Source: Chloroflexaceae bacterium
GTDB lineage: Bacteria; Chloroflexota; Chloroflexia; Chloroflexales; Chloroflexaceae
DNA length: 64,000 nucleotides
Direction: 5' to 3'
Assembly (NCBI GenBank): GCA_025057155.1
Contig: JANWYD010000012.1
Coordinates: 62,001 to 126,000 of the forward strand
The notes under the pieces were generated by a model that worked only from the letters and a program-made list of their open reading frames with translations, made no database searches and had not been told where the DNA came from. Below, piece after piece: positions 1 through 64,000 of the stretch; position 1 is the first letter of the stretch, and the number at the start of each line of letters is the position of its first letter. The position numbers and the translations under genes are program-made.

Positions 1-1119
1 CCCCAGGCCCTCTTCAGCGACCTGGGGTTGCATGCCAACAATCTGTTCAAGGTCACGCTGGGAATGGTCTTTTTTACCACCGGCCTGCCCGGCGATGCCG
101 GCGGCGGGCAGCAGCCCTACCCGCCAGGGACGTACCTGCTGCTGCTGCCGGGCCAACTGGTGGCCGCCAGCGACGCGACGCGCCGGCTGCTGGTGCAGGG
201 GGGCGCGGCCCTGCTCGACGTGCTGAGCATTAGTCTGATCTGGGCGCTGCTGGGCCGGGCAGGATTTAGCAGGCGCGCGCGGCTGCTGGGCGCGGCCCTT
301 TATCTGCTGCCGACGCCCGCGCTGGAGTCGTTTTCTATCGGTGAATACGCCAACCTTGGCGGCCAGGCCCTGGCGCTCCCGCTCCTCGCCATGCTCGGCC
401 TGGGGCTGGCAGGAGCACAACCGTCGGCGGAGCGGCCACTGCAAGGGCGCGCGCGCACCATGGCCGCGCTGACGGTCGCAGTGGGGCTGGGGTTGCTGGG
501 CCATTCCGGAGTGACGCTCTCGGTGGGCGCGCTCATTGCCGCCGCCTGGCTCTTCGCCTGGGCCGACCGGTTGAGGGGCCGGACCCCCGCCATCGCGCTG
601 GCGAAACTGACGCTTGCCAGCGCCATCGGCCTGGGAGCGGCGATCCTGTTCTTTTACAGCGCGCCGATTTTCGTTGAAGCCATAGCCGAACGTGAGAGCG
701 GCGGCGGCGGCGCGCCCCTGCCGCAGGTGCTGTGGGACACGCTGGCGGCCCTGGCGGGCCTGGCGCCGCCGCAGGGCGCGCGGGTGCGCCTGCCGCCGCT
801 GATCGGCCCGCTGGCCGTGGCCGGGCTGGCGCTACTATTGCTGCGCCGCGACCCGCAGGCCGCGCCGCTCCGCGTGCTCCTTGCCGCCTGGTGGGCCGGC
901 GTGGCCCTGAGCCTGGGTCTGCTAATCGTGGCAGGCCAGGGGGTGCGCTGGGCCATCTTTCTCTACCCGGCGCTGTGCGTTTCCGCCGGCCTCCTACTGG
1001 ACAGGCTGGGCCGGCGCGGCCGGGGAGGCCAGGCCGTGGCCCTGGCAACCCTGATCCTCGTTCTGGCTGTGGGCATGGGCGCCTGGATCGTGCAGATCCG
1101 CGACTACATTCACACCTGA
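1..1119 (+). CDS. Polytopic membrane protein, C-terminal part (5' end outside window)
   Basis: The reading frame is open from base 1, so the gene begins upstream; 372 codons are visible. The protein is almost entirely hydrophobic, with about eight to nine Leu/Ala/Gly-rich membrane segments separated by short Arg-rich loops, and it ends with a TM helix and a short polar tail. The pattern resembles the multi-pass part of GT-C glycosyltransferase-like or other large bacterial membrane proteins, but no catalytic motif is visible in this part and I do not assign a function. A GC-rich inverted repeat follows the stop codon. Confidence 0.75.
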   Translation, partial: PQALFSDLGLHANNLFKVTLGMVFFTTGLPGDAGGGQQPYPPGTYLLLLPGQLVAASDATRRLLVQGGAALLDVLSISLIWALLGRAGFSRRARLLGAALYLLPTPALESFSIGEYANLGGQALALPLLAMLGLGLAGAQPSAERPLQGRARTMAALTVAVGLGLLGHSGVTLSVGALIAAAWLFAWADRLRGRTPAIALAKLTLASAIGLGAAILFFYSAPIFVEAIAERESGGGGAPLPQVLWDTLAALAGLAPPQGARVRLPPLIGPLAVAGLALLLLRRDPQAAPLRVLLAAWWAGVALSLGLLIVAGQGVRWAIFLYPALCVSAGLLLDRLGRRGRGGQAVALATLILVLAVGMGAWIVQIRDYIHT

Positions 1120-1137
1120 GGCGGCCACAAACGCGAG

Positions 1138-1168
1138 GGCGTGGGAGGGCTTTGCCTTCCCACGCCCC
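1138..1168. terminator. Inverted repeat after the first gene
   Basis: GGGCGTGGGA and its complement flank a short loop between two convergent genes (stops at 1119 and 1217). The stem is strong but has no clear T-run on either side, so it may be a bidirectional terminator or an RNA-stabilising hairpin. Confidence 0.45.
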
Positions 1169-1216
1169 TGTTCAGCCTGCAGAAACGCCCGACCCCCCAC
1201 CGTCGGCGTTACACCC

Positions 1217-1618
1217 TCAACTCCGCGCAATGTCGCGCACTACATCGGTTACCGACAGCACGCCGATCGGCTTGACCCCCTCGCCAGCATCTTCCACCAC
1301 GACCACGCGATGGATGCGCCGCTCCATCATGAGACGGCTCGCGTCCTGCACGGTATCATTCGGGCGCACCGAAACCACATCCGTCACCATGATGTGTCCG
1401 GCGGTCAGACCGCGCCAGTGCTTCCAGTACTGCTCGTAGAGGCGCGCATTCACCAGATCCGTGCGAGAGATCAGCCCGATCATGTTGCCTTCATCGTTGA
1501 CCACAACGAGCGCGCTCACATCTTGCTCCGACATCTGTCGCGCCACATCCTGGATCGGGGTCTCGCGACGACACGTCAACACGCCGTGATGCATGACCTC
1601 ACCCACAAGACGTTCCAT
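1217..1618 (-). CDS. CBS-domain pair protein
   Basis: This 133-residue protein consists of two consecutive CBS domains (about residues 8-62 and 74-130) and nothing else. Each has the typical pattern of a V-x-P/S-x-D-T-V-x-D-A stretch followed by a G-hydrophobic-I/L-S-x-T/R-D-L/V motif (GLISRTDLV and GVLSVTDVV). Stand-alone CBS pairs usually bind adenosine nucleotides and regulate partner proteins; the ligand is unknown here. The ATG at 1618 has an AAAGGA ribosome site, and a well-formed promoter lies about 50 bases upstream. Confidence 0.9.
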   Translation of the reverse strand: MERLVGEVMHHGVLTCRRETPIQDVARQMSEQDVSALVVVNDEGNMIGLISRTDLVNARLYEQYWKHWRGLTAGHIMVTDVVSVRPNDTVQDASRLMMERRIHRVVVVEDAGEGVKPIGVLSVTDVVRDIARS

Positions 1619-1650
1619 ATGCGCTGTCCTTTCGAGGCGTGACTATCCAT

Positions 1651-1679
1651 TTGTGACACAGGGTACATACGAGTATAAT
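1651..1679 (+). promoter_or_regulatory. Opposing promoter sharing the same -10 region
   Basis: On the plus strand TTGTGA (1651-1656) and TATAAT (1674-1679) are 17 bases apart. Its -10 overlaps that of the minus-strand CBS promoter. No convincing protein gene lies downstream on the plus strand before comF, which reads the other way. Confidence 0.55.
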
Positions 1680-1700
1680 CCTTCTGACACGCTGCGTCAA
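1672..1700 (-). promoter_or_regulatory. Sigma70-type promoter of the CBS gene
   Basis: On the minus strand TTGACG (1700-1695) and TATACT (1677-1672) are separated by exactly 17 bases. The predicted start near 1665 gives the CBS gene a leader of about 47 bases. Confidence 0.7.
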
Positions 1701-1755
1701 CTACTCGTGCGGGTAGGACAGGTGGGGAGGGTGAGGCTATCCTCCCTACCCGTTT
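1686..1755 (+). ncRNA. Possible small RNA with terminal hairpin
   Basis: A transcript from the plus promoter would begin near 1686 and run into a hairpin whose outer arms are GGGTAGG (1711-1717) and CCTACCC (1745-1751), followed by GTTTGC. It would be about 65-70 nt with no open reading frame. This is inferred from promoter and hairpin only; it matches no RNA family I know. Confidence 0.25.
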
Positions 1756-1812
1756 GCATATGAGGCAGCGGGGCAATGGAGGAAGGGCGTCCAACTACGC
1801 CCCCCAACGGTT

Positions 1813-1984
1813 CTCAGGTGCAGGGTTTTCCGGAACCTCCTCGCGTCACATTCGTCATCAGGGGCATTGGGACGCCCAGATCCTCCCTCTCTACCTACGG
1901 TGGAGAGAGGGGCAGGGGGGTGAGGATCAGAAGCGCATTGGAATGCCGAAAACCCCTTCTCGCTCGAAAAACCCTACACCTGAG
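1813..1984 (-). mobile_element. MITE-like element E1, copy 1
   Basis: This 172 bp element starts CTCAGGTGCAGGGTTTT and ends AAAACCCTACACCTGAG, so the termini are inverted repeats of about 17-20 bp. It is flanked on both sides by the 12-mer GCCCCCCAACGG, as expected of a target-site duplication. The interior matches copies at 32175 and 54107, in the opposite orientation. It has no coding capacity. The right flank (1985-2050) resembles the right half of a second repeat family (E2). Confidence 0.7.
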
Positions 1985-2048
1985 GCCCCCCAACGGGGAG
2001 AAGCTGGGAGGGGGGCGGAAAGGCCAGGAAAATTACTTTACGGACTGT

Positions 2049-2708
2049 TCAGGAGTAATCCCCGGTCAGCAGAGCGCGCGCCAGAGTGAGGGCCACGACC
2101 TGACGGCTGCCCGCGGCGCGGAGCGCCGCTGCGCAGGCGCCCAGGGTCGCGCCGGTAGTCAGTACATCATCAACCAGGATGACATGGAGTGGCGGCGGCG
2201 CCGGCGCGTGCCAGGCAAAAGCGCCAGCTACGTTCGACTGACGCTCGCGTCGCCCCAGACGCGCCTGGTGTCCGGTATCACGCTGACGCACCAGGCCGCC
2301 AGCAAGCAGAGGAACGTCCCAGCGGCGCGCCAGGTGGCGCGCCAGCTCCGCGCTCTGATTGAAGCCGCGCTCCGCCAGGCGCCGAGGGTGCAACGGCACG
2401 GGGATCAGTGCGTCACCGTGCGGACGCTCGTTGATGGTGGCCGCAAGGGCGTCTGCCAGCGCCCGCGCCACGCGCCGTTGCCGCCGGTACTTGAGGGCAT
2501 GCACCGCCTGGCGCACACTTCCCTCGTAGCGCCAGGCTACCACGACGGCGTCCAGGCCAGGAGGAGGCGGTTGTTCTTCGCATGCCGGGCGCGCCGCCGC
2601 GCGACAGGCGGCGCAGAGCAAGGCGCCGGTATGCCCACAACCTGCGCAGCGATCGGGAAAGATGAAGCCCAGCGCGCGCTCCAACCAGTCAACCAGCAGC
2701 GCCGCCAT
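2049..2708 (-). CDS. comF: ComF family phosphoribosyltransferase-like protein
   Basis: This 219-residue protein has the full ComF layout. An N-terminal four-cysteine zinc-binding motif (CAGC about residue 21, CAAC about residue 32) is followed by a PRTase-like fold with the PRPP-binding motif VILVDDVLTTGAT near residue 175, and by the ComF signature PVPLHPRRLAERGFNQS in the middle. ComF-type proteins are needed for DNA uptake in naturally competent bacteria, and a ComEA-like protein is encoded 1 kb away. Length and motifs are normal for the family. Confidence 0.92.
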   Translation of the reverse strand: MAALLVDWLERALGFIFPDRCAGCGHTGALLCAACRAAARPACEEQPPPPGLDAVVVAWRYEGSVRQAVHALKYRRQRRVARALADALAATINERPHGDALIPVPLHPRRLAERGFNQSAELARHLARRWDVPLLAGGLVRQRDTGHQARLGRRERQSNVAGAFAWHAPAPPPLHVILVDDVLTTGATLGACAAALRAAGSRQVVALTLARALLTGDYS

Positions 2709-2896
2709 CGCGAGACCTCCTGAAGTGAACGAAAGCGGTCGGCGGGGCAGCAGGAATGCCAGTAGCTCCGCAAAGGGAGGGCGCGTGCGTCCCTCGCAGG
2801 CATCCTCTTCTTCATTCCAATGTTGGGGCGCGCCGCCCCGGAGCGCCCCGCCATGTATACCGCCGATGCCAGCGCGCAGGTGCGTTGTTGCGAACG

Positions 2897-2905
2897 TGCT
2901 ATAAT
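2897..2905 (+). promoter_or_regulatory. Extended -10 promoter upstream of nfo
   Basis: TGCTATAAT is an extended -10 element. No good -35 is present at the right distance. The predicted start near 2912 would give nfo a leader of about 30 bases. Confidence 0.5.
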
Positions 2906-2941
2906 GTTCGACGGTAATCTGTTGGTCATTGGCGCATTGTT

Positions 2942-3799
2942 ATGCCTTTCGGCGCGCATATGTCCATCGCCGGCGGGGTTGCCCGGGCCTTTGCCCGCGG
3001 GCGACAGGTAGGCTGCGAGACGATGCAGATCTTTTGCAAGAACGAGCGCCAGTGGGAGGCTCGACCGCTTACGGAGGAGGAGATTGCCGCCTTCCACGCC
3101 GAGCGGGCCTGCAGCGGGATCGACCCGGTGTTCGTCCATGCAAGCTACCTCATCAACCTGGCAAGCCCGGATCCGGCGCGCTGGGAGCGCTCGATTGCGG
3201 CCTGCGCGGATGAACTGGAACGCTGCGCCCGGTTGGACGTTCCTTATCTGGTGCTGCATCCTGGTTCGCACCTGGGGAGCGGGGAAGAAACGGGACTGGC
3301 CCGCGTGGCTGCGGCTCTTAACCGGCTCTTCGCCAGCGGGGCCGGCGCTGCTACCGTGGTGTTGCTGGAGACAACCGCCGGCCAGGGAACGGCGCTCGGG
3401 CGCCGCTTTGAGCACCTGGCGCGGCTCCTGCACATGTCGGAGCACGAGCAGCGACTGGGAATCTGTGTGGATACGTGCCACATCTTCGCTGCCGGCTACG
3501 ATATTCGCTCACACGAAACCTATGCCGAGACCTTTGCCACCCTTGACCGGCTTATCGGCCTCGACCAGGTGAAGTGTTTTCATCTCAACGATTCGCAACG
3601 CGAGCTGGGCAGCCAGGTTGATCGGCACACCCACATCGGTCAGGGACAGATTGGCCTGGAAGCCTTTCGCTTGCTGGTGAACGACCCGCGCTTTCGCGAC
3701 ACGCCGATGATCCTCGAAACGCCCAAAGGCGAAGATATGGCTGAAGATGTGGCAAACCTGACCCTCTTACGCTCCTTGATCGTCCCGCTGGCTGCCTAG
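2942..3799 (+). CDS. nfo: Deoxyribonuclease IV (AP endonuclease, Nfo family)
   Basis: This 285-residue protein matches endonuclease IV from end to end. The family's metal-binding motifs are in order: VLHPGSHLG, LLETTAGQG, ICVDTCHIFAAGYD, FHLNDSQRELGS followed by DRHTHIGQG, and a terminal ILETPKG. The family uses a trinuclear Zn site to cut 5' of abasic sites in base excision repair. The ATG at 2942 matches the family's N-terminus (GAHMSIAGG). The gene is divergent from comF and followed 54 bases later by a ComEA-like gene. Confidence 0.96.
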   Translation: MPFGAHMSIAGGVARAFARGRQVGCETMQIFCKNERQWEARPLTEEEIAAFHAERACSGIDPVFVHASYLINLASPDPARWERSIAACADELERCARLDVPYLVLHPGSHLGSGEETGLARVAAALNRLFASGAGAATVVLLETTAGQGTALGRRFEHLARLLHMSEHEQRLGICVDTCHIFAAGYDIRSHETYAETFATLDRLIGLDQVKCFHLNDSQRELGSQVDRHTHIGQGQIGLEAFRLLVNDPRFRDTPMILETPKGEDMAEDVANLTLLRSLIVPLAA

Positions 3800-3853
3800 T
3801 GCCGTGACCAGAACCGGAACCGTTGCACTCGCTTGTTGTCAGGAGATAGCGCT

Positions 3854-4804
3854 ATGGCACGCGTACGTCGGTTGCTCTTGATCGGCGCCCTCGCCGGCAT
3901 CGCCTACCTGGTCTGGCGCTGGCAGCGTACACGGACGGAACATGCGCCCCCCGCAGGGCTTCCAGGCAGCCCGCAGGCCGGCAGCCGCCTGGCCTCGCCC
4001 TCGCCAACGCTGCCTTCTGAACAGCCCCCCTCCGGCGGTGCTCCTGCACCGACCAGCGGACCGCGTCCGGTCCCCACCCGGGTGCATCGGGGACCGCCTC
4101 CGGCGCCTGGCGCAAAATCACCGCGCGTTACTCAGAGCGTCCCCGAAGCGGCGCCACCGCCAGCAGAAGAAACGCCCGGGCCGGCTGAGATAAGCGCCAG
4201 CATCACGCCGCCACCAGTTGAACGCCCGGCCGAAACCGCAGCCACAGTCGCTGAGATCTCTGCCCAGGCCACCGAGACGCCCGTCGAAGAACCGGCCGGG
4301 GCTGCCGAGGCCTCCATCGAAGAACTCCGGCGCCCGGTGGAAATCACTCCTGAAGACCTGGCCACGGCAATTTCCACCGATGAACAGGCTTCAACCGCCG
4401 CGCAGGCGACCAAAGAAGCGGCCACGGAGGCGCCTGCGGAAGAAGCGGAAGCGAGAGTTGAGACGCCAGCCGAAGCAGCGCTGGCAGCGGCAGAGGCTGC
4501 GATGGAAGCCGCGGTGGAAGTGGAAAGCCTGGTTGCCCGCGAAGTAGCGGGCACAACGGCGACGGCCCCGGTTGAAGCCCTGGTCGAGGAAGCGCCGCCA
4601 GCGGAGAGCTTCAGCCTGGTAAACATAAACACCGCCGACTATGAAAGCCTGGTAGCTCTGCCAGGCATCGGCCCGGCCCTGGCCCAGCGGATTATCGCCT
4701 ACCGTGAAGAGCACGGCCCGTTTACCAGCGTGGAACAACTCCAGGAAGTTCAGGGCATCGGCCCCAGGAACCTCGACGAGTTTCGTCACCTGATTACTGT
4801 ATAG
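3854..4804 (+). CDS. ComEA-like membrane-anchored helix-hairpin-helix protein
   Basis: This 316-residue protein has a Lys/Arg-flanked membrane anchor (about residues 4-22), a long low-complexity linker rich in Pro, Ala, Glu and Thr (about 25-250), and a C-terminal double helix-hairpin-helix domain beginning VNINTADYESLVALPGIG, the hallmark of ComEA DNA receptors. The linker is much longer than usual and acidic. The ATG at 3854 is preferred because AGGAG sits 8 bases upstream; an in-frame TTG lies at 3833. With nearby comF this suggests a DNA-uptake role, though other outer-surface DNA-binding roles are possible. Confidence 0.85.
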   Translation: MARVRRLLLIGALAGIAYLVWRWQRTRTEHAPPAGLPGSPQAGSRLASPSPTLPSEQPPSGGAPAPTSGPRPVPTRVHRGPPPAPGAKSPRVTQSVPEAAPPPAEETPGPAEISASITPPPVERPAETAATVAEISAQATETPVEEPAGAAEASIEELRRPVEITPEDLATAISTDEQASTAAQATKEAATEAPAEEAEARVETPAEAALAAAEAAMEAAVEVESLVAREVAGTTATAPVEALVEEAPPAESFSLVNINTADYESLVALPGIGPALAQRIIAYREEHGPFTSVEQLQEVQGIGPRNLDEFRHLITV

Positions 4805-4905
4805 AGCACTGACCGGAACTATTATCCGCTGAGAACCCCAGGCTGTGTGGCTCACTGCGCGCGCGCCGCCATCGTTGCAGGTCAATCGTTTCGAGAAATG
4901 CCATC
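4802..4905 (+). repeat. Dispersed repeat E5, copy 1 (~100 bp)
   Basis: The stretch starting at the stop codon of the ComEA-like gene (TAGAGCACTGACCGGAA) and ending in a GGTCAATCGTTTCGAGAA-type sequence is clearly related over about 100 bp to 23388-23493, which also begins at a stop codon. It has no coding potential. Confidence 0.7.
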
Positions 4906-4923
4906 GTGAAGGCGGCGCCAGCA

Positions 4924-4970
4924 GACTAAAAAAAGGGTGTGGGAAGACTGCGTCCTCCCACACCCTTTGC
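4924..4970 (-). terminator. Intrinsic terminator for the gene at 4981-6123
   Basis: AAAGGGTGTGGGA and its exact complement form a 13-bp stem (4932-4944 with 4956-4968). Read on the minus strand the stem is followed directly by seven T residues, a textbook intrinsic terminator just after the stop at 4981. It may also act on the plus-strand gene. Confidence 0.85.
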
Positions 4971-4980
4971 GATCCTTTTG

Positions 4981-6123
4981 TTATCGGGCAGTCAACCCTT
5001 CGTCGTCGAACTGATGGGGAGCAGGGCTGCGCGGCCCGCTCAACCGCCAGATCAAATTGCCCAGCGCCGGACCAAAACGGTTGATAAAGCGCTGGCGATC
5101 GCGGCCCTGGTTGTAGATCTGGAGCGCCAGTTCACGCAACTCGGTCTCGTCGAAGCCCGCGCTGATCGCCTCCTCCTGGGCAACATCAAAGCGCACATCG
5201 TCGAGGCCAAAGGTTGCCGCAACGTCTACCAGATAGGGTATAGACTCATAAGGCGGCACGAGTGTCACATCGCCGCGGCTAAAGATACCGTGCTGGCGAG
5301 CCTGAGCCACCACCTGCCGCACCTGCCCGCGGGCAGCGGTTGACTCAAATACCTGAGCGGCGTCGATCTGGAAACGCAGGGCCTCACAGCCAGCCCGGGC
5401 CATCAGCGTCACCAGATCTGCGTCCAGGCGCCGGGGCTGGGCGATTGCCTCCCACCTGATCCCCAGAGCCGCCTCATCGAGCCGTGTAAGCCATTCCTCC
5501 AGCCACGCCCGATCGCTGGTAATCGGCACTTCCGGGATCAGGAAATGGCGAACGCCAAACTCCATGGCTACGCTCCGCAATTCGGCGATAACCTGGGTTG
5601 GAGCGCGGAGAATCGTCTCTTCCCTTTCGGCATCACTGGCCCCGATTAAAATAGTCGTCTGCAATTCGCCGCCAACCGCCCGCAACGGATAGCGTTCGAG
5701 CGAGAGCAAGTGGCGCGCCGGAAACGGCAACTGATCCAGACCCGAAAGTGCGCCCAGGGTCATAGCGGGCTCGGAGCGGATCTGCGCCAGAATCCGACGG
5801 AGCACGCCAGGACAGACCCGCGCAGCATCCAGTCCAGAGCGGCTCATCGACGCGGACACCACCGTGGCGAAGGCATCTGCCCGAAGGATATCGGCAACCG
5901 CAGCGAGGAGATCAACGTTCTCCCCGGCGACGACGACGACCTGCGGGCGAAACGAGCGCAGCAACGGCAGCACTGCCGCCAGCGACGCCTCAGGTTCCAG
6001 CGCCAGATCATAGATGCGCACGATATGACGCCGCTGTTCGAGCAGCGTAGCCAGGTAGGCCAGGGTCAGAGGCGGGAGCGCTTTCTTCCCCGGACTGGGA
6101 AGCGCGATAAGTGCTATGTTCAC
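4981..6123 (-). CDS. B12-binding/radical-SAM-like protein lacking the cluster cysteines
   Basis: The 380-residue protein has the order seen in B12-binding radical SAM enzymes: an N-terminal Rossmann-like B12-binding domain (about residues 1-110, starting MNIALIALPSPG), the linker motif LPFPARHLLSLERY near residue 133, then a TIM-barrel-like region. Where family members carry CxxxCxxC the sequence is ILIGASDAEREETILRAP, with no cysteines. The only cysteines are elsewhere (about residues 105 and 256) and cannot form the motif. It should therefore not bind the usual 4Fe-4S cluster. The frame is intact and it has its own terminator, so it looks like a functional derived protein rather than debris. 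Its role is unknown. Confidence 0.7.
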   Translation of the reverse strand: MNIALIALPSPGKKALPPLTLAYLATLLEQRRHIVRIYDLALEPEASLAAVLPLLRSFRPQVVVVAGENVDLLAAVADILRADAFATVVSASMSRSGLDAARVCPGVLRRILAQIRSEPAMTLGALSGLDQLPFPARHLLSLERYPLRAVGGELQTTILIGASDAEREETILRAPTQVIAELRSVAMEFGVRHFLIPEVPITSDRAWLEEWLTRLDEAALGIRWEAIAQPRRLDADLVTLMARAGCEALRFQIDAAQVFESTAARGQVRQVVAQARQHGIFSRGDVTLVPPYESIPYLVDVAATFGLDDVRFDVAQEEAISAGFDETELRELALQIYNQGRDRQRFINRFGPALGNLIWRLSGPRSPAPHQFDDEGLTAR

Positions 6124-6245
6124 GCGCGAACCTCACAAGGACAGGGTAGAGGCGCTTTACTGAATACTATACCACGCTTGCCGGCCATTGTTGTTAAATC
6201 GTTAATGACTATCTCGCAATCGGAGATGACAATCTTCTTCCCCAA

Positions 6246-8423
6246 TCAGGCCGCCGACTCACCAATAATCTGTTCGCGGCGCACCAGCGGCAGCGCAAAT
6301 GTAAAGCGACTCCCTTTGCCGACCTCGCTTTCGACCCAGATCCGTCCGCCGTGCCCTTCAACGATCTGCTGGCAGATCGACAACCCCAGCCCCAGATGCG
6401 CGCCATGCCGGGAATTGCTGTTCTCGACGCGATAGAAGCGATTAAAGATCTTCTCCTGCTGGTCGGGAGGAATGCCCACTCCGGTGTCAATCACATGCAC
6501 CCAGACCTCGCTGCCCTGCACTTCACCCGTGATAGTAATGGAACCGCCAGCGGGCGTAGCCTTCATCGCATTCTCGACCAGATTGGTGATGACCTGACCG
6601 ATCCGCTCGCTATCAATCAGCATTTCAGGCAGATCGTCAGGCGCCTCGGCGCGGATGTTCAGCCCGAACTGTTCGGCCTGCACTTGAAAGCGAGCGCCGG
6701 TGGTCAGGATCAGGTCGGTCAGATTCGCCCATTGTGGTTGGAGTCGCAGGCGTCCCGCCTCGAGCCGGTTGAACTCGAGCAGTTCGGTAATCCGTCCCTT
6801 CAGCGCATTCGCCTGTTCATCGGCCAGCCCGAGGAACTCGCGTTGGAGCTCATTCAGCGGGCCAGCCTTTTCTTGCAGCACCACTTTCAAGAAGCCATTT
6901 AACGTATTCAGCGGGTTCCGCAATTCGTGCGAGACCATCGAGATAAACTCGATCCGCTGCCGCTCCTGGAGTTTCTGATTGGTGATGTCGTGGATGGCAA
7001 AGGCCACCAGACTATCGCCGGCGTCGGCGACGCGCACCAGGGAAGCGTAGATCTGATAGTACCGTTCTTCGTCGTCCTGCCCGACCCGCACTTCCTGGCT
7101 CACCAGACCGCTGGCCCGCTGACGCACCTCGTCGTTAAGGTGATCGAGCGCTTCGCGGAGGGCGCCGCCGTGGGCGTCGCTGTAGTGGAGGGCCTGATAG
7201 GCGGCGGGATTGCCCAGCACCAGGGCGCCCTGTGCATTGACAACAATCAGGCCATCGCCAATATCGCGCAACACTGCTTCGAGCATCAGACGCTGACGGG
7301 CCAGCTCGGTATGCAACTGGGCATTGTGAATCGCGACGCTGGCCTGGATACTGAACGAGGTAAGATGGCGCGACTCAGTGGCGGTGAAGACATGGGGCTG
7401 CGTACTCACCACCGTCAACGCGCCGAGCACCTGATTATCAGCATCAATCAGCGGCACGCTCAGCGCCGCCCTGGCCCCGGCGCGGTGCAGATCGCGCCAT
7501 TCGGCGTCCTGAAGCGCATCACCGACGATAACTGGAGCGTGCATATCCACGACGCGCCGCGCGAGTTGCTCGGGCCAGCCGGGCAAGAGCTGCCCCTCGC
7601 CCCCCAGGGTGCGATGGGTGCAACCCTCGGCCTGGAGCATGGTGAGCGCCGCGGCGCTGACCCGATTCGGCCCGAGCATCTGCATAAGGCTATCGAGGAT
7701 CTGCTGCAGCACATCATCGAGGCTCAACGAGCCGGTAATGGCCCGCAGGCTCTCTTCGAGCGCCTGCTGGCGCCTGATGCGCACGCGCAGGTCGTTGTTG
7801 ACGCTCTCCAGCTCCGCTACCCGCTCGACGTGTTCGGCGCGCGCGATCTCCAGACGCTCGCTGAGGCGGCGCGCGGTCCAGAGTCGGTATTCGGCCAGGC
7901 TCAGCAACAGGGTGACGAAAAACGCGCTGCCGCCAACCAGACCGATGAATGCCAGGGCGTGTTCGGTAGAAATCGGGGTCGTCCGCTCGCGGGCGTAGAG
8001 GACGGCGAGGAAGAGCACGCCGAGCATCGCCGGCACGCTCATTGTCCAGAGCGCGTAGCGGCGATAGCGCAGCGCCTTCAGCACCATGACGGCATAGATG
8101 GGAAAGATGCCGAGGGTCAGCGGCCCGGCGTAGACGAGCAGATAGCCCGCCAGCACGGCGTCGGTGATGGTGGAGGCAAGGATCAGCAGGAGGATGCGCT
8201 GTTTGCGGCCGCGGCCCAGATCCGCGTTCACGGCGAGCAGCAACGCGAGGTTGATCAGCGCGTACACTATCAGGCCGAAGGTGGTCACCCTCCCGATGGG
8301 CATACGAACGAACCACCACGCCAGCGCCAGCACGGGCAGTGGCAACAATACGCGCAACCCATTGCGTATGCTGGTTCGCAGCCACGGTTCGGCGCGCTCA
8401 AAGAGCCTATCGGCTGAGGACAT
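6246..8423 (-). CDS. Membrane sensor histidine kinase (TM-GAF-PAS-HisKA-HATPase)
   Basis: This 725-residue protein begins with about six membrane segments (residues 25-185), then a short coiled coil, a GAF domain (about 225-375), a PAS domain (about 385-490), HisKA with the phospho-acceptor in FISMVSHELRNPL (His near residue 500), and a HATPase domain with N box NLVENAMKAT, G1 box DTGVGIPPD and G2 box GLGLSICQQI. It lies 167 bases downstream of an OmpR-type regulator on the same strand, so the two form a two-component system. The signal is not evident. Confidence 0.93.
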   Translation of the reverse strand: MSSADRLFERAEPWLRTSIRNGLRVLLPLPVLALAWWFVRMPIGRVTTFGLIVYALINLALLLAVNADLGRGRKQRILLLILASTITDAVLAGYLLVYAGPLTLGIFPIYAVMVLKALRYRRYALWTMSVPAMLGVLFLAVLYARERTTPISTEHALAFIGLVGGSAFFVTLLLSLAEYRLWTARRLSERLEIARAEHVERVAELESVNNDLRVRIRRQQALEESLRAITGSLSLDDVLQQILDSLMQMLGPNRVSAAALTMLQAEGCTHRTLGGEGQLLPGWPEQLARRVVDMHAPVIVGDALQDAEWRDLHRAGARAALSVPLIDADNQVLGALTVVSTQPHVFTATESRHLTSFSIQASVAIHNAQLHTELARQRLMLEAVLRDIGDGLIVVNAQGALVLGNPAAYQALHYSDAHGGALREALDHLNDEVRQRASGLVSQEVRVGQDDEERYYQIYASLVRVADAGDSLVAFAIHDITNQKLQERQRIEFISMVSHELRNPLNTLNGFLKVVLQEKAGPLNELQREFLGLADEQANALKGRITELLEFNRLEAGRLRLQPQWANLTDLILTTGARFQVQAEQFGLNIRAEAPDDLPEMLIDSERIGQVITNLVENAMKATPAGGSITITGEVQGSEVWVHVIDTGVGIPPDQQEKIFNRFYRVENSNSRHGAHLGLGLSICQQIVEGHGGRIWVESEVGKGSRFTFALPLVRREQIIGESAA

Positions 8424-8590
8424 CGCCTATCCGTCCCCCCGGCGGGGCCTCAGGTCAGGCCCGCGCTTCACAGATCCCGCGTCCAGCAGGCAACAAGACG
8501 CAGGGCAACGCGCTTCCGCCCTGCGTCTCGATGGCGTCTCCAACACGTTCCGGGCCTATGCGTCTTCGAGGAACGCGGCTTCGCCATACC

Positions 8591-9271
8591 TCACGGCTCG
8601 AACTTATAGCCGAGGTTGCGCACCGTGATGACGTGGCGTGGATGCTCAGGATCCTTCTCGATCTTGGTGCGCAGGCGCCGGATGTACACCGCGACGAGGT
8701 TGCTCTCGCCCTCATACTCGTAACCCCAGACCTTGCTGAGGATCTGGCTGATATTGAGGATGCGACCGGAGTTCTTCATCAGGTAATACAACAACCGGAA
8801 CTCGAGAGGCGTCAACTCCACCGAGCGTCCATCGGCGAAGAGCACTTTGTGCTCGACCGGATCCAGAGTTATGTCACCCTGGCTGAGGCGCGAGGAGGGG
8901 TTGAGCATGTCGCTGTTGCGGCGCCGCAGCACTGCTTCGACGCGGGCAAGCAGCTCGGAAGGCTCGTATGGTTTGACCAGATAGTCATCGCCGCCGATTT
9001 GCAATCCCATGACGCGGTCCTGCAACTGGGTGCGCCCGGAGAGGAAGATGATGGGCACATCAGAGTTGCGCCGGATCTGGCGGCAAATATCGAACCCGCT
9101 CGACTTCGGCATCATGACATCCAGCAGGATCAGGTCGGGATTGTGCTGCTCAACCGCCTGCAGGATGCTCTGCGCGTCATACGCCTTGCAGACCCGATAA
9201 CCCGCCTCTTCGAGCACGAACGAGGTGAGCTTGACGCTGGGGATATCATCATCGGCAACCAGAATATGCAT
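8591..9271 (-). CDS. OmpR/PhoB-family response regulator
   Basis: This 226-residue protein has an N-terminal receiver domain (MHILVADDD; phospho-acceptor Asp in LILLDVMMP; the conserved Lys in LVKPYEP) and a C-terminal winged-helix DNA-binding domain with the typical ending VYIRRLRTKIEKDPEHPRHV. The ATG at 9271 has AAGGAGATGAGG just upstream; a longer in-frame extension to 9424 does not look like protein. It is probably transcribed with the histidine kinase that follows. Confidence 0.94.
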   Translation of the reverse strand: MHILVADDDIPSVKLTSFVLEEAGYRVCKAYDAQSILQAVEQHNPDLILLDVMMPKSSGFDICRQIRRNSDVPIIFLSGRTQLQDRVMGLQIGGDDYLVKPYEPSELLARVEAVLRRRNSDMLNPSSRLSQGDITLDPVEHKVLFADGRSVELTPLEFRLLYYLMKNSGRILNISQILSKVWGYEYEGESNLVAVYIRRLRTKIEKDPEHPRHVITVRNLGYKFEP

Positions 9272-9828
9272 GGCCTCATCTCCTTCTTGAACAGGGGCTG
9301 AAGCTCCGGCGCTGATCCATGGCGCAATGTTGCTGCACTGCATAGGAGACGCCTGGACCCCAACTGACGGGATGCTCGCTGTCAGTATCAACGACCACGG
9401 TCGGCGGATTAGCGTTTGCGCCATAACTCGCTCTCGTTAATACTAACTCCCGGCATTACCAGAAAGTTACGCCCCCGGTCAGAAAAAAGAATCATCGCCG
9501 GAGCGCTCCTGCGGCCACAGCGCAGGACCACGACATTCAGCATCGTAGCACAGCACCGCCTGATGAGGCGATAAACGAGGCCTGGAGGCCAGAGATTGCG
9601 CGCTCGTGGATCCGCCCCGGCGCGGTTGGCGGCGAGACGTGCGGCCATCGCACCATCTCATGTTTGGACGCTTGCTGCACAGGTCCGGTCACAGATACGC
9701 TCAGGCGGCCAGACCTGCCAGGTCTGACCCTCCCTGACAAAAAAATCGCGGTTGCTACGGGCGGCGGACGGGTGGACGCTGCCGGATCGCTGAAGGAAAC
9801 CCGCCCCTCCGCCCTCCACAGCGGCGCG
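9272..9828. other. 557 bp without a recognisable gene
   Basis: Upstream region of the response regulator (minus strand) and downstream region of the TerC gene. It contains a small palindrome (CCAGACCTG/CAGGTCTGA around 9710-9727) and no frame with protein-like composition. Confidence 0.6.
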
Positions 9829-10881
9829 TCACTCGACGACAATACGCTCGGCGACGTGCTGGTCATTGCTGCCGGCGCTGCCGGCCGCGGCCCCTGAGCT
9901 GTTGAGGAACTCCAGGCGCCGCTCGCGGATCAGCGACGCGACTATCGAGAGAGTGATGAGCGTGGCCACAACGCCAAGCGAGACGGCTGTAGGAATGGCG
10001 AAACTGGCGCCCAACAACAGCTTCGTCAGATCGGGAAGCACCATCTTCACCCCCACGAAGGCCAGCACCACCGCCAGTCCCATGCGCAGGTAATGGAACT
10101 TGTGAACCACGCCAGCGAGCACGAAGTAGAGCGAGCGCAGGCCAAGAATAGCGAAGACGTTTGAAGTGTAGATCAGAAAAGGATCGCGGGTAACGGCGAA
10201 AACGGCCGGGATGGAGTCCAGCGCGAAGATCACATCGGTGGTCTCGACCATTATCAGCACGAGCAGGAGCGGCGTGGCCATGCGCATACCGTGTTGCACG
10301 GTGAAGAACTTCTGGCCATCGTAGGTGGCGCTGACCGGGATGAAGCGGCGGAAGAGGTTCAGGACAGGATTTTTCTCGGGTTCGATCTTCTCGTCGCCAG
10401 AGGTGGCCATTTTGATGCCGGTGAAGATGAGAAAGCCGCCAAAGAGCCAGATGACCCAGTGGAAGCGCTTGATCAGTTCGACGCCGGAAAAGATCATGCT
10501 CGCGCGCATGAGCAATGCGCCGAGGATGCCCCAGAACAGGACGCGGTGCTGGTATTTTGCCGGCACCGCGAAGTATGAGAAGATCATTACGAAGACAAAA
10601 ATGTTGTCAACGCTTAAGGCTTTTTCAATCAAGTAGCCGGTAAGAAAGACCAGGGCGGCATCGCCAGCGCTGTAGGAACTGTTGGGCGCCAGGCGTTCCC
10701 AGAAGAAGAACAGCAGGAGATTGAAGAGCAGGGCCAGACCGATCCAGACCACGCTCCAGATGGCCGCCTCTTTGAGGGCCACGGCATGGGCCCGGCGGTG
10801 GAAGACGCCGAGATCCAGGGCCAGCATGGCGAGCACGAATGCGTTAAATCCCACCCAGAGCCAGAGCATTGTGTCGAACAC
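9829..10881 (-). CDS. TerC-family integral membrane protein (probable Mn2+ exporter)
   Basis: This 350-residue protein with about nine membrane segments matches the TerC/Alx family: LWVGFNAFVLAMLALDLGVFHR at the start, EKALSVDNIFVFVMIFSYFAVP and ETTDVIFALDSIPAVFAVTRDPF in the core, each with the conserved acidic residues in membrane segments. Several family members export Mn2+ or help to metalate exported proteins. The start is GTG at 10881, with an ATG at codon 5 as an alternative. A Mn2+-type riboswitch (11133-11260) lies about 250 bases upstream on the same strand, which supports Mn2+ as the substrate. Confidence 0.92.
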   Translation of the reverse strand: MFDTMLWLWVGFNAFVLAMLALDLGVFHRRAHAVALKEAAIWSVVWIGLALLFNLLLFFFWERLAPNSSYSAGDAALVFLTGYLIEKALSVDNIFVFVMIFSYFAVPAKYQHRVLFWGILGALLMRASMIFSGVELIKRFHWVIWLFGGFLIFTGIKMATSGDEKIEPEKNPVLNLFRRFIPVSATYDGQKFFTVQHGMRMATPLLLVLIMVETTDVIFALDSIPAVFAVTRDPFLIYTSNVFAILGLRSLYFVLAGVVHKFHYLRMGLAVVLAFVGVKMVLPDLTKLLLGASFAIPTAVSLGVVATLITLSIVASLIRERRLEFLNSSGAAAGSAGSNDQHVAERIVVE

Positions 10882-11132
10882 GGAAGATCCCCCTGCTGCG
10901 ATTGCGGATCGCGGATCTGCAATTGCGAATTGAACGCTGGCGCGTCCGGGCCAAGGTCAAACTGATGGGCGCACGAGTCGTCTGGAACTTCTTCTCAAAA
11001 CGATCGGCAATCAGGTGGAGAAAAGCGGCGCAACCAGATCCCCTCGCCTCTCCGCCCAATCGCAGGATCTGCCTGCCCCTCCAGGCATGCACGAGAACAC
11101 CGAGCGGTCCTGATTCTATCACCGAAACAGAA

Positions 11133-11260
11133 CAGGCGAGACATCCGGCAGCCAGGCTGCCCGATGGTCTCGCCTGCACAGCACATGCGCCCTGCCGGCC
11201 GAGGGGCGTCCCCTGTCCTGACGACCGGCAAGCCTGCCTTGCGGCAGGTAGCTACTCCCC
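11133..11260 (-). ncRNA. yybP-ykoY (Mn2+) riboswitch upstream of the TerC gene
   Basis: On the minus strand the leader begins GGGGAGTAG (11260-11252). It continues through a GTCGTCA-type L1 segment and a GC-rich arm and ends in GCGAGACC, the conserved 5' and 3' signatures of the yybP-ykoY aptamer. The AGACC end is the arm of a long hairpin (about 11177 to 11133) whose arms are CAGGCGAGAC and its complement, suitable as an expression switch. A promoter lies 14 bases upstream and a TerC gene downstream, the classic target of this class. Confidence 0.88.
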
Positions 11261-11273
11261 AACGCTACACCCT

Positions 11274-11301
11274 ACTATAGCGGGAAAACTCTCCCCGTCA
11301 A
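11274..11301 (-). promoter_or_regulatory. Promoter of the TerC riboswitch leader
   Basis: Minus-strand TTGACG (11301-11296) and TATAGT (11279-11274) are 16 bases apart. Transcription would start near 11267, directly before the aptamer. Confidence 0.75.
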
Positions 11302-11707
11302 GGGGGGAAAGGCTTCCCAATTCAGCAGCGCAATCGGCACCCCCCACCCTCCCCAGATTTAGGGGCGGACAGAACGCACGAGCGCAGATGTGATTTATGG
11401 CGTTGGGATGCGCCGTTTCACCCTCACCCTGTGCCCCTCTCCCGCACGCGGGAGAGGGGAGGCTGGAGCCGTGCTCGGGGCCGCCTCAATGCGGCAGTGG
11501 CGGTGTTCGCTCGGGTGTTCTGTCCGCCCTTAAAAAGCCCAGGATGGGGCGATCAACCCCTTCCGATTGAGCGCGGCTGCGGAAAACCGGGTTTTCGCGC
11601 CGCCTTTCAACCAGCGATCTTCACCGCGGATCGAGGAAACATGTCCCAGCAATGCAGGAAACGCTCCTCCTATTCATACGGATGGTTATAAACCACCCGT
11701 TGGCAAT
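11302..11707. other. Intergenic core between two divergent riboswitch promoters
   Basis: About 400 bp with no gene. It contains GC-rich low-complexity tracts, a CTCCCGCACGCGGGAG palindrome near 11442-11457 and a weak GGAAAACCGGGTTTTC palindrome near 11581. Confidence 0.55.
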
Positions 11708-11737
11708 TTGACAAAATCTCCATAGCGCAACTATACT
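11708..11737 (+). promoter_or_regulatory. Promoter of the CaCA riboswitch leader
   Basis: A perfect TTGACA (11708-11713) and TATACT (11732-11737) are 18 bases apart. Transcription would start near 11744, five bases before the aptamer. Confidence 0.85.
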
Positions 11738-11744
11738 ACGCTAC

Positions 11745-11880
11745 GGTAGGGGAGTAGCCGCTCGCGCCCCGCGAGACGTCGTGTCGTCATTACGAGGCCA
11801 CGTCCTCCGGCACGGCGAACGTGCATGAACCGTACGTCCGGCAAGACCGCCACGACCTGTAGCGCCGTGGTGGTCTTTCT
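11745..11880 (+). ncRNA. yybP-ykoY (Mn2+) riboswitch upstream of the CaCA gene
   Basis: The sequence begins GGGGAGTAG (11749-11757), has a GTCGTCATTACGAGG segment and a CCGGC element, and closes with GGCAAGACC (to 11848). These are the conserved parts of the yybP-ykoY aptamer, including the invariant AGACC. AAGACC (11843-11848) also pairs with GGTCTT (11872-11877), extended by CCACG/CGTGG, forming a terminator-like hairpin followed by TCTATTTG. An AAGGAGG ribosome site and the GTG start of the exchanger follow. Confidence 0.92.
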
Positions 11881-11918
11881 ATTTGTCCACAGCATCGAAG
11901 CATCAAGGAGGGAGCAGA

Positions 11919-13028
11919 GTGGATTTGGTGACGATCGGGTTGATTGTAGGCGGACTGGCGCTGCTGACAATCGGGGGCGAACTGCTGGTGCGCGGCGCGG
12001 CGGCGCTGGCGGCGCTGGTCGGGGTCAGCCCGCTGGTGATCGGGCTGACGGTGGTCTCATTCGGCACCAGCTCTCCGGAACTGGCGGTCAGCGTACAGGC
12101 CGGTCTGGGAGGCAATCCCGACATCGCCGTCGGCAACGTGATTGGCTCAAACATCTTTAATGTGCTATTCGTGCTGGGGGCCTGTGCGCTGATCGCGCCG
12201 CTGATCGTCTCGATACAACTGGTGCGGCGCGAGGTGCCGATTATGATCGGCGTATGTTTCCTGATGGGCGGCCTGGTCCTCGACGGCAACATTAGCCGGC
12301 TCGATGGAGCGCTGCTCTTTGCGATCCTGGTGGCGTATACGATCTGGTCAATTGTGAGCAGCCGCCGGGAGACCGAAGCGGCCAAACAGGAGTACGCCGC
12401 CGCTTTTAGCGCCGAGCAACTGGCGCCGAAGCGCAGCGCGTGGTCTCTGCTCAAACAACTGGTCCTGGTGATCGGCGGGCTGATCGTGCTCGTGATCGGT
12501 TCGCGCTGGCTGGTGACCGGTGCGGTCAATCTGGCGCAGGCGCTGGGGGTCAGCGATGTGATCATCGGCCTGACGATCGTGGCCGCAGGCACCTCGCTGC
12601 CCGAGGTGGTCGCCTCGCTGGTCGCCACGCTGAAAAATGAGCGCGACATTGCGATTGGCAACGTGGTGGGCTCGAACGTCTTCAATGTCCTGGGCATCCT
12701 CGGCATTTCAGCGCTGGTGACGCCGGAAGGGTTGCCGGTAGCGTCCTCGGTGTTAAACTTCGATCTGCCGGTGATGCTGGCAGTGATGGTGGCATGTCTG
12801 CCGGTGTTCTTCACCGGGATGAGCATCGCCCGCTGGGAAGGGGGCCTGTTCCTGGCCTACTATGTGGCCTACACCACCTACCTGGTCCTCGACGCCACGC
12901 AGCACGACGCTCTGCCGGCTTTCAGCAGCGTCATGGCGCTGTTCGTGCTGCCGCTCACCGCGGTCACCCTGGGGGTGCTGGGGGTGCATGCGTTCATCGT
13001 CAGCCGGCGCGGGGAGCAAGTCACCTGA
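11919..13028 (+). CDS. CaCA-family cation exchanger (YrbG-like)
   Basis: This 369-residue protein has about ten membrane segments in two homologous halves. Each half carries the alpha-repeat signature: VSFGTSSPELAVSV (about residues 43-56) and VAAGTSLPEVVASL (about 220-233), each followed by GNVIGSN or GNVVGSN. These are the ion-binding motifs of Ca2+/Na+-type exchangers. The start is GTG at 11919, with AAGGAGG 8 bases upstream; a TTG at 11883 is less likely. The Mn2+-type riboswitch in front suggests that Mn2+ is exported, possibly with Ca2+. Confidence 0.93.
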   Translation: MDLVTIGLIVGGLALLTIGGELLVRGAAALAALVGVSPLVIGLTVVSFGTSSPELAVSVQAGLGGNPDIAVGNVIGSNIFNVLFVLGACALIAPLIVSIQLVRREVPIMIGVCFLMGGLVLDGNISRLDGALLFAILVAYTIWSIVSSRRETEAAKQEYAAAFSAEQLAPKRSAWSLLKQLVLVIGGLIVLVIGSRWLVTGAVNLAQALGVSDVIIGLTIVAAGTSLPEVVASLVATLKNERDIAIGNVVGSNVFNVLGILGISALVTPEGLPVASSVLNFDLPVMLAVMVACLPVFFTGMSIARWEGGLFLAYYVAYTTYLVLDATQHDALPAFSSVMALFVLPLTAVTLGVLGVHAFIVSRRGEQVT

Positions 13029-13115
13029 TTTTAGATTTTGGATTTTGGACCAGGCGCGGCGTTGGGTATCCGGTCGATTTCGGACGGAATTCCGACAGGT
13101 CGCCCGGAACTTCTC

Positions 13116-13484
13116 TTAAGGCAGAATCACCAACTCCCCTTGCTCGGTATGGCCCGGCACGGTACAAAACATCCGGAAGGCGCCGGCCTGGCGAGCGGGA
13201 AAGGCCAGGATGGCGTCAACTCCGGCCTCGGCGGATACAGTACGCCGACCCGACGGCAATTCAATGGTAAGATTGTGGGCGATCACATCGGCATTCCGAA
13301 AGCGAATAAACACCTGCTCGCCCACCCGGGCCTCCAGACGGGGCGAATCATAGCCGGCAGCGGTTACGGTCAACTCCAGTTGCCGTTCCGGCGGCAAGGT
13401 TCCGCACGCGCCCAGACCCAGCAGGATCAGGGCCAGAAGACAGATGCGCAAGTTTTGTTTGAGCATAAGCATCCTCATTAACAC
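13116..13484 (-). CDS. Cupredoxin-like lipoprotein
   Basis: This 122-residue protein has a signal peptide ending in the lipobox LGAC (Cys near residue 27), then a single cupredoxin fold. The type-1 copper ligands are seen as His in IAHNL and as Cys and His in FCTVPGHTEQGE. The axial Met that normally follows the second His is absent. It is probably a surface electron carrier. Several in-frame ATGs are present; the one at 13466 has the best-spaced ribosome site (ATGAGG). It is divergent from the first mrp operon. Confidence 0.82.
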   Translation of the reverse strand: MLMRMLMLKQNLRICLLALILLGLGACGTLPPERQLELTVTAAGYDSPRLEARVGEQVFIRFRNADVIAHNLTIELPSGRRTVSAEAGVDAILAFPARQAGAFRMFCTVPGHTEQGELVILP

Positions 13485-13699
13485 ATGGGAGCATTGTAGT
13501 TCGCCGGGGTTCTGCCTGCCGGGAGTGGAAGGGACGCCCCACCGGTTGTTGTAAAAGAAGATCCGGGTTTTTTTGCTCCACTGCCGCAGGCCGGAAGTGG
13601 TGAGAAGGGCCAGAGCCTGCGGTAAAAGCCGTTGTTCGTTGCGGGTCGCGAGCGTGCAACGCTTGGGTGACCGAGGAGCGACGTGAAGATCAGGAACGA
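13485..13699 (+). promoter_or_regulatory. Leader region of the first mrp operon
   Basis: 215 bp upstream of mrpA. It contains a stem with CCGCAGGC and GCCTGCGG arms around 13583-13622 and a run of seven T residues near 13566. It does not match a riboswitch class I can recognise. No strong promoter hexamers were identified. Confidence 0.35.
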
Positions 13700-16144
13700 A
13701 TGATGCTGGTTCTGATTGTCCTGACAGCCCTGATCATGGCTCCGCTGGGCCTCTTCGCCCGGTACGAGCCGCGCCCTGTGATCGGCTGGATCCTGGCGCC
13801 GATTCCGCTGGCGTTGTTCCTTGCTATCAGCGCGCTCACGCCGGAGGTGCTGGCCGGAGGGCAGGTGGTGCAGGCGATTCCCTGGGCGCCCAGGATGGGC
13901 CTGGAGCTGCGGTTCATGCTCGACGGCCTGAGCATGCTCTTTGCGCTGCTGGTGTCGGGCATCGGCGCCCTGGTGGTGCTCTACACCGCCTACTATCTGG
14001 CCGGCGATCCGGGGATGGGGCGCTTCTACCTGGCGCTGTTCATCTTCATGGGAGCCATGCTCGGGCTGGTGCTGGCCGACAATGTGCTGACCATGTTTAT
14101 GTTCTGGGAACTGACCTCGGTCAGTTCGTACCTGCTGGTTGGCTATAAACACGATTACCCGGAGGCCCGGCGCGGCGCGCAGATGGGGTTGTTGATCACT
14201 GTCGGCGGGGGCCTGGCGCTGCTGGTGGGCCTGGTGCTGCTGGGCACGGCTGCCGGATCATACACGATCTCCGAGATTCTCGCAGCCGGAGAGCGGATCA
14301 AGGCTTCACCGCTCTACACGCCAGCGATGCTGCTGATCTTCCTGGGTTGCTTTACCAAGTCGGCGCAGTTCCCCTTTCACTTCTGGCTGCCTAACGCGAT
14401 GCAGGCCCCCACGCCGGCCAGCGCCTACCTGCACTCCGCCACGATGGTCAAAGCGGGGGTCTACCTGCTGGCCCGGCTGCACCCGACGCTGAGCGATACG
14501 ACGCTGTGGCTCTATACGCTGACTGTGGTGGGGATGACCACGATGCTGGTCGGGGCGGTGGCGGCGAACCGGCGCGACGACATCAAGGGCCTGCTGGCCT
14601 ACAGTACGATCAGCAAGCTCGGCACCATGGTGCTGCTGGCGGGCATGGGCGGCCCTGAGGCTCCCGCCGCCCTGGTGGCGACCATCCTGGCCCACGCGCT
14701 CTACAAAGGGGCCCTGTTTATGCTGGCGGGCGCGGTGGACCACGAAGCGGGCACCCGCAGCCTGGCCCGGCTTGGCGGGTTGCGCCGGGCCATGCCCTGG
14801 ACGGCGGCCCTGGCGATCCTGTCGTCGCTCTCGATGGCGGGCGTACCCATCCTCTTTGGCTTCGTCGCCAAAGAAGAGCAGTTGTACGCCGCGGTGGATA
14901 ATGGCCTGCCGCCGGGCCTTGATGTCGTCGTCCTGATCGCGGTCGTCACCAGCGCGGTCTTCGGGGTGCTCTACTCCTGGCGGCTGGTGAGCGGGGTGTT
15001 CTTCGGCGCCCCCGGCAGCGGGATGAAGGAGCACGTTCACGAGGCCCCAGCGGGGATGCTGATCGGTCCGGCCATCTTGACCACCTTTTCAGTGGTGTTG
15101 CCGCTTGGCCTGCTTCCGACCACCGGTACATTCCTGCAGCCGGCGGTGGATGCGATCTCGAACGAGGCGGCGAAGATCAGTCTGTACCTGTTCCCCTCGG
15201 AGATCAGTCTCCCGCTGATCCTCAGCATGACCGCGCTGCTGATCGGGGCCGTGCTGACGCGCTTTGAACCGCAGATTGTCGCCGCGCCTTCGCCGCTGCC
15301 GCCCTGGCTCAACGGCGACCGCATCTACGACGCAGCGGTTGATGGAGTGCTACAGGGCGCCACGGTCTTTACCCGAACTCTGCAAAATGGGAAGCTTCGC
15401 AGCTACATGACCTGGGCCGTGCTCTCGCTGATCGCCGTAGTGACGCCGCCGCTCTTGCTCTTCGGATTCAACGGGCTGACCTTGCCGAACCTTGACGGGG
15501 TTGAGCCGTTCGAGTTCGTCAGCATGTTGCTCATTCCCATTGGCGTCATCGCAACCCTGCAGGCCCGCTCGCGCCTTGGCGCGATCATCGCCGCCAGTTT
15601 CGTCGGGTTGATGGTGGCCTATATTTTCGTGATCTACAGCGCGCCCGACCTGGCCCTGACCCAGTTGCTGGTCGAGATCCTGACCACGGTGTTTCTGGTG
15701 CTGCTCTTCGCGGTGCTGCCGGCGAGCTTCGAGCGGCTGACAAGCCCTGCCGAGCAGTCGCGCGACGGGCTGATCGCCGTGATCGGCGGGCTGATGTTTG
15801 CCGGGATCGCCTTCGCCGCCTCGAGTAGCACGGAGTTGTCGCCCATCAGCCAGGCGTTTCGCGCTGAAAGCCAGACCCAGGGCTTTGGCGACAATGTGGT
15901 CAACGTCATTCTAGTGGACTTCCGCGGCTTTGACACGATGGGCGAAATCGTGGTGCTGTTTATCGCCGTCCTCGGCATCTATGCGATGCTGCGCCTGCGA
16001 CCGGACGCCAGCCTGGCGCGCGATGACGAGGAAGCGCCGGTGCGGCCGGCCAGACCAGATGAGGCCGTGCTGCACGGGAATGGACAGGACGGCCGTTCAG
16101 CCCCCGATGCACGCGAGGCCCCCGTGGCGGGCAAGGGACGCTAG
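13700..16144 (+). CDS. mrpA: Na+/H+ antiporter subunit A, first operon
   Basis: This 814-residue protein combines an NuoL/MnhA-type antiporter core with the C-terminal extension typical of MrpA. Core motifs include FWELTSVSSYLLVGYKHDYP, QFPFHFWLPNAMQAPTPASAYLHSATMVKAGVY and HALYKGALFMLAGAVDHE. The MrpB-like tail ends DFRGFDTMGEIVVLFIAVLGIY. Mrp complexes exchange Na+ for H+ across the membrane and support pH and salt homeostasis. ATG 13700 (AGGAACGA upstream) is preferred over a GTG at 13667. It is very similar to the copy at 19933. Confidence 0.95.
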   Translation: MMLVLIVLTALIMAPLGLFARYEPRPVIGWILAPIPLALFLAISALTPEVLAGGQVVQAIPWAPRMGLELRFMLDGLSMLFALLVSGIGALVVLYTAYYLAGDPGMGRFYLALFIFMGAMLGLVLADNVLTMFMFWELTSVSSYLLVGYKHDYPEARRGAQMGLLITVGGGLALLVGLVLLGTAAGSYTISEILAAGERIKASPLYTPAMLLIFLGCFTKSAQFPFHFWLPNAMQAPTPASAYLHSATMVKAGVYLLARLHPTLSDTTLWLYTLTVVGMTTMLVGAVAANRRDDIKGLLAYSTISKLGTMVLLAGMGGPEAPAALVATILAHALYKGALFMLAGAVDHEAGTRSLARLGGLRRAMPWTAALAILSSLSMAGVPILFGFVAKEEQLYAAVDNGLPPGLDVVVLIAVVTSAVFGVLYSWRLVSGVFFGAPGSGMKEHVHEAPAGMLIGPAILTTFSVVLPLGLLPTTGTFLQPAVDAISNEAAKISLYLFPSEISLPLILSMTALLIGAVLTRFEPQIVAAPSPLPPWLNGDRIYDAAVDGVLQGATVFTRTLQNGKLRSYMTWAVLSLIAVVTPPLLLFGFNGLTLPNLDGVEPFEFVSMLLIPIGVIATLQARSRLGAIIAASFVGLMVAYIFVIYSAPDLALTQLLVEILTTVFLVLLFAVLPASFERLTSPAEQSRDGLIAVIGGLMFAGIAFAASSSTELSPISQAFRAESQTQGFGDNVVNVILVDFRGFDTMGEIVVLFIAVLGIYAMLRLRPDASLARDDEEAPVRPARPDEAVLHGNGQDGRSAPDAREAPVAGKGR

Positions 16145-16357
16145 ACGTGTTTTCCAGACGGGCGTTGCCGCCTGCCAGTTGCTCCTCAGCCTCACACGCT
16201 GCTATGGAGGTGTGGAGGTGTAAGGTGCGGAATGACTGATCCTGAACCATGGTTTTATACTATTTCGAATTGTGAATCGACATATACGGATCATCAATGA
16301 AATCTGATAATGATTCGCATACACTGAATAGGAATTGGTATTAGAGGGGATCAGGCC
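16145..16357. other. AT-rich gap inside the first mrp operon
   Basis: 213 bp between mrpA and mrpB, with a short GGAGGTGTGGAGGTGTAAGG stretch (16206-16225) related to the 9-bp repeats at 39.4 and 44.7 kb. An unusually AT-rich segment (16255-16340) follows. No gene. It could hold an internal promoter, but no clear hexamer pair is present. Confidence 0.45.
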
Positions 16358-16828
16358 ATGTACGACTCGATCATTCTACGGAATGTATCGCGGTTGATGT
16401 TTCCCATTCTGCTGTTACTGTCGCTGTTTATGCTGGTGCGCGGGCACAACCTGCCGGGCGGGGGCTTCATCGGCGGCCTGTTAGCGGCGTCGGCGTTCAT
16501 TCTGCAAATAATCGCTTACGGGCCAATGTATCTCCGAACCACGTTTCAGATCAACTTCCTCAACCTGGCGGCGTTCGGGGTGATCTTCGCCGCATTGTGG
16601 GGGCTTGTCGGCCTGGTCACGGGCCAGGCATACATGCTGGCCTTCTGGCTTAAAGAGCCGATTCCGGGCATTGGCAAACTCGGCACGCCGGTGCTGTTTG
16701 ATGTGGGCGTCTATTTGACGGTGATCGGGGTAACCACGCAACTGGCGCTGGTGCTCGCCGAGGAGCCAACGCTCTACCCCATTCAGCGCCCGCCAGCGCG
16801 GCGGGACGCGGTGGCGCCCGAGGCGTAG
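16358..16828 (+). CDS. mrpB: Na+/H+ antiporter subunit B, first operon
   Basis: This 156-residue, four-helix membrane protein has the MnhB-family signature: an N-terminal MLVRGHNLPGGGFIGGLLAA, then GKLGTPVLFDVGVYLTVIGV near residue 105. It is a small subunit of the Mrp complex. The ATG at 16358 follows GAGGGGATC. Confidence 0.94.
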   Translation: MYDSIILRNVSRLMFPILLLLSLFMLVRGHNLPGGGFIGGLLAASAFILQIIAYGPMYLRTTFQINFLNLAAFGVIFAALWGLVGLVTGQAYMLAFWLKEPIPGIGKLGTPVLFDVGVYLTVIGVTTQLALVLAEEPTLYPIQRPPARRDAVAPEA

Positions 16829-16938
16829 GAACGATGCTCGACGGCGGATTTCAGATTGCGGATTGCCGTGCGCGGTCTCTCAGGGAGATTCAGCCAGGAG
16901 GCGTCTGCGGTCCATATCAACGAGAACAGGTATCAGCG

Positions 16939-17292
16939 ATGAATCTCATTCTTTCCCTGGTTGTCGGCACGCTGTTCGCCGGGGGCATCTTTCTGGTGCT
17001 GCGCCGGAGCGTGGTCAAGCTGATCCTGGGGCTGGTGCTGCTGAGTCATGGCGCGCACCTGCTCATCTTTCTGATGGGCGACGGGCTGGTCAAGGCCCGC
17101 ACGCCTTTTGTCAGGGCGGAGACCGGTGTGGCCCCCCCGGACTCCGCCGACCCGCTCGTCCAGGCTTTGATCCTGACGGCGATTGTGATCAGTCTCGGCC
17201 TGCTCACCTTCGTGATGGCGCTGGCCTACCGCGCCGACCAGGCCGTCGGGAGCGACAATCTCGATGATATGACCTCGACTGACCAGTTGTAG
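16939..17292 (+). CDS. mrpC: Na+/H+ antiporter subunit C, first operon
   Basis: This 117-residue, three-helix protein is of the NuoK/MnhC type: LILGLVLLSHGAHLLIFLMG in the middle helix, then PLVQALILTAIVISLGLLTFVMAL. The ATG at 16939 gives the normal MNLILSLVVGTLFAGG start; the longer in-frame opening to 16834 lies in repeat-derived sequence and is not used. Confidence 0.94.
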   Translation: MNLILSLVVGTLFAGGIFLVLRRSVVKLILGLVLLSHGAHLLIFLMGDGLVKARTPFVRAETGVAPPDSADPLVQALILTAIVISLGLLTFVMALAYRADQAVGSDNLDDMTSTDQL

Positions 17293-17301
17293 GGAACGTT
17301 G

Positions 17302-18819
17302 ATGGCACACCACCTGTTTCTTCCGCTGATCGTCCCGCTCGTCAGCGCCGGCGTGGCGACGATCATCAGCGGGCGCCGCTTCTGGGCGCGGGTGATCGCC
17401 GTGGCCGCGACGCTCTTCAATCTGGGGTACAGCGTCTGGTTGCTGGCAACCATCGCCGCGACGGGCCGGCAGGTCACTCAGGCGGGAGGCTGGGCGGCGC
17501 CGTTTGGCATCACGCTTATGGCCGACGGCCTGAGCGCGATTATGCTGCTGCTCACGGCCCTGCTGACCCTGGCAACGATCATGTTCAGCCTGGCCACGCT
17601 TGACGCGCGGCAGGAGCGTTTTTACTACTACCCGTTGCTGCTGCTGCTGATGTTCGGTTGCAGCGGGGCCTTTCTCACCGGCGATCTCTTCAACCTCTAC
17701 GTCTGGTTCGAGATTCTCCTGGTAGCCTCCTTCGGGCTGATCACGCTGGGCGGCTCGCGGGCGCAACTGGAGGGCGGACTGAAGTACGTGGCGCTGAACC
17801 TGTTCGGCAGCCTCTGCTTTCTGGTCGGCGCGGGCCTGGTCTACGGAGTGGCGGGCACGCTCAACATGGCCCATCTGGCCGAACGGCTGAACGCGATCCA
17901 GGAACCGACCCTGGTGACGGCAGTGGCCGGCTTCTTCCTGATCGCTTTTGGCAGCAAAGCAGCGCTGGCGCCACTGTTTTTCTGGCTGCCGACGAGTTAC
18001 CATACTCCGAGCATCGCGGTCACGGCATTGTTTGGCGGCCTGCTCTCGAAGGTGGGCATCTACGCCCTGTACCGGGTGTTTGGCACGGTGTTCCAGAGCG
18101 AACTGGGGCGGCTTGCGCCGCTGATCCTGGCGGTTGCCGGGGTGACCATGGTGGTGGGGGTGATCGGGGCGATGGCTCAGATCAATGTACGGCGCATCCT
18201 GGCCTTTCACATTGTCAGCCAGGTGGGCTACATGGCCATGGGGCTGGGCCTGGCTAGCGTGGCGGGGCTGACGGCGGGCATTCTGTTCATGGCCCACAAC
18301 ATCGTGGTCAAGACGGCGCTGTTCCTGATCGGCGGAGCGGCCGAACACCTCACCGGCACGGGCGACCTGAAGCAACTGGGCGGCATGGCCCGGCGCGAAC
18401 CCTTCCTGGCGGTGCTCTGGCTGCTGGCCAGCTTCGCGCTGGTGGGCATTCCGCCGCTGAGCGGCTTCTTCGGCAAGCTCGGGCTGATCCAGGCCGGGGT
18501 GGCCCAGGAGCAGTGGCTGATCGTCGCCGTCGCGGCGGGGGTCAGCCTCTTCACTCTGTTCTCGATGCTGAAGATCTGGAACGAGGTCTTCTGGAAGAAG
18601 GCCTATAGCGATATGAGCCGCCTGCCACGGGCCGGAGCAGGACTGCTGGCGCCGGCGGTCATTCTGGTCGCGGTGAGCATCGCGATGGGCCTGGGCGCGG
18701 CGCCGGCCCTGGAGTACAGCGCGTTCGCGGCGGAGCAAGTGTTCGATGCCGCCGGCCTGGCGCGCGATGTCTGCGGCGCGAATGGCTGCGATGCGGTTGA
18801 ACTGGCGGTGGCGCGGTAA
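17302..18819 (+). CDS. mrpD: Na+/H+ antiporter subunit D, first operon
   Basis: This 505-residue protein belongs to the NuoM/N-type antiporter family, with about 14 membrane helices. Motifs include DLFNLYVWFEILLVASFGLI, FFWLPTSYHTPSIAVTALFGGLLSKVGIYALYR with the conserved Lys, and HNIVVKTALFLIGG. MrpD is a proton- or ion-translocating subunit. It begins 9 bases after the mrpC stop. Confidence 0.95.
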   Translation: MAHHLFLPLIVPLVSAGVATIISGRRFWARVIAVAATLFNLGYSVWLLATIAATGRQVTQAGGWAAPFGITLMADGLSAIMLLLTALLTLATIMFSLATLDARQERFYYYPLLLLLMFGCSGAFLTGDLFNLYVWFEILLVASFGLITLGGSRAQLEGGLKYVALNLFGSLCFLVGAGLVYGVAGTLNMAHLAERLNAIQEPTLVTAVAGFFLIAFGSKAALAPLFFWLPTSYHTPSIAVTALFGGLLSKVGIYALYRVFGTVFQSELGRLAPLILAVAGVTMVVGVIGAMAQINVRRILAFHIVSQVGYMAMGLGLASVAGLTAGILFMAHNIVVKTALFLIGGAAEHLTGTGDLKQLGGMARREPFLAVLWLLASFALVGIPPLSGFFGKLGLIQAGVAQEQWLIVAVAAGVSLFTLFSMLKIWNEVFWKKAYSDMSRLPRAGAGLLAPAVILVAVSIAMGLGAAPALEYSAFAAEQVFDAAGLARDVCGANGCDAVELAVAR

Positions 18820-19000
18820 TGATTTTGGATTGCCGATTCTGGATTGCGGATTGGGCCAGGAACATGCGGAACTGCGTGCGGGGGGAATTTCCAGTAGAGC
18901 GAAGCCCTCGCAAACCTTCTAAGAAGGCAGGAGTGTGGGGAAACCAGGTTTTCCCACATCAATCCAGCCGGCATGGTACAGATGAAATGGGGTCTGTACG
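18820..19000. other. Repeat-filled gap where mrpE would be expected
   Basis: Between mrpD and mrpF there are only 181 bases. They hold a GATTTTGGATTGCCG-type repeat (18821-18860) and the palindrome at 18934-18958. There is no trace of mrpE, which lies at this position in the second operon. Confidence 0.7.
18934..18958. repeat. Palindromic repeat E3
   Basis: TGTGGGGAAACCAGGTTTTCCCACA is a near-perfect inverted repeat of the GGGGAAACC/GGTTTCCCC family, seen at least seven times in the window. Confidence 0.75.
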
Positions 19001-19270
19001 ATGAGCGCATTTCAGATCGGGATGACCATCCTGATGCTGGTGGTGAGCGTTTCACTGGGGGCCGCGGTGTGGCGCTTGCTGCGCGGGCCGAGCATTCCCG
19101 ACCGGGCGGTCGCCTTTGATCTGATCGTGGTGCACGTGGTGGGGCTGATCACCATGTTCGTGGTCACTACCGGCGAACTGGTGCTCCTCGACACGTTGAT
19201 CGTCATCTCGGTGCTGGGTTTCCTGGGCACGGTGGCCATCGCCCGCCTGATTGAAGTGGGGAGGAACTGA
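19001..19270 (+). CDS. mrpF: Na+/H+ antiporter subunit F, first operon
   Basis: This 89-residue, three-helix protein matches MnhF. After the first helix comes the conserved WRLLRGPSIPDRAVAFDLIVVHVVG, which carries the acidic residue in the membrane. The stop overlaps the start of mrpG by one base (TGATGA). Confidence 0.93.
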   Translation: MSAFQIGMTILMLVVSVSLGAAVWRLLRGPSIPDRAVAFDLIVVHVVGLITMFVVTTGELVLLDTLIVISVLGFLGTVAIARLIEVGRN

Positions 19271-19626
19271 TGACCCCGTTGGAAATCGTCACCCTGTTGA
19301 TTACGCTGGTCGGGGTCTTCTTCGTAGTGGTGTCATCGGTCGGGCTGGTGCGCCTGCCGGACCTCTACACGCGCGTCCACGCGGGCGGCAAGTCGGGCAC
19401 GCTGGGCATCATCGGGGTGCTGCTTGGCGCGGGGGTTTTCTTTATCACTGACCTGCGGATCGTCATCAAGATGCTAATTCTGATCGCTTTTTTCTTCCTT
19501 ACCGGCCCCGTGGCGGCGCATATGCTCGACCGGGCGGCGCTGCTGAGCGGGGTGAAGCCGATGGAAGGCACCTACCCGAATGATCTTGAAGGGCGCTATG
19601 ACCCTGAGACGCGACGGTTGAGTTAG
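19270..19626 (+). CDS. mrpG: Na+/H+ antiporter subunit G, first operon
   Basis: This 118-residue, three-helix protein matches MnhG: GLVRLPDLYTRVHAGGKSGTLGIIGVLLG near residue 25, and a third helix FFLTGPVAAHMLDRAALL. It is the last gene of the first mrp operon. Confidence 0.93.
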   Translation: MTPLEIVTLLITLVGVFFVVVSSVGLVRLPDLYTRVHAGGKSGTLGIIGVLLGAGVFFITDLRIVIKMLILIAFFFLTGPVAAHMLDRAALLSGVKPMEGTYPNDLEGRYDPETRRLS

Positions 19627-19660
19627 AGATTATCTTTTTGACGATTGACAGAAGGTTGGA

Positions 19661-19693
19661 GGGGTATGGGGAAACCGGGTTTCCCCATACCCC
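19661..19693. repeat. Palindromic repeat E3
   Basis: A 33-bp near-perfect inverted repeat centred on GGGGAAACCGGGTTTCCCC, 35 bases after mrpG. Confidence 0.8.
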
Positions 19694-19753
19694 TGCCCGA
19701 AGGGAGGGTCGGGGAGAGTCGCGCCCTCCCCGGGATTCTCGTTTCTCGCCGTG

Positions 19754-19786
19754 AGGGGCGTGGGGAAACCGGGTTTCCCCACGCCT
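19754..19786. repeat. Palindromic repeat E3
   Basis: A second inverted repeat with the same GGGGAAACCGGGTTTCCCC core and GGCGT/ACGCC outer arms, 60 bases beyond the previous one. The pair separates the two mrp operons. Confidence 0.8.
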
Positions 19787-19932
19787 CTGCCCAGGGCGAG
19801 GAGGTATCCCAACAATGGCGCTACGCGGAGCAGGATGTCGCCATATTTGCTTCTGTGAAACGTTGCGGTTACAATACAGCGCAGCCCTGTTGCCCGAAAT
19901 ACTTCCATTGTCGCAAGAGTGGGAACGCTACG

Positions 19933-22413
19933 ATGCTAACCGCGATCGTTCTGAGCATGCTGGCCCTGGCGCCAGTCGGCCTGCTCGCCCGGTATTTGCC
20001 CCGTCCACTGGCAGGCTGGGTGCTGGCCCTGCTGCCGCTGGCGGCTTTCGCCGGCTTTGCGGCCCGCGCTCCCCTGGTCCTGAACGGGGGCGTTTTGATC
20101 GAGTCGCTGCCGTGGGCGCCGGAGATGGGCCTGAGCGTGCGCTTCAGTCTCGACGGGCTGAGCCTGCTCTTCGCCCTGCTGGTGAGCGGCATAGGCACGC
20201 TGATCTTTATTTACACCGCCTACTATCTGGCCGGCGATCCGGGCATGGGGCGCTTCTATGTCTACCTGGCGATCTTTATGGGCTCGATGCTCGGGCTGGT
20301 GCTGGCCGACAACGTGCTGCTGCTGTTCATCTTCTGGGAACTGACCTCGGTCAGCTCGTACCTGCTGGTGGGCTACAAACACGATTACCCCGAGGCCCGG
20401 CGCGGCGCGCAGATGGGCCTGCTGATCACCGTCGCCGGGGGCCTGGCGCTGCTGGTGGGCCTGGTGCTGCTGAGCAACGCCGCGGGGTCGTTTGAGCTCT
20501 CGGAAATGATCGCGGCGGGCGAAGCGTTGCGCGCTTCGCCGTTCTACACCCCGGCGCTGCTGCTGATCTTCCTTGGTTGCTTCACCAAGTCGGCGCAGTT
20601 CCCCTTCCACATCTGGTTGCCCAACGCGATGCAGGCCCCCACGCCGGCCAGCGCCTATCTGCACTCGGCCACGATGGTGAAAGCGGGGGTCTACCTGCTG
20701 GCCCGGCTGCACCCGGCGCTGAGCGAGACGCCGCTGTGGACCTACACGCTGACGGCGGTGGGCGGCGTCACGATGCTCGTCGGGGCAGTGATTGCGCTGC
20801 GGAAAGATGACATCAAGGCGTTGCTGGCCTACAGCACGGTGAGCCTCCTCGGCGCCATGGTGCTGATGACCGGCATCGGCGGCCACGACGCTCCCCTGGC
20901 CCTGGTGGCGCTGATTCTGGCCCACGCGCTCTACAAAGGGGCGCTGTTTATGCTGGCCGGGGCGGTGGACCACGAGGCCGGCACGCGCAAACTCAGCGAA
21001 CTGGGCGGCTTGAGCCGGGAGATGCCGCGCACGCTGGCGTTGACAAGCCTGGCGGCGCTCTCCGCCGCGGGCATCCCGCCGCTGTTCGGCTTCGTGGCCA
21101 AGGAGGAGTTGCTGCACGCCACGACCCACAGCAAACTGGCGCCAGGGGTGGACATGCTGGTGGTGGGCGCGACGCTGGTGGCGGCGGTGCTTGGCATCCT
21201 CTATGCGTGGCGGCTGGTGAGCGGGATCTTCTTCGGCCCGGCGGCGCCCCGGAAGAAGGCCCATGTCCACGATGCGCCCATCGGCATGCTCGTCGCGCCG
21301 GGCGTGCTGACGCTGCTCTCGGTGATCCTGCCCCTGGGCCTGTTGCCCGTCGTCTCGGCACTGCTCCAGCCGGCGGTCGTAGCGATCACAGGCGAACCAG
21401 AAGAGATCAGCCTGCACCTGATCCCCTCGGCGCTGAGCCTGCCGGTGGTGCTGAGCCTGGTGGCCATCGGCAGCGGCGCAGCCCTGACGCGCTTCGTGAA
21501 GCAGATCAGCGCAGCGCCCTCGCCGCTGCCGGCCTGGCTGGACGGCGACCGGATCTACGACGCGGCCATCAGCTGGTTGCTGGACAGCACAACGGCCTTC
21601 ACTCGTGCCGTGCAGAACGGCCGGCTGCGGAACTACATCCTCTATTCGTTGCTAGCCCTCCTGGCGGTCATTCTCACCCCGCTGGCCCTGTTCGCCCTGG
21701 GCGGCGCGCCGGCGCCCGATCTGTCCGACGTCACCCTGCCGGAGATGGTGGCGGCCCTGCTCGTGCCCCTGGCGATACTCGGGGCGATCCGCGCCCGCTC
21801 GCGGCTGGGAGCGATCATCGTGACCGGAGTCGTGGGGGCGATGGTCTCGTTTATGTTCGTCATCTATAGCGGTCCTGACCTGGCGCTGACCCAGCTCCTG
21901 GTCGAGGTGATCTCAACGGTCTTCTTCCTGCTGGTGTTCGCGGTGCTTCCGGCCTCGTTCCAGCGCCTGTCGTCTCGCGCTACGCGGGTGCGCGACGGGG
22001 TGATCGCCCTGGGCATCGGCGCGACCATGGCGGCCTTCACCTGGATTGCGGCGAGCAGTAGATTGTTCCCCTCGATCAGTGCAGCATTCAAAGCCGAGGC
22101 CCTGGCGGAGGGCAAGGGCGAAAATGTGGTCAATGTGATCCTGGTGGACTTTCGCGGTTTTGATACGATGGGCGAGATTACGGTGCTCTTTATCGCCCTG
22201 CTGGGAACCTACGCCATGCTGCGCCTGCGGCCCGAGTCCGAGCCCACGATCGCTGATATGCGCGGCAAGACGGAGCCGGACGCGGGCTTCCTCGGACGAC
22301 GGGGACGCCGCGAAATGGGGCTTGCCAGCCGAGCCGGGCACGAGAATGGGCCGGACGGGTCAGAAGCGCCGGCGCCGGTGGGTCAGGCGCGAGGCGGCCA
22401 GGAAGAGCAGTGA
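19933..22413 (+). CDS. mrpA: Na+/H+ antiporter subunit A, second operon
   Basis: This 826-residue paralogue of the mrpA at 13700 is alignable throughout, with the same core motifs (ELTSVSSYLLVGYKHDYP, QFPFHIWLPNAMQAP, HALYKGALFMLAGAVDHE) and MrpB-like tail. The C-terminus differs, with a longer charged and Pro/Ala-rich cytoplasmic tail. The ATG at 19933 gives the family N-terminus; the longer open frame back to 19645 runs through palindromic repeats and is not used. Confidence 0.95.
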   Translation: MLTAIVLSMLALAPVGLLARYLPRPLAGWVLALLPLAAFAGFAARAPLVLNGGVLIESLPWAPEMGLSVRFSLDGLSLLFALLVSGIGTLIFIYTAYYLAGDPGMGRFYVYLAIFMGSMLGLVLADNVLLLFIFWELTSVSSYLLVGYKHDYPEARRGAQMGLLITVAGGLALLVGLVLLSNAAGSFELSEMIAAGEALRASPFYTPALLLIFLGCFTKSAQFPFHIWLPNAMQAPTPASAYLHSATMVKAGVYLLARLHPALSETPLWTYTLTAVGGVTMLVGAVIALRKDDIKALLAYSTVSLLGAMVLMTGIGGHDAPLALVALILAHALYKGALFMLAGAVDHEAGTRKLSELGGLSREMPRTLALTSLAALSAAGIPPLFGFVAKEELLHATTHSKLAPGVDMLVVGATLVAAVLGILYAWRLVSGIFFGPAAPRKKAHVHDAPIGMLVAPGVLTLLSVILPLGLLPVVSALLQPAVVAITGEPEEISLHLIPSALSLPVVLSLVAIGSGAALTRFVKQISAAPSPLPAWLDGDRIYDAAISWLLDSTTAFTRAVQNGRLRNYILYSLLALLAVILTPLALFALGGAPAPDLSDVTLPEMVAALLVPLAILGAIRARSRLGAIIVTGVVGAMVSFMFVIYSGPDLALTQLLVEVISTVFFLLVFAVLPASFQRLSSRATRVRDGVIALGIGATMAAFTWIAASSRLFPSISAAFKAEALAEGKGENVVNVILVDFRGFDTMGEITVLFIALLGTYAMLRLRPESEPTIADMRGKTEPDAGFLGRRGRREMGLASRAGHENGPDGSEAPAPVGQARGGQEEQ

Positions 22414-22420
22414 GGGGTGT

Positions 22421-22894
22421 ATGTACGAGTCGATGATCCTCCGCACAATCGCCCGGTTGATGTTGCCACTCCTGCTGCTGCTGTCGCTGTTCATGGTGGT
22501 GCGGGGGCACCACCTGCCTGGCGGGGGCTTCGTGGGCGGGTTGCTGGCCTCGGCGGCGATTATTCTGCAGATTGTGGCTTTTGGCCCGGACTACGCGCGT
22601 GAGATCATCCCGGTCAACTACCTGCGCGTAGCGGCAATCGGGGTCGGTTTCGCCGCGTGCTGGGGACTGCTGGCCCTGCTCCAGGGCGACCCGTTCATGG
22701 CCGCGCGCTGGCTGGACACGCCGATTCCGGGCATTGGCAAGCTGGGCACGCCGGTGATGTTCGACGTTGGCGTTTACCTGACGGTCATTGGCGTCACGAC
22801 GCAACTGTCCCTGGTGCTGGCCGAAGAGCCAACGCTCTACCCGCTGCGGCGCTCGCCTCCTCCCCAGACCGAGCCGGTGGCGCCGGAGGGGTAG
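22421..22894 (+). CDS. mrpB: Na+/H+ antiporter subunit B, second operon
   Basis: This 157-residue MnhB-family protein has MVVRGHHLPGGGFVGGLLAS near the N-terminus and GKLGTPVMFDVGVYLTVIGV in the second half. It starts 8 bases after the mrpA stop, behind a GAGGGG ribosome site. Confidence 0.94.
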   Translation: MYESMILRTIARLMLPLLLLLSLFMVVRGHHLPGGGFVGGLLASAAIILQIVAFGPDYAREIIPVNYLRVAAIGVGFAACWGLLALLQGDPFMAARWLDTPIPGIGKLGTPVMFDVGVYLTVIGVTTQLSLVLAEEPTLYPLRRSPPPQTEPVAPEG

Positions 22895-23036
22895 CACGAT
22901 TTTGGATTGCCGCATATGGCGTCTCGGGTGGTCCTTGCTTTCTCCCGTCGCGCTATGCTCGGCGATTCCTACCTTCGGCGGGGGAGCGGGTGAGGACGCG
23001 AATCACCGAATCTTCATCATCAGGAGCGACGATCCC

Positions 23037-23390
23037 ATGACCTTTATCCTCTCTCTGGTGGTCGGAAGCCTGTTCGCGGGGGCGGCGTATCTGATGCTGC
23101 GCCGGAGCCTGGTCAAGCTGATCCTGGGCATGGTGCTGCTCAGCCACGGCACCAATCTGTTGCTTTTCCTGATGGGCGACGGCGTGGTCAAAGGCAGGCC
23201 GCCGTTCGTGGACGAGGCCACCGGCGTCACCCCGACAGCGGCCGCTGACCCGCTGAACCAGGCCCTGATCCTGACAGCAATTGTGATCAACTTCGGCTTT
23301 ACCGCCTTTATCCTCTCCCTGGCGTACCGGGCCAATCAGGCGGTGAACAGCGACGACCTCGATGATATGGTCGAGACCGACCGGCTCTAG
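23037..23390 (+). CDS. mrpC: Na+/H+ antiporter subunit C, second operon
   Basis: This 117-residue NuoK/MnhC-type protein carries LILGMVLLSHGTNLLLFLMG and PLNQALILTAIVINFGFTAF. The ATG at 23037 follows CAGGAGCGACGATCCC. Its stop codon is also the first base of the ~100 bp repeat E5. Confidence 0.94.
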   Translation: MTFILSLVVGSLFAGAAYLMLRRSLVKLILGMVLLSHGTNLLLFLMGDGVVKGRPPFVDEATGVTPTAAADPLNQALILTAIVINFGFTAFILSLAYRANQAVNSDDLDDMVETDRL

Positions 23391-23493
23391 AGCACTGATC
23401 GGAATGCTTGATTCACTGAGGACCATGAGCCGTGCGGCTCGCTACGCTTGCGCCGCCATCGTTGCGGGTCAACGGTTTCGAGAACCGCTATAG
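23388..23493 (+). repeat. Dispersed repeat E5, copy 2 (~100 bp)
   Basis: The stretch from the mrpC stop (TAGAGCACTGATCGGAA) to GGGTCAACGGTTTCGAGAA matches 4802-4905, most strongly in the CGCCGCCATCGTTGC segment. It fills the gap between mrpC and mrpD. Confidence 0.7.
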
Positions 23494-23502
23494 AACGGGC
23501 GT

Positions 23503-25023
23503 ATGGCTAATCACCTCTTTTTTCCTCTGCTGGTCCCGCTGTTGAGCGCGGTGCTGGCAACCCTGGTAAGCCAGCGGCGCGTGGTCGCCCGGACAATTGC
23601 GCTGGCGGCCGTGCTCTTCGACCTGGGCTACAGCATCTGGCTGCTGTTCACGGTCGGCGCGACAGGGCGCCTGATTACCCAGGCGGACGATTTCGCCGCG
23701 CCGTTTGGCATCTCCCTGGTGGCCGACGGGTTGAGCGCGATTATGCTCACCCTCACCTCGATCATGATGCTGGTGACGGTGCTCTACAGCTTCAGCACCG
23801 TCAGTCCCTACCGCGAACGCTACTACTACTACCCGCTGCTGCTCCTGCTGTTGTTCGGCTGCGGCGGGGCCTTTCTTACCGGCGACCTGTTCAACCTCTA
23901 CGTCTGGTTCGAGGTGCTGCTGGTGGCATCGTTCGGGCTGATCACCCTGGGCGGCGAGCGCGGCCAGTTGGAGGGGGGGCTGAAGTACGTGGTGCTGAAC
24001 CTCCTGGGGAGCACCAGTTTCCTGATCGGCGCGGGGCTGCTGTATGGAGTAGCGGGCACGCTGAACATGGCCCACCTGGCCGAGCGACTGGGTTCCCTGC
24101 AGCAACCTGGCATCGTAACGGCGGTGGCGGGCTTCTTTCTCTTCGCCTACAGCAGCAAGGCGGGGCTGGTGCCGGTCTTTTTCTGGCTGCCGACGAGCTA
24201 CCACACCCCGACCGTCGCGGTGAGCGCCCTCTTCAGCGGCCTGCTCACCAAGGTGGGGATCTACGCCCTCTACCGGGTCTTCGGCACCGTATTCCAGCGC
24301 GAACTGGAGCGTTATGGCACGCTGATCCTGGTGATTGCGGCGTTGACGATGGTGATCGGAGTGATGGGCGCGATGGCCCAGGTGAACGTGCGGCGCATCC
24401 TGTCGTTCCACATCATCAGCCAGGTGGGCTACATGATCATGGGCCTGGGGCTGGTGGGTGTGGCGGGCCTGGCGGCGGGCATTCTCTACATGGTTCACCA
24501 CATCGTGGTGAAAACGGCCCTGTTCATGATTGGCGGCACGGCGGAGCACCTGTCGGGCACCGGCGAACTGAAGCAGATGGGCGGCATGGCCCGGCGCGAG
24601 CCGATCCTGGCCATCCTCTGGCTGCTCGCCAGCTTCTCGCTGGCCGGTTTGCCGCCGCTCAGCGGCTTCTTCGGCAAGCTGGGCCTGATCCAGGTGGGCC
24701 TGGATCAGGGGCAATGGCTGATGGTGGGCGTCGCCGCGGTTGTGAGCCTGTTCACGCTCTTCTCGATGCTGAAGATCTGGAACGAGGTGTTCTGGAAGAA
24801 GGCCTATGTGGATCAAACGAATATGCCTCGAGCCTCGGCCTTGTTGATCGCGCCCAGCGCGCTACTGGTGGCCCTGAGCCTTGCCATTGGCTTCGGGGCC
24901 AGTCCCGTGTTGCAGTATAGCCGCTACTCGGCCGAGCAGGTGTTCAATACCCAGGGCCTGGTCCGGGATGTGTGCGGCCCGGCCGGCTGCAATGCGGTGA
25001 CCTCGACGGCGAATACTCCATAA
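23503..25023 (+). CDS. mrpD: Na+/H+ antiporter subunit D, second operon
   Basis: This 506-residue NuoM/N-type antiporter subunit is parallel to the one at 17302, with DLFNLYVWFEVLLVASFGLI, FFWLPTSYHTPTVAVSALFSGLLTKVGIYALYR and HHIVVKTALFMIGG. It begins 9 bases after repeat E5. Confidence 0.95.
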   Translation: MANHLFFPLLVPLLSAVLATLVSQRRVVARTIALAAVLFDLGYSIWLLFTVGATGRLITQADDFAAPFGISLVADGLSAIMLTLTSIMMLVTVLYSFSTVSPYRERYYYYPLLLLLLFGCGGAFLTGDLFNLYVWFEVLLVASFGLITLGGERGQLEGGLKYVVLNLLGSTSFLIGAGLLYGVAGTLNMAHLAERLGSLQQPGIVTAVAGFFLFAYSSKAGLVPVFFWLPTSYHTPTVAVSALFSGLLTKVGIYALYRVFGTVFQRELERYGTLILVIAALTMVIGVMGAMAQVNVRRILSFHIISQVGYMIMGLGLVGVAGLAAGILYMVHHIVVKTALFMIGGTAEHLSGTGELKQMGGMARREPILAILWLLASFSLAGLPPLSGFFGKLGLIQVGLDQGQWLMVGVAAVVSLFTLFSMLKIWNEVFWKKAYVDQTNMPRASALLIAPSALLVALSLAIGFGASPVLQYSRYSAEQVFNTQGLVRDVCGPAGCNAVTSTANTP

Positions 25024-25063
25024 ACAGAGGGTTTACGATATTAACCGCTGAGGACGCAGAGGG

Positions 25064-25105
25064 CAACGGATTTTGGATTTTAGATTTTGGATTTTGGATT
25101 GCCGT
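25064..25105. repeat. GATTTTGGATTT microrepeat E4
   Basis: Several near-identical copies of GATTTTGGATTTTGGATTGCC in tandem between mrpD and mrpE. Single or partial copies occur near 10905, 13027, 18821, 22898 and (inverted) 48861. Confidence 0.6.
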
Positions 25106-25158
25106 ACAAGGGTGTTCACCAGGAGAACAACGGTTGGAGGACGACCGAAGGAGCGTTT

Positions 25159-25665
25159 ATGCTGGGGTTAAATCTGCTGCTGGCGCTGGCATGGGTGATG
25201 GTCAATGGCTCGTACCACCCGGCTGACTGGATCGTCGGGTTCATCTTCAGCTTCCTGGTGCTGCGACTGGCGTGGCCGACCTTCTCGAACGAGCCGTTTA
25301 GCTTCCGGGCCTACTTCCGCTTCTGGTCACGCAACCCGCTGCGGGCGCTGTGGCGCTGGCTGAGCTTCATCGGCTACGGCTTCGTTGAGATCGTGAAAGC
25401 GAACATTACCGTCGCGCGCACCGTGCTCTCGCCGAAGATGGATCTGCGACCGGGGATCGTGGCCATTCCGCTGGATCTCAAGAGCGACGAGGGGATCACC
25501 ACCCTGGCGAACCTGATTACCCTCACCCCGGGTACGGTGAGCCTGGACGTATCCAGCGATCGCAAGACGCTCTACATTCATGCCTTCGACGCCCGTGATC
25601 CCGAGGGACTGCGCCGCGCGACGAAGGAGGCCTACGAGCGCCGCGTTATGGAGTTGCTGCCATGA
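25159..25665 (+). CDS. mrpE: Na+/H+ antiporter subunit E (only mrpE in the window)
   Basis: This 168-residue protein with two to three N-terminal membrane helices and a C-terminal soluble part has the MnhE motifs NGSYHPADWIVGFIFSFLVLRL and NLITLTPGTVSLDV, and ends IHAFDARDPEG. The ATG at 25159 has GAAGGAG upstream. The last codons overlap the mrpF start by four bases (ATGA). Only this operon encodes it. Confidence 0.94.
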   Translation: MLGLNLLLALAWVMVNGSYHPADWIVGFIFSFLVLRLAWPTFSNEPFSFRAYFRFWSRNPLRALWRWLSFIGYGFVEIVKANITVARTVLSPKMDLRPGIVAIPLDLKSDEGITTLANLITLTPGTVSLDVSSDRKTLYIHAFDARDPEGLRRATKEAYERRVMELLP

Positions 25666-25931
25666 GCCCGTTCCAACTGACAATGACCATTCTGATGGCA
25701 TTGCTCAGCATATCGCTGGGCATCACCTTCTGGCGCCTGGTGCGCGGCCCGAGCATTCCTGATCGCGCAGTGGCCTTCGATATGATTATGACCCATCTGG
25801 TGGGGCTGATCGCGATGTTCGTGGTGCAGTTCCGCCAGCCGATCCTGATTGATGCCGTGATCGTGGTCTCAGTGCTGGGCTTCCTGGGCACGGTAGCCCT
25901 GGCCCGCTACATCGAGGAGGGGAGAAACTGA
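25662..25931 (+). CDS. mrpF: Na+/H+ antiporter subunit F, second operon
   Basis: This 89-residue MnhF homologue has FWRLVRGPSIPDRAVAFDMIM after the first helix. It overlaps both mrpE (4 bases) and mrpG (1 base), showing tight translational coupling. Confidence 0.93.
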   Translation: MSPFQLTMTILMALLSISLGITFWRLVRGPSIPDRAVAFDMIMTHLVGLIAMFVVQFRQPILIDAVIVVSVLGFLGTVALARYIEEGRN

Positions 25932-26287
25932 TGAGCCTGGTGGAACTGGTCACGGCGCTGCTGATGGGCACGGGCGTGTTCTTCGTCGTCGTCTCGTCAA
26001 TCGGCCTGGTGCGCCTGCCCGACCTGTACACGCGCGTGCACGCCGCAGGCAAGGCTGGCACGCTGGGGATCATTGGCGTGCTGCTGGGGGTGGGCAGTTA
26101 CTACATCACCTCAGTTCCTATTGTCATCAAGATGATGGCGATGATCGCCTTCTTCTTTCTCACCGCCCCTGCGGCCACCCACATGATTGACCGGGCCGCT
26201 TTCCTGACCGGGGTCAAGCCGATGGAAGGCACTTCGCCCAACGACCTGCAGGGCCGCTATGATTACCAGACGCGGCGCCTGCGATAG
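25931..26287 (+). CDS. mrpG: Na+/H+ antiporter subunit G, second operon
   Basis: This 118-residue MnhG homologue has GLVRLPDLYTRVHAAGKAGTLGIIGV and a final helix with FFLTAPAATHMIDRAAFL. It is the last gene of the operon; no clear terminator was seen in the 150 bases before the convergent lgt. Confidence 0.93.
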   Translation: MSLVELVTALLMGTGVFFVVVSSIGLVRLPDLYTRVHAAGKAGTLGIIGVLLGVGSYYITSVPIVIKMMAMIAFFFLTAPAATHMIDRAAFLTGVKPMEGTSPNDLQGRYDYQTRRLR

Positions 26288-26437
26288 CGGCGATCCGCCC
26301 ACGGTTCCACCGGAGCTCTGCACCCTGACGCCGGTTCCAACACGAAGCAATCAGAGTTCCCCGCGCCCCTGCCCCCGGCGCAGCCAGGTCCCGCGCTTGT
26401 GAGATGTGCAAGGCGATTTCGGCCGTGAACGGCGCAG

Positions 26438-27370
26438 CTACAGGGCAGGGCGCGCCGTGGACGGCTCTTCGGACTGGCGGCTGGCGCGGTTGCCGGGCGC
26501 GGGCGCGGGCGGCCGGGGTCGCCGGTGGTTGACGATCAGGGCGACAGTGCAGGCGCCGATGATGGCCAGACTGATAACCTGCGCGACACGCAGCGAGCCA
26601 GCGCAATCCCCGCCAACCCCGCTGAGACAGAGGCTGTCGGTGCGCAGTCCCTCAATCCAGAAGCGGCCGATAGAATAGATGATGCCGTAGAGGAATAGCA
26701 GGTCGCCCGGGCGCAGCCAGCGGCGTCCGGCGGGCGCGCCGTGGCCGAAGCGCCGGTCGGCAAAGAGCAACAGGCCCACGCCGGCGAAGTTCCACAAGGA
26801 CTCGTAGAGAAAGGTGGCGTGGAACAGGGTATCAATCGGGTACTGCTGCAAATCGGTGTACGGCGGCACGCGGTATTCCGGGTCAATGCGCACGCCAATA
26901 GGCAGGCCGGTGGGCCGCCCATAGGCCTCCTGGTTGAAGAAGTTGCCCCAGCGGCCTATCGCCTGTCCCAGCATGAAGCCCGGCACGCCGACATCAATCC
27001 AGTCCCAGAAGGGCAGGCCCTTGCGGCGGGTGTAGATGACCACAGAGAGCAAGGCGCCGATAATCGCGCCGTGGATGGCCAGGCCGCCGGTGGTGAGATT
27101 GATGACGCTCCAGGGGTTGCCGGCGAAGCGTTCCCACTCGAAGATGACGTAGTATATCCGGGCGCCGGCAATGCCCAGGAGCAGGCCGAGCATCAACTGG
27201 TTCCAGACGTGCTCAGGGTCGTAGCCGCGCGCCACGGCGCGGCGCGTGGAGAAGAAAGCGGCAAGCAGCGCGCCGCTCACGATGATCATCCCGTACCAGC
27301 GCACGGAGATGGTCAGTCCAAAAATGGTGATGACGAAGAGATAGGGATCGTCCGGGGGATAGAGTGCCAT
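26438..27370 (-). CDS. lgt: Prolipoprotein diacylglyceryl transferase
   Basis: This 310-residue protein with seven membrane helices carries the Lgt signature GQAIGRWGNFFNQEAYGRPT near residue 140 and a GGLAIHGAIIGA motif near residue 90. Lgt adds diacylglycerol to the lipobox Cys of prolipoproteins at the membrane; lipoproteins at 13116 and 54351 would be substrates. The C-terminus has an extra Arg/Pro-rich tail of about 30 residues. Same strand as purQ, 73 bases away. Confidence 0.95.
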   Translation of the reverse strand: MALYPPDDPYLFVITIFGLTISVRWYGMIIVSGALLAAFFSTRRAVARGYDPEHVWNQLMLGLLLGIAGARIYYVIFEWERFAGNPWSVINLTTGGLAIHGAIIGALLSVVIYTRRKGLPFWDWIDVGVPGFMLGQAIGRWGNFFNQEAYGRPTGLPIGVRIDPEYRVPPYTDLQQYPIDTLFHATFLYESLWNFAGVGLLLFADRRFGHGAPAGRRWLRPGDLLFLYGIIYSIGRFWIEGLRTDSLCLSGVGGDCAGSLRVAQVISLAIIGACTVALIVNHRRPRPPAPAPGNRASRQSEEPSTARPAL

Positions 27371-27404
27371 AGAACTGGTTGTGCAACCACGAAGGTTGCG
27401 TCCA

Positions 27405-27426
27405 CAGGGGAAACCGGGTTTCTCCA
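27405..27426. repeat. Palindromic repeat E3
   Basis: AGGGGAAACCGGGTTTCTCC, an imperfect member of the family, in the purQ-lgt gap. Confidence 0.6.
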
Positions 27427-27443
27427 GGCTCGTTCAAGCCATC

Positions 27444-28244
27444 TCACAGAGCAGCAGCATAACGCACCGCGTTACGGAAGATGATCAGGCCATCGCCCTC
27501 GGCACGGCGGGGTTCACGCGACCAGCGGGGATGTTGCTGGGGCAGCACGGCATTCTCAGGATGGGGCATTAGCCCCAATACATTGCCCTGAGGGTTGCAG
27601 ATGCCGGCTATGTTATCGAGCGAGCCGTTGGGATTGGCGGGGTAGCTCGCGGGCGCGCCGTCTTCGCCGACGTAGCGCAGGGCGATCAGTCCCTGGGCGC
27701 GCAGCGTCTCGAGCGTGGCAGGATGGTCCACAACGAAACGGCCCTCCCCGTGGGCGACGGGGGTCTCGATGGGGCGTTCGATGCCTTCCAGGAAGCGACA
27801 GCGGCTCCCCGGCGCCGGGGCGAGGCGCACCCAGCGACACTCAAAGCGGGCCGACTCGTTCTCGGTCAGGGTCACACGCGGAGCGGAGGCCGGTTCGTTG
27901 GACGCCGGGGGCAGACCGGGCAAAATGCCGGCTTTGACCAGCACCTGGAAGCCGTTGCAGATCCCGATCACCGGGCGGCCATCGGCGATGAAGCGGTGCA
28001 GCGGCTCGCCAAGGCGGTGGATGAGGTCAACGGCGAGGAGCCGGCCCGCGCCAAGGTGATCGCCATAGGAGAAGCCGCCCGGAATGACCAGCATGGCATA
28101 ATCGGCGAGCCGGACGGCGCCCGCTGCCAGGCGGTTGATATGGATGCGTTCCGGGTCGCCTCCGGCGAGCTGGCATGCCAGGGCGGCGTCGCGATCGCGA
28201 TTGATGCCCGGGGCGCGCAAGATCAAGACCCTTGGTGCCGGCAT
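27444..28244 (-). CDS. purQ: Phosphoribosylformylglycinamidine synthase subunit PurQ
   Basis: This 266-residue class-I glutamine amidotransferase has LVIPGGFSYGDHLGAGRL, the nucleophile elbow GICNGFQVLVKAG with the catalytic Cys, and the His-Glu pair in LGLMPHPENAV. It supplies ammonia to PurL in purine biosynthesis. It is about 40 residues longer than the usual PurQ of Gram-positives, with inserted segments in the middle. No other purine gene is nearby; it lies between a Ser/Thr kinase and lgt on the same strand. Confidence 0.92.
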   Translation of the reverse strand: MPAPRVLILRAPGINRDRDAALACQLAGGDPERIHINRLAAGAVRLADYAMLVIPGGFSYGDHLGAGRLLAVDLIHRLGEPLHRFIADGRPVIGICNGFQVLVKAGILPGLPPASNEPASAPRVTLTENESARFECRWVRLAPAPGSRCRFLEGIERPIETPVAHGEGRFVVDHPATLETLRAQGLIALRYVGEDGAPASYPANPNGSLDNIAGICNPQGNVLGLMPHPENAVLPQQHPRWSREPRRAEGDGLIIFRNAVRYAAAL

Positions 28245-28259
28245 AGGTTCACCTGTTGG

Positions 28260-29633
28260 CTACATCCAGCGGAACTCGATCTCAACCTCGCCAATCTTGA
28301 TGCGGTCCCCGTGGCGGAGGGGCTGAGGAACGCGGGGAGGGATCAGTTTGCCGTTGAGGGTTGTCCCATTGGTGCTGCCGAGATCGGTGATGGTATATGC
28401 GTCGCCGGTGCGCTGGATGGTGGCGTGATGGCGCGAGGCGATGCCACGGTCGTGTTCGGCGAGATCGAGTTCGGGATAATGGCGCTGGCGCGGATCGCGC
28501 CGCCCGATGCGCAGGGGCAGCTTATCAATGCGCTGTTCCCAGGTGCGATAGGGCGACCTGACGCGCAGCCAGGCGACGGGCAAGCCAGCGATGGGCGCGC
28601 CGCAGGAGGCGCAGAAACGGGCCTGCTTCTTATTGAGCCGGCCACAACGAGGGCACGGGCGCGTCTCCGGAGGAGGAGCAGGCTCGGGAGCGGGCCGGAC
28701 CGAGGGCGCCGGGGCCGGGGCGGGCTGGGCCGCCGGGGCCGGGGCGGGCACGGGTTTGACCGGAGGGCGCGGAGCGGCGACGGTGGGATCCACATAAGGC
28801 CGGTCAAGACAGGCATGCAGGGCCTGTTCCATCTCGGCCATGGTGGCGAAGCGCCGTTCGCGATTCAGATCCATGGCGCGGATGATTACCTGCTCGGTCT
28901 GCGCGTCCACCGACGGGTTCAGCCGGCTGATCGCGCCGGGCTGAGGGGTCTGTAACGGGACAGGGGGCAGGTTGGTGAGCAGGTGGAGCATGGTGGCGCC
29001 GAGGGCGTAGATATCGCTGCGGGCGTCGGTCTGCCCCTTGCCGTACTGTTCGGGGGGGGCGTAGCCAGCGGAGCCCATGGCGACGGTGTCCTTGCTCTTC
29101 CCCGGCTTATGGGTGCGGGCGACGCCAAAGTCAATCAGCTTGAGCACCCCTTCGGGGGTGAGCATGATATTCGAGGGTTTGAGGTCACGATAGACAATCG
29201 GCGGCTGGCGAGTATGCAGGTAATGCAGCACCCGGCAGAGCTGAATGCCATAGGCGACCACTTGCTGTTCGAGGAGCGGAGCGTTGGCCTCGCGGAGCCG
29301 ATCTTCGAGCGTCTGCCCGGGGACGAACTCCATCACCAGGGTGGGGCGGCCCTCGTACTCAAACAGGTCGGCGACCACCGGGAGATTGGGGAAGGAGAGC
29401 GAACGGAGCAATTCAGCTTCCTGGAGGAAGAGCTTGCGGTTCTCGGCCAGCTCTTCGGGAGAGAGATCTCCCTGGGGCCGCATCTCCTTGAGCGCCCAGA
29501 TAGTATTGTCGGAGATGCGCTGCACACGGTAGACGGCGCCCATGCCGCCGCGCCCGATCAAGTTCAGCACGACATAGCTATCGGCGGCGCCGCGTACTAT
29601 CGTATTTGGGGGCAGGAGATCGAGCGTGATCAC
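28260..29633 (-). CDS. Ser/Thr protein kinase with zinc ribbon and FHA domain
   Basis: This 457-residue cytoplasmic protein has three parts. The kinase domain (about residues 12-275) contains GRGGMGAVYRV, the Lys of WALKEM, YRDLKPSNIML and LIDFGVARTHK. A Pro/Ala linker leads to a CPRCG/CASCG zinc ribbon (about 325-350). The FHA domain (about 365-457) contains LRIGRRDP, SRHHATIQ and DLGSTNGTTLNG. FHA domains bind phosphothreonine, so the kinase may recognise its own products. Start is GTG at 29633. It ends 16 bases before purQ. Confidence 0.94.
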   Translation of the reverse strand: MITLDLLPPNTIVRGAADSYVVLNLIGRGGMGAVYRVQRISDNTIWALKEMRPQGDLSPEELAENRKLFLQEAELLRSLSFPNLPVVADLFEYEGRPTLVMEFVPGQTLEDRLREANAPLLEQQVVAYGIQLCRVLHYLHTRQPPIVYRDLKPSNIMLTPEGVLKLIDFGVARTHKPGKSKDTVAMGSAGYAPPEQYGKGQTDARSDIYALGATMLHLLTNLPPVPLQTPQPGAISRLNPSVDAQTEQVIIRAMDLNRERRFATMAEMEQALHACLDRPYVDPTVAAPRPPVKPVPAPAPAAQPAPAPAPSVRPAPEPAPPPETRPCPRCGRLNKKQARFCASCGAPIAGLPVAWLRVRSPYRTWEQRIDKLPLRIGRRDPRQRHYPELDLAEHDRGIASRHHATIQRTGDAYTITDLGSTNGTTLNGKLIPPRVPQPLRHGDRIKIGEVEIEFRWM

Positions 29634-29685
29634 GTTCCGGTTTAGATATGAGTAACGACGCGCCGTGCAGCCCGCGCACCCTCAG

Positions 29686-29694
29686 ATTATACCA
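29686..29694 (-). promoter_or_regulatory. Extended -10 promoter of the kinase gene
   Basis: Minus-strand TGGTATAAT; no matching -35. The start would be near 29680, giving a leader of about 45 bases. A hairpin with perfect 11-bp arms (CGCAGAGACGG, 29720-29750) lies just upstream. Confidence 0.5.
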
Positions 29695-29782
29695 CGGGCA
29701 GGGGAAAAGGTTCGGCGCGCGCAGAGACGGCCTGCTGGTCCGTCTCTGCGATAAACCGGAACACGTGCCTGTTGGACCGGAT

Positions 29783-29811
29783 TTGCATGCCCCACATCGT
29801 TGTGCTATAAT
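29783..29811 (+). promoter_or_regulatory. Promoter of tRNA-Val
   Basis: TTGCAT (29783-29788) and TATAAT (29806-29811) are 17 bases apart; the start would be a few bases before the tRNA. Confidence 0.75.
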
Positions 29812-29823
29812 TCGTCTGAAATC

Positions 29824-29900
29824 GGGCGATTAGCTCAGTTGGCTAGAGCGCTTCCTTCACACGGAAGAGGTCAGTGGTTCGAGTCCACTATCGCCCACCA
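29824..29900 (+). tRNA. tRNA-Val (anticodon CAC)
   Basis: The cloverleaf is complete: acceptor arms GGGCGAT/ATCGCCC, D-arm TAGCTCAGTTGGCTAGAGC, anticodon arm CTTCC-TTCACAC-GGAAG giving CAC, T-arm with GTTCGAGTC, and an encoded CCA end. Confidence 0.96.
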
Positions 29901-29984
29901 GGATGATGAGTGGAATGGCAGCCTGACGGCTGCCGTTATGTTTTGGCGAGGGCCGTCCTCCGGGAGAACCGGGGCGCGCGTTCA

Positions 29985-30072
29985 GATTTACCGCAGAGCA
30001 CGCAGAGGAACGAAGAGGAGTCTTTTGAAGCCCTCCGCCCTCCTCCGCGCCCTCTGCGGTGCATAGCGGTAG
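29985..30072. repeat. ACCGCAGAG repeat E6, copy 1
   Basis: About 88 bp beginning ACCGCAGAGCACGCAGAGG and ending in the near-complement CCTCCGCGCCCTCTGCGGT. A second copy is at 32028-32115. Imperfect palindromic repeats of this type are common between genes in many bacteria. Confidence 0.65.
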
Positions 30073-30100
30073 ATGTGAGCGCTATTGAGCCGAACTGAGG

Positions 30101-30130
30101 TTGACCTGCCCCGCCAGCACGACATATAAT
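30101..30130 (+). promoter_or_regulatory. Promoter of tRNA-Met
   Basis: TTGACC (30101-30106) and TATAAT (30125-30130) are 18 bases apart; transcription would start a few bases before the tRNA at 30144. Confidence 0.75.
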
Positions 30131-30143
30131 ACAAACGCCGGGC

Positions 30144-30218
30144 GGGCCGCTAGCTCAACGGCAGAGCAATCGGCTCATAACCGACAGGTTCTGGGTTCGA
30201 ATCCCGGGCGGCCCACCA
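30144..30218 (+). tRNA. tRNA with CAT anticodon (elongator Met, or Ile2)
   Basis: Acceptor arms GGGCCGC/GCGGCCC, D-arm TAGCTCAACGGCAGAGC, anticodon arm TCGG-CTCATAA-CCGA giving CAT, T-arm GTTCGAATC and encoded CCA. The paired first acceptor position excludes initiator tRNA. Elongator Met is the likeliest; the lysidine-modified Ile2 type cannot be excluded from sequence alone. Confidence 0.92.
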
Positions 30219-30282
30219 GATGACCGGTGATCGGGTGCGGGCGCGTTTTGGCTCTGCCCCGCACCCGATTATCATCTCTGGC

Positions 30283-31290
30283 ATGGCAGACAGACCCCCG
30301 CTCTCGGCGATCATCCCCACCTGGAACGGCCTCCGCTACCTGCCGGCATGCCTGAGCGCGCTGCGGGCGCAACTGAACCCGGACGATGAGATTATCCTGG
30401 TGGACAACCGTTCCCGCGACGGGGCAGGAGCCTGGGCGCGCCGCTACGCCCCTGATGTGCGGGTGCTCGAACTTCCAGAGAATCGCGGTTTCGCCGGAGG
30501 CACGGCCGCTGGCATCGCAGCGGCGCGAGGGGCCCTATTCCTGCTGATCAACGATGATGCTATGGCCGAGCCAGGCTGTGTGGCGGCGCTCTGGGACGCT
30601 CTGCGCGCCGCGCCGGGGGCCGGCGCGGCGGCGGGAGTGCTCACCTTCAGCCGGCGCCCCGATACGGTGGCTTCGGCGGGCATCCGCTTCCAGCGTGATG
30701 GCGTCGCCACCGACCACCTGCTGGGCCTGCCGGTGGCGGCGCTGCCATCCGGCCCCGAGCCGGTGTTCGGGGCCAGCGGCGGCCTGGCCTTGCTTCGCCG
30801 CGAATTGATCGCCGATGTGGGCAGCTTCGAGCCCGCCTTCTTCAACTACCTGGAAGACGCCGACCTGGCCTGGCGCGCCCGCCTGCGCGGCTGGGGGTGC
30901 GTACTGGCGCCAGGAGCGCGGGCGCGGCACGTGTACTCGGCCAGCAGCGTCGAGGGCAGCCCCTTTAAACAACGCCTGTTGGCCCGCAACCGGCTGCGAG
31001 TGATCGTCCGTTGCCTGCCCGGGCCGCTGCTGCGCGATTGCTGGCCGGCTATGCTCCGCTACGACCTGCTGGCCCTCGGCTATGGGCTGCTGCGGGGGCA
31101 ACCGGCGATCCTGCAGGGCCGGTTCGAGGCGCTGAGGGAATTGCCTGCCCTGCTGGCCCAGCGGCGTGTCATCCAGGCTGGCCGCACCGCCAGTCTTGCC
31201 GACCTGAACGCCTGGATCGCCTCCGCCGTTCCGCCCGTGGTGGCGCTGCGCGCTCGTCGCCGCCTGAGTGAGGCGCTTGCACGCAAGTAG
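30283..31290 (+). CDS. Family 2 glycosyltransferase
   Basis: This 335-residue protein has the GT2 GT-A fold: LSAIIPTWNGLRYLPACL at the N-terminus, the nucleotide-binding LVDNRSRDGAGAW near residue 46, the metal-binding LLINDDAMAEPG near residue 90, and FNYLEDADLAWRARLRGWGCVLAPGARARHV near residue 185. The pattern is that of rhamnosyl- and other envelope-polysaccharide transferases. The ATG at 30283 is preferred; the frame runs back into the tRNA. The downstream dienelactone hydrolase starts 9 bases after the stop. Confidence 0.92.
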   Translation: MADRPPLSAIIPTWNGLRYLPACLSALRAQLNPDDEIILVDNRSRDGAGAWARRYAPDVRVLELPENRGFAGGTAAGIAAARGALFLLINDDAMAEPGCVAALWDALRAAPGAGAAAGVLTFSRRPDTVASAGIRFQRDGVATDHLLGLPVAALPSGPEPVFGASGGLALLRRELIADVGSFEPAFFNYLEDADLAWRARLRGWGCVLAPGARARHVYSASSVEGSPFKQRLLARNRLRVIVRCLPGPLLRDCWPAMLRYDLLALGYGLLRGQPAILQGRFEALRELPALLAQRRVIQAGRTASLADLNAWIASAVPPVVALRARRRLSEALARK

Positions 31291-31298
31291 GAGACGGT

Positions 31299-32012
31299 AT
31301 GACCGAGATGTACATTCCCTATCCGGACGGCACGGTCGCGACCTATGTGGCCACACCGGCGCGCGAGGGGCCGTGGCCCGGTGTGGTGGTGATCCACGAC
31401 GCTTCGGGTATGACCACCGACCTGCGGCGCCAGGCCGACTGGCTGGCGAGCGCGGGCTACCTGGCCGCGGCGCCTGATCTGCTCAACGGCGGCAGTATTC
31501 TGAAGTGCCTGCGCCAGATCTTCTTCGACTACCTGACCTGGGAGAGCCAGGTGTTCAGGCAGATCGAGGCGGTGCGAGGCTGGCTGGCCGGGCAGGAGCG
31601 CTGCACCGGCAAGATCGGGGTGATCGGCTTCTGCATGGGCGGCTCCTTCGCCCTGATGCTCGCCCCTGGCCGCGGCTTTGCCGCGTCGAGCGTTAACTAC
31701 GGCCAACTGCCCAAAGATGCCGAACGCCTGCTTCGCGATGCCTGCCCGATCGTCGGAAGCTACGGCGCCCGCGACCGTTCACTGCGCGGGGCCGCGGCCA
31801 GGCTGGAGCAGGCGCTCACCGCGGCCGGCGTTCCCCACGACGTCAAGGAGTACCCCGATGCTGGCCATGGTTTCCTCAATAACCATCGCTCGGCGGAGGT
31901 CCCGGTGTTGCTGCGGGTCATGGGGAGCTTTGTCCACACGGCGTACCACGAACCATCGGCCCGGGATGCGCGGCGCCGCATCGAGGCCTTCTTTGCAATC
32001 CATCTACCGTAA
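31299..32012 (+). CDS. Dienelactone hydrolase family protein
   Basis: This 237-residue alpha/beta hydrolase has a Cys nucleophile in the elbow GVIGFCMGGSFALML (about residue 112), an Asp in GSYGARDRSL (about 160) and the catalytic His in DAGHGFLNNH (about 190). This Cys-Asp-His set is the dienelactone hydrolase pattern. The physiological substrate is unknown. The ATG has GGAGACGGT upstream, and the gene probably shares a transcript with the glycosyltransferase. Confidence 0.92.
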   Translation: MTEMYIPYPDGTVATYVATPAREGPWPGVVVIHDASGMTTDLRRQADWLASAGYLAAAPDLLNGGSILKCLRQIFFDYLTWESQVFRQIEAVRGWLAGQERCTGKIGVIGFCMGGSFALMLAPGRGFAASSVNYGQLPKDAERLLRDACPIVGSYGARDRSLRGAAARLEQALTAAGVPHDVKEYPDAGHGFLNNHRSAEVPVLLRVMGSFVHTAYHEPSARDARRRIEAFFAIHLP

Positions 32013-32027
32013 GAGGAACGCGTTCAG

Positions 32028-32115
32028 ATTTACCGCAGAGCACGCAGCGGAGCGTAGAGGATGAGCTTTTTTGAAGCTCTTCGCGCCCCTCCGCGCTCTC
32101 TGCGGTGTGAGCGTG
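32028..32115. repeat. ACCGCAGAG repeat E6, copy 2
   Basis: About 88 bp starting ACCGCAGAGCACGCAGCGG and ending with a complementary CTCTGCGGT; same family as 29985-30072. Confidence 0.65.
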
Positions 32116-32146
32116 TTCGGTAGAGGTGAACACAAGCCGTAAGAGG

Positions 32147-32171
32147 GGATGGGGAAACCGGGTTTTCCTAT
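32147..32171. repeat. Palindromic repeat E3
   Basis: GATGGGGAAACCGGGTTTTCCTATC, immediately next to the left end of MITE-like copy 2, which appears to have inserted into its right arm. Confidence 0.6.
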
Positions 32172-32174
32172 CTC

Positions 32175-32344
32175 CTCAGGTGTAGGGTTTTTCGAGCGAG
32201 AAGGGGTTTTCGGCATTCCAATGCGCTTACGATCCTCACCCCCCGCCCCTCTCTCCCGCTCGCGAGAGAGGGGGGAGCTGGGCGTCCCCATGTCCCAGAC
32301 GGCGAATGCGACGCGAGCATGCGCCGGAAAACCCTACACCTGAG
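32175..32344 (+). mobile_element. MITE-like element E1, copy 2
   Basis: This 170 bp element starts CTCAGGTGTAGGGTTTTT and ends AAAACCCTACACCTGAG. The interior (ATGCGCTTACGATCCTCACC and a palindromic CTCTCTCC/GGGAGAG centre) matches copies 1 and 3. The flanks GTTTTCCTATCT and GTTTTCTCATCC agree at about 9 of 12 positions, compatible with a decayed target duplication. Confidence 0.7.
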
Positions 32345-32392
32345 AAGTTTTCTCATCCCTCTGCTTGTGCGAGGACGTGATCGACGCGCCGA

Positions 32393-34024
32393 CTAGAGCT
32401 CATCGGGCACGGGCGGCGTCTTCTCCTTCTTCGGCTCGGGGGCGTCCACGATCAGCGCCTCGGTGGTGAGGATCATGCCTGCCACGCTGATCGCGTTCTC
32501 CAGCGCCGTTCGCACCACCTTGGCCGGGTCAATGATCCCGGCGGCCATCAGGTCCACGTAGGTCCCGGTGAGCACGTCGTAACCGTAGTTGTGGTTGTTG
32601 TGCTTGCGCTGAGTGGTGCGCACCTGGTCCACGACCACCGAGCCGTCGTCGCCAGCATTGATCGCCAACTGGCGCAGGGGCTCTTCCAGGGCGCGGCGCA
32701 GGACGTTGAGGGCCATGCGCTCCTCGTCGAACTGGGTCTGCACCTCATCGAGGGCGGGGATGGCGTTGAGCAGGGCCACACCGCCGCCAGGCACGATGCC
32801 CTCTTCGACCGCGGCGCGGGTGGCGTTCAGGGCATCCTCAACGCGGGCCTTGCGCTCCTTCATGGCCGGCTCGGTGGGCGCGCCGACTTTGATCACCGCC
32901 ACGCCGCCGGAGAGTTTGGCGACGCGCTCCTGGAGCTTCTCGCGGTCGTAGTCCGAGGTGGTGGTCTCGATCTGCTGCTTGAGCTGGGCGATGCGGGCCT
33001 GGATGGCCTGCTTGTCGCCGTGGCCCTCGACGATGACCGTGTTGTCCTTATCGGCCTTGACGCGGCGGGCGCGCCCGAGATCCTGCAGGGTGGTGTTCTC
33101 CAGCTTGCGCCCGATCTCCTCAGAGATCACCGTGCCTCCGGTGAGGATGGCAATATCCTGGAGCATAGCCTTGCGGCGGTCGCCGAAGCCCGGGGCCTTC
33201 ACCGCCAGACCGTTGAGCGTGCCGCGTAGCTTGTTGACCACCAGGGTGGCCAGGGCGTCGCCGTCCACGTCCTCGGCGATGATCACCAGATCCTTCTTGC
33301 CGGTCGCCAGTACGGCCTCGAGGATCGGCACCAGGTCGTTAATCGCGCTGATCTTCTTATCGGTGATCAGAATGTAGGGGTCGTCAATCACCGCCTCCAT
33401 GTGGGCGGAGTCGGTGACGAAGTAGGGGGAGATGTAGCCCCGGTCGAACTGCATGCCCTCGACCAGTTCATGCTCAAGGACGGTGCTCTTGCCCTCTTCG
33501 ACGGTTACTACGCCATCGCGACCGATCTTATCCATCACCGTGGCCAGCAATTCGCCGACCTCGGAGTCCTGGGCCGAGATGGTGGCTACCTGGCGGATCT
33601 CCTCGCGGCCCTTGAGGGTGATCGCCTGCTGCTTGATGCGGGCCACGAGGGCCTGGCCGCCCTTGTCCAGACCACGCTTGAGCAGCATAGGGTTGGCGCC
33701 AGCGGCAACCAGCTTGAGACCCTCGTTGATAATCGCCTGGGCCAGCACCGTGGCGGTGGTGGTGCCGTCACCAGCGACATCGTTGGTCTTAATCGCCGCC
33801 TGTTTCAGGAGTTGCACACCCAGGTTCTCGAAGGGGTCCTTGAGTTCGATCTCCTTGGCGACGGTGACGCCATCGTGGGTGACATTCGGCGCGCCCCACT
33901 TCTTATCGAGCGCGACATTGCGGCCACGGGGCCCAAGGGTGGTCTTCACCGCCATTGCCAGGGTATCGATGCCGTGCTTGAGCGCCGCGCGGGCCTGCTG
34001 ATCAAAGACCAGTTGCTTCGCCAT
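32393..34024 (-). CDS. groL: Chaperonin GroEL
   Basis: This 543-residue protein is a complete Gro[20 protein letters not shown] and the ATP-site [17 protein letters not shown] in the equatorial domain, [19 protein letters not shown] in the apical domain, and [13 protein letters not shown] on the return. It folds client proteins as a 14-mer with GroES. No groES is adjacent, and the C-terminus ends in a charged Pro-rich [13 protein letters not shown] instead of the usual GGM repeat tail. The start has a GGGAGC ribosome site. It is probably one of two or more groEL copies in this genome. Confidence 0.96.
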
Positions 34025-34230
34025 AGCTCATGCTCCCTCGATAGTGCTGAAATCAGGCTGTTGCGGAAGAATCAGACACTCCATTGTGGTTCATCAGGCA
34101 AATCCTGCTCCAGAGGGTGCGGCACAGAGTGGCGCAGGTGCATACATCTCTTTAGATAGTGAAGCTGTGTTAGTCGGCTGTAAACGGAATATTAGCGTTT
34201 TGTTAGAGCATCGGGGGAGGAGAGGGCGGT
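34025..34230. other. Upstream region of groEL
   Basis: 206 bp. No CIRCE operator (TTAGCACTC-N9-GAGTGCTAA) is present, and no clear promoter hexamer pair was found. Confidence 0.5.
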
Positions 34231-34620
34231 TCAGGTTGCCCGTCCTTGTCCACGGTCCCTTGTCCAGCGCCGGGGATTGGCGGCGATATAAGCGCGGATA
34301 GCCCGCAACGCCCAGTCATCGTGGATGATGACATCATAGAAGCGTTCCTGCCAGGCGAAATCACAGTATCCGGCAGCGTGGATGCGTCTGGTGGCCATTG
34401 ATTTGAATTGGCCGATGATCGTCCCAAGCGACGCCCCGGCCCCGCGGGGCGATGGCGGCGCGTCGGGCTCCGCCCGCGTCCCATCGGCGGCGGATGCGGC
34501 CCCGCGGGGGGCGGCGGACGCGCCGGGCGGATTCGGTATCGGTCAATGGCGGGGCGTTGATGCCAATAATCGCATCATGTGGCCCCTCGCCGATCATCCC
34601 GACCTCGACCGCCCCTCGCA
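34231..34620 (-). pseudogene. Remnant of a REP-associated tyrosine transposase (RAYT)
   Basis: On the minus strand one frame holds MIGEGPHDAIIGINAPP, resembling the conserved PNHIHGIIVI region. A second frame downstream holds GTIIGQFKSMATRRIHAAG, FAWQERFYDVIIHDDWALR and AIRAYIAANPRRW, the typical C-terminal half of a RAYT, ending at 34231. The two pieces need a frameshift across a GC-rich, low-complexity stretch (34430-34530), and the N-terminal catalytic part is missing. It lies directly behind a Uma2 gene. Confidence 0.7.
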
Positions 34621-34632
34621 ATCCGCAATCTC

Positions 34633-35253
34633 CTACGCGGCGTCAAACACCTCGTCCACGCTCACGCTGAACCCGGCGAGGAGCTTTGAGACGGCGCGCT
34701 CACCGCGATGGAAGACGCCGTGGGTCACGTAGGCGTCGCCTTCGAGGACGAGCACCGTAATCGCGCTGGCCTGGGGGTCCACGATCCAGTATTCCGGGAT
34801 GCGCGCCTCGGCGTAATCGTGCGGCTTCTCTTCGGTGTCGCGCCCACGGTCATCGGGGCTGACAATCTCGACCACCACGTCGGCGCCGGTCCAGTACGCG
34901 TTTTGCGCGCGGGGGTCGTTCTTGTTCAGAACAAGCAGCAAATCTGGCTCGCGGAACTTGCCCGGTCTGATCTGGAGGCGTAGCGGCGCGTAGAAGACAT
35001 CGCCGCCAATGCGCTGGACGGCGACGAGCAAAGCGAGGAAGAGCACCCTGGAGATGGCCTGGTGGTATTTGGTCGGCATAGGCAGGACCTCGATCGTGCC
35101 GTCGGTGTACTCCAGCAGCCGGTTGGTCTGGTCAGTAATGAGCAGGTACTGCTCCTCCGTCCAGTGGCCCTGGAGCGGGTCGAGGCTGACTACGAGTTCG
35201 CCATGCTGTTCCCAGATCATCCGCAGGTTCGCCTGTTTCGTCTCAATGGCCAT
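34633..35253 (-). CDS. Uma2-family (DUF820) putative nuclease
   Basis: This 206-residue protein has the PD-(D/E)xK-like pattern of the family: YTDGTIEVLPMPTKYHQAIS near residue 48, FREPDLLLVL with the catalytic Asp near residue 100, DVVVEIVSPDDRGRDTEEKPHDYAEARIPEYWIVDP near 125. Uma2 proteins are abundant in Cyanobacteria and Chloroflexota, and their role is not settled. The ATG at 35253 has GGAGC upstream; the longer open frame to 35478 is not protein-like. Confidence 0.88.
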   Translation of the reverse strand: MAIETKQANLRMIWEQHGELVVSLDPLQGHWTEEQYLLITDQTNRLLEYTDGTIEVLPMPTKYHQAISRVLFLALLVAVQRIGGDVFYAPLRLQIRPGKFREPDLLLVLNKNDPRAQNAYWTGADVVVEIVSPDDRGRDTEEKPHDYAEARIPEYWIVDPQASAITVLVLEGDAYVTHGVFHRGERAVSKLLAGFSVSVDEVFDAA

Positions 35254-35524
35254 AGCTGGCTCCTCTCGGAAAGGTTTGACGGAAAGTCGCAAAGGCGGAA
35301 GCGATGCGTTGCGGCTTAGCGACCTGGCGTCAAACCCGACCCGGCGAGAGAACTGCGTTTTACCGCGATAGTGATGCCGGAAACACGCAAACAAGGAACT
35401 CCGCGCCCTCGGCGGTGCGTTCCCGTTCGGTAGATTGAACACATTGCATACGCCAGCCAGAATTGGCGGGAAGGCCATGCGGGGCGATCCGCAATCACAA
35501 TAACGGTTGCCGAACGCCAGGCCC
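35254..35524. other. 271 bp without a gene
   Basis: It contains a degenerate ACCGC/GCGGT repeat (about 35352-35450, ending GGTAGATTGAACAC, related to E6). No gene or promoter was seen. Confidence 0.45.
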
Positions 35525-36163
35525 TCACCCGACCAGATTGTGTTGCACCGCCACGCCGACCGCTTCGGTGCGGTTGGCGACGCCCAGCTTGCCGAGAATG
35601 TTATGGACGTGGTGGCGCACGGTGTTGCGGCTGATGAAAAGTTGCTCGGCGATCTGCTCGTTGCTTAGCCCGGCAACCATCAGGCGCAGCACCTCCAACT
35701 CGCGCTCGGACAGGTCGCTCCCCGGCGCCGGCGGCGCGTTGAGGGCGCTGACCAGGGCCCGGGTGGCGTCGGGGCTGAGCACCGGCGCGCCAGCGAAGGC
35801 GGTGCGGATGGCCCCGATCAGGTCGCCGGCCTGCATATCCTTCAAGAGGTAGCCGATCGCCCCCGCCTGCAGCGCCTGCTGCACCAGGGCGCCCTCGCTG
35901 AAGCTGGTGAGCGCCAGGACGCGCACATCCGGGAAGCGCCGGCGCAGTTCCCGGGTGGCGGTAATGCCGTCCATCTCGGGCATCATCACGTCCATGATCA
36001 CCAGATCAGGCGCCAGGCTGGCCACAAGCTCCAGGGCCTCGACGCCGCTGGCCCCCTCGCCGACGATCTCAATGTCGTCGGCGCCGCCGAGCAAAAAGCG
36101 CAGGCCCCCCCGCACGACGGCATGGTCGTCAACCACAAGCACTCGGATGCGTGACTTCGTCAT
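35525..36163 (-). CDS. NarL/FixJ-family response regulator
   Basis: This 212-residue protein has a receiver domain ([14 protein letters not shown], phospho-acceptor in [13 protein letters not shown], Lys in GYLLKDMQ) and a C-terminal LuxR helix-turn-helix ([45 protein letters not shown]). This class pairs with HisKA_3 kinases; the only such kinase in the window is at 45032. The ATG at 36163 is the family start; upstream sequence is the G/C tract. Confidence 0.94.
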
Positions 36164-36268
36164 GTTCCACCTCTGGCCTGCCCTACGATTGCTCGCGGGG
36201 CGTGAGGGGTATGGGAACACCCGGTTCCCCCGCTGGCCGCGCGGCCCTGGCCGCTGCGCCCCAACGGA

Positions 36269-36274
36269 ATTATA
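36269..36274 (-). promoter_or_regulatory. Possible -10 of the NarL-type regulator
   Basis: Minus-strand TATAAT about 105 bases upstream of the start. No recognisable -35 was found. Confidence 0.3.
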
Positions 36275-36296
36275 CCCCCTGGCCGCGTTCCGTGGG

Positions 36297-36410
36297 GGCG
36301 CAGGAGGGGCGGGGGGGGGGGGGGGCGCCGCGGGCCCCCCCCCCCCCCCGCCGCACAAGACGGGCGCCCCCCACACAAAACGGGGGCCCGGGCGGGGGGC
36401 TGTTGGGGCG
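36297..36410. repeat. G/C homopolymer tract with inverted symmetry
   Basis: A run of about 16 G is followed by CGCCGCGGG and a run of about 15 C, then further GGGGGCCCGGGCGGGGGG blocks. The two runs are complementary and could form a hairpin or, on either strand, a quadruplex. Exact run lengths may be unreliable. Confidence 0.6.
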
Positions 36411-36425
36411 CTGGGCGCTGCGCCC

Positions 36426-38093
36426 CTACGGCGCCGCGATCCACTGCTCGGCGGCCTCCATCGCTTCCTGGAGCGACTGGCCGATCCGTTCGTCCACCAG
36501 GAAGACGTTGTTCCGGCCGATCGTCTGCAGATGGCCGGTGCGTTCCAACTGGATCAGCACCCCCGGGTCCACGCCGGCCAGCATCAGCTTGCTCTCCCGC
36601 TCCCGTAGCGCCTGCGCGTAGCGGGCCAGCACCTCCATGAAGGTGCTGCCCAGCTCCGTCTCGCCGCGCAGCACCAGGATCACCGCCGCGTGGCGCGAGC
36701 CCTCGGTCACCGCGGGGAGCTGTGCGTTGAACACCGGGGCGGCGGCAAAGAACAGGCTGCCGTAGGGAACGAGGACAGTCACCTGGCGCCCGGGCACCTC
36801 TGCCGGCGGCTCGCCCTCGACCGGGTACTGCCCCGGCTCCACGCGCCAGGCCACCACCCGCACCCGGTTCGACTGCTGGAACACGTAGAGCAACACCGCC
36901 AGGCCCACGCCCATCAGCACCGCGTACTGGAGCGGCACCAGCAGGCCGGCGATGAACGTCAGGAGCATCACAGTCTGCTGCACCGGTCCGGTCTTCCAGA
37001 CCGTCACCACCTGGCCGAGCTTGAGGGTGCGGAAGCCGATGATGATCAGCAGCCCCGCCAGGGCGGGCATGGCCATCAGGCCCACCAGGCGCCCGAAGAG
37101 CACGATGCCCAGGGCGATCACCACGCCGGCGACGATGTTGGCCAGGCGCGAGCGGGCACCCGCCCCGATCACCAGCGAGGTCGCCGACATCGAGGCGCCC
37201 ACCGGCATCCCCTGGAGCACCCCGGCGACGATGCCCGCCGCCCCCTGTCCAACGAAGTCGCCCGAGGCGTTGGGGAAGCTGCCGTCGGGGTTGGCGACCG
37301 ACGCGCTGATGCTCGCGCCCTGCACCAGCCCCACAAAGGCCAGGGAGAGCGCGGGGATGAGCAGCGTGGGCACGAGGGCCAGCGACGGCAGCACCGGCAG
37401 TGGCAGTGAACTGGGGATATCGGCGACGTCCCTGGCCAACGCGATCTGCTCGGCGCCAGCCAGGGGCACCACCAGCGAGACGAAGAACAGCGCCACCACC
37501 ATCCCCAGGGCCTTCAGGCGCGTCCGCTCCAGGGTCAGGATCAAGATGATCGTCAGCACCCCGGCCGCCAGGGTCGGCACGTGGACCTGGTCCAGATTGC
37601 GCAGGAGATCGAGGGTTCGCACCACCCGATTCGGCCCCGAGCTGCTGTAGCCGGTAAAGGTGTCGAGCTGCCCGAGGATGATCAGCAGGGCTACGGCGTT
37701 GACGAAGCCGACCATCACCGAATTGGGCACGAAGCGCACCAGCTTGCCGAGACGGAGCAGACCCGCCACGAGCATGATCAGCCCGGTGAGCACCGTTAGC
37801 GTAAAGAGCGGGACGTTGGGGTCCGACGCCCGGATCACCTCGGGCACGCTGGCGACGATCAGCGCCATGGCGCTGGTGGCCTGCACGGACATCAAGACCG
37901 AGCTGGTGAACAGCGCGCCGGTGATCACGCCGGTCATGTAGCTGTTGAGGCCGTAGACCGGGTTGACCAGCGCAAGCAGGCCCGAGGCCAGCCCATCGGG
38001 GATGCTCTGGATGCCCAGCACCAGGCCGGCGGAAAGATCCTCGCGGACGGTGGCGCGGTTGAAATACTGCCGGCGCAGGAACGGGAGGTGCAT
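36426..38093 (-). CDS. SulP-family anion transporter with STAS domain
   Basis: This 555-residue protein has about ten to twelve membrane segments with the SulP core: [33 protein letters not shown] at the N-terminus and [27 protein letters not shown] near residue 285. A C-terminal STAS domain (about 430-555) follows. SulP proteins move sulfate, bicarbonate or related anions; the nearby arylsulfatase makes sulfate a reasonable guess. The ATG at 38093 (GGAG upstream) fits better than a start at 38168, which lies in repeat E2. Confidence 0.92.
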
Positions 38094-38124
38094 GAGCGTC
38101 TCCGCGACACGGGGAGATCTGGTA

Positions 38125-38250
38125 GTCTGTAGACGAAGTTTTCCGCTAAACCCCCAGCCCTTCCCCAACTCTCCCTCGCTGGGGGAGGGCTCCCGGCGCC
38201 CAACGGGGGGAGGCTGGGAGGGGGTCGGAAATGCCAGGCAAAGTTCATAT
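38125..38250. repeat. Palindromic element E2, copy at the sulP start
   Basis: It starts GTCTGTAGACGAAGTTTTCCG and ends GCCAGGCAAAGTTCATA, with interior CTCCCTCGCTGGGGGAGGG and CCCAACGGGGGGAGGCTGGGAG. Related to 43615-43749 and 54002-54323. The termini are degenerate. Confidence 0.6.
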
Positions 38251-38361
38251 AGCGGTCCTACGCCATCTTTGAACAGCGGCCGTGCATAAGGACGCAGCGC
38301 GCTGCGTCCCGACGGGTACGTCTGATGCTCCGGACTTCAAAACCTGAAGAGGACTGCTATA

Positions 38362-39309
38362 TCAGCCACTAACGAGTTCCGGGAAAACCTGCTCCCAGTC
38401 GCGCTGCATACTCACCACCGTCCAGCCCTGGGCATAAGCCGTCTCCAGCGCCCGCTCGGCGCCCGCCGTGTAGGCGAACTCGCGTTCGGCGTCGTCATGT
38501 AGGACGAGCAGACGCAGTGCCGGCAACGTCGGGCTGCCGGCGAACTGCAGCATCGGCAAGTCGCCGTTGGCGTTGCCCGCCGCCAGAATGGGCCGGCGCC
38601 CGACAACATCCCAGATCTGAACGGGCTTGGCCGGTCCATCGTTGATCACATCAAGTTCGGCGCGCTGCACAATCGTCCCCACGCCGTCGCGCACCTCGTA
38701 GCTGTATGCCACGGCGCTCCCGATCACGCGCTCGCGCGGGATAGCGTAGAGTTGCTCGGCGAAGCCGCGCATGAACTCGCGCCCACCGCCGGAGACGATG
38801 TAGCAGGTGAAGCTGTGGTCCTCGAGGTAGCGCAGCAACTCGAGCATCGGCTGGTAGAGGCATGTGGCGTAGGGCCGGCCGAGGGTGGGATGCCGCTCCC
38901 GGGCCACGAAGGCCGCGGCCTCGGCCTCGACCTCCTCGACGGGGCGGGCGTCCGCGAGGGCCAGGATGCCGTCAATGATCGCGTGCACGTCGCTACTATC
39001 ACCCTGATAGTGGCGGGTGATTGCCCCGCTCAGCCAGGCGTAGTCCTGCTGGTACGCCGCCTGCCACGGCTGCCGCTCGCGCAGGGCCGGGTTCTGCGCG
39101 GCCTGCGCGGCCAGTTTGCGCAGCAGCAGGTCGAGCTGTACATACATCGGTTTCTCGCACCACAGGGTGCCGTCATTGTCGAAGACGGCGACCCGATCGG
39201 GGGGCGGCACGTAGCGCGGGTCGGCCTCGTCGGTGACGGCGGCTACGAAGTCGAGGATGGCCTGCCGGGTCGGCGTTTCGTTCCAACTGGGAAGGCTGTT
39301 GTGTGTCAT
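38362..39309 (-). CDS. HAD-superfamily phosphatase
   Basis: This 315-residue protein has HAD motif I VAVFDNDGTLWCEKPMY near residue 42 and motif II in YIVSGGGREFMRG near residue 172. Motif IV is in a GNANGDLPML stretch near residue 244. The cap region resembles phosphoserine phosphatase-like HADs. The substrate is unknown. From memory, HADs of this type often sit beside arylsulfatases; here the sulfatase is the next gene upstream on the same strand. Confidence 0.88.
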   Translation of the reverse strand: MTHNSLPSWNETPTRQAILDFVAAVTDEADPRYVPPPDRVAVFDNDGTLWCEKPMYVQLDLLLRKLAAQAAQNPALRERQPWQAAYQQDYAWLSGAITRHYQGDSSDVHAIIDGILALADARPVEEVEAEAAAFVARERHPTLGRPYATCLYQPMLELLRYLEDHSFTCYIVSGGGREFMRGFAEQLYAIPRERVIGSAVAYSYEVRDGVGTIVQRAELDVINDGPAKPVQIWDVVGRRPILAAGNANGDLPMLQFAGSPTLPALRLLVLHDDAEREFAYTAGAERALETAYAQGWTVVSMQRDWEQVFPELVSG

Positions 39310-39379
39310 AGTGGTTCCGTGAGAGTAGGAGAACCAGGCGCACCCACATCATACGGCATGGTTTCAAGCTAGCTTGACA

Positions 39380-39560
39380 GGCTGGCCCTTGCTGCCACAC
39401 CTCCACAGCGCTATGGGATATAGAGCTGTGGAGGTGTGGAGGTGTAGAGCAACGGCAGGGCATGTTTTTCAGTGGCTTGTCTGTCTGCTCCCCATCTCCA
39501 CGCCTCCACGCCTCCACGCCTCCATACCTCCACGGACCGATTATGTGAACGTATGGAGCA
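39380..39560. repeat. Array of ~9 bp GGAGGTGTG repeats with complementary arm
   Basis: Copies of GTGGAGGTGT at 39424-39445 face copies of CTCCACGCC/CTCCATACC at 39494-39535. They share the motif AGAGCAACGGCAGGGCATG with the array at 44.7 kb. The arms could pair. The stretch fills the gap between the HAD and sulfatase genes (39310-39599). Confidence 0.65.
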
Positions 39561-39599
39561 ACGGCTAAGCTGAAAGGCATGCTTCCGAAACGCGCCTGA

Positions 39600-41138
39600 T
39601 CAGTTGTTACTCAGGGCCTGTTCCATCTTCTCCAATACCTGATCAATGCTGAAGCTGGCCGGTTTCATGCGCGGCGGGAACTCCTTGAAGGTTTCAAGGA
39701 AGTTCTGTACGAGAAACTGGGCCGCATACGTGATGTAAGCCCGGTCAATCAGCCAGTCCCAGTAGGTATTCGAGGTAATATCCGCCCGCTCGAACGGATC
39801 GGTACGCAGGTTGAAAATCTTGGGGACTCGCAGGAAGACAAAAGGCTCGGCCCAGATCTGTAATGAGCCCTGCACGCGCTGTTCGGCGAAGACAACCTTC
39901 CAGTTGTCGAAGCGCAGCGCTACCAGGTCGCCGTCGTCGGAGAAGTAGAAGAAGCCCTGCCGCGGCCCTTTTGCCTGCTCGCCGGTCAGGTAGGGCAGGA
40001 AGTTGTAGCCGTCCAGGTGAACCTTGTACGTTCGATCGCCGATCCGGTGGCCCGCCTTGAGTTTTGCGCCAATGTCCGGCTCGCCCGCGGCGGCGAGCAG
40101 GGTGGGCAGCCAGTCCTCGTGGCTGAAGATCTCGTTAGAGATGGCGCCCGCCGTAATCTTGCCGGGCCAGCGCACTAGCATTGGGACGCGGAAGGCGCCT
40201 TCCCAGTTCGAGTTCTTCTCGTTGCGGAAGGGGGTCATCGCGCCGTCGGGCCAGGTGTTCATGTGCGGGCCATTGTCGGTTGAGTACATCACGATGGTGT
40301 CCTCGGCGATGCCAAGCTCGTCGAGCAGGTCGAGCATGCGGCCCACATGTTTGTCGTGCTCAATCATGACGTCGTGGTAATACGACTGCCAGCGCCCGGC
40401 CTGGCCGAGCACATGGGCCGGCGGGCGGACGCGGAAGTGCATCCAGGTGGTATTGAGCCAGACGAAGAAGGGCTTCTTGTCGGCGTGAGCGCGCCTGATG
40501 AAGTCCTGGGCAGCCTCGACGAACTCGACATCAACGGTCTCCATGCGCTTGCGAGTCAGCGGACCGACTTCCTCGATGCGCTGCTTGCCGACGCGGCCCC
40601 AGCGGGGGTGCTCGGTCGGGTCGTCTACGTCGGTGGCCCAGGAGCGGACCATGCCTCGGGGCCCAAAGAGCTTCTTGAAGTTGGGAAAATCGGCCTCCGG
40701 CGGGTAGTCCTCATGCTCGGGCTCCTCCTCGGCGTTAAGGTGGTAGAGGTTGCCGAAGAACTCGTCGAAGCCGTGAACGGTGGGCAGGTACTTGTTGAGG
40801 TCGCCGAAGTGGTTCTTGCCAAACTGGCCCGTGGCGTAGCCGAGGGGCTTGAGCAGCTCGGCGATGGTGGGGTCCTCGGCATGAAGGCCCTTATCCGCCC
40901 CCGGCATGCCCACTTTGCTGAGGCCGGTACGGAAGGGGCACTGACCGGTGATAAAGGCCGCGCGGCCCGCGGTGCAGCTCTGCTGACCGTAGCTGTCGGT
41001 GAAGCGCATCCCCTCGTTGGCGATGCGGTCGATATTGGGCGTGCGGTAGCCCATTAGCCCGTCGCTGTAGCAACTCAGGTTAGTAATGCCGATGTCGTCA
41101 CCCCAGATGACCAGGATGTTTGGTTTACCGTTGGGCAT
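39600..41138 (-). CDS. Type I arylsulfatase
   Basis: This 512-residue protein is a complete alkaline-phosphatase-fold sulfatase. The metal-binding ILVIWGDDIG is at the N-terminus. The formylglycine site is in QQSCTAGRAAFITG (Cys near residue 56; CxAxR variant of the CxPSR core). DNGPHMNTWPDG is near residue 295. No signal peptide is visible, so it is probably cytoplasmic. The modifying enzyme follows downstream in direction of transcription. The start has an AGGAGAT ribosome site. Confidence 0.93.
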   Translation of the reverse strand: MPNGKPNILVIWGDDIGITNLSCYSDGLMGYRTPNIDRIANEGMRFTDSYGQQSCTAGRAAFITGQCPFRTGLSKVGMPGADKGLHAEDPTIAELLKPLGYATGQFGKNHFGDLNKYLPTVHGFDEFFGNLYHLNAEEEPEHEDYPPEADFPNFKKLFGPRGMVRSWATDVDDPTEHPRWGRVGKQRIEEVGPLTRKRMETVDVEFVEAAQDFIRRAHADKKPFFVWLNTTWMHFRVRPPAHVLGQAGRWQSYYHDVMIEHDKHVGRMLDLLDELGIAEDTIVMYSTDNGPHMNTWPDGAMTPFRNEKNSNWEGAFRVPMLVRWPGKITAGAISNEIFSHEDWLPTLLAAAGEPDIGAKLKAGHRIGDRTYKVHLDGYNFLPYLTGEQAKGPRQGFFYFSDDGDLVALRFDNWKVVFAEQRVQGSLQIWAEPFVFLRVPKIFNLRTDPFERADITSNTYWDWLIDRAYITYAAQFLVQNFLETFKEFPPRMKPASFSIDQVLEKMEQALSNN

Positions 41139-41167
41139 GGGTTCGGGATCTCCTTTCTAGTCGGACC

Positions 41168-41192
41168 GAAGCATCGGCAAAACCGATGCTTC
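41168..41192. repeat. Palindrome between sulfatase and maturase
   Basis: GAAGCATCGG and its exact complement around a five-base loop. Same core (GAAGCAT/ATGCTTC) as the palindrome at 51898. It could stabilise the sulfatase mRNA or weaken read-through. Confidence 0.55.
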
Positions 41193-41196
41193 GACC

Positions 41197-42552
41197 CTAT
41201 GACAGAAGCCGGGGCGATGCCCCATGGCAATGTTTGAGCTTGCGCCCGCTGCCACAGGGGCAGGGGTCGTTGCGCCCGGCTTTCGCCAGGGCACGCTGAA
41301 ATGCAGCCTCCTCGCGGGCCAGGATCGTCATCACCTCGGCGGCCGGGCGGCCCCGGCGGATCAGTTCGGCGATCAGCCGCATGGGCCGGTCAATATGGGT
41401 GAAGAAGCGCCGGTAGCCGGCGCACAGGTAGTTCAGCCCCGGCTCACCGTCAGGGGTGAGGATGAAGCGGTTCTTCGGGCACTCGCCGTTGCAGGCGAAC
41501 AGCACCGGGCACTCCCGGCAGTACTGCGGCAGGGTGTCGCGCTTGTCCTGGCCGAACTTGCGCATCTGCTCCGAGGCCACCAGTTCGATCATCGGCGTTT
41601 CTTTGATGTTGCCGAGCCGGTGCTTCGGCTCCACGAAGTGGTCGCAGGTGTAGAGGTCGCCGTTGTGCTCCAGGGCCGGCCCCAGGCCACAGGTCTGGTC
41701 GAAGACGCACATGCGCGGGCTGAGGCCGAGCCAGCTTCGCGCGGCGGCCTCGAAGGTCTGCACGAAGACCCGGCCCACGTCGTGGCGCACCCACTCGTCG
41801 AAGATCGTGGTCAGGAAGCGCCCGAACTGTTCGGCGCCAACCGAGCGCTCCGAAACGGTGTCGCCCTCCTGGAGCAGCGCGCGCCCGTCGGCGTTGATCC
41901 GCTCGACCACGGGGATGAACTGTATCCAGTCAGCGCCGACTTCGTCGCGCAGGAAGCAGTAGACCTCAAGCGGATGGTCAGCGTTGGCGCTGTTGACGGT
42001 GGTGAGCACGTTGAAGGCGACACCGTGGGCTTGCAGCAGGCGGAGGCCGCGCATGACCTTCTCGAAGGTCGGCTTGCCGCCCTTGTCGTAGCGGTAGCGG
42101 TCGTGAAGCTCCGCGGGGCCATCCAGGCTGATGCCGACGAGGAAGCCGTGCTCCTTGAAGAACGCGCACCACTCGTCGGTCAGGAGGGTGCCGTTGGTCT
42201 GGATGGTGTGCTCAAAGCGCATGTCCGGGCGGCGGTGGCGTTCGGCGACGGCCATGGCGCGGCGGAAGAAGTCCAGGCCCATCAGGGTTGGCTCGCCGCC
42301 CTGCCAGGCGATAATGACGTGGTCGGTGCTATGGGCGGCGATCAACTGGCCGATGTAGGCCTCGAGCACATCGTCGGCCATGCGGAACTTCGAGCCGGGG
42401 TAAAGTTGCTCCTTGGCCAGGAAGAAGCAGTAGGCGCAGTCAAGGTTGCAGATCGCCCCGGTGGGCTTGGCCAGAACGTGGAAGGCCGCGGGCCGCGGGC
42501 CGCCGGCTGTGACTGGCGTGCCCGTGTTGGCGCTCGCGCTGAGTGCGATCAT
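41197..42552 (-). CDS. Anaerobic sulfatase-maturating enzyme with C-terminal SEC-C motif
   Basis: This 451-residue radical SAM protein has the CxxxCxxC cluster site in GAICNLDCAYCFF near residue 35. Auxiliary cluster cysteines are in CVFDQTCGLGPALEHNGDLYTCDHF and YCRECPVLFACNGECPKNRF (about 280-360). This is the layout of anaerobic sulfatase maturases, which oxidise the active-site Cys of a sulfatase to formylglycine. A SEC-C zinc motif (DPCPCGSGRKLKHCHG) is added at the C-terminus, which is not standard. The target is the arylsulfatase directly upstream. Ribosome site AAGGAG. Confidence 0.93.
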   Translation of the reverse strand: MIALSASANTGTPVTAGGPRPAAFHVLAKPTGAICNLDCAYCFFLAKEQLYPGSKFRMADDVLEAYIGQLIAAHSTDHVIIAWQGGEPTLMGLDFFRRAMAVAERHRRPDMRFEHTIQTNGTLLTDEWCAFFKEHGFLVGISLDGPAELHDRYRYDKGGKPTFEKVMRGLRLLQAHGVAFNVLTTVNSANADHPLEVYCFLRDEVGADWIQFIPVVERINADGRALLQEGDTVSERSVGAEQFGRFLTTIFDEWVRHDVGRVFVQTFEAAARSWLGLSPRMCVFDQTCGLGPALEHNGDLYTCDHFVEPKHRLGNIKETPMIELVASEQMRKFGQDKRDTLPQYCRECPVLFACNGECPKNRFILTPDGEPGLNYLCAGYRRFFTHIDRPMRLIAELIRRGRPAAEVMTILAREEAAFQRALAKAGRNDPCPCGSGRKLKHCHGASPRLLS

Positions 42553-42609
42553 GCGCGCTCCTTAGTGAGGGCTGATACCCGTTCCCGTTGACTGGATCGT
42601 CTGACGCCC

Positions 42610-43434
42610 TCACCACTCCCGGCTCAACTCGGCGATGGCGGCATCGGCGGCGGCGGTGGCCTGCTGAAAGGCCTCGGTGGTGATCAGGTCGGCGTCAACC
42701 AGGGCGTCAATGGCCGCGGGAGCGTCGGCGTCGGTGAGCAGCCCGGCGACCACCAGGGCGCGCACCGCCTCGGCAGCGATGGCCATGCGGAAGGTGTCCA
42801 CGGCCTCCACGGTGGCGGCGGCCTGGGCGATCGCGGCCTGCTCCAGCGACGCCGCCGCCTCCAGGGTGCTCAGCGTGTCGAGCAGCGCTGCGCCCCGCAG
42901 CGCCGCGGCCCGCTCGATCGCCACCTCGGCCTCGACGATCGCGTTCAACTCGCGGCCAACGGCCAGCAGCGCGTCGCGGGTAAGGAAGCCCTGTGCCACC
43001 ATGCGTCCCCCGGCTTCGCGAATGGCCGTTGCAAGACCGATGGCCCAGGCGTGCTCGAGGAGCACCACGGCTGCGGCCGTACCGGGCGCCAGGTCGGTGG
43101 CCGCGAGGCGGATCTCGTTAAGGGTAAGCCCCGGCCCCTGCTCCGGGATCAGCATCGTTTCAAGCTCCGCCGGCTCGGGCTGTGACTCGACGGTCACCCC
43201 CAGGCCCAGCAGGGGGTCAATCAGCGTGCCGACGCTGCTCACGCTTCCGTCGGGCAGGTCCTGCTCCTGAAGGGCGCGAATGGTCCCGTCGGCCTCTTTC
43301 ATCACGAAGCGCAGGTCAATGATCCGGATCAGGCCATGGGCGCGCAGTTCGTCAAGCTCGCGCAGGATCTGCCCCTTGAACTGATCAACGCGGTCGAAGG
43401 CGATGGCAATCGCCTGAATTGGTCCCGTTTGCAT
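42610..43434 (-). CDS. DUF6325-like protein with Ala-rich C-terminal region
   Basis: This 274-residue soluble protein resembles DUF6325 in its first half: FKGQILRELDELRAHGLIRIIDLRFVMKEADGTI near residue 18, and a second related segment with LAPGTAAAVVLLEHAWAIGLATAIREAGG near residue 115. The second half is Ala-rich and helical, with two short LLTDADAPAAIDALVDADLIT-type repeats reminiscent of SHOCT modules. It has no catalytic motif. The start is ATG with AAGGAG. It is the third gene of the sulfatase-maturase strand group. Confidence 0.65.
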   Translation of the reverse strand: MQTGPIQAIAIAFDRVDQFKGQILRELDELRAHGLIRIIDLRFVMKEADGTIRALQEQDLPDGSVSSVGTLIDPLLGLGVTVESQPEPAELETMLIPEQGPGLTLNEIRLAATDLAPGTAAAVVLLEHAWAIGLATAIREAGGRMVAQGFLTRDALLAVGRELNAIVEAEVAIERAAALRGAALLDTLSTLEAAASLEQAAIAQAAATVEAVDTFRMAIAAEAVRALVVAGLLTDADAPAAIDALVDADLITTEAFQQATAAADAAIAELSREW

Positions 43435-43581
43435 GGCAATGCTCCTTACATCCTCGGCCCTGTGCCGGGCGATGGGGTTTCTTTCTCAACAGAAGGGAGA
43501 TTCCTGGGAAGGTGAAGCCCTCCCGGACCTTCCCCCGCGCGGGGGGTTGCGCCCTTCCAGCGCCTCCCACGGGCAGGAGTA

Positions 43582-43604
43582 CGGGGAAACCTGGTTTCCC
43601 CGGG
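43582..43604. repeat. Palindromic repeat E3
   Basis: CGGGGAAACCTGGTTTCCCCGGG, directly upstream of element E2. Confidence 0.75.
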
Positions 43605-43614
43605 GCGCTTATTA

Positions 43615-43749
43615 GTCTGTGAACTGAGTTTTTCGGTAACTCCGCCCCCTCCCCAACCCTCCCCCGCTGGGGGAGGGAGACCGGCTCCTCCCCCCAACGG
43701 GGGGAGGTTGGGAGGGGGGCGGAAATGCCAGGAAACTTCGTTCACAGAC
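43615..43749. mobile_element. MITE-like element E2, best complete copy
   Basis: This 135 bp element has termini GTCTGTGAACTGAGTTT and AAACTTCGTTCACAGAC (inverted repeats), and an interior of CTCCCCAACC/GGTTGGGAGGGG-type arms and a CCCGCTGGGG palindrome. It has no coding capacity. It resembles 38125-38250 and 54002-54323. Immediately downstream lies the stop of the LURP-one-like gene. Confidence 0.65.
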
Positions 43750-43752
43750 GAA

Positions 43753-44310
43753 TCAGCGCCCGCCGTGGGCCATCATGTCGATCACGATCGTCACGGCCAG
43801 GATCAGCGCCTCGTTCTGGCCGGGCTCGATCTGCACGCCGTACTGGTCGCGGATGCGAAACCACTTCTTCGAGACCTCGGCGATCTTGCGGTTGCCTTCG
43901 CCGATGGTGTACTCGTGGTGGAGGATGTTGCCCTGCACCTCGAGGTCGGGCCCGTCGCCGACCTTGACCGTCCAGCGGTCGCGCAGCGGCGTGATCAGCG
44001 CCTTGCGCACGGTGGCCATGCGCTCACCGTTCGGCCCCTCGATCTCCATCGTGTCACGCACGCGCAGCATGCGCTCCTGCACCCGGCACTGCACCTGGCC
44101 CTGGGCGTCCTCGATGATCAGGGTACTGCGGATGCGCAGGGCCTTGCCGTCGACCTTGTAGGCGCGGCGGCCGTCGCTGTCCTCGATCCAGAAGTCGTCG
44201 CCGATGGCGACCATGCGCTGGCGCACCTTGTAGCGCACGGCGGTGCCGCGCCGGCCGAAGGTCTCACGCTCCTGCTGGCGCTGCTCGCGCGCCTGTTGTC
44301 GTCCTCGCAT
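43753..44310 (-). CDS. LURP-one-related (LOR/YxjI-like) protein
   Basis: This 185-residue protein has the repeated beta-strand pattern of the LOR fold: YKVRQRMVAIGDDFWIEDSDGRRAYKVDGKALRIRSTLIIED near residue 27, then a DGQGQVQC-like strand and MEIEGPNGERMATVRKALI near residue 92, and a final NEALILAVTIVIDMM helix. The fold is related to Tubby C-terminal domains and often binds lipids or acts as a scaffold. The function of the bacterial forms is unsettled. The start has a GGAAAGG ribosome site. Confidence 0.75.
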   Translation of the reverse strand: MRGRQQAREQRQQERETFGRRGTAVRYKVRQRMVAIGDDFWIEDSDGRRAYKVDGKALRIRSTLIIEDAQGQVQCRVQERMLRVRDTMEIEGPNGERMATVRKALITPLRDRWTVKVGDGPDLEVQGNILHHEYTIGEGNRKIAEVSKKWFRIRDQYGVQIEPGQNEALILAVTIVIDMMAHGGR

Positions 44311-44331
44311 TGCTCGTCCCTTTCCTCAGTA

Positions 44332-44676
44332 TCAGCCGTACAATGACTCGATAAGCAGCGCGGGCGGCTGGTCCTTGCTGACGAAGGCGTCGGCCCCGGC
44401 GGCGAGCGCCCGCGGCTCGTCGTCGGGCCGCGCGCTGAGCACGATCACCCGCACGGGCGCGAAGACACGGCGCAGCGCGCCAAGCACCTGTGGGGCCAGG
44501 TGGGCCGGCAATTCCCAGTCCAGCAGCACCACGTCGGGCCGCAGCGCCAGCAGCCGCGCCACCAGATCGGGCCGGGGGCCGAAGGCCCCCACGAGCTGGA
44601 CGCCGGGCCGTGTCGCCAGGATGAAGCAGAGGGCGGCCCGTACGTGATCGTGGGCTTCGACGATGCTGACCCGCAT
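44332..44676 (-). CDS. Single-domain response regulator (receiver only)
   Basis: This 114-residue protein is one receiver domain with the phospho-acceptor Asp in VVLLDWELP (about residue 53), a Ser in VIVLSARPDDEP and the Lys in AFVSKDQPP. The first acidic pair is replaced by Glu-Ala (SIVEAHD). It has no output domain. It is divergent from the beta-propeller histidine kinase 350 bases away, a possible partner. The ATG at 44676 is chosen because the upstream part of the frame translates the 9-bp repeats. Confidence 0.85.
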   Translation of the reverse strand: MRVSIVEAHDHVRAALCFILATRPGVQLVGAFGPRPDLVARLLALRPDVVLLDWELPAHLAPQVLGALRRVFAPVRVIVLSARPDDEPRALAAGADAFVSKDQPPALLIESLYG

Positions 44677-44724
44677 AGGCGCCTCGTATGTCCGTTTCGC
44701 GTCGCCACTTCCACGGCTCTGAGC

Positions 44725-44865
44725 TGTGGAGGTGTGGAGATGTGGAGGTGTGGAGGTGTGGAGGTGTGGAGGTGTGGAGGTGTGGAGCAACCACGGGAAG
44801 AGCATGTCACCTCCACATCTCTACATCTCCACATCTCCACATCTCTACACCTCTGTCAGGTGTCG
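44725..44865. repeat. GGAGGTGTG tandem array with complementary arm
   Basis: Six to seven copies of TGTGGAGG(TG) in tandem (44725-44785) face a second array of CTCCACATCT-type units (44810-44855). The two arms are largely complementary, with AGCAACCACGGGAAGAGCATG as the loop. It fills the gap between the receiver and the propeller kinase and is similar to 39380-39560. Confidence 0.7.
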
Positions 44866-45018
44866 GGAGCAACCTTCATCGTTATACCGGATCGGCCCTT
44901 GCGGCACACGCCCCCCGGGAGCGGTTTGCCGCTGGCTCGGGTAGATAGCCACAGCGAGACGGTTGGGGATGATCGCCCGCCCGTCCGCATGGATAGCGCG
45001 CGCTCAGCCATACAGGCG

Positions 45019-45024
45019 TATAAT
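45019..45024 (+). promoter_or_regulatory. Possible -10 element directly before the propeller kinase
   Basis: TATAAT ends eight bases before the ATG at 45032, so a transcript from it would be nearly leaderless. No good -35 was found. Confidence 0.3.
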
Positions 45025-45031
45025 GCCCCAT

Positions 45032-48000
45032 ATGGGCCTGCTGGCCATTCTTCGTGTTACCAGTCTCGAAAAGACCCGTCGCTGGGCGACGCTGGTCTTT
45101 GTGGCATTGATGCTCCTCGCCCCGACGCGCAGCGTCGTCGCGCAGGCGCCGGCGCGTCCGGCCGGCGGTCTCCCCATCAGGATGCTCGGCATCGCTGAAG
45201 GGCTGCCCCATCCCGCCGTGTATGCCATCGCCCGCGACCGCTTCGGCTTCCTCTGGTTCGGCACGCTCGAGGGGCTGGCGCGCTACGACGGCCACCGCTT
45301 CGTCGTCTACCGCCCCGATCCAGGCAACCCGAACACACCGGCGAGCGCCCAGATCGACACGCTGTACACCGACCGCGCAGGAAACCTCTGGATCGGCACC
45401 TTCGCCAGCGGGCTCAACCGGTACGACCCGCTGAGCGAGCGGTTCACCCTGTACCGCTTCGACCCCGCCGATCCAGCCAGCCTGAGCAGCGACGCGGTGC
45501 GGGCCATCTGCGAAGATGGCGCTGGAGGACTCTGGGTCGGCACGCTCGGTGGCGGGCTCAACCGTCTTGACCCGGCCACGGGGCGCTTCACCCGCTACCA
45601 CCACGACCCCGCCGACCCGTACAGTCTGAGCGACGATGACGTCACGGCCATTCTCGACGACGGGCGGGGCGGGCTGTGGGTCGCCACGGCGGGAGGGCTG
45701 AACCGCTTTGACCCGGCCACGGGGCGCTTCATCCGCTACCGCCACGACCCCGCCGACCCCGCTTCCCTGGGCGGGGACAGGGTGGCGACGTTGTTGCGTG
45801 ACAGCGCAGGCGCCCTCTGGGTGGGCGTCACCGGCGCCGGCCTCTATCGCTACGACGAGGCGCGCAACCGGTTCACCGGCTATCGCCGCGACCCCGGCGC
45901 GCCCGCCGACCAGCCCGGCGATAACGTGGTGGCCCTGGCCGAGACCAGCCCAGGGCAACTCTGGGTCGCCACCTACGGCGGCGGTCTCGCCCGCTTCGAC
46001 GTGGCCAGCGGTCGCTTCACCGACGTGAACCGCCTGGCTCTCCCGGGCAGCGGGCTGGCGACAAATAGCATCGAAAGCCTCTTGCCGGGCGCCGACGGCT
46101 TGCTCTGGGTCGGGACGGAGAACCGCGGCGTCGCCCTGGTTGACCTCCAGCCCGGGCCGTTCACGATCTACAGAGCACGACCCGATCCGGAAGCCTTTCC
46201 CGACGCGCTCTGGCCCGGGGTGATCAGGGCTGCCGTGGAAGACAACGACGGCGCGTTGTGGCTCGGCGTGGCCGACTCGGGCGTCGCCCGCTTCGACCGC
46301 CAGCAAGGCGTGGTGCGCCACTACCGCCACGACCCCGCCGACCCCCACAGCCCTGCCGGCAACCGGCCCCAGGCCATGCTCCTCGACCGGAGCGGGAGGC
46401 TGTGGATCGGCTACCATACCGGTCTCGACCGCTTCGACCACGCCACCGGCCAGTTCGTCCACTACCCGGCCAACCCCGACGACCCGGCGGCGCTGAGCCA
46501 GGCCGACATCTTCGACCTGTACGAGAGCCGCGATGGGGCGATCTGGATCGGCACGCGCGGCGGCGGCCTGAACCGCCTCGACCCGGCCACCGGGCGCTTC
46601 AGCCGCTACCGCCACGATCCCAACGACCCCGCCAGCATCAGTTCGGATAACGTCGGCGCGATCGTCGAGGACCAGTGGGGCAATCTGTGGCTCGGCCACG
46701 AGGGCGCCGGAGTGAGCCGTCTTGATCGGGCCACCGGCCGCTTCACCAACTATCGCCACGAGCCCAACGACCCGAACACGCCGGGTTCGAATACGGTGCT
46801 GGCCTTTTACGCCGACCCGGCGGGCAACATCTGGGCCGCCGCCTGGAACAGCGGGCTGGACCGGATCGACCCGGCCACCGGCCGCTTCACGCGCTATACG
46901 GTCGCCGACGGTTTGCTGAGCGGGAAGATCAACGGCATCCAGCCCGACGACGCCGGCAACCTCTGGCTCACCTCGAACCAGGGCCTGATGCGCTTCGACC
47001 CGCGCACCGGGAAGAGCGTGGCCTACACGCCGGCCTCGGCGGGCCTGCCGCCCGGCGGCTTCGCCCTGAACGGCTCGGCGCGCACCCGCGCCGGCGAGAT
47101 CGTGCTGGGCGGCTTCGATAGCCTGGTCACCTTCTTCCCGCGCGAGGTGCGGCCGCAGACCGAGGTGGCGCCGGTGGTGTTCACCAACGTCCTGGTCGCA
47201 AACCGACCGGTCGCCCTCAGCCCGACGGCGCCCCTGACGACCACGATCAACGCCGCAACGGAACTGACGCTCTTCTACCGCGACCGGGTGCTGAGCCTGG
47301 AGTTCACCGCCCTCGACTACCGCGCCCCCGAGGCTGCCCGCTACCGCTACCGGCTGGTGGGCTTTGAACCGGAGTGGGTGGAGGTTGACAGCCGGCGCCG
47401 TGTTGCCACTTACACCAACCTCGACCCGGGCGCCTACACCTTCGAGGTCCAGGCCGCCAATGGCGAGGGCGTCTGGGGAACGCAAACGCGGCGGCTGCGG
47501 ATCATCGTCGTTCCACCCTGGTGGCAGACGTGGTGGTTCACCCTGCTGGCCGGCGCGACGGTGGTCGCCTCGGTTGGCGGCGGGGTGGGTCTGCGCCTGC
47601 AGGGGGAGAAACGCCAGCGGCGCCGGTTGGAGGCCGAGGTCGCCGCCCGCACCGCGGCCCTGACCGCCGCCAATGCCGGCCTGGAGGGCCAGGTGCGACT
47701 TGAGCGCACCCTGATCATGAGCCTCGACCTCGACACGCTGCTCGGCGGCATCCTCGAACAAATCGGCGAGGTGGCGCCCTTCAGCACCGCGGCGATCTTC
47801 ACCGTCGAGGACAGGTCGCTCACGCTCCGCGCGCTGCGGAGCCGGGACCTGGCGCCGGCCAGCGTTCCGGTGCGGCTCGACCTGGAGCAACTCCCGCAGC
47901 TAGGCCCGGTGCTGGCCGGGGGGCGCACGCAGGTGCTGCACCGGGCCAATGCCAGCAGCGAGGCCATCAGCTACCTCGCCAGGATGTTTGGGCAGCCGGT

Positions 48001-48802
48001 GCGCGCGCAGACGTGGCTGGTGGCGCCGCTGGTGGTGCAGGAGCGGGTGATCGGCGCGCTGGTGCTGGCACACCCGCAGTCCGATGTCTATGGCGCCAGC
48101 GAAGTGGCGCAGATCGAGCCGTTCGTCAGTCCGGTCGCGCTGGCGCTGGAGAACGAGCGGCTGCGGCAGCAGGCCCGCAGCGCCGCGATGCTTGAGGAGC
48201 GCGCCCGCATGGCCCGCGAGTTGCACGATGCCGTCACCCAGACCCTCTTCTCCGCCAGCCTGATCGCCGAGGCCCTGCCCGAGGCCATCGAGCGCGACCG
48301 TGAGCGCGCGGCCCGGGGCGCCGCCGAACTGCGCCGGCTGACCGCGGGGGCCCTGGCCGAGATGCGCACCCTGCTGCTCGAGCTACGCCCCCGATCCCTG
48401 ACCGAGCTGTCACTGGGCAGGCTGGTGCAGATCCTGGCCGCCTCGCTCTGTACCCATAGCCCCCTCACCGTCACCGTGACGGTCGAGAACGACTGCACGC
48501 TGGCGCCGGAGGTGCAACTGGCCTGTTACCGCATTGTCCAGGAGGCGCTCAACAACGTGGTGAAGCACGCCGCCGCGGCACGGGTTGAGGTCACGCTGGA
48601 CTGCACCCCGGCGGAGGTGCTGCTGCGGGTGCGCGACGATGGCCGCGGTTTCGACCCGGCCCGGGCGTCGCGCGGCGGCCTGGGCCTGGACATCCTGCGG
48701 GAGCGGGCGAGCGAGATCGGGGCGCAACTCACGATTGAGACCGCGCCGGACGCGGGCACGACCGTCCTCCTTCACTGGCAGGCGCGCGATGGGTCGTCGT
48801 AG
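45032..48802 (+). CDS. Two-propeller sensor histidine kinase (propeller-Y_Y_Y-TM-GAF-HisKA_3)
   Basis: This 1256-residue protein starts with a signal/anchor (about residues 5-38). About 13 propeller blades with the motif LW-V/I-GT-x-GGGLNR-x-DPATGRF (about 46-706) are enough for two seven-bladed propellers. A Y_Y_Y domain (about 743-826), a membrane helix (about 830-856), a coiled coil, a GAF domain (about 890-1046), HisKA_3 with MARELHDAVTQTLFS (His near residue 1064) and a HATPase with DDGRGFDPA follow. The sensor part would be extracytoplasmic; hybrids with this architecture often sense polysaccharides. The ATG at 45032 is preferred; an ATG at 45023 overlaps a TATAAT. Confidence 0.9.
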   Translation: MGLLAILRVTSLEKTRRWATLVFVALMLLAPTRSVVAQAPARPAGGLPIRMLGIAEGLPHPAVYAIARDRFGFLWFGTLEGLARYDGHRFVVYRPDPGNPNTPASAQIDTLYTDRAGNLWIGTFASGLNRYDPLSERFTLYRFDPADPASLSSDAVRAICEDGAGGLWVGTLGGGLNRLDPATGRFTRYHHDPADPYSLSDDDVTAILDDGRGGLWVATAGGLNRFDPATGRFIRYRHDPADPASLGGDRVATLLRDSAGALWVGVTGAGLYRYDEARNRFTGYRRDPGAPADQPGDNVVALAETSPGQLWVATYGGGLARFDVASGRFTDVNRLALPGSGLATNSIESLLPGADGLLWVGTENRGVALVDLQPGPFTIYRARPDPEAFPDALWPGVIRAAVEDNDGALWLGVADSGVARFDRQQGVVRHYRHDPADPHSPAGNRPQAMLLDRSGRLWIGYHTGLDRFDHATGQFVHYPANPDDPAALSQADIFDLYESRDGAIWIGTRGGGLNRLDPATGRFSRYRHDPNDPASISSDNVGAIVEDQWGNLWLGHEGAGVSRLDRATGRFTNYRHEPNDPNTPGSNTVLAFYADPAGNIWAAAWNSGLDRIDPATGRFTRYTVADGLLSGKINGIQPDDAGNLWLTSNQGLMRFDPRTGKSVAYTPASAGLPPGGFALNGSARTRAGEIVLGGFDSLVTFFPREVRPQTEVAPVVFTNVLVANRPVALSPTAPLTTTINAATELTLFYRDRVLSLEFTALDYRAPEAARYRYRLVGFEPEWVEVDSRRRVATYTNLDPGAYTFEVQAANGEGVWGTQTRRLRIIVVPPWWQTWWFTLLAGATVVASVGGGVGLRLQGEKRQRRRLEAEVAARTAALTAANAGLEGQVRLERTLIMSLDLDTLLGGILEQIGEVAPFSTAAIFTVEDRSLTLRALRSRDLAPASVPVRLDLEQLPQLGPVLAGGRTQVLHRANASSEAISYLARMFGQPVRAQTWLVAPLVVQERVIGALVLAHPQSDVYGASEVAQIEPFVSPVALALENERLRQQARSAAMLEERARMARELHDAVTQTLFSASLIAEALPEAIERDRERAARGAAELRRLTAGALAEMRTLLLELRPRSLTELSLGRLVQILAASLCTHSPLTVTVTVENDCTLAPEVQLACYRIVQEALNNVVKHAAAARVEVTLDCTPAEVLLRVRDDGRGFDPARASRGGLGLDILRERASEIGAQLTIETAPDAGTTVLLHWQARDGSS

Positions 48803-48909
48803 GGCCTACGACGACGCCAATGCTTCGGCCCTACGTTAACCCCATTCGGACGCCAAATACGGCAATCCAAAATCCACAATCCGAAATGGTATGACGCGAG
48901 GAGAACCTC

Positions 48910-49584
48910 ATGACCTCCCTGGCAGGCGAATTGCTGCCGATGATCCTCGGCAACGTCCTGGCGCCGCTCTGGCTCATTATCGTCCTGTTGCTGCTCGCCA
49001 GCCCGGGTGGGCTCGCCAAGGGGGCCGGTTTCGTCCTCGGCATGACCCTCACCCGTGTGGTGCAGGGCGTGCTCTTCGGCGTGGTCTTCGCCGCCTCAGC
49101 AGACGAGACGGCGGGCGGCGGCGCCCCTGTGGCTGCGACCATGAAGCTGCTCCTCGGCATTCTGCTGTTGATCGCCGCGTACAAGAAATGGCGCAAGGAG
49201 GAGGACCCGGACGATCCGCCGCCGAAGTGGATGCAGTCGCTTAATCAGACCACGGCCCTCAGAGCGTTCGGCATGGGCGCGCTGGGCGTCGCGGTCGCCC
49301 CGAAGCTATGGGCGTTTACGCTCTCGGCCCTTGCCGTCATCAACGCCGCAGGGCTCGACCGGACCGGCGCGATCATCGCCTACGCCGCCTACATCGTGTT
49401 CGCGCAGATCCTGCTCATTCTCGCCGTGCTTGTCTCCGCAGTCGCGCCGCGGCGCTCGCATACGCTCCTCCAGCGGGCGATTGACTGGCTCACAACCTAC
49501 AATCGGCCGATCTCCATTACGGTCGCCCTGGTGTTCGGCCTTTTCTTCGCGTGGAACGGCGTGAGTGGACTGCTGGGTTTGTGA
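48910..49584 (+). CDS. GAP-family (Sap-like) membrane protein
   Basis: This 224-residue protein has about six membrane segments with the LysE-like pattern of the family: PMILGNVLAPLWLIIVLLLLASPGGLAKGAGFVLGMTLTRVVQG at the N-terminus and ALRAFGMGALGVAVAPKLWAFTLSALAVI in the middle. The family includes mycobacterial Sap, which helps export sulfolipids. The start has GAGGAG upstream. It is followed by a DUF1269-type gene on the same strand. Confidence 0.85.
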   Translation: MTSLAGELLPMILGNVLAPLWLIIVLLLLASPGGLAKGAGFVLGMTLTRVVQGVLFGVVFAASADETAGGGAPVAATMKLLLGILLLIAAYKKWRKEEDPDDPPPKWMQSLNQTTALRAFGMGALGVAVAPKLWAFTLSALAVINAAGLDRTGAIIAYAAYIVFAQILLILAVLVSAVAPRRSHTLLQRAIDWLTTYNRPISITVALVFGLFFAWNGVSGLLGL

Positions 49585-49804
49585 CGCTGCTGATGAACCG
49601 CCAGCAGTGGAGCTTCGGGTGATCCACATGGATGTGCCAGCGCTCGACCAGACGATGCCCACAGGCTCAACCAGACGGACGATGGTGAAACGCTCCTGGC
49701 GTGTGATCCGGGTCGCGGCCGCGTATGCTGTAATGACTCCGCACAAGGGCCAGGGCCGGCAAGTTAGTGGAACGGCCCGGCGATGTACGGTCGAAGGAGT
49801 GATA
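49585..49804. other. Intergenic region before the DUF1269 gene
   Basis: 220 bp with no gene. The strongest signal is the AAGGAGTG ribosome site at its end. Confidence 0.5.
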
Positions 49805-50296
49805 ATGGCCACGCTAAGTGTACTCAAGTTCAACTCGGTTGACGGGGCGGATCAGGCCCTGAACCTGCTGGAAAGCCTTCAGAAGCAGCAGTTGATCCAG
49901 GTGCTCGACGCAGCGGTGGTGAGCTGGCCCGCCGACAAGAAGAAGCCGAAGACGCGCCAACTTTACTCGACCGCTGGCGCTGGCGCTCTTAGTGGAGCTT
50001 TCTGGGGTATGCTCTTCGGCCTGCTGTTTCTCATTCCCTTCCTCGGCATGGCCATCGGCGCGGCCATGGGCGCGCTCACCGGCCGCTTTGCGGACTATGG
50101 CATCGATGACAGGTTCATCAAGTCGGTGCAGGAGAAGGTGACCCCCGGGACATCGGCCCTTTTCCTGATGAGCCAGGCCGCGGTGACGGATAAGGTGATC
50201 GAGGCGATGAAGAGCCTGCCGCCTTTCGAGATCATCCAGACCAACCTCTCGCAGGAGCAGGAGGAGCGTCTGCGCGCCGAGTTCGGCGAGGAGTAG
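49805..50296 (+). CDS. DUF1269-family membrane protein
   Basis: This 163-residue protein has the family layout: an N-terminal ferredoxin-like strand pattern (MATLSVLKFNSVDGADQALNLL), a Gly-rich central membrane hairpin (GAGALSGAFWGMLFGLLFLIPFLGMAIGAAMGALTG) and a C-terminal PGTSALFLM segment. Members are widespread and have no known activity. The DUF6325-like protein at 42610 has a similar N-terminal pattern and may be a distant relative. Ribosome site AAGGAG. Confidence 0.82.
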   Translation: MATLSVLKFNSVDGADQALNLLESLQKQQLIQVLDAAVVSWPADKKKPKTRQLYSTAGAGALSGAFWGMLFGLLFLIPFLGMAIGAAMGALTGRFADYGIDDRFIKSVQEKVTPGTSALFLMSQAAVTDKVIEAMKSLPPFEIIQTNLSQEQEERLRAEFGEE

Positions 50297-50432
50297 TGAC
50301 GCCCTCTCCGTTCACTGGCCTGGCGGCCCACCTGGTTGGCGCCACCGGGCTTTCTGGCTCCGAGAACCCCCTTCCATTCTTCGGGATGGGAGGGGTATGT
50401 GTACCCCACGGATACGGAGACGGAGACGGCAA

Positions 50433-50972
50433 ATGTTTCCCTACCTACTGATCGCCACGGGGCTCGTGGTTCTCGTCGTTGGCTCGCGGCTGACCATCGC
50501 GGGAGCGGCGGTTGGCGCCATCCTCGGACTCGCCCTGCTGCGCCTGCTGCCAGGGAACCAGGGTTTCTGGCTGGCGCTGCTCATTACGCTCGGGTTCGCG
50601 GCACTGTCCTTCTTCGGTGCGAGCCGGGCGAGAGGGGCCCTGGGCCGCCTCACCCTCATCCTCGGCGCCGTGGCGGGCGCCGCGATCACGCTGAACGTGC
50701 TTGACCTCTTCCGCCTCAGCTTCGGCCTGCTCGACTGGATCCTGGCCGTGGCCGGCGCCTGCATCGGGGCCGTACTGGTCATCAGTTTCAAGGATTGGGC
50801 GGTGATCATCCTCGCCGGGCTGGCAGGGTCAATGCTGACCATGCGCGGCATCGGCATGCTGCTACCCTGGCTGGATGGGCTGCTTGCCACATCGCTCGCG
50901 CTCGTGCTGGCCGCAGCGGGTATCGCCTACCAGGCCGGCCTGTTCACGCGGCGCAAGCCCCTGCCTCGATGA
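50433..50972 (+). CDS. Polytopic membrane protein, unrecognised family
   Basis: This 179-residue, Leu/Ala/Gly-rich protein with about six membrane helices (DUF4203-like pattern) has no polar motif other than a few Arg between helices. The N-terminus is MFPYLLIATGLVVLVVG with a GGAGACGG ribosome site; a longer reading to 50397 adds only an Arg tail. No function is assigned. Confidence 0.75.
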   Translation: MFPYLLIATGLVVLVVGSRLTIAGAAVGAILGLALLRLLPGNQGFWLALLITLGFAALSFFGASRARGALGRLTLILGAVAGAAITLNVLDLFRLSFGLLDWILAVAGACIGAVLVISFKDWAVIILAGLAGSMLTMRGIGMLLPWLDGLLATSLALVLAAAGIAYQAGLFTRRKPLPR

Positions 50973-50988
50973 GGCATGGAGTGGTTCT

Positions 50989-51753
50989 ATGACTCTCCTG
51001 CGTAGAATCGCCGGTGGCGTGGTGTTCGTGGTTGCGCTGATCACCTTCCTGCTGTGCGTGACCGGCACAATCGGCGCCTGGTTCGCCAAGGCCACCGTTG
51101 ATGCGACCTCGCTGGCGGTGATCGATACGCTCACCGACTATCTCGATCTGACGGTCCAGACGATTGACACACTCGATGCTAACGTTGCTGGCGTAGAACA
51201 GAAGCTCGAGGTGCTGCGGAGCGAGCTGCCGGCCCTCCGCGCAGAGCGCGCCGACAGGCCGGCGGTGCAGCGGGTACAACGGTTCGTCACCGACGAACTG
51301 CAACCCGCGCTGGAACAACTGACGCTCCGCGCGCAACGCCTCCAAGACGGGCTGGAGCGCTTCAATCAGCGGCTCGAACAACTCGGCCGTTTGCCGCTTC
51401 CGAAAGTGCCGGCTCTCCCCGGCGCGCTGGCCAGGCTGGACGAGCAGATCGAGGCCGCGCGCGCCCAGGCCGAGGAGATGCGTGCGGCAATTGAGACCCG
51501 TGATCCCGTGCGCCTCGAGTCTGCCGTCGAAGATACATCCCAACGTCTGGGACAGATACGCGCTGTTCTGGAGGACGTCGCTTCGCGCGTCACTGCCACC
51601 CGTGCGTCGCTAGGCGATATTCGCCAGGCGCTGACCTTCTGGTCAACGGTGAGTACCGCTGCCGTCAGCGCGCTACTGGCCATCTTTGCCGCCGGCCAGA
51701 TCAGCCTTGCCGTACACGCCTGGGGTTGGATGCGGGGGCAGCGGCAATCCTGA
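50989..51753 (+). CDS. Membrane protein with periplasmic coiled coil
   Basis: This 254-residue protein has one N-terminal TM helix (about 8-32), a long heptad-patterned coiled coil (about 50-215), and a second TM helix near the C-terminus (about 222-244). The coiled region therefore lies outside the cytoplasm and is anchored at both ends. No family was recognised. It follows the previous gene by 16 bases. Confidence 0.75.
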   Translation: MTLLRRIAGGVVFVVALITFLLCVTGTIGAWFAKATVDATSLAVIDTLTDYLDLTVQTIDTLDANVAGVEQKLEVLRSELPALRAERADRPAVQRVQRFVTDELQPALEQLTLRAQRLQDGLERFNQRLEQLGRLPLPKVPALPGALARLDEQIEAARAQAEEMRAAIETRDPVRLESAVEDTSQRLGQIRAVLEDVASRVTATRASLGDIRQALTFWSTVSTAAVSALLAIFAAGQISLAVHAWGWMRGQRQS

Positions 51754-51771
51754 GGTGAACATCGGCGGGTA

Positions 51772-51826
51772 GGGCCGCAGCGTGCTGCGGCCCCCGTACG
51801 GACGCAGCGCGCTGCGTCCGTACGGG
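51772..51826. repeat. Two adjacent perfect palindromes between convergent genes
   Basis: GGGCCGCAGC-GT-GCTGCGGCCC (51772-51793) is followed by a 34-bp perfect palindrome with CCCGTACGGACGCAGCG arms (51793-51826). They lie between genes converging from 51753 and 51994. They could act as a bidirectional terminator. Confidence 0.7.
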
Positions 51827-51897
51827 GGCAGGTTTTCATCGCGGCGGTGTGCAAGCTGCGAATGGGCGTCTAAAATCGCATCCGAGCCCATGATGTA

Positions 51898-51932
51898 AGG
51901 CCGAAGCATTGGCTACGCCAATGCTTCGGCCT
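51898..51932. repeat. Perfect palindrome, 16-bp arms
   Basis: AGGCCGAAGCATTGGC and its complement around TAC. The core recurs as GAAGCAT/ATGCTTC at 41168 and as a half at 48822. Confidence 0.7.
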
Positions 51933-51993
51933 CGGCCTCGACCTTACGGGGAGCGCGCGGCTCTCCTGCCGGCCTGTCGCCCGGGCGTCCGGC

Positions 51994-52299
51994 CTATGTC
52001 CGCCCGGGCGTTGCCGTACTGCCGAGGCGGTCGCGGTTTGCATAGCCCGAGCCGCCGATGGCGCCCATATCGATCAGAAAGGCCAGAATAACCCAGAACC
52101 AGCCCCAGAAGTCGAGGCCGCCCGGCCCCCAGACCAGCACGTACATGAGGGTGGTGAAGGGCAGGAAGAGGATTCCCAGCAGCGGCAAGAACCAGCTCCC
52201 GCCGAAGGCGGCGCTGAACAACACCGGGCGGGCCAGCCAGATGAACAGAACGCCGAGGCGCGGGAACATTCCAGCGAAAATCGCGAATAGACAACCCAT
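51994..52299 (-). CDS. Small membrane protein
   Basis: This 101-residue protein has three membrane helices, including FTTLMYVLVWGPGGLDFWGWFWVILAFLID. A short polar tail with GYANRDRLGSTATPGRT follows. The family was not recognised. Its start lies 17 bases after the broken MFS gene, on the same strand. Confidence 0.65.
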   Translation of the reverse strand: MGCLFAIFAGMFPRLGVLFIWLARPVLFSAAFGGSWFLPLLGILFLPFTTLMYVLVWGPGGLDFWGWFWVILAFLIDMGAIGGSGYANRDRLGSTATPGRT

Positions 52300-52315
52300 G
52301 CTCGACTCTCCCTCT

Positions 52316-53124
52316 CTAGAGGCCCCGATGGCCTAAACTGCTTCGCCCGCCCGCCCCGGCGTCATCGGCGCTACCCTTGATGCCGCGTAGCCAGAGCCAC
52401 GCGACGAGCGCGACGGCAAGGCAGACGGCGCCTGTCAGCACCAGGGCCGATGCGACACCGACACCGAAGGCCTCGCGGTAAGCCGCCATCAGCCCCAGAC
52501 CGCCGATCGTGGCCGGCGTCCGGGCGAGGTCATCGACGGTGATCCCTTGCCGCAGCGCAACATCAACGGCCTGCAGCGCGATGGCTTGCTGCTGTGGGTT
52601 GAGGCTCAACTCGCCCATGCGCAGCTTGAAGTCGGCCGTCCCCCGCAATGCCACGACGGTCGGGAGCAGCACGCCGGCCAGACCGCTGCCGGCGAGCCCG
52701 GCCGCCCGGTTGAGCCCCGAGTTGAGGCCGATCAGGTCTGCCGGCAGGGCCGCAAGTAGGCCCAGGAGGCCGAGGCGATCAGGAAGCCGAGGCCGAACAG
52801 CATCATCATCGGCACGAGGACCAGGTACGGCGTGTTCGGGCACACCAGCGCGGTGAGCAGCAGGATCAGGCGCCGGCCGAGCAGGTCGCCCAGGACGCCG
52901 CCGACAAGCTGGCAGGCCACGAACAGCAAGGCGCCCAGGCTGGCGAGGACACGATACTCGCGCCATCCTGTCCCGAAGGCCGACGAAGGGATCTCGTAGC
53001 CGATCATCCATAGAAAGGGCTCGGCTTGCTGGGCGAAGGCGACTGTGCAACAGGCCGCCAGCATCCACCAGCGCCGCGGGTCGTCGTACCGGCGAGATGC
53101 CAGCGCCGTCTGCACCTGCGTCAC
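52316..53124 (-). pseudogene. Broken MFS transporter (frameshift and internal deletion)
   Basis: The N-terminal frame (from 53124) gives RRWWMLAACCTVAFAQQAEPFLWMIGYEIP and GGVLGDLLGRRLILLL, typical of MFS helices 1-3. It ends in PMMMLFGLGFLIASASWAYL then a stop. The adjacent frame continues with LAALPADLIGLNSGLNRAAGLAGSG and the last helices, ending LVAWLWLRG. The two are joined by a frameshift near 52760-52800, and the central six or so helices are missing. Transport function is lost unless the sequence contains errors. Confidence 0.75.
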
Positions 53125-53431
53125 AGCTCTTCTCGCATCGGCGCTGCCTCAACGGTTGCCCGGCCCGGCCGGGTCGAGGCTGGCGTCGCCATAGAGGGCA
53201 AGTGTACAGTATGAGCGTACAAAAAGCTGCTCGGTGATGCACGCGCCGGGTGCGTAGTTCTCGGCTGATTCCCATAGACAGCCGCGGTGATCATCCACCT
53301 GGATGAGTGGATGCGCCAGGCGCCGTGAAATACTCCATTTTGCGTGATGCGCTCTCCTCGCATTTGGATTATGTTACCCCCGTCCCCCGTGGGACGTCGC
53401 AGGTCACGACCGCAGCAAAAGGAGTACACCG
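53125..53431. other. Intergenic region, 307 bp
   Basis: Divergent upstream region of the MFS remnant and the META-domain gene. No clear promoter pair was found; a GCAAAAGGAG ribosome site for the META gene is at its end. Confidence 0.45.
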
Positions 53432-53998
53432 ATGTACAGATTGTTCCTCCTTGCCCTCCTGGGTCTCATCGTCGCGTTCAACGGCGCGCCTCGCGCCATG
53501 GCCCAGGGCAGTCTCCCCAGCGAGATCACCGGCTCAACCTGGGAGCTTGTGAGCCTGACACCCGCCGGCGGCAGCGCCGAAGATACGACCGGCGGCGGGA
53601 TCACCATGGCCTTTGGCCCCCAGAACGCGGTGAACGGCTCCGGGGGATGTAACAATTACCGCACGAGTTACACTACCACGGGCAGCGGCAAGATTGACTT
53701 TGGACCGGCGGCGGCCACGCTGCGGGCCTGCCCCGAGCCGGAGGGCTCGCGGGAGGGGCGCTTCTTCGTTGCCCTGGATGCGGTCAACGCCTATCGCCTC
53801 GACGCCGGCCGGCTCATCCTGAGCGCCGACGACGGGACCGAGCTTGTCTTTACCGTGCAGGCTGCCACAGGCGGCGCGACGCCGCCCACGACGCTCCCCG
53901 GCACGGGCGGCGAGAGCCACGCCGCGCTCTGGATGGCGCTGGCCGCGGCCGTGCTCGGCGGCGCGGGGCTGGCCCTGCGTCGCGCGGCTGCCCGCTAA
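53432..53998 (+). CDS. META-domain protein with LPxTG-type wall anchor
   Basis: This 188-residue exported protein has a signal peptide (about 1-24), one META/HslJ-type domain (ITGSTWELVSLTPAGG, GGITMAFGPQNAVNGSGGCNNYRTSYTTTG, ACPEPEGSREGRFFVALD), and a C-terminal LPGTGG-hydrophobic helix-LRRAAAR. This is the complete LPxTG sorting signal for a sortase. Ribosome site AAAAGGAG. The stop codon is directly followed by element E2. Confidence 0.85.
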   Translation: MYRLFLLALLGLIVAFNGAPRAMAQGSLPSEITGSTWELVSLTPAGGSAEDTTGGGITMAFGPQNAVNGSGGCNNYRTSYTTTGSGKIDFGPAAATLRACPEPEGSREGRFFVALDAVNAYRLDAGRLILSADDGTELVFTVQAATGGATPPTTLPGTGGESHAALWMALAAAVLGGAGLALRRAAAR

Positions 53999-54001
53999 GT
54001 C

Positions 54002-54323
54002 GTCTGTGAACGAAGTTTCCTTGCATTTCTGCCCCCCTCCCAACCCCCCCCCCCGTTGGGGGGAGGCGCCGGACTCCCTCCCCCAGCGGGGGAGGGTTGG
54101 GGAGCTCTCAGGTGTAGGGTTTTTCGAGCGCGAAGGGGTTTTCGGCATTCCAATGCGCTTCCGATCCTCACCCCCTGCCCCCCTCTCCACCTATGGTGGA
54201 GAGGGGGAGTTGGGTGTCCTGATGCCCCAGATGGCGAATGCGACGCGAGGATGCGCCGGAAAACCGTACACCTGAGAAGGGTTGGGGAGGGGGTGGAGTT
54301 ACCGGAAAACTTCGTTCACAGAC
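54002..54323. mobile_element. Element E2 containing an inserted E1 copy
   Basis: The outer element starts GTCTGTGAACGAAGTTT and ends AAACTTCGTTCACAGAC, and is interrupted by the E1 copy at 54107-54276. The outer flanks share GCTAAGT (before 54002 and after 54323), a possible short target duplication. Confidence 0.75.
54107..54276 (+). mobile_element. MITE-like element E1, copy 3 (nested)
   Basis: This 170 bp copy starts CTCAGGTGTAGGGTTTTTCG and ends AAAACCGTACACCTGAG. Both sides carry the 12-mer AGGGTTGGGGAG, which is present once in an uninterrupted E2 arm: a clear insertion footprint. It is very similar to copy 2 in the first 50 and last 50 bases. Confidence 0.8.
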
Positions 54324-54350
54324 AGCTAAGTAAACGACCCCAGGAGAGCA

Positions 54351-56741
54351 ATGCTGCCCATACACCACCTTTTTCGCGTCCTTTTCTACCCTGTGCTGCT
54401 GGGGGTGCTGCTGGCAGCCTGCGCCGCGCCGCCGGCGCCATCACCCACCGCGACGCCCCCTTCCGCGGCCACGGTGACCGTCGCGCCTACCACGACGCCT
54501 CTCGCTGCCCGGGCCTACCGGTTGGGCCAGGCTGATGTGAGCGTGGAGGTGGGCGGTGGCGTGGTCGAACCCCTGGAGCTGCGGGGCACGATTGCCGCTC
54601 CGGCAGGCGCGGGCCCGCACCCGGTGGCGCTCGTGCTCCACGGGAGCCACGCCGTCTGCCCGATGCAGCCTCAATCGCCTGAGGAGCCGATGATCTGCCC
54701 CCAGGCGACCCAGTTCCGCAATGACCCCGGGCTCGGCTATCTGCTGGAGGCGCTGGCCGCCCAGGGCGCGCTCGCGCTCGCGCCGGACCTGAACACCGCC
54801 TTTCGGGCCGAGTTCGGCGGGCTTGAGCAGGAAACGGAACGGCTGCGGTTCGTTGTTGAGCGGCACCTGGAGCAACTGGCGGCTGGCGCCCCCGCCTTCG
54901 GCCTCGACCCCGGCCTCACGGTGGACCCGGCGCGCCTGTACCTGATCGGCCACTCGCTGGGCGGCAACGGGGCTTACGAGATCGCCGCCGCCTGGGCGGA
55001 AGATGTCCCGGCGCCCGGCGGGTGGGGGCCGGCTCGCGCCCTGCTGCTGCTCGCCCCGCCCGTGGCGGGCGGGTTCGACAGCGTTCCCCCGCTCGACGTG
55101 CCGCTGGCAGTGGTACTGCCCGAGTGTGACGGCGATGTCTCCTCCCTTGAGGGCCAGCACCACGTTGAGGCTGCCCGGCTCGACCCGGGCCGGCGCAGCC
55201 CGGCGGTGGCGTACTTGCTGCAGGGCGGCAACCACAACTTCTTCAACGCGGCGGTTGAGCTTGACGATGGCCAGCGCTTCTTGAGCCGCTGCCTGCCCGA
55301 GGCCCCGCGCCTTTCCCGCGAGGGCCAGGAGCAATTCCTGGCCGGCCTCGCCCCGGCGCTCCTCAGCGCCTGGGAGTCGGGCGACGCTAATGCCATCCCC
55401 GGCCTCGATCCCACCCGGCCCGTCCCCACGACCCTCTACGGCGCGCCGGTGCTCCTCGTCCCGGTCGCCCCGGCGGAGCAGCGCCGCCCGATCTTGCCCG
55501 GCGCCGCCAGCAGCGAGTTGAGCACCGGCCCGCTGGGCGGGGCGGTGCAGGTCGAGGGCGCAGAACTCGACTTCTGCCCCTACGGCATGGCGGGCAGCGG
55601 CAGCCCATGCCGCCCGGGTGTCAGCAACCCCGGCATGCCCGCGCAACTGCACCTGGCCTGGGACGCGCCCGGCGCGGCGCTGCGGGTCGCCATCCCGCCG
55701 GCGTTCGCCGACGCCTCGGCGGCCAGCGCGCTGCAACTCCGGCTCGCCGTCGACCCGCTCGACCGCCGCTCGCCCGCGGGCGAGATGCAGCGTATGCGCG
55801 TCATCCTGCGCGATGGCGCCGGCGGCGAGGCCGCGCAACTCGTCACGGTCGCCTTCCCGCCCGGCAAGGTGCTGGGCGAGAACTGGTTTGGCCATGTCTT
55901 CCCGGGCACGATCCGGCTGCCCCTGGCGGCGCTCACCGGTGTTGACCTGGCGCGGCTGGCCGAAGTGGCGCTGCGTCCGGAGAATCCATCCGGCGCCCTT
56001 TTCCTCGCCGACATGGAGCTGGTAACGGACGGCGCGGCCATCAGCGGCCCGCAGTGGCCCTCGCCCTTCCGCAGCCTCAGCGGCGCCGTCGCCGTACCCG
56101 AGTTGAGCGACGCGCCCGCGGGTAGCCGGCTGATTGTGCGGCTGGAGTTTGCCGTCAACGACGGCGAAGACCGGCGCTTTGTCACCATCCAGCCCGTAGC
56201 GGTAGCAGGGGCGCCACCCTTCCCCTTTGCGCTCCGTTACCATCAGGCCGCGATCGACGACCGCCGCGACTACGTGGTCGACGCGGTCCTGGAATTGCCG
56301 GACGGCCAGTCGTTCAGTTTGCCGGCGCCCGTGCCGGCGATCACGGACGGGGCGCCGCAGCAGGATATTGCCCTTGAACTGGCGCGGGTTGTCGTCGTGG
56401 AGCCCACACCGGTCCCGACCGACCGAACCTTTCGACTGACGGTGCGCGCTCCCGCGGGCCAGCCCTTCCCGCCGGGGGCGCAGGTCAGCGTGACCCTCTC
56501 GCGCCTTGACGCAAGCGGCATCGGCGTCGACACGCTCGCCGTCGCCGACGCGACGATCGGCGATCAATCGGCAGAGAACGTCCAGATCGAGGCGCCCTAC
56601 TGGAGCGGCGCGGTCGAGCCGGGCGCGCCGTATGGCGTCAGCGTTATGGTGTTCGCGGCGGACGGCTTCACCCGGCTCGCGGAAACCGACGGCAACATCC
56701 CGGTTGATCTGACGACCGGCGAAGCCGTCGTGGAGCTGTGA
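54351..56741 (+). CDS. Lipoprotein with alpha/beta-hydrolase domain
   Basis: This 796-residue protein has a lipobox signal (LLAAC, Cys near residue 24) and a Thr/Pro-rich spacer. An alpha/beta hydrolase domain (about 60-330) has a nucleophile elbow LIGHSLGGNGAYE near residue 205 and a likely His in GGNHNFFN. About 450 further residues look beta-rich, with no recognised enzyme motif. It resembles the surface hydrolases of Chloroflexota and actinobacteria annotated only as hypothetical. Substrate unknown. It would be lipidated by Lgt. Confidence 0.8.
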   Translation: MLPIHHLFRVLFYPVLLGVLLAACAAPPAPSPTATPPSAATVTVAPTTTPLAARAYRLGQADVSVEVGGGVVEPLELRGTIAAPAGAGPHPVALVLHGSHAVCPMQPQSPEEPMICPQATQFRNDPGLGYLLEALAAQGALALAPDLNTAFRAEFGGLEQETERLRFVVERHLEQLAAGAPAFGLDPGLTVDPARLYLIGHSLGGNGAYEIAAAWAEDVPAPGGWGPARALLLLAPPVAGGFDSVPPLDVPLAVVLPECDGDVSSLEGQHHVEAARLDPGRRSPAVAYLLQGGNHNFFNAAVELDDGQRFLSRCLPEAPRLSREGQEQFLAGLAPALLSAWESGDANAIPGLDPTRPVPTTLYGAPVLLVPVAPAEQRRPILPGAASSELSTGPLGGAVQVEGAELDFCPYGMAGSGSPCRPGVSNPGMPAQLHLAWDAPGAALRVAIPPAFADASAASALQLRLAVDPLDRRSPAGEMQRMRVILRDGAGGEAAQLVTVAFPPGKVLGENWFGHVFPGTIRLPLAALTGVDLARLAEVALRPENPSGALFLADMELVTDGAAISGPQWPSPFRSLSGAVAVPELSDAPAGSRLIVRLEFAVNDGEDRRFVTIQPVAVAGAPPFPFALRYHQAAIDDRRDYVVDAVLELPDGQSFSLPAPVPAITDGAPQQDIALELARVVVVEPTPVPTDRTFRLTVRAPAGQPFPPGAQVSVTLSRLDASGIGVDTLAVADATIGDQSAENVQIEAPYWSGAVEPGAPYGVSVMVFAADGFTRLAETDGNIPVDLTTGEAVVEL

Positions 56742-56802
56742 CCAACCCTGGCAGTGGCAGGAACTGAAAGCCTTTTCAGAGCCATGGGAAGTGGGGCAAT
56801 CC

Positions 56803-57888
56803 TCAGGATTGCCCCATGAGGCCCAACAGATAGCTCCAGAGTTCCTGCAAGGAGGTCAGAGCGCGGCTGTAGAAGCCGGGATCAAACACGGCAATGGCGC
56901 CGAAGCCCAGGGCAAGAGCCAGCGCCACGGCGATCAGCGGGATGAGCCAGCGTGGCAGGCTACGCGACGCGGGCGCGCCTCCCAGCGAAACAGGCGGCTC
57001 CGGCGCCTCCGGGCTGAACTTGCTGCCGAGTTCTTCGAGCACCGCCGCGGGATCAACCCCCAGGTGTTCGGCATAGCGCCGGATCATATCCAGGGCCGCC
57101 GGGCCGCGCGGCAGCAAGGTGAACTTCTCGTCTTCGATCGCCTGGAGGTAGGACATGCGAATGTGCAGTTCGTTCTCGAGCTGCACCAGGGTCAGGTGGC
57201 GGCGCAGGCGTTCCGCGCGCAGCCGCGGGCCGAAGCGCGCCGCCTCCTCCTCGCTCAGGATCGCCGAGGTCGGCGGCGTCTGGCTGCGAGCAGGGGGAGG
57301 CGCACGCAGCAGGGCCATCTCTTCGGCCTCGGACATGAACACCGCCTCGTCGTGGTGGTTGCGCTCAGCCCGGCGTCTGTTCTTCGACCGGGGTTCCGGC
57401 GCGACATGGGGGCGCGCAGCAGGCGCTGGCGACGGGGAAGGTTCTGACATGCCGGAGGAACCAGCGGCGGGCGCAGGCGCGGCAAGCGAGGGCGCACCGA
57501 CCGCAGCCGCGGTCGTGGTTGCCACGCCAGGAGCAAGGGTCTCACCCAGACGGGCGCGGACGCGCGCCACCAGTTCCGCTGAGCGGTAGGGCTTGGCGAT
57601 GAAATCGACGGCGCCGGCCTCGAAGGCCCGAACCACATCTTCCTCCCGGGCCAGCCCGCTGAGCACCATCACCGGACGTTCGGAAGCCAGGCGTTCGAGC
57701 GCCTCCCAGCCGCGCCCGTCGCCAGCCCGCACGTCCAGGATGACCAGATCAGGACGCTGTTCGGCAAACAGGCGCTCGCCATGAACCACATCGCTGCTGC
57801 GGGCCACCTGAAAGCCAGCGGCCTCGAGTTGCGCCGCCAGGCGCGTCAGCAAGGTCACATCATCGTCTATAATCAAAAGAGAAGCCAC
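56803..57888 (-). CDS. Receiver domain fused to RodZ-like HTH and membrane anchor
   Basis: This 361-residue protein has an N-terminal receiver domain (about 1-118: LLIIDDDVTLL, phospho-acceptor in LVILDVRAGDGRG, Lys in DFIAKPYRS). A Pro/Ala-rich linker leads to a RodZ-type helix-turn-helix (about 225-290: LRAERLRRHLTLVQLENELHIRMSYLQAIEDEKFTLLP), a Pro-rich stretch, a TM helix (about 317-337) and a short extracytoplasmic tail. RodZ couples MreB to the wall machinery; here a phosphorylatable domain is added. The start is GTG at 57888 with AGGAGC upstream. It is divergent from mnmG. Confidence 0.8.
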   Translation of the reverse strand: MASLLIIDDDVTLLTRLAAQLEAAGFQVARSSDVVHGERLFAEQRPDLVILDVRAGDGRGWEALERLASERPVMVLSGLAREEDVVRAFEAGAVDFIAKPYRSAELVARVRARLGETLAPGVATTTAAAVGAPSLAAPAPAAGSSGMSEPSPSPAPAARPHVAPEPRSKNRRRAERNHHDEAVFMSEAEEMALLRAPPPARSQTPPTSAILSEEEAARFGPRLRAERLRRHLTLVQLENELHIRMSYLQAIEDEKFTLLPRGPAALDMIRRYAEHLGVDPAAVLEELGSKFSPEAPEPPVSLGGAPASRSLPRWLIPLIAVALALALGFGAIAVFDPGFYSRALTSLQELWSYLLGLMGQS

Positions 57889-57997
57889 ATGGGTGCTCCT
57901 GTGCGGGTGCAAGGCGCGCGTCGCATCCGCCCGGGCGCTGATGAACCGCGCTCCAGGGCGATTATTGTCGCTTTGGGGCGCTATTATAGCACGGCAT

Positions 57998-59980
<1,983 letters not shown>

Positions 59981-60232
59981 CGCCTCCGGGGCCGATGCAC
60001 GGTCTGCCTCCAGCCGCGGGATCGGGGCGGCGAGGCTGCCACGCCTAACGAAAAACTCGGGGTTCGGGGCAAGCCCCGAAGACGTTGCAACTGCGCCGGG
60101 TGATACGTTGCAAATTAATGACAAAAGGTGTGCAATTGTGGTATGCTACTAGTGAGGATCACGGTATTGAACGGAAGGGCCCGGCAGGGCTGCGCCCTGT
60201 CAGGGATTACCCTTCTCCGCTGCTAAACGATT
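59981..60232. other. Intergenic region, 252 bp
   Basis: It contains a GGGGTTCGGGGCAAGCCCCGAAG hairpin near 60059-60081. A possible weak promoter (ATGACA and TATGCT, 19 bases apart, near 60117-60147) lies before the alpha/beta hydrolase gene. Confidence 0.35.
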
Positions 60233-61120
60233 ATGAATCCAGTAACCACCACAACCGCCGCCCCCACAACCGAGCGGCGCTATACCATTACGGAACGTTA
60301 CCTTGACGGACCGCAGGGGCCGATACGCTACTGGGCCTCCGAGCCGCGCCACGGCCTGCCGGTCGTGTTAATCCACGGCTACGGCGCGCTGATCGAACAT
60401 TGGCGCCCGATTATGCGTCCAGTAGCGCGTCGGCATAGCCTGTTCGCGCTCGATCTGTACGGTTTCGGCTACTCGGCCCGGCCTGCCGGCCTGCCGAGCC
60501 GCGAGCGCTGGGCCGATCAGGTGGCTGCGTTTATTGACCGGGTGGTAGGCAGCCCGGCAGTGGTGATCGGTCACTCCATGGGCGGGGTGGTCGCCAGTGA
60601 AGTGGCCCGGCGCCACCCGGCGCTTACCCGCGCCCTGGTGCTGGTCAACAGTTCAGGCATGCAGCCCTACGAGCGCCCGCTGACCCCGACCGACCGGCTC
60701 CTGCTTAATGTCATTGGCGCACCCCTGGTCGGCGAAACCATGGCCGGCATCTTTGCCAACGAGTGGGGCGTGCGCCAGGCGTTGCTCGCCTCCTATCACC
60801 GCAAGGAGCGGGTAACCCCCGAACTGGTGCAGACCTTCGCCGGCCCGTTGCGCCGCTATGGTGCAGGATCGTACCTGGCCGCAACGCGCAACGCGACCAA
60901 CCTGGTGATCGAGATGCGCCCCGGCGAGTACACAGGCCCGACGCTGCTGATCTGGGGCGCCGAAGATCGCTCCATCCCCCCCTCGGACGCCGAGGCGATC
61001 AAGCGCCTCTTCCTGCCCCAGGCCGAGATTATCATTCTGTCCGAGAGCGGTCACTGCCCCTTCGACGAGACGCCCGAGGCGTTCTGCGACGCTCTGCTAC
61101 CCTGGCTGGAGCGCCTCTGA
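60233..61120 (+). CDS. Alpha/beta-fold hydrolase
   Basis: This 295-residue protein has the oxyanion-hole motif VVLIHGYGALIEHWRP near residue 44, the Ser nucleophile in VVIGHSMGGVVASE near residue 117, the acid in LLIWGAEDRSIPP near residue 243 and the His in LSESGHCPFDETPE near residue 275. The triad is complete. It belongs to the broad haloperoxidase/MhpC-like group; the substrate is not evident. No strong ribosome site precedes the ATG. Confidence 0.92.
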   Translation: MNPVTTTTAAPTTERRYTITERYLDGPQGPIRYWASEPRHGLPVVLIHGYGALIEHWRPIMRPVARRHSLFALDLYGFGYSARPAGLPSRERWADQVAAFIDRVVGSPAVVIGHSMGGVVASEVARRHPALTRALVLVNSSGMQPYERPLTPTDRLLLNVIGAPLVGETMAGIFANEWGVRQALLASYHRKERVTPELVQTFAGPLRRYGAGSYLAATRNATNLVIEMRPGEYTGPTLLIWGAEDRSIPPSDAEAIKRLFLPQAEIIILSESGHCPFDETPEAFCDALLPWLERL

Positions 61121-61175
61121 CGGCTCATCAGACCCGCGGGGCTGCAGCTTCCCAGGCCGGCGTATAGCGTGGAGA

Positions 61176-61204
61176 GAGCCGGGGAAACCTGGTTTCCCCG
61201 GCTC
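61176..61204. repeat. Palindromic repeat E3
   Basis: GAGCCGGGGAAACC-T-GGTTTCCCCGGCTC, a perfect inverted repeat placed between two convergent genes, a likely bidirectional terminator position. Confidence 0.8.
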
Positions 61205-61225
61205 TGCTCGTGTTTCTCCCGATGT

Positions 61226-62170
61226 CTACGGCGCGGGGGTGCGGGCGGGCGATGGCGGTGCGCCCGCCGTAGGCGCCGCTGGAGGGGCGCCGGTGGGCTC
61301 CTCTGGAGATGGCGGCGCGGGCGTTTCGACTGGCGCCCTGGTGGGCGCTTCCGGGAACGGCGGCGTGGGCGTCTGGGCTGGCACCGTGGTGGGCGTTTCT
61401 GAGGGGAAGATAACCGGTGTCTCGATGGGAATCTCTCCAGGCGGCGACGTGGGAGACGGAACCACTACCTCGGTCGCAGTCGGCGCTTCGGGAGTGATGG
61501 GAGTCAATGCCCCCGGCGTATTCGTTGGCGCCGGAGGGGGCGGGATATAGATTGGCGGCGCGAAAGTTGCCGTGGGCGGCAGGGGGCTGGCGGTAATGGC
61601 CTCAATCGTTGGCAGAACCGACGCGGTTGGCGTGGCGCTGGCCGTGGGCGTGCTCGAGGGCCGCGCGGTCGGCGTTAGCGTCGCCGCTCCCGTGGCCGTT
61701 GCAGCGGAAGACGGCCCCAGGATGCCGGGTTCTGGCTCTCCAGTCAACGTTGGCGCCGGAGGAGGCGAGCCGCCCGAAAAGGCGCCCTCGCGGACCAGAC
61801 TCAGACCTGCGAGCGAGTAGATCACCAGAATCACTCCCAGCAGAGTCAGCAGCAGCCCGTAGACTGCGCGATCGCGGGCGGGAAGACCCGCCAGCCAGCC
61901 GCGCAACCCGCCGGTGGAGGCAAGCGCCGGTTCGACGCTCGGAGCAGTGGCCGGCGCCGGCGTTGATGGAAGCACCCTGCCCGTGTATAATGGGCATCTG
62001 ATATGATTGGCGGAAAGGCAAAAGGCGCTCTGGTACTCTGGCGGAGTTGAGGGGATCTCTTGAGCCTGGCCGGTAGCGTAGCAGCGATGCTCAGGCGTGG
62101 GTGAGGCGAAACGTATCGCCTGGTTCTGCTTAAGCCCGAGATATGGACAATGGGCGGTTGGCTCGAACAT
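61226..62170 (-). CDS. Cys-motif membrane protein with Pro/Thr-rich exterior tail
   Basis: This 314-residue protein starts with a cytoplasmic Cys motif: CPYLGLK, ENQAIRFASPTPEHRCY-type spacing, FCLS and RCPLY (about residues 7-61). It is known to me as a recurring N-terminal module of Chloroflexota proteins. One TM helix (about 104-124) follows, then a 190-residue Pro/Thr/Ser tail of the PTAT/PSPTS type. The ATG at 62170 is chosen because a promoter ends just upstream; earlier ATGs would lie upstream of or on the -10. Function unknown. Confidence 0.75.
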   Translation of the reverse strand: MFEPTAHCPYLGLKQNQAIRFASPTPEHRCYATGQAQEIPSTPPEYQSAFCLSANHIRCPLYTGRVLPSTPAPATAPSVEPALASTGGLRGWLAGLPARDRAVYGLLLTLLGVILVIYSLAGLSLVREGAFSGGSPPPAPTLTGEPEPGILGPSSAATATGAATLTPTARPSSTPTASATPTASVLPTIEAITASPLPPTATFAPPIYIPPPPAPTNTPGALTPITPEAPTATEVVVPSPTSPPGEIPIETPVIFPSETPTTVPAQTPTPPFPEAPTRAPVETPAPPSPEEPTGAPPAAPTAGAPPSPARTPAP

Positions 62171-62207
62171 ACGTGGTGAGCGTTTTCGCTGGGACGTTAC
62201 CGCTTCC

Positions 62208-62236
62208 ATTATAGAACCCGGTTTGGGTAGCGTCAA
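62208..62236 (-). promoter_or_regulatory. Promoter of the Cys-motif membrane protein
   Basis: Minus-strand TTGACG (62236-62231) and TATAAT (62213-62208) are exactly 17 bases apart. Transcription would start near 62201, about 30 bases before the chosen ATG at 62170. This decides the start codon. Confidence 0.8.
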
Positions 62237-62254
62237 AAAAGCGCAGGTGCCCGC

Positions 62255-62989
62255 ATGCGTGTCGTTATTGTCTCTGATATTCACTCAAATCTCGTCGCTC
62301 TGGAGACAGTTCTGGCCGCTGTGGGCAGTTTTGACGACCTCTGGTGCCTGGGCGATACCATCGGCTACGGCCCGCGCCCGAATGAGTGCGTGGCGTTGAT
62401 GCGCCAGTACGCCAGCAAAGCCCTCACCGGCAATCACGACCTCGCCTGTCTCGGCAAGATCGATCTGCAGGATTTCAACCCCGATGCGCGCCGGGCCAAT
62501 ATCTGGAACGGCGCGCAACTCAGTGCAGAGAATCGCGCCTGGCTCGAGCAACTCGCCCCGGCCCTGCCGATTAACGAGCGCTTCTTTCTCGCCCACGGCA
62601 GCCCCCGTGAGCCGGTCTGGGAGTATTTGCTCTCGACCGAACAGGCCGCCAGCAACTTCCTGGCATTCGACCAGCAAGTGTGTTTCATTGGCCATTCCCA
62701 CGTCCAGCTCGGATTCCGCGTCCGCGACGGCTTTGACCGCTGTGAACGCTTTCTGGCCGACCGCCAGCGGGTGGTTGAGCTCGAAGAGCACTCGCGCTTT
62801 ATTATCAACCCCGGCAGCGTCGGCCAACCCCGGGACCAGGACCCCCGCGCGGCCTATGCGCTTCTCGATACCGACCGCGGCATCGTAACCTTCGCTCGGG
62901 TGGAATATGACGTGCGCGCAACCCAGCGCCAGATGATCGAGGCGCGGCTGCCTGGCGCGCTGATCCGCCGCCTGGAGTACGGGATGTAG
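62255..62989 (+). CDS. Metallophosphoesterase (YfcE/DUF2436-type)
   Basis: This 244-residue protein has the calcineurin-like motifs in order: VIVSDIHSNL (D-x-H), LWCLGDTIGYGPRPNE (GD), LTGNHD (GNHD), FFLAHGSPRE (H) and FIGHSHVQ (GHxH), with a closing IINPGSVGQPRD. It is a metal-dependent phosphoesterase of the family found next to many housekeeping genes; the substrate is not determined. It is divergent from the Cys-motif gene. Confidence 0.95.
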   Translation: MRVVIVSDIHSNLVALETVLAAVGSFDDLWCLGDTIGYGPRPNECVALMRQYASKALTGNHDLACLGKIDLQDFNPDARRANIWNGAQLSAENRAWLEQLAPALPINERFFLAHGSPREPVWEYLLSTEQAASNFLAFDQQVCFIGHSHVQLGFRVRDGFDRCERFLADRQRVVELEEHSRFIINPGSVGQPRDQDPRAAYALLDTDRGIVTFARVEYDVRATQRQMIEARLPGALIRRLEYGM

Positions 62990-63232
62990 GGAAGCTGCCG
63001 GTGTGCTCCTTGCTCCGACCCTTTCAGCGCTCTCCTGGATAAAACGTGCTGGAGAAAGATTATCGAGCGTCGCGACCAGACGATGAGCGGATCGTCATCC
63101 GCCGAGCGCACGCTGTTGAGCCACGCGCAAGCGCCGCCACGCATGCTGGCGCTGCAGCGAGACGTCATCTCGGTGAGGGTTGCCGGGACTGTGGCCCCCT
63201 ACGGGAACAGGGCTTGAAGAAGCGAAGAATCC

Positions 63233-64000
63233 ATGCACAAACCATCCGCCCGCGAGGTCAGCGCGCCCGCGCCAGCGCTGCCCCTGCCCCTGCTGATCGG
63301 CGCGGTGGCAGCCCTGCTGGGCAGCCTGGCGATTGCCGTTCCTGGCGACCCCGAATGGTGGAAGGTGATCGTTCTGGGAGTGGTTCAGGGCATCACCGAA
63401 TGGCTGCCGATCTCTTCCACCGGCCACCTGCTCATCGTTTCGGATCTGCTGGGATACACCGGCAGCATCGGGGGCACCTTCGAGATTTTCATTCAGTTCG
63501 GCACGGTGTTGTCGGTCGTGGCATTCTACGCCGGTGATCTCCTGGCCCAGGGGCGCGCCCTGCTGGGGCGGAGCGCAACCGAGGAGGCGCTGGCGGCGCG
63601 CCGGCTCTGGATCGGGGTCGTGATTGCGGCCCTGCCTGCCGCGGTTATTGGCATCGTCTTCCGCGACTTCATCAAGGCCGTGCTCTTCGAGACGCCCCAG
63701 GTCATCGCCGGGGCGTTGATCGCTGGCGGGATCATCTTTCTGCTCATCGAATACTTTCCGCTCCGCGCCGCGCGCACCTGCGATCTGGGGCGCGTCACCC
63801 CCGGGCAGGCCCTGGGAATTGGCATTGCCCAGGTGTTCGCCCTCATTCCGGGGGTATCGCGCTCCGGCTCGTCCATCGTTGGCGGGTTGCTGGCTGGTCT
63901 CGACCGGCGCACTGCAACCGCCTTCTCCTTCTACCTCTCGATCCCCGTCCTCGGCGCAGCAACGCTGGTAGACCTGATCGGCAGCCTTGACCAGGTGCAG
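63233..64000 (+). CDS. uppP: Undecaprenyl-diphosphatase (BacA/UppP), 5' part
   Basis: 256 codons are visible and the frame runs off the end of the window. The protein has the UppP signatures: VIVLGVVQGITEWLPISSTGHLLIV (about residues 46-70) and QVFALIPGVSRSGSSIVGGLLAGLDRRTA (about 202-230), with several membrane segments. It recycles undecaprenyl diphosphate, the wall-precursor carrier lipid. It has an N-terminal extension of about 40 residues, including one extra TM, compared with the E. coli protein. GAAGAAGCG precedes the ATG at 63233. Confidence 0.94.
   Translation, partial: MHKPSAREVSAPAPALPLPLLIGAVAALLGSLAIAVPGDPEWWKVIVLGVVQGITEWLPISSTGHLLIVSDLLGYTGSIGGTFEIFIQFGTVLSVVAFYAGDLLAQGRALLGRSATEEALAARRLWIGVVIAALPAAVIGIVFRDFIKAVLFETPQVIAGALIAGGIIFLLIEYFPLRAARTCDLGRVTPGQALGIGIAQVFALIPGVSRSGSSIVGGLLAGLDRRTATAFSFYLSIPVLGAATLVDLIGSLDQVQ

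Follow-up and report, generated by a model that had tools for sequence, protein, structure and literature searches.

The locus and its two leaders

The window considered here is a stretch of 64,000 nucleotides from the genome (5.13 Mb, 189 contigs) of a Chloroflexaceae bacterium, within which two divergent leaders occupy the gap between a TerC gene on the minus strand and a gene for a CaCA antiporter on the plus strand, each being the 5' leader of a metal-transport gene and each carrying an expression platform. The TerC/Alx-family membrane protein is encoded at 9829 to 10881, from a GTG start at 10881, and matches PF03741 with 183.6 bits and TIGR03718, the family named 'R_switched_Alx', with 423.2 bits, over its curated cut-off of 246.4 bits. 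The CaCA-family cation antiporter, of the YrbG/NCX type, is encoded at 11919 to 13028 and matches PF01699 with 221 bits, TIGR00367 with 278.5 bits (curated cut-off 179.65 bits) and NCX_Mj with an E-value of 3.3e-37; in the alignment with NCX_Mj the GTS.PE motifs are visible in both repeats. Its likely start, read from the sequence, is the GTG at 11919, which is preceded by AAGGAGG and lies within a longest frame that runs from 11883. These assignments agree with the targets and the opposed orientation given in the initial annotation. The CaCA gene is followed by a cupredoxin gene on the minus strand and then by an mrp-type operon on the plus strand (13116 to 16144 and beyond), an order that is kept across the family. 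Speculatively, the Na+ gradient made by Mrp could drive the CaCA protein. Among named contigs, the closest belong to Chloroflexaceae bacterium SKW209 and to an uncultured Chloroflexales bacterium, with CaCA proteins 91% (L020) and 88% (L021) identical to that of the window, respectively, which points to a member of the Chloroflexales (Chloroflexota).

The leader of the CaCA gene opens with a sigma-70-like promoter, TTGACA-18-TATACT (11708 to 11737, plus strand), which agrees with the consensus at 11 of 12 positions and ends 11 nt upstream of GGGGAG; three related loci (L081, L090 and L101) likewise have TTGACA with an 18-nt spacer upstream of the CaCA-side switch. The aptamer follows at 11739 to 11858, with GGGGAG at 11749 and AGACC at 11844, and the leader closes with a hairpin of 12 pairs that resembles an intrinsic terminator (11843 to 11877), has a moderate U-rich tail and takes into its 5' arm the AGACC strand that also forms P1.1 of the aptamer. 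On the minus strand the corresponding elements are a sigma-70-like promoter, TTGACG-16-TATAGT (11274 to 11301; 10 of 12 positions), ending 13 nt upstream of GGGGAG, an aptamer at 11156 to 11270 and a terminator-like hairpin of 20 pairs (11132 to 11177), again with a moderate U-rich tail and with the AGACC strand in common with P1.1. The two promoters closely preceding the leaders compare with a mean of 0.3 in shuffles. Neither hairpin was listed by a simple terminator scan. As with TerC/Alx proteins placed under yybP-ykoY control (TIGR03718), the TerC gene of the window has its switch upstream, but with 274 nt between switch and gene it has the largest offset among the 16 family TerC rows.

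Two other readings of the gap were set aside. A tandem riboswitch, with two aptamers in one transcript, is ruled out by the position of the switches on opposite strands in separate units; the available portion of PMC9481103 describes tandem Mn2+ riboswitches as lacking, and the window pair is not tandem. Between the two promoters, at 11436 to 11457, lies a palindrome, CCTCTCCCGC..GCGGGAGAGG, which is an interspersed repeat; it is ruled out as a regulatory element of the locus by the presence of the same palindrome at 40 places in the genome.

Recognition and structure of the aptamers

The yybP-ykoY or Mn2+ riboswitch, RF00080, is known from yoaB of Lactococcus lactis, from Xanthomonas oryzae and from mntP and alx of Escherichia coli. 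Both leaders carry its signatures, as had been claimed: GGGGAGTAG, GTCGTCA and AGACC are found on both strands in the correct order. The likeness to the class extends to the GGGGAGUAG of loop L1, the CGUCA of loop L3, the AGACC, helices P1-P4 and a terminator that shares a strand of P1.1 as in L. lactis. Unlike the class, this genome and its relatives fall under the gathering cut-off, and two switches lie in divergent leaders of neighbouring genes. The L1, L3 and AGACC elements are conserved in both leaders, including the adenosine in the CGUCA loop that acts as sensor, the residue (A41/A48) whose N7 makes the contact with Mn2+ in the structures from L. lactis and X. oryzae, according to the part of PMC6754395 available.

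At the gathering score of RF00080 (45 bits) Rfam reports no riboswitch in the window, with neither leader reaching the cut-off. At an E-value threshold the plus-strand leader is matched with 30.3 bits (E 2.9e-6) and the minus-strand leader with 14.5 bits (E 0.14), a non-significant match, so that Rfam alone supports just one leader and the covariance check proposed in the initial annotation held for the CaCA side but not for the TerC side. In the window's genome and 40 relatives, RF00080 matches at E up to 0.001 occur in 16 of the 41, and the gathering score is reached by none of them as against 2 of 14 control genomes. The curated RF00080 model fits this group poorly, and the failure to reach the gathering score is thus treated as a limit of that model here rather than as a defining feature of the biology. 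Hits at E-values of 10 or less to further Rfam families (Transposase-2, the antizyme element, miRNAs and others) were rejected, all lying under their own cut-offs.

A covariance model, R1, was built from 21 Chloroflexota leaders that include the CaCA leader of the window and exclude its TerC leader. The training leaders were drawn from RF00080 matches and by a search for the motifs GGGAGTA...AGACC together with CGTCA, and because of this choice the motifs common to them are partly selected for, which does not apply to the covariation in P2 and P3. With R1, whose E-values are rough, the CaCA leader scores 99.8 bits as a member of the training set, and the TerC leader, from outside it, scores 63.0 bits (E 3.2e-13), which rules out a chance match of motifs. 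Across the 5.13 Mb genome R1 returned nothing further at E up to 10, scoring 150 of the 2430 first-look candidates. Counting the window's genome, R1 matches are present in 31 of the 41 genomes of the family when E is at most 0.01, and in 72 of the 301 of the phylum when E is at most 0.001.

The structure common to the 21 leaders comprises 25 pairs, with 94.7% of cells paired and 16 pairs changed on both sides, and it has a covariation score of 0.542 compared with 0.171 in shuffles (0 of 500 as high) and about 0.1 when the structure is slid. Nearly all of the two-sided changes fall in P2 and P3; only one lies in P1.1 and one in P1.2, helices that therefore draw their support chiefly from conservation. 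Across 58 family matches, with the CaCA leader of the window among them and the TerC leader outside, 29 columns are conserved at 93% or more and count as near-invariant. The CaCA leader retains all 29, being itself one of the rows that define them, and the TerC leader 28; its sole change, C to T after AGTAGC, is found too in the TerC leader of another genome, G009. On folding, the TerC leader without the 3' arm of its hairpin forms P1.1, P1.2, P2, P3 and P4, with a probability of about 0.88 for P1.1, and in the full leader this falls to 0.000 and the CC of the AGACC pairs downstream with a probability of only about 0.5. In the CaCA leader the CC pairs downstream with a probability of 1.000 in the full form, where P1.1 again has a probability of 0.000, and in the short aptamer-only form P1.1 lies 1.1 kcal/mol above the best fold, with a probability of 0.07, another register of P1 being preferred.

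Evolution of the divergent pair

Divergent TerC and CaCA genes were recovered at 13 loci, window included; a switch on at least one side led to each of them, and switchless pairs would therefore be missed. Within the stretches available, 12 of these loci have a cupredoxin gene downstream of CaCA and 11 have mrpA there. Both switches occur in three (G000, G009 and G016), a CaCA-side switch only in another three (G001, G002 and G003) and, with filters off, a TerC-side switch only in the remaining seven, all of genus g9. In G001 the TerC side retains a relic of 27.4 bits, in which 6 of the 29 near-invariant columns are changed, including in GGGGAGTAG and AGACC. Searches with filters off for a TerC switch in G002, G003 and G004 gave best scores of 6.7, 4.8 and 4.2 bits, the last from 509 nt of upstream DNA only. 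On the CaCA side of the seven g9 loci, likewise with filters off, nothing convincing was found, and the two highest-scoring stretches (15.9 and 15.3 bits, both at an E of about 0.03) coincide in part with the TerC switch, which is on the other strand; an eighth g9 genome, G048, has no R1 match. The gene pair thus seems more stable than the switch pair. The paired logic proposed in the initial annotation stands in part: a common ligand is probable for the two leaders, which are independent, but both switches are present in just those 3 of 13 divergent loci.

Could the TerC-side leader of the window then be a decaying relic that switches poorly, leaving the CaCA side alone working? Its lower R1 score, the long spacer downstream of it and the state of the TerC side in sister genomes, degraded in G001 and not found in G002 and G003, would be in keeping with such decay. 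The leader, however, retains all but one of the near-invariant columns, with its single change recurring in G009, it keeps a promoter-like site, its aptamer-only form folds as a textbook aptamer, and the TerC-side leaders of the seven g9 genomes score 57-69 bits, the same range as that of the window. Decay of the TerC leader is thus unlikely, and two working leaders are the preferred reading.

Target genes and probable ligand

Family matches of at least 30 bits number 59, after three of 62 (27.4, 14.6 and 13.8 bits) were dropped, and by the longest following frame they precede CaCA genes in 16 cases, TerC in 15, P-type ATPases in 13 and M50 proteases in 5, with the others divided between Spo0M (2), other genes (6), a partial CaCA frame (1) and a match without downstream DNA (1). 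Outside the family, where 46 of the 72 listed places were examined, the targets are P-type ATPases (20), TerC (17, L193 being TerC by Pfam), CaCA (4, all in one other family, f29), VTT-domain or DedA-like proteins (2) and others (3). Within each group, one or a few members were labelled by Pfam and the others by BLAST clustering, and the use of the longest frame makes at least two assignments (L165 and L201) probably those of a wrong frame. With 16 of 59 family matches preceding it, CaCA is a regular target in this lineage, contrary to the earlier description of it as a less usual one. In 24 CaCA loci of other lineages, a few with little upstream DNA, no convincing CaCA-linked switch was found with R1 (best 13.6 bits, E 0.43), and in 20 of them RF00080 gave none at its gathering score.

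A number of other genes also follow the switch. For instance, one contig of 5.3 kb (L088, G006:C537, 1-5285) holds four yybP-ykoY matches of 94-100 bits, preceding genes for an M50 protease, for two proteins of the Spo0M family (138 and 134 bits to PF07070) and for a P-type ATPase, with one Spo0M switch and the ATPase switch forming another divergent pair. The M50 (site-2-like) protease cluster follows a switch in five family loci (L088, L094, L098, L112 and L115), and both proteases tested, those of L094 and L115, combine M50 with CBS domains. A literature search found no paper linking yybP-ykoY to Spo0M or to an M50-type protease. VTT-domain genes (PF09335, DedA-like) follow a switch at L116, L191 and L199, one family locus and two outside.

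The ligand of both leaders is most likely Mn2+, by analogy with the riboswitch family. That one or both instead sense another divalent ion such as Ca2+ is improbable, although a CaCA antiporter is a natural target for Ca2+, yybP variants of altered specificity are expected (in the part of PMC7266159 available) and the Streptococcus pneumoniae mgtA aptamer binds Ca2+ as well as Mn2+, according to an excerpt of PMC9495176. Against this, the Mn2+-contacting adenosine and the L1 and L3 motifs are intact in both leaders, and the other main targets in the phylum, TerC and P-type ATPases, are both named among Mn2+ detoxification and efflux systems in the accessible text of PMC13274385.

A probable switching mechanism

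The sharing of a strand between aptamer and hairpin was surveyed in 105 Chloroflexota matches of at least 30 bits (59 family, 46 outside), with 301 AGACC sites elsewhere in the same loci as controls. The CC of the AGACC-like motif lies in the 5' arm of a hairpin in 99 of 105 matches and 171 of 301 controls; requiring 8 or more pairs in the stem lowers the counts to 98 and 120, and requiring in addition 4 or more U among 8 nt lowers them to 88 and 16. As partial signatures are frequent at control sites, it is the full signature only that clearly sets the leaders apart. By the same test no hairpin was detected on the TerC-side AGACC of G009, a relative with both switches. Of 103 leaders, two of the 105 not being scorable, 49 have a promoter-like site (at least 9 of 12 positions) a short way upstream of GGGGAG, compared with 1.6% of base-shuffled upstream stretches.

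Competition between P1.1 and the terminator is the mechanism of the L. lactis switch in the part of PMC11087558 available, and a corresponding scheme can be proposed for the window. The locus would comprise two independent divergent units, each with a metal riboswitch of the yybP-ykoY class at the 5' end of its mRNA and with Mn2+ as the most likely ligand. At low metal, the strand that closes the aptamer on its 3' side, AGACC and the residues after it, would pair with downstream sequence as a terminator, and neither TerC nor the CaCA antiporter would be made. When the metal is plentiful, it would dock loops L1 and L3 and stabilise helix P1.1, which in turn would keep the closing strand from the terminator and allow read-through. 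The folds fit this competition, which makes ON polarity likely for both switches, again on the model of the family. Control of translation rather than termination, seen in some yybP-ykoY members (E. coli mntP; also PMC9294342) and compatible with the moderate U tails, is very improbable given that some 28 nt lie between the plus-strand hairpin and the likely ribosome site of CaCA, that the minus-strand hairpin ends about 250 nt before the start codon of TerC, and that 88 of 105 leaders of relatives carry the terminator signature.

The aptamer sequence and structure, the promoter-like sites, the strand shared with the hairpin, the target genes and the conservation are computational observations, and together with the family's known behaviour they make it highly probable that both leaders are Mn2+-type yybP-ykoY ON-switches that act by antitermination and drive the TerC and CaCA units. 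The points that tell against this reading are that neither leader reaches Rfam's gathering score, the moderate U tails, the single pair of P1.1 with a two-sided change, the weaker TerC leader with its long spacer, the missing hairpin in the TerC leader of G009, the low probability of P1.1 in the aptamer-only form of the CaCA leader and the modest downstream pairing of the CC in the full TerC leader. We infer that the CaCA protein may move Mn2+, and the 'Mn2+ efflux' role that would attach to the locus is inherited from its protein and riboswitch families.

Significance

The window pair belongs to a known riboswitch class and was correctly read where the curated cut-off misses it, and its CaCA target is a less studied one. 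The component parts were already known. yrbG has been predicted under yybP-ykoY in Vibrio vulnificus (the available text of PMC13274385), where the riboswitch class and, by name, the protein family are the same as here; the window locus differs in belonging to the Chloroflexota, in being divergent from TerC and in lying beside a cupredoxin gene and an mrp operon. A survey of riboswitch regulons that includes Chloroflexi terms yybP-ykoY widespread (PMC3766115, in part). In a search of part of the literature, no paper was found on divergent Mn2+ switches or on yybP-ykoY in Chloroflexus. The new detail is modest, and consists of the paired layout and the piecemeal loss of switches in relatives.

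What this adds for the family is a link between a CaCA antiporter and a probable Mn2+ switch, a working model, R1, for finding the remaining members, and, in the sister lineages, a ready-made comparison in which the gene pair is the same but carries both switches or just one of the two. The main types of Mn efflux protein are CDF, MntP, UPF0016 and the P-type ATPases, as listed in the portion of PMC13274385 available, and CaCA is a candidate Mn2+ exporter. It is tentatively proposed, as a possibility short of an expectation, that the YrbG-type CaCA protein of the Chloroflexota might be a dedicated Mn2+ exporter, forming a further efflux class beside these four, and that TerC and CaCA might form a module in which the gene pair is kept while one side or the other acquires or loses its Mn2+ switch in different lineages.
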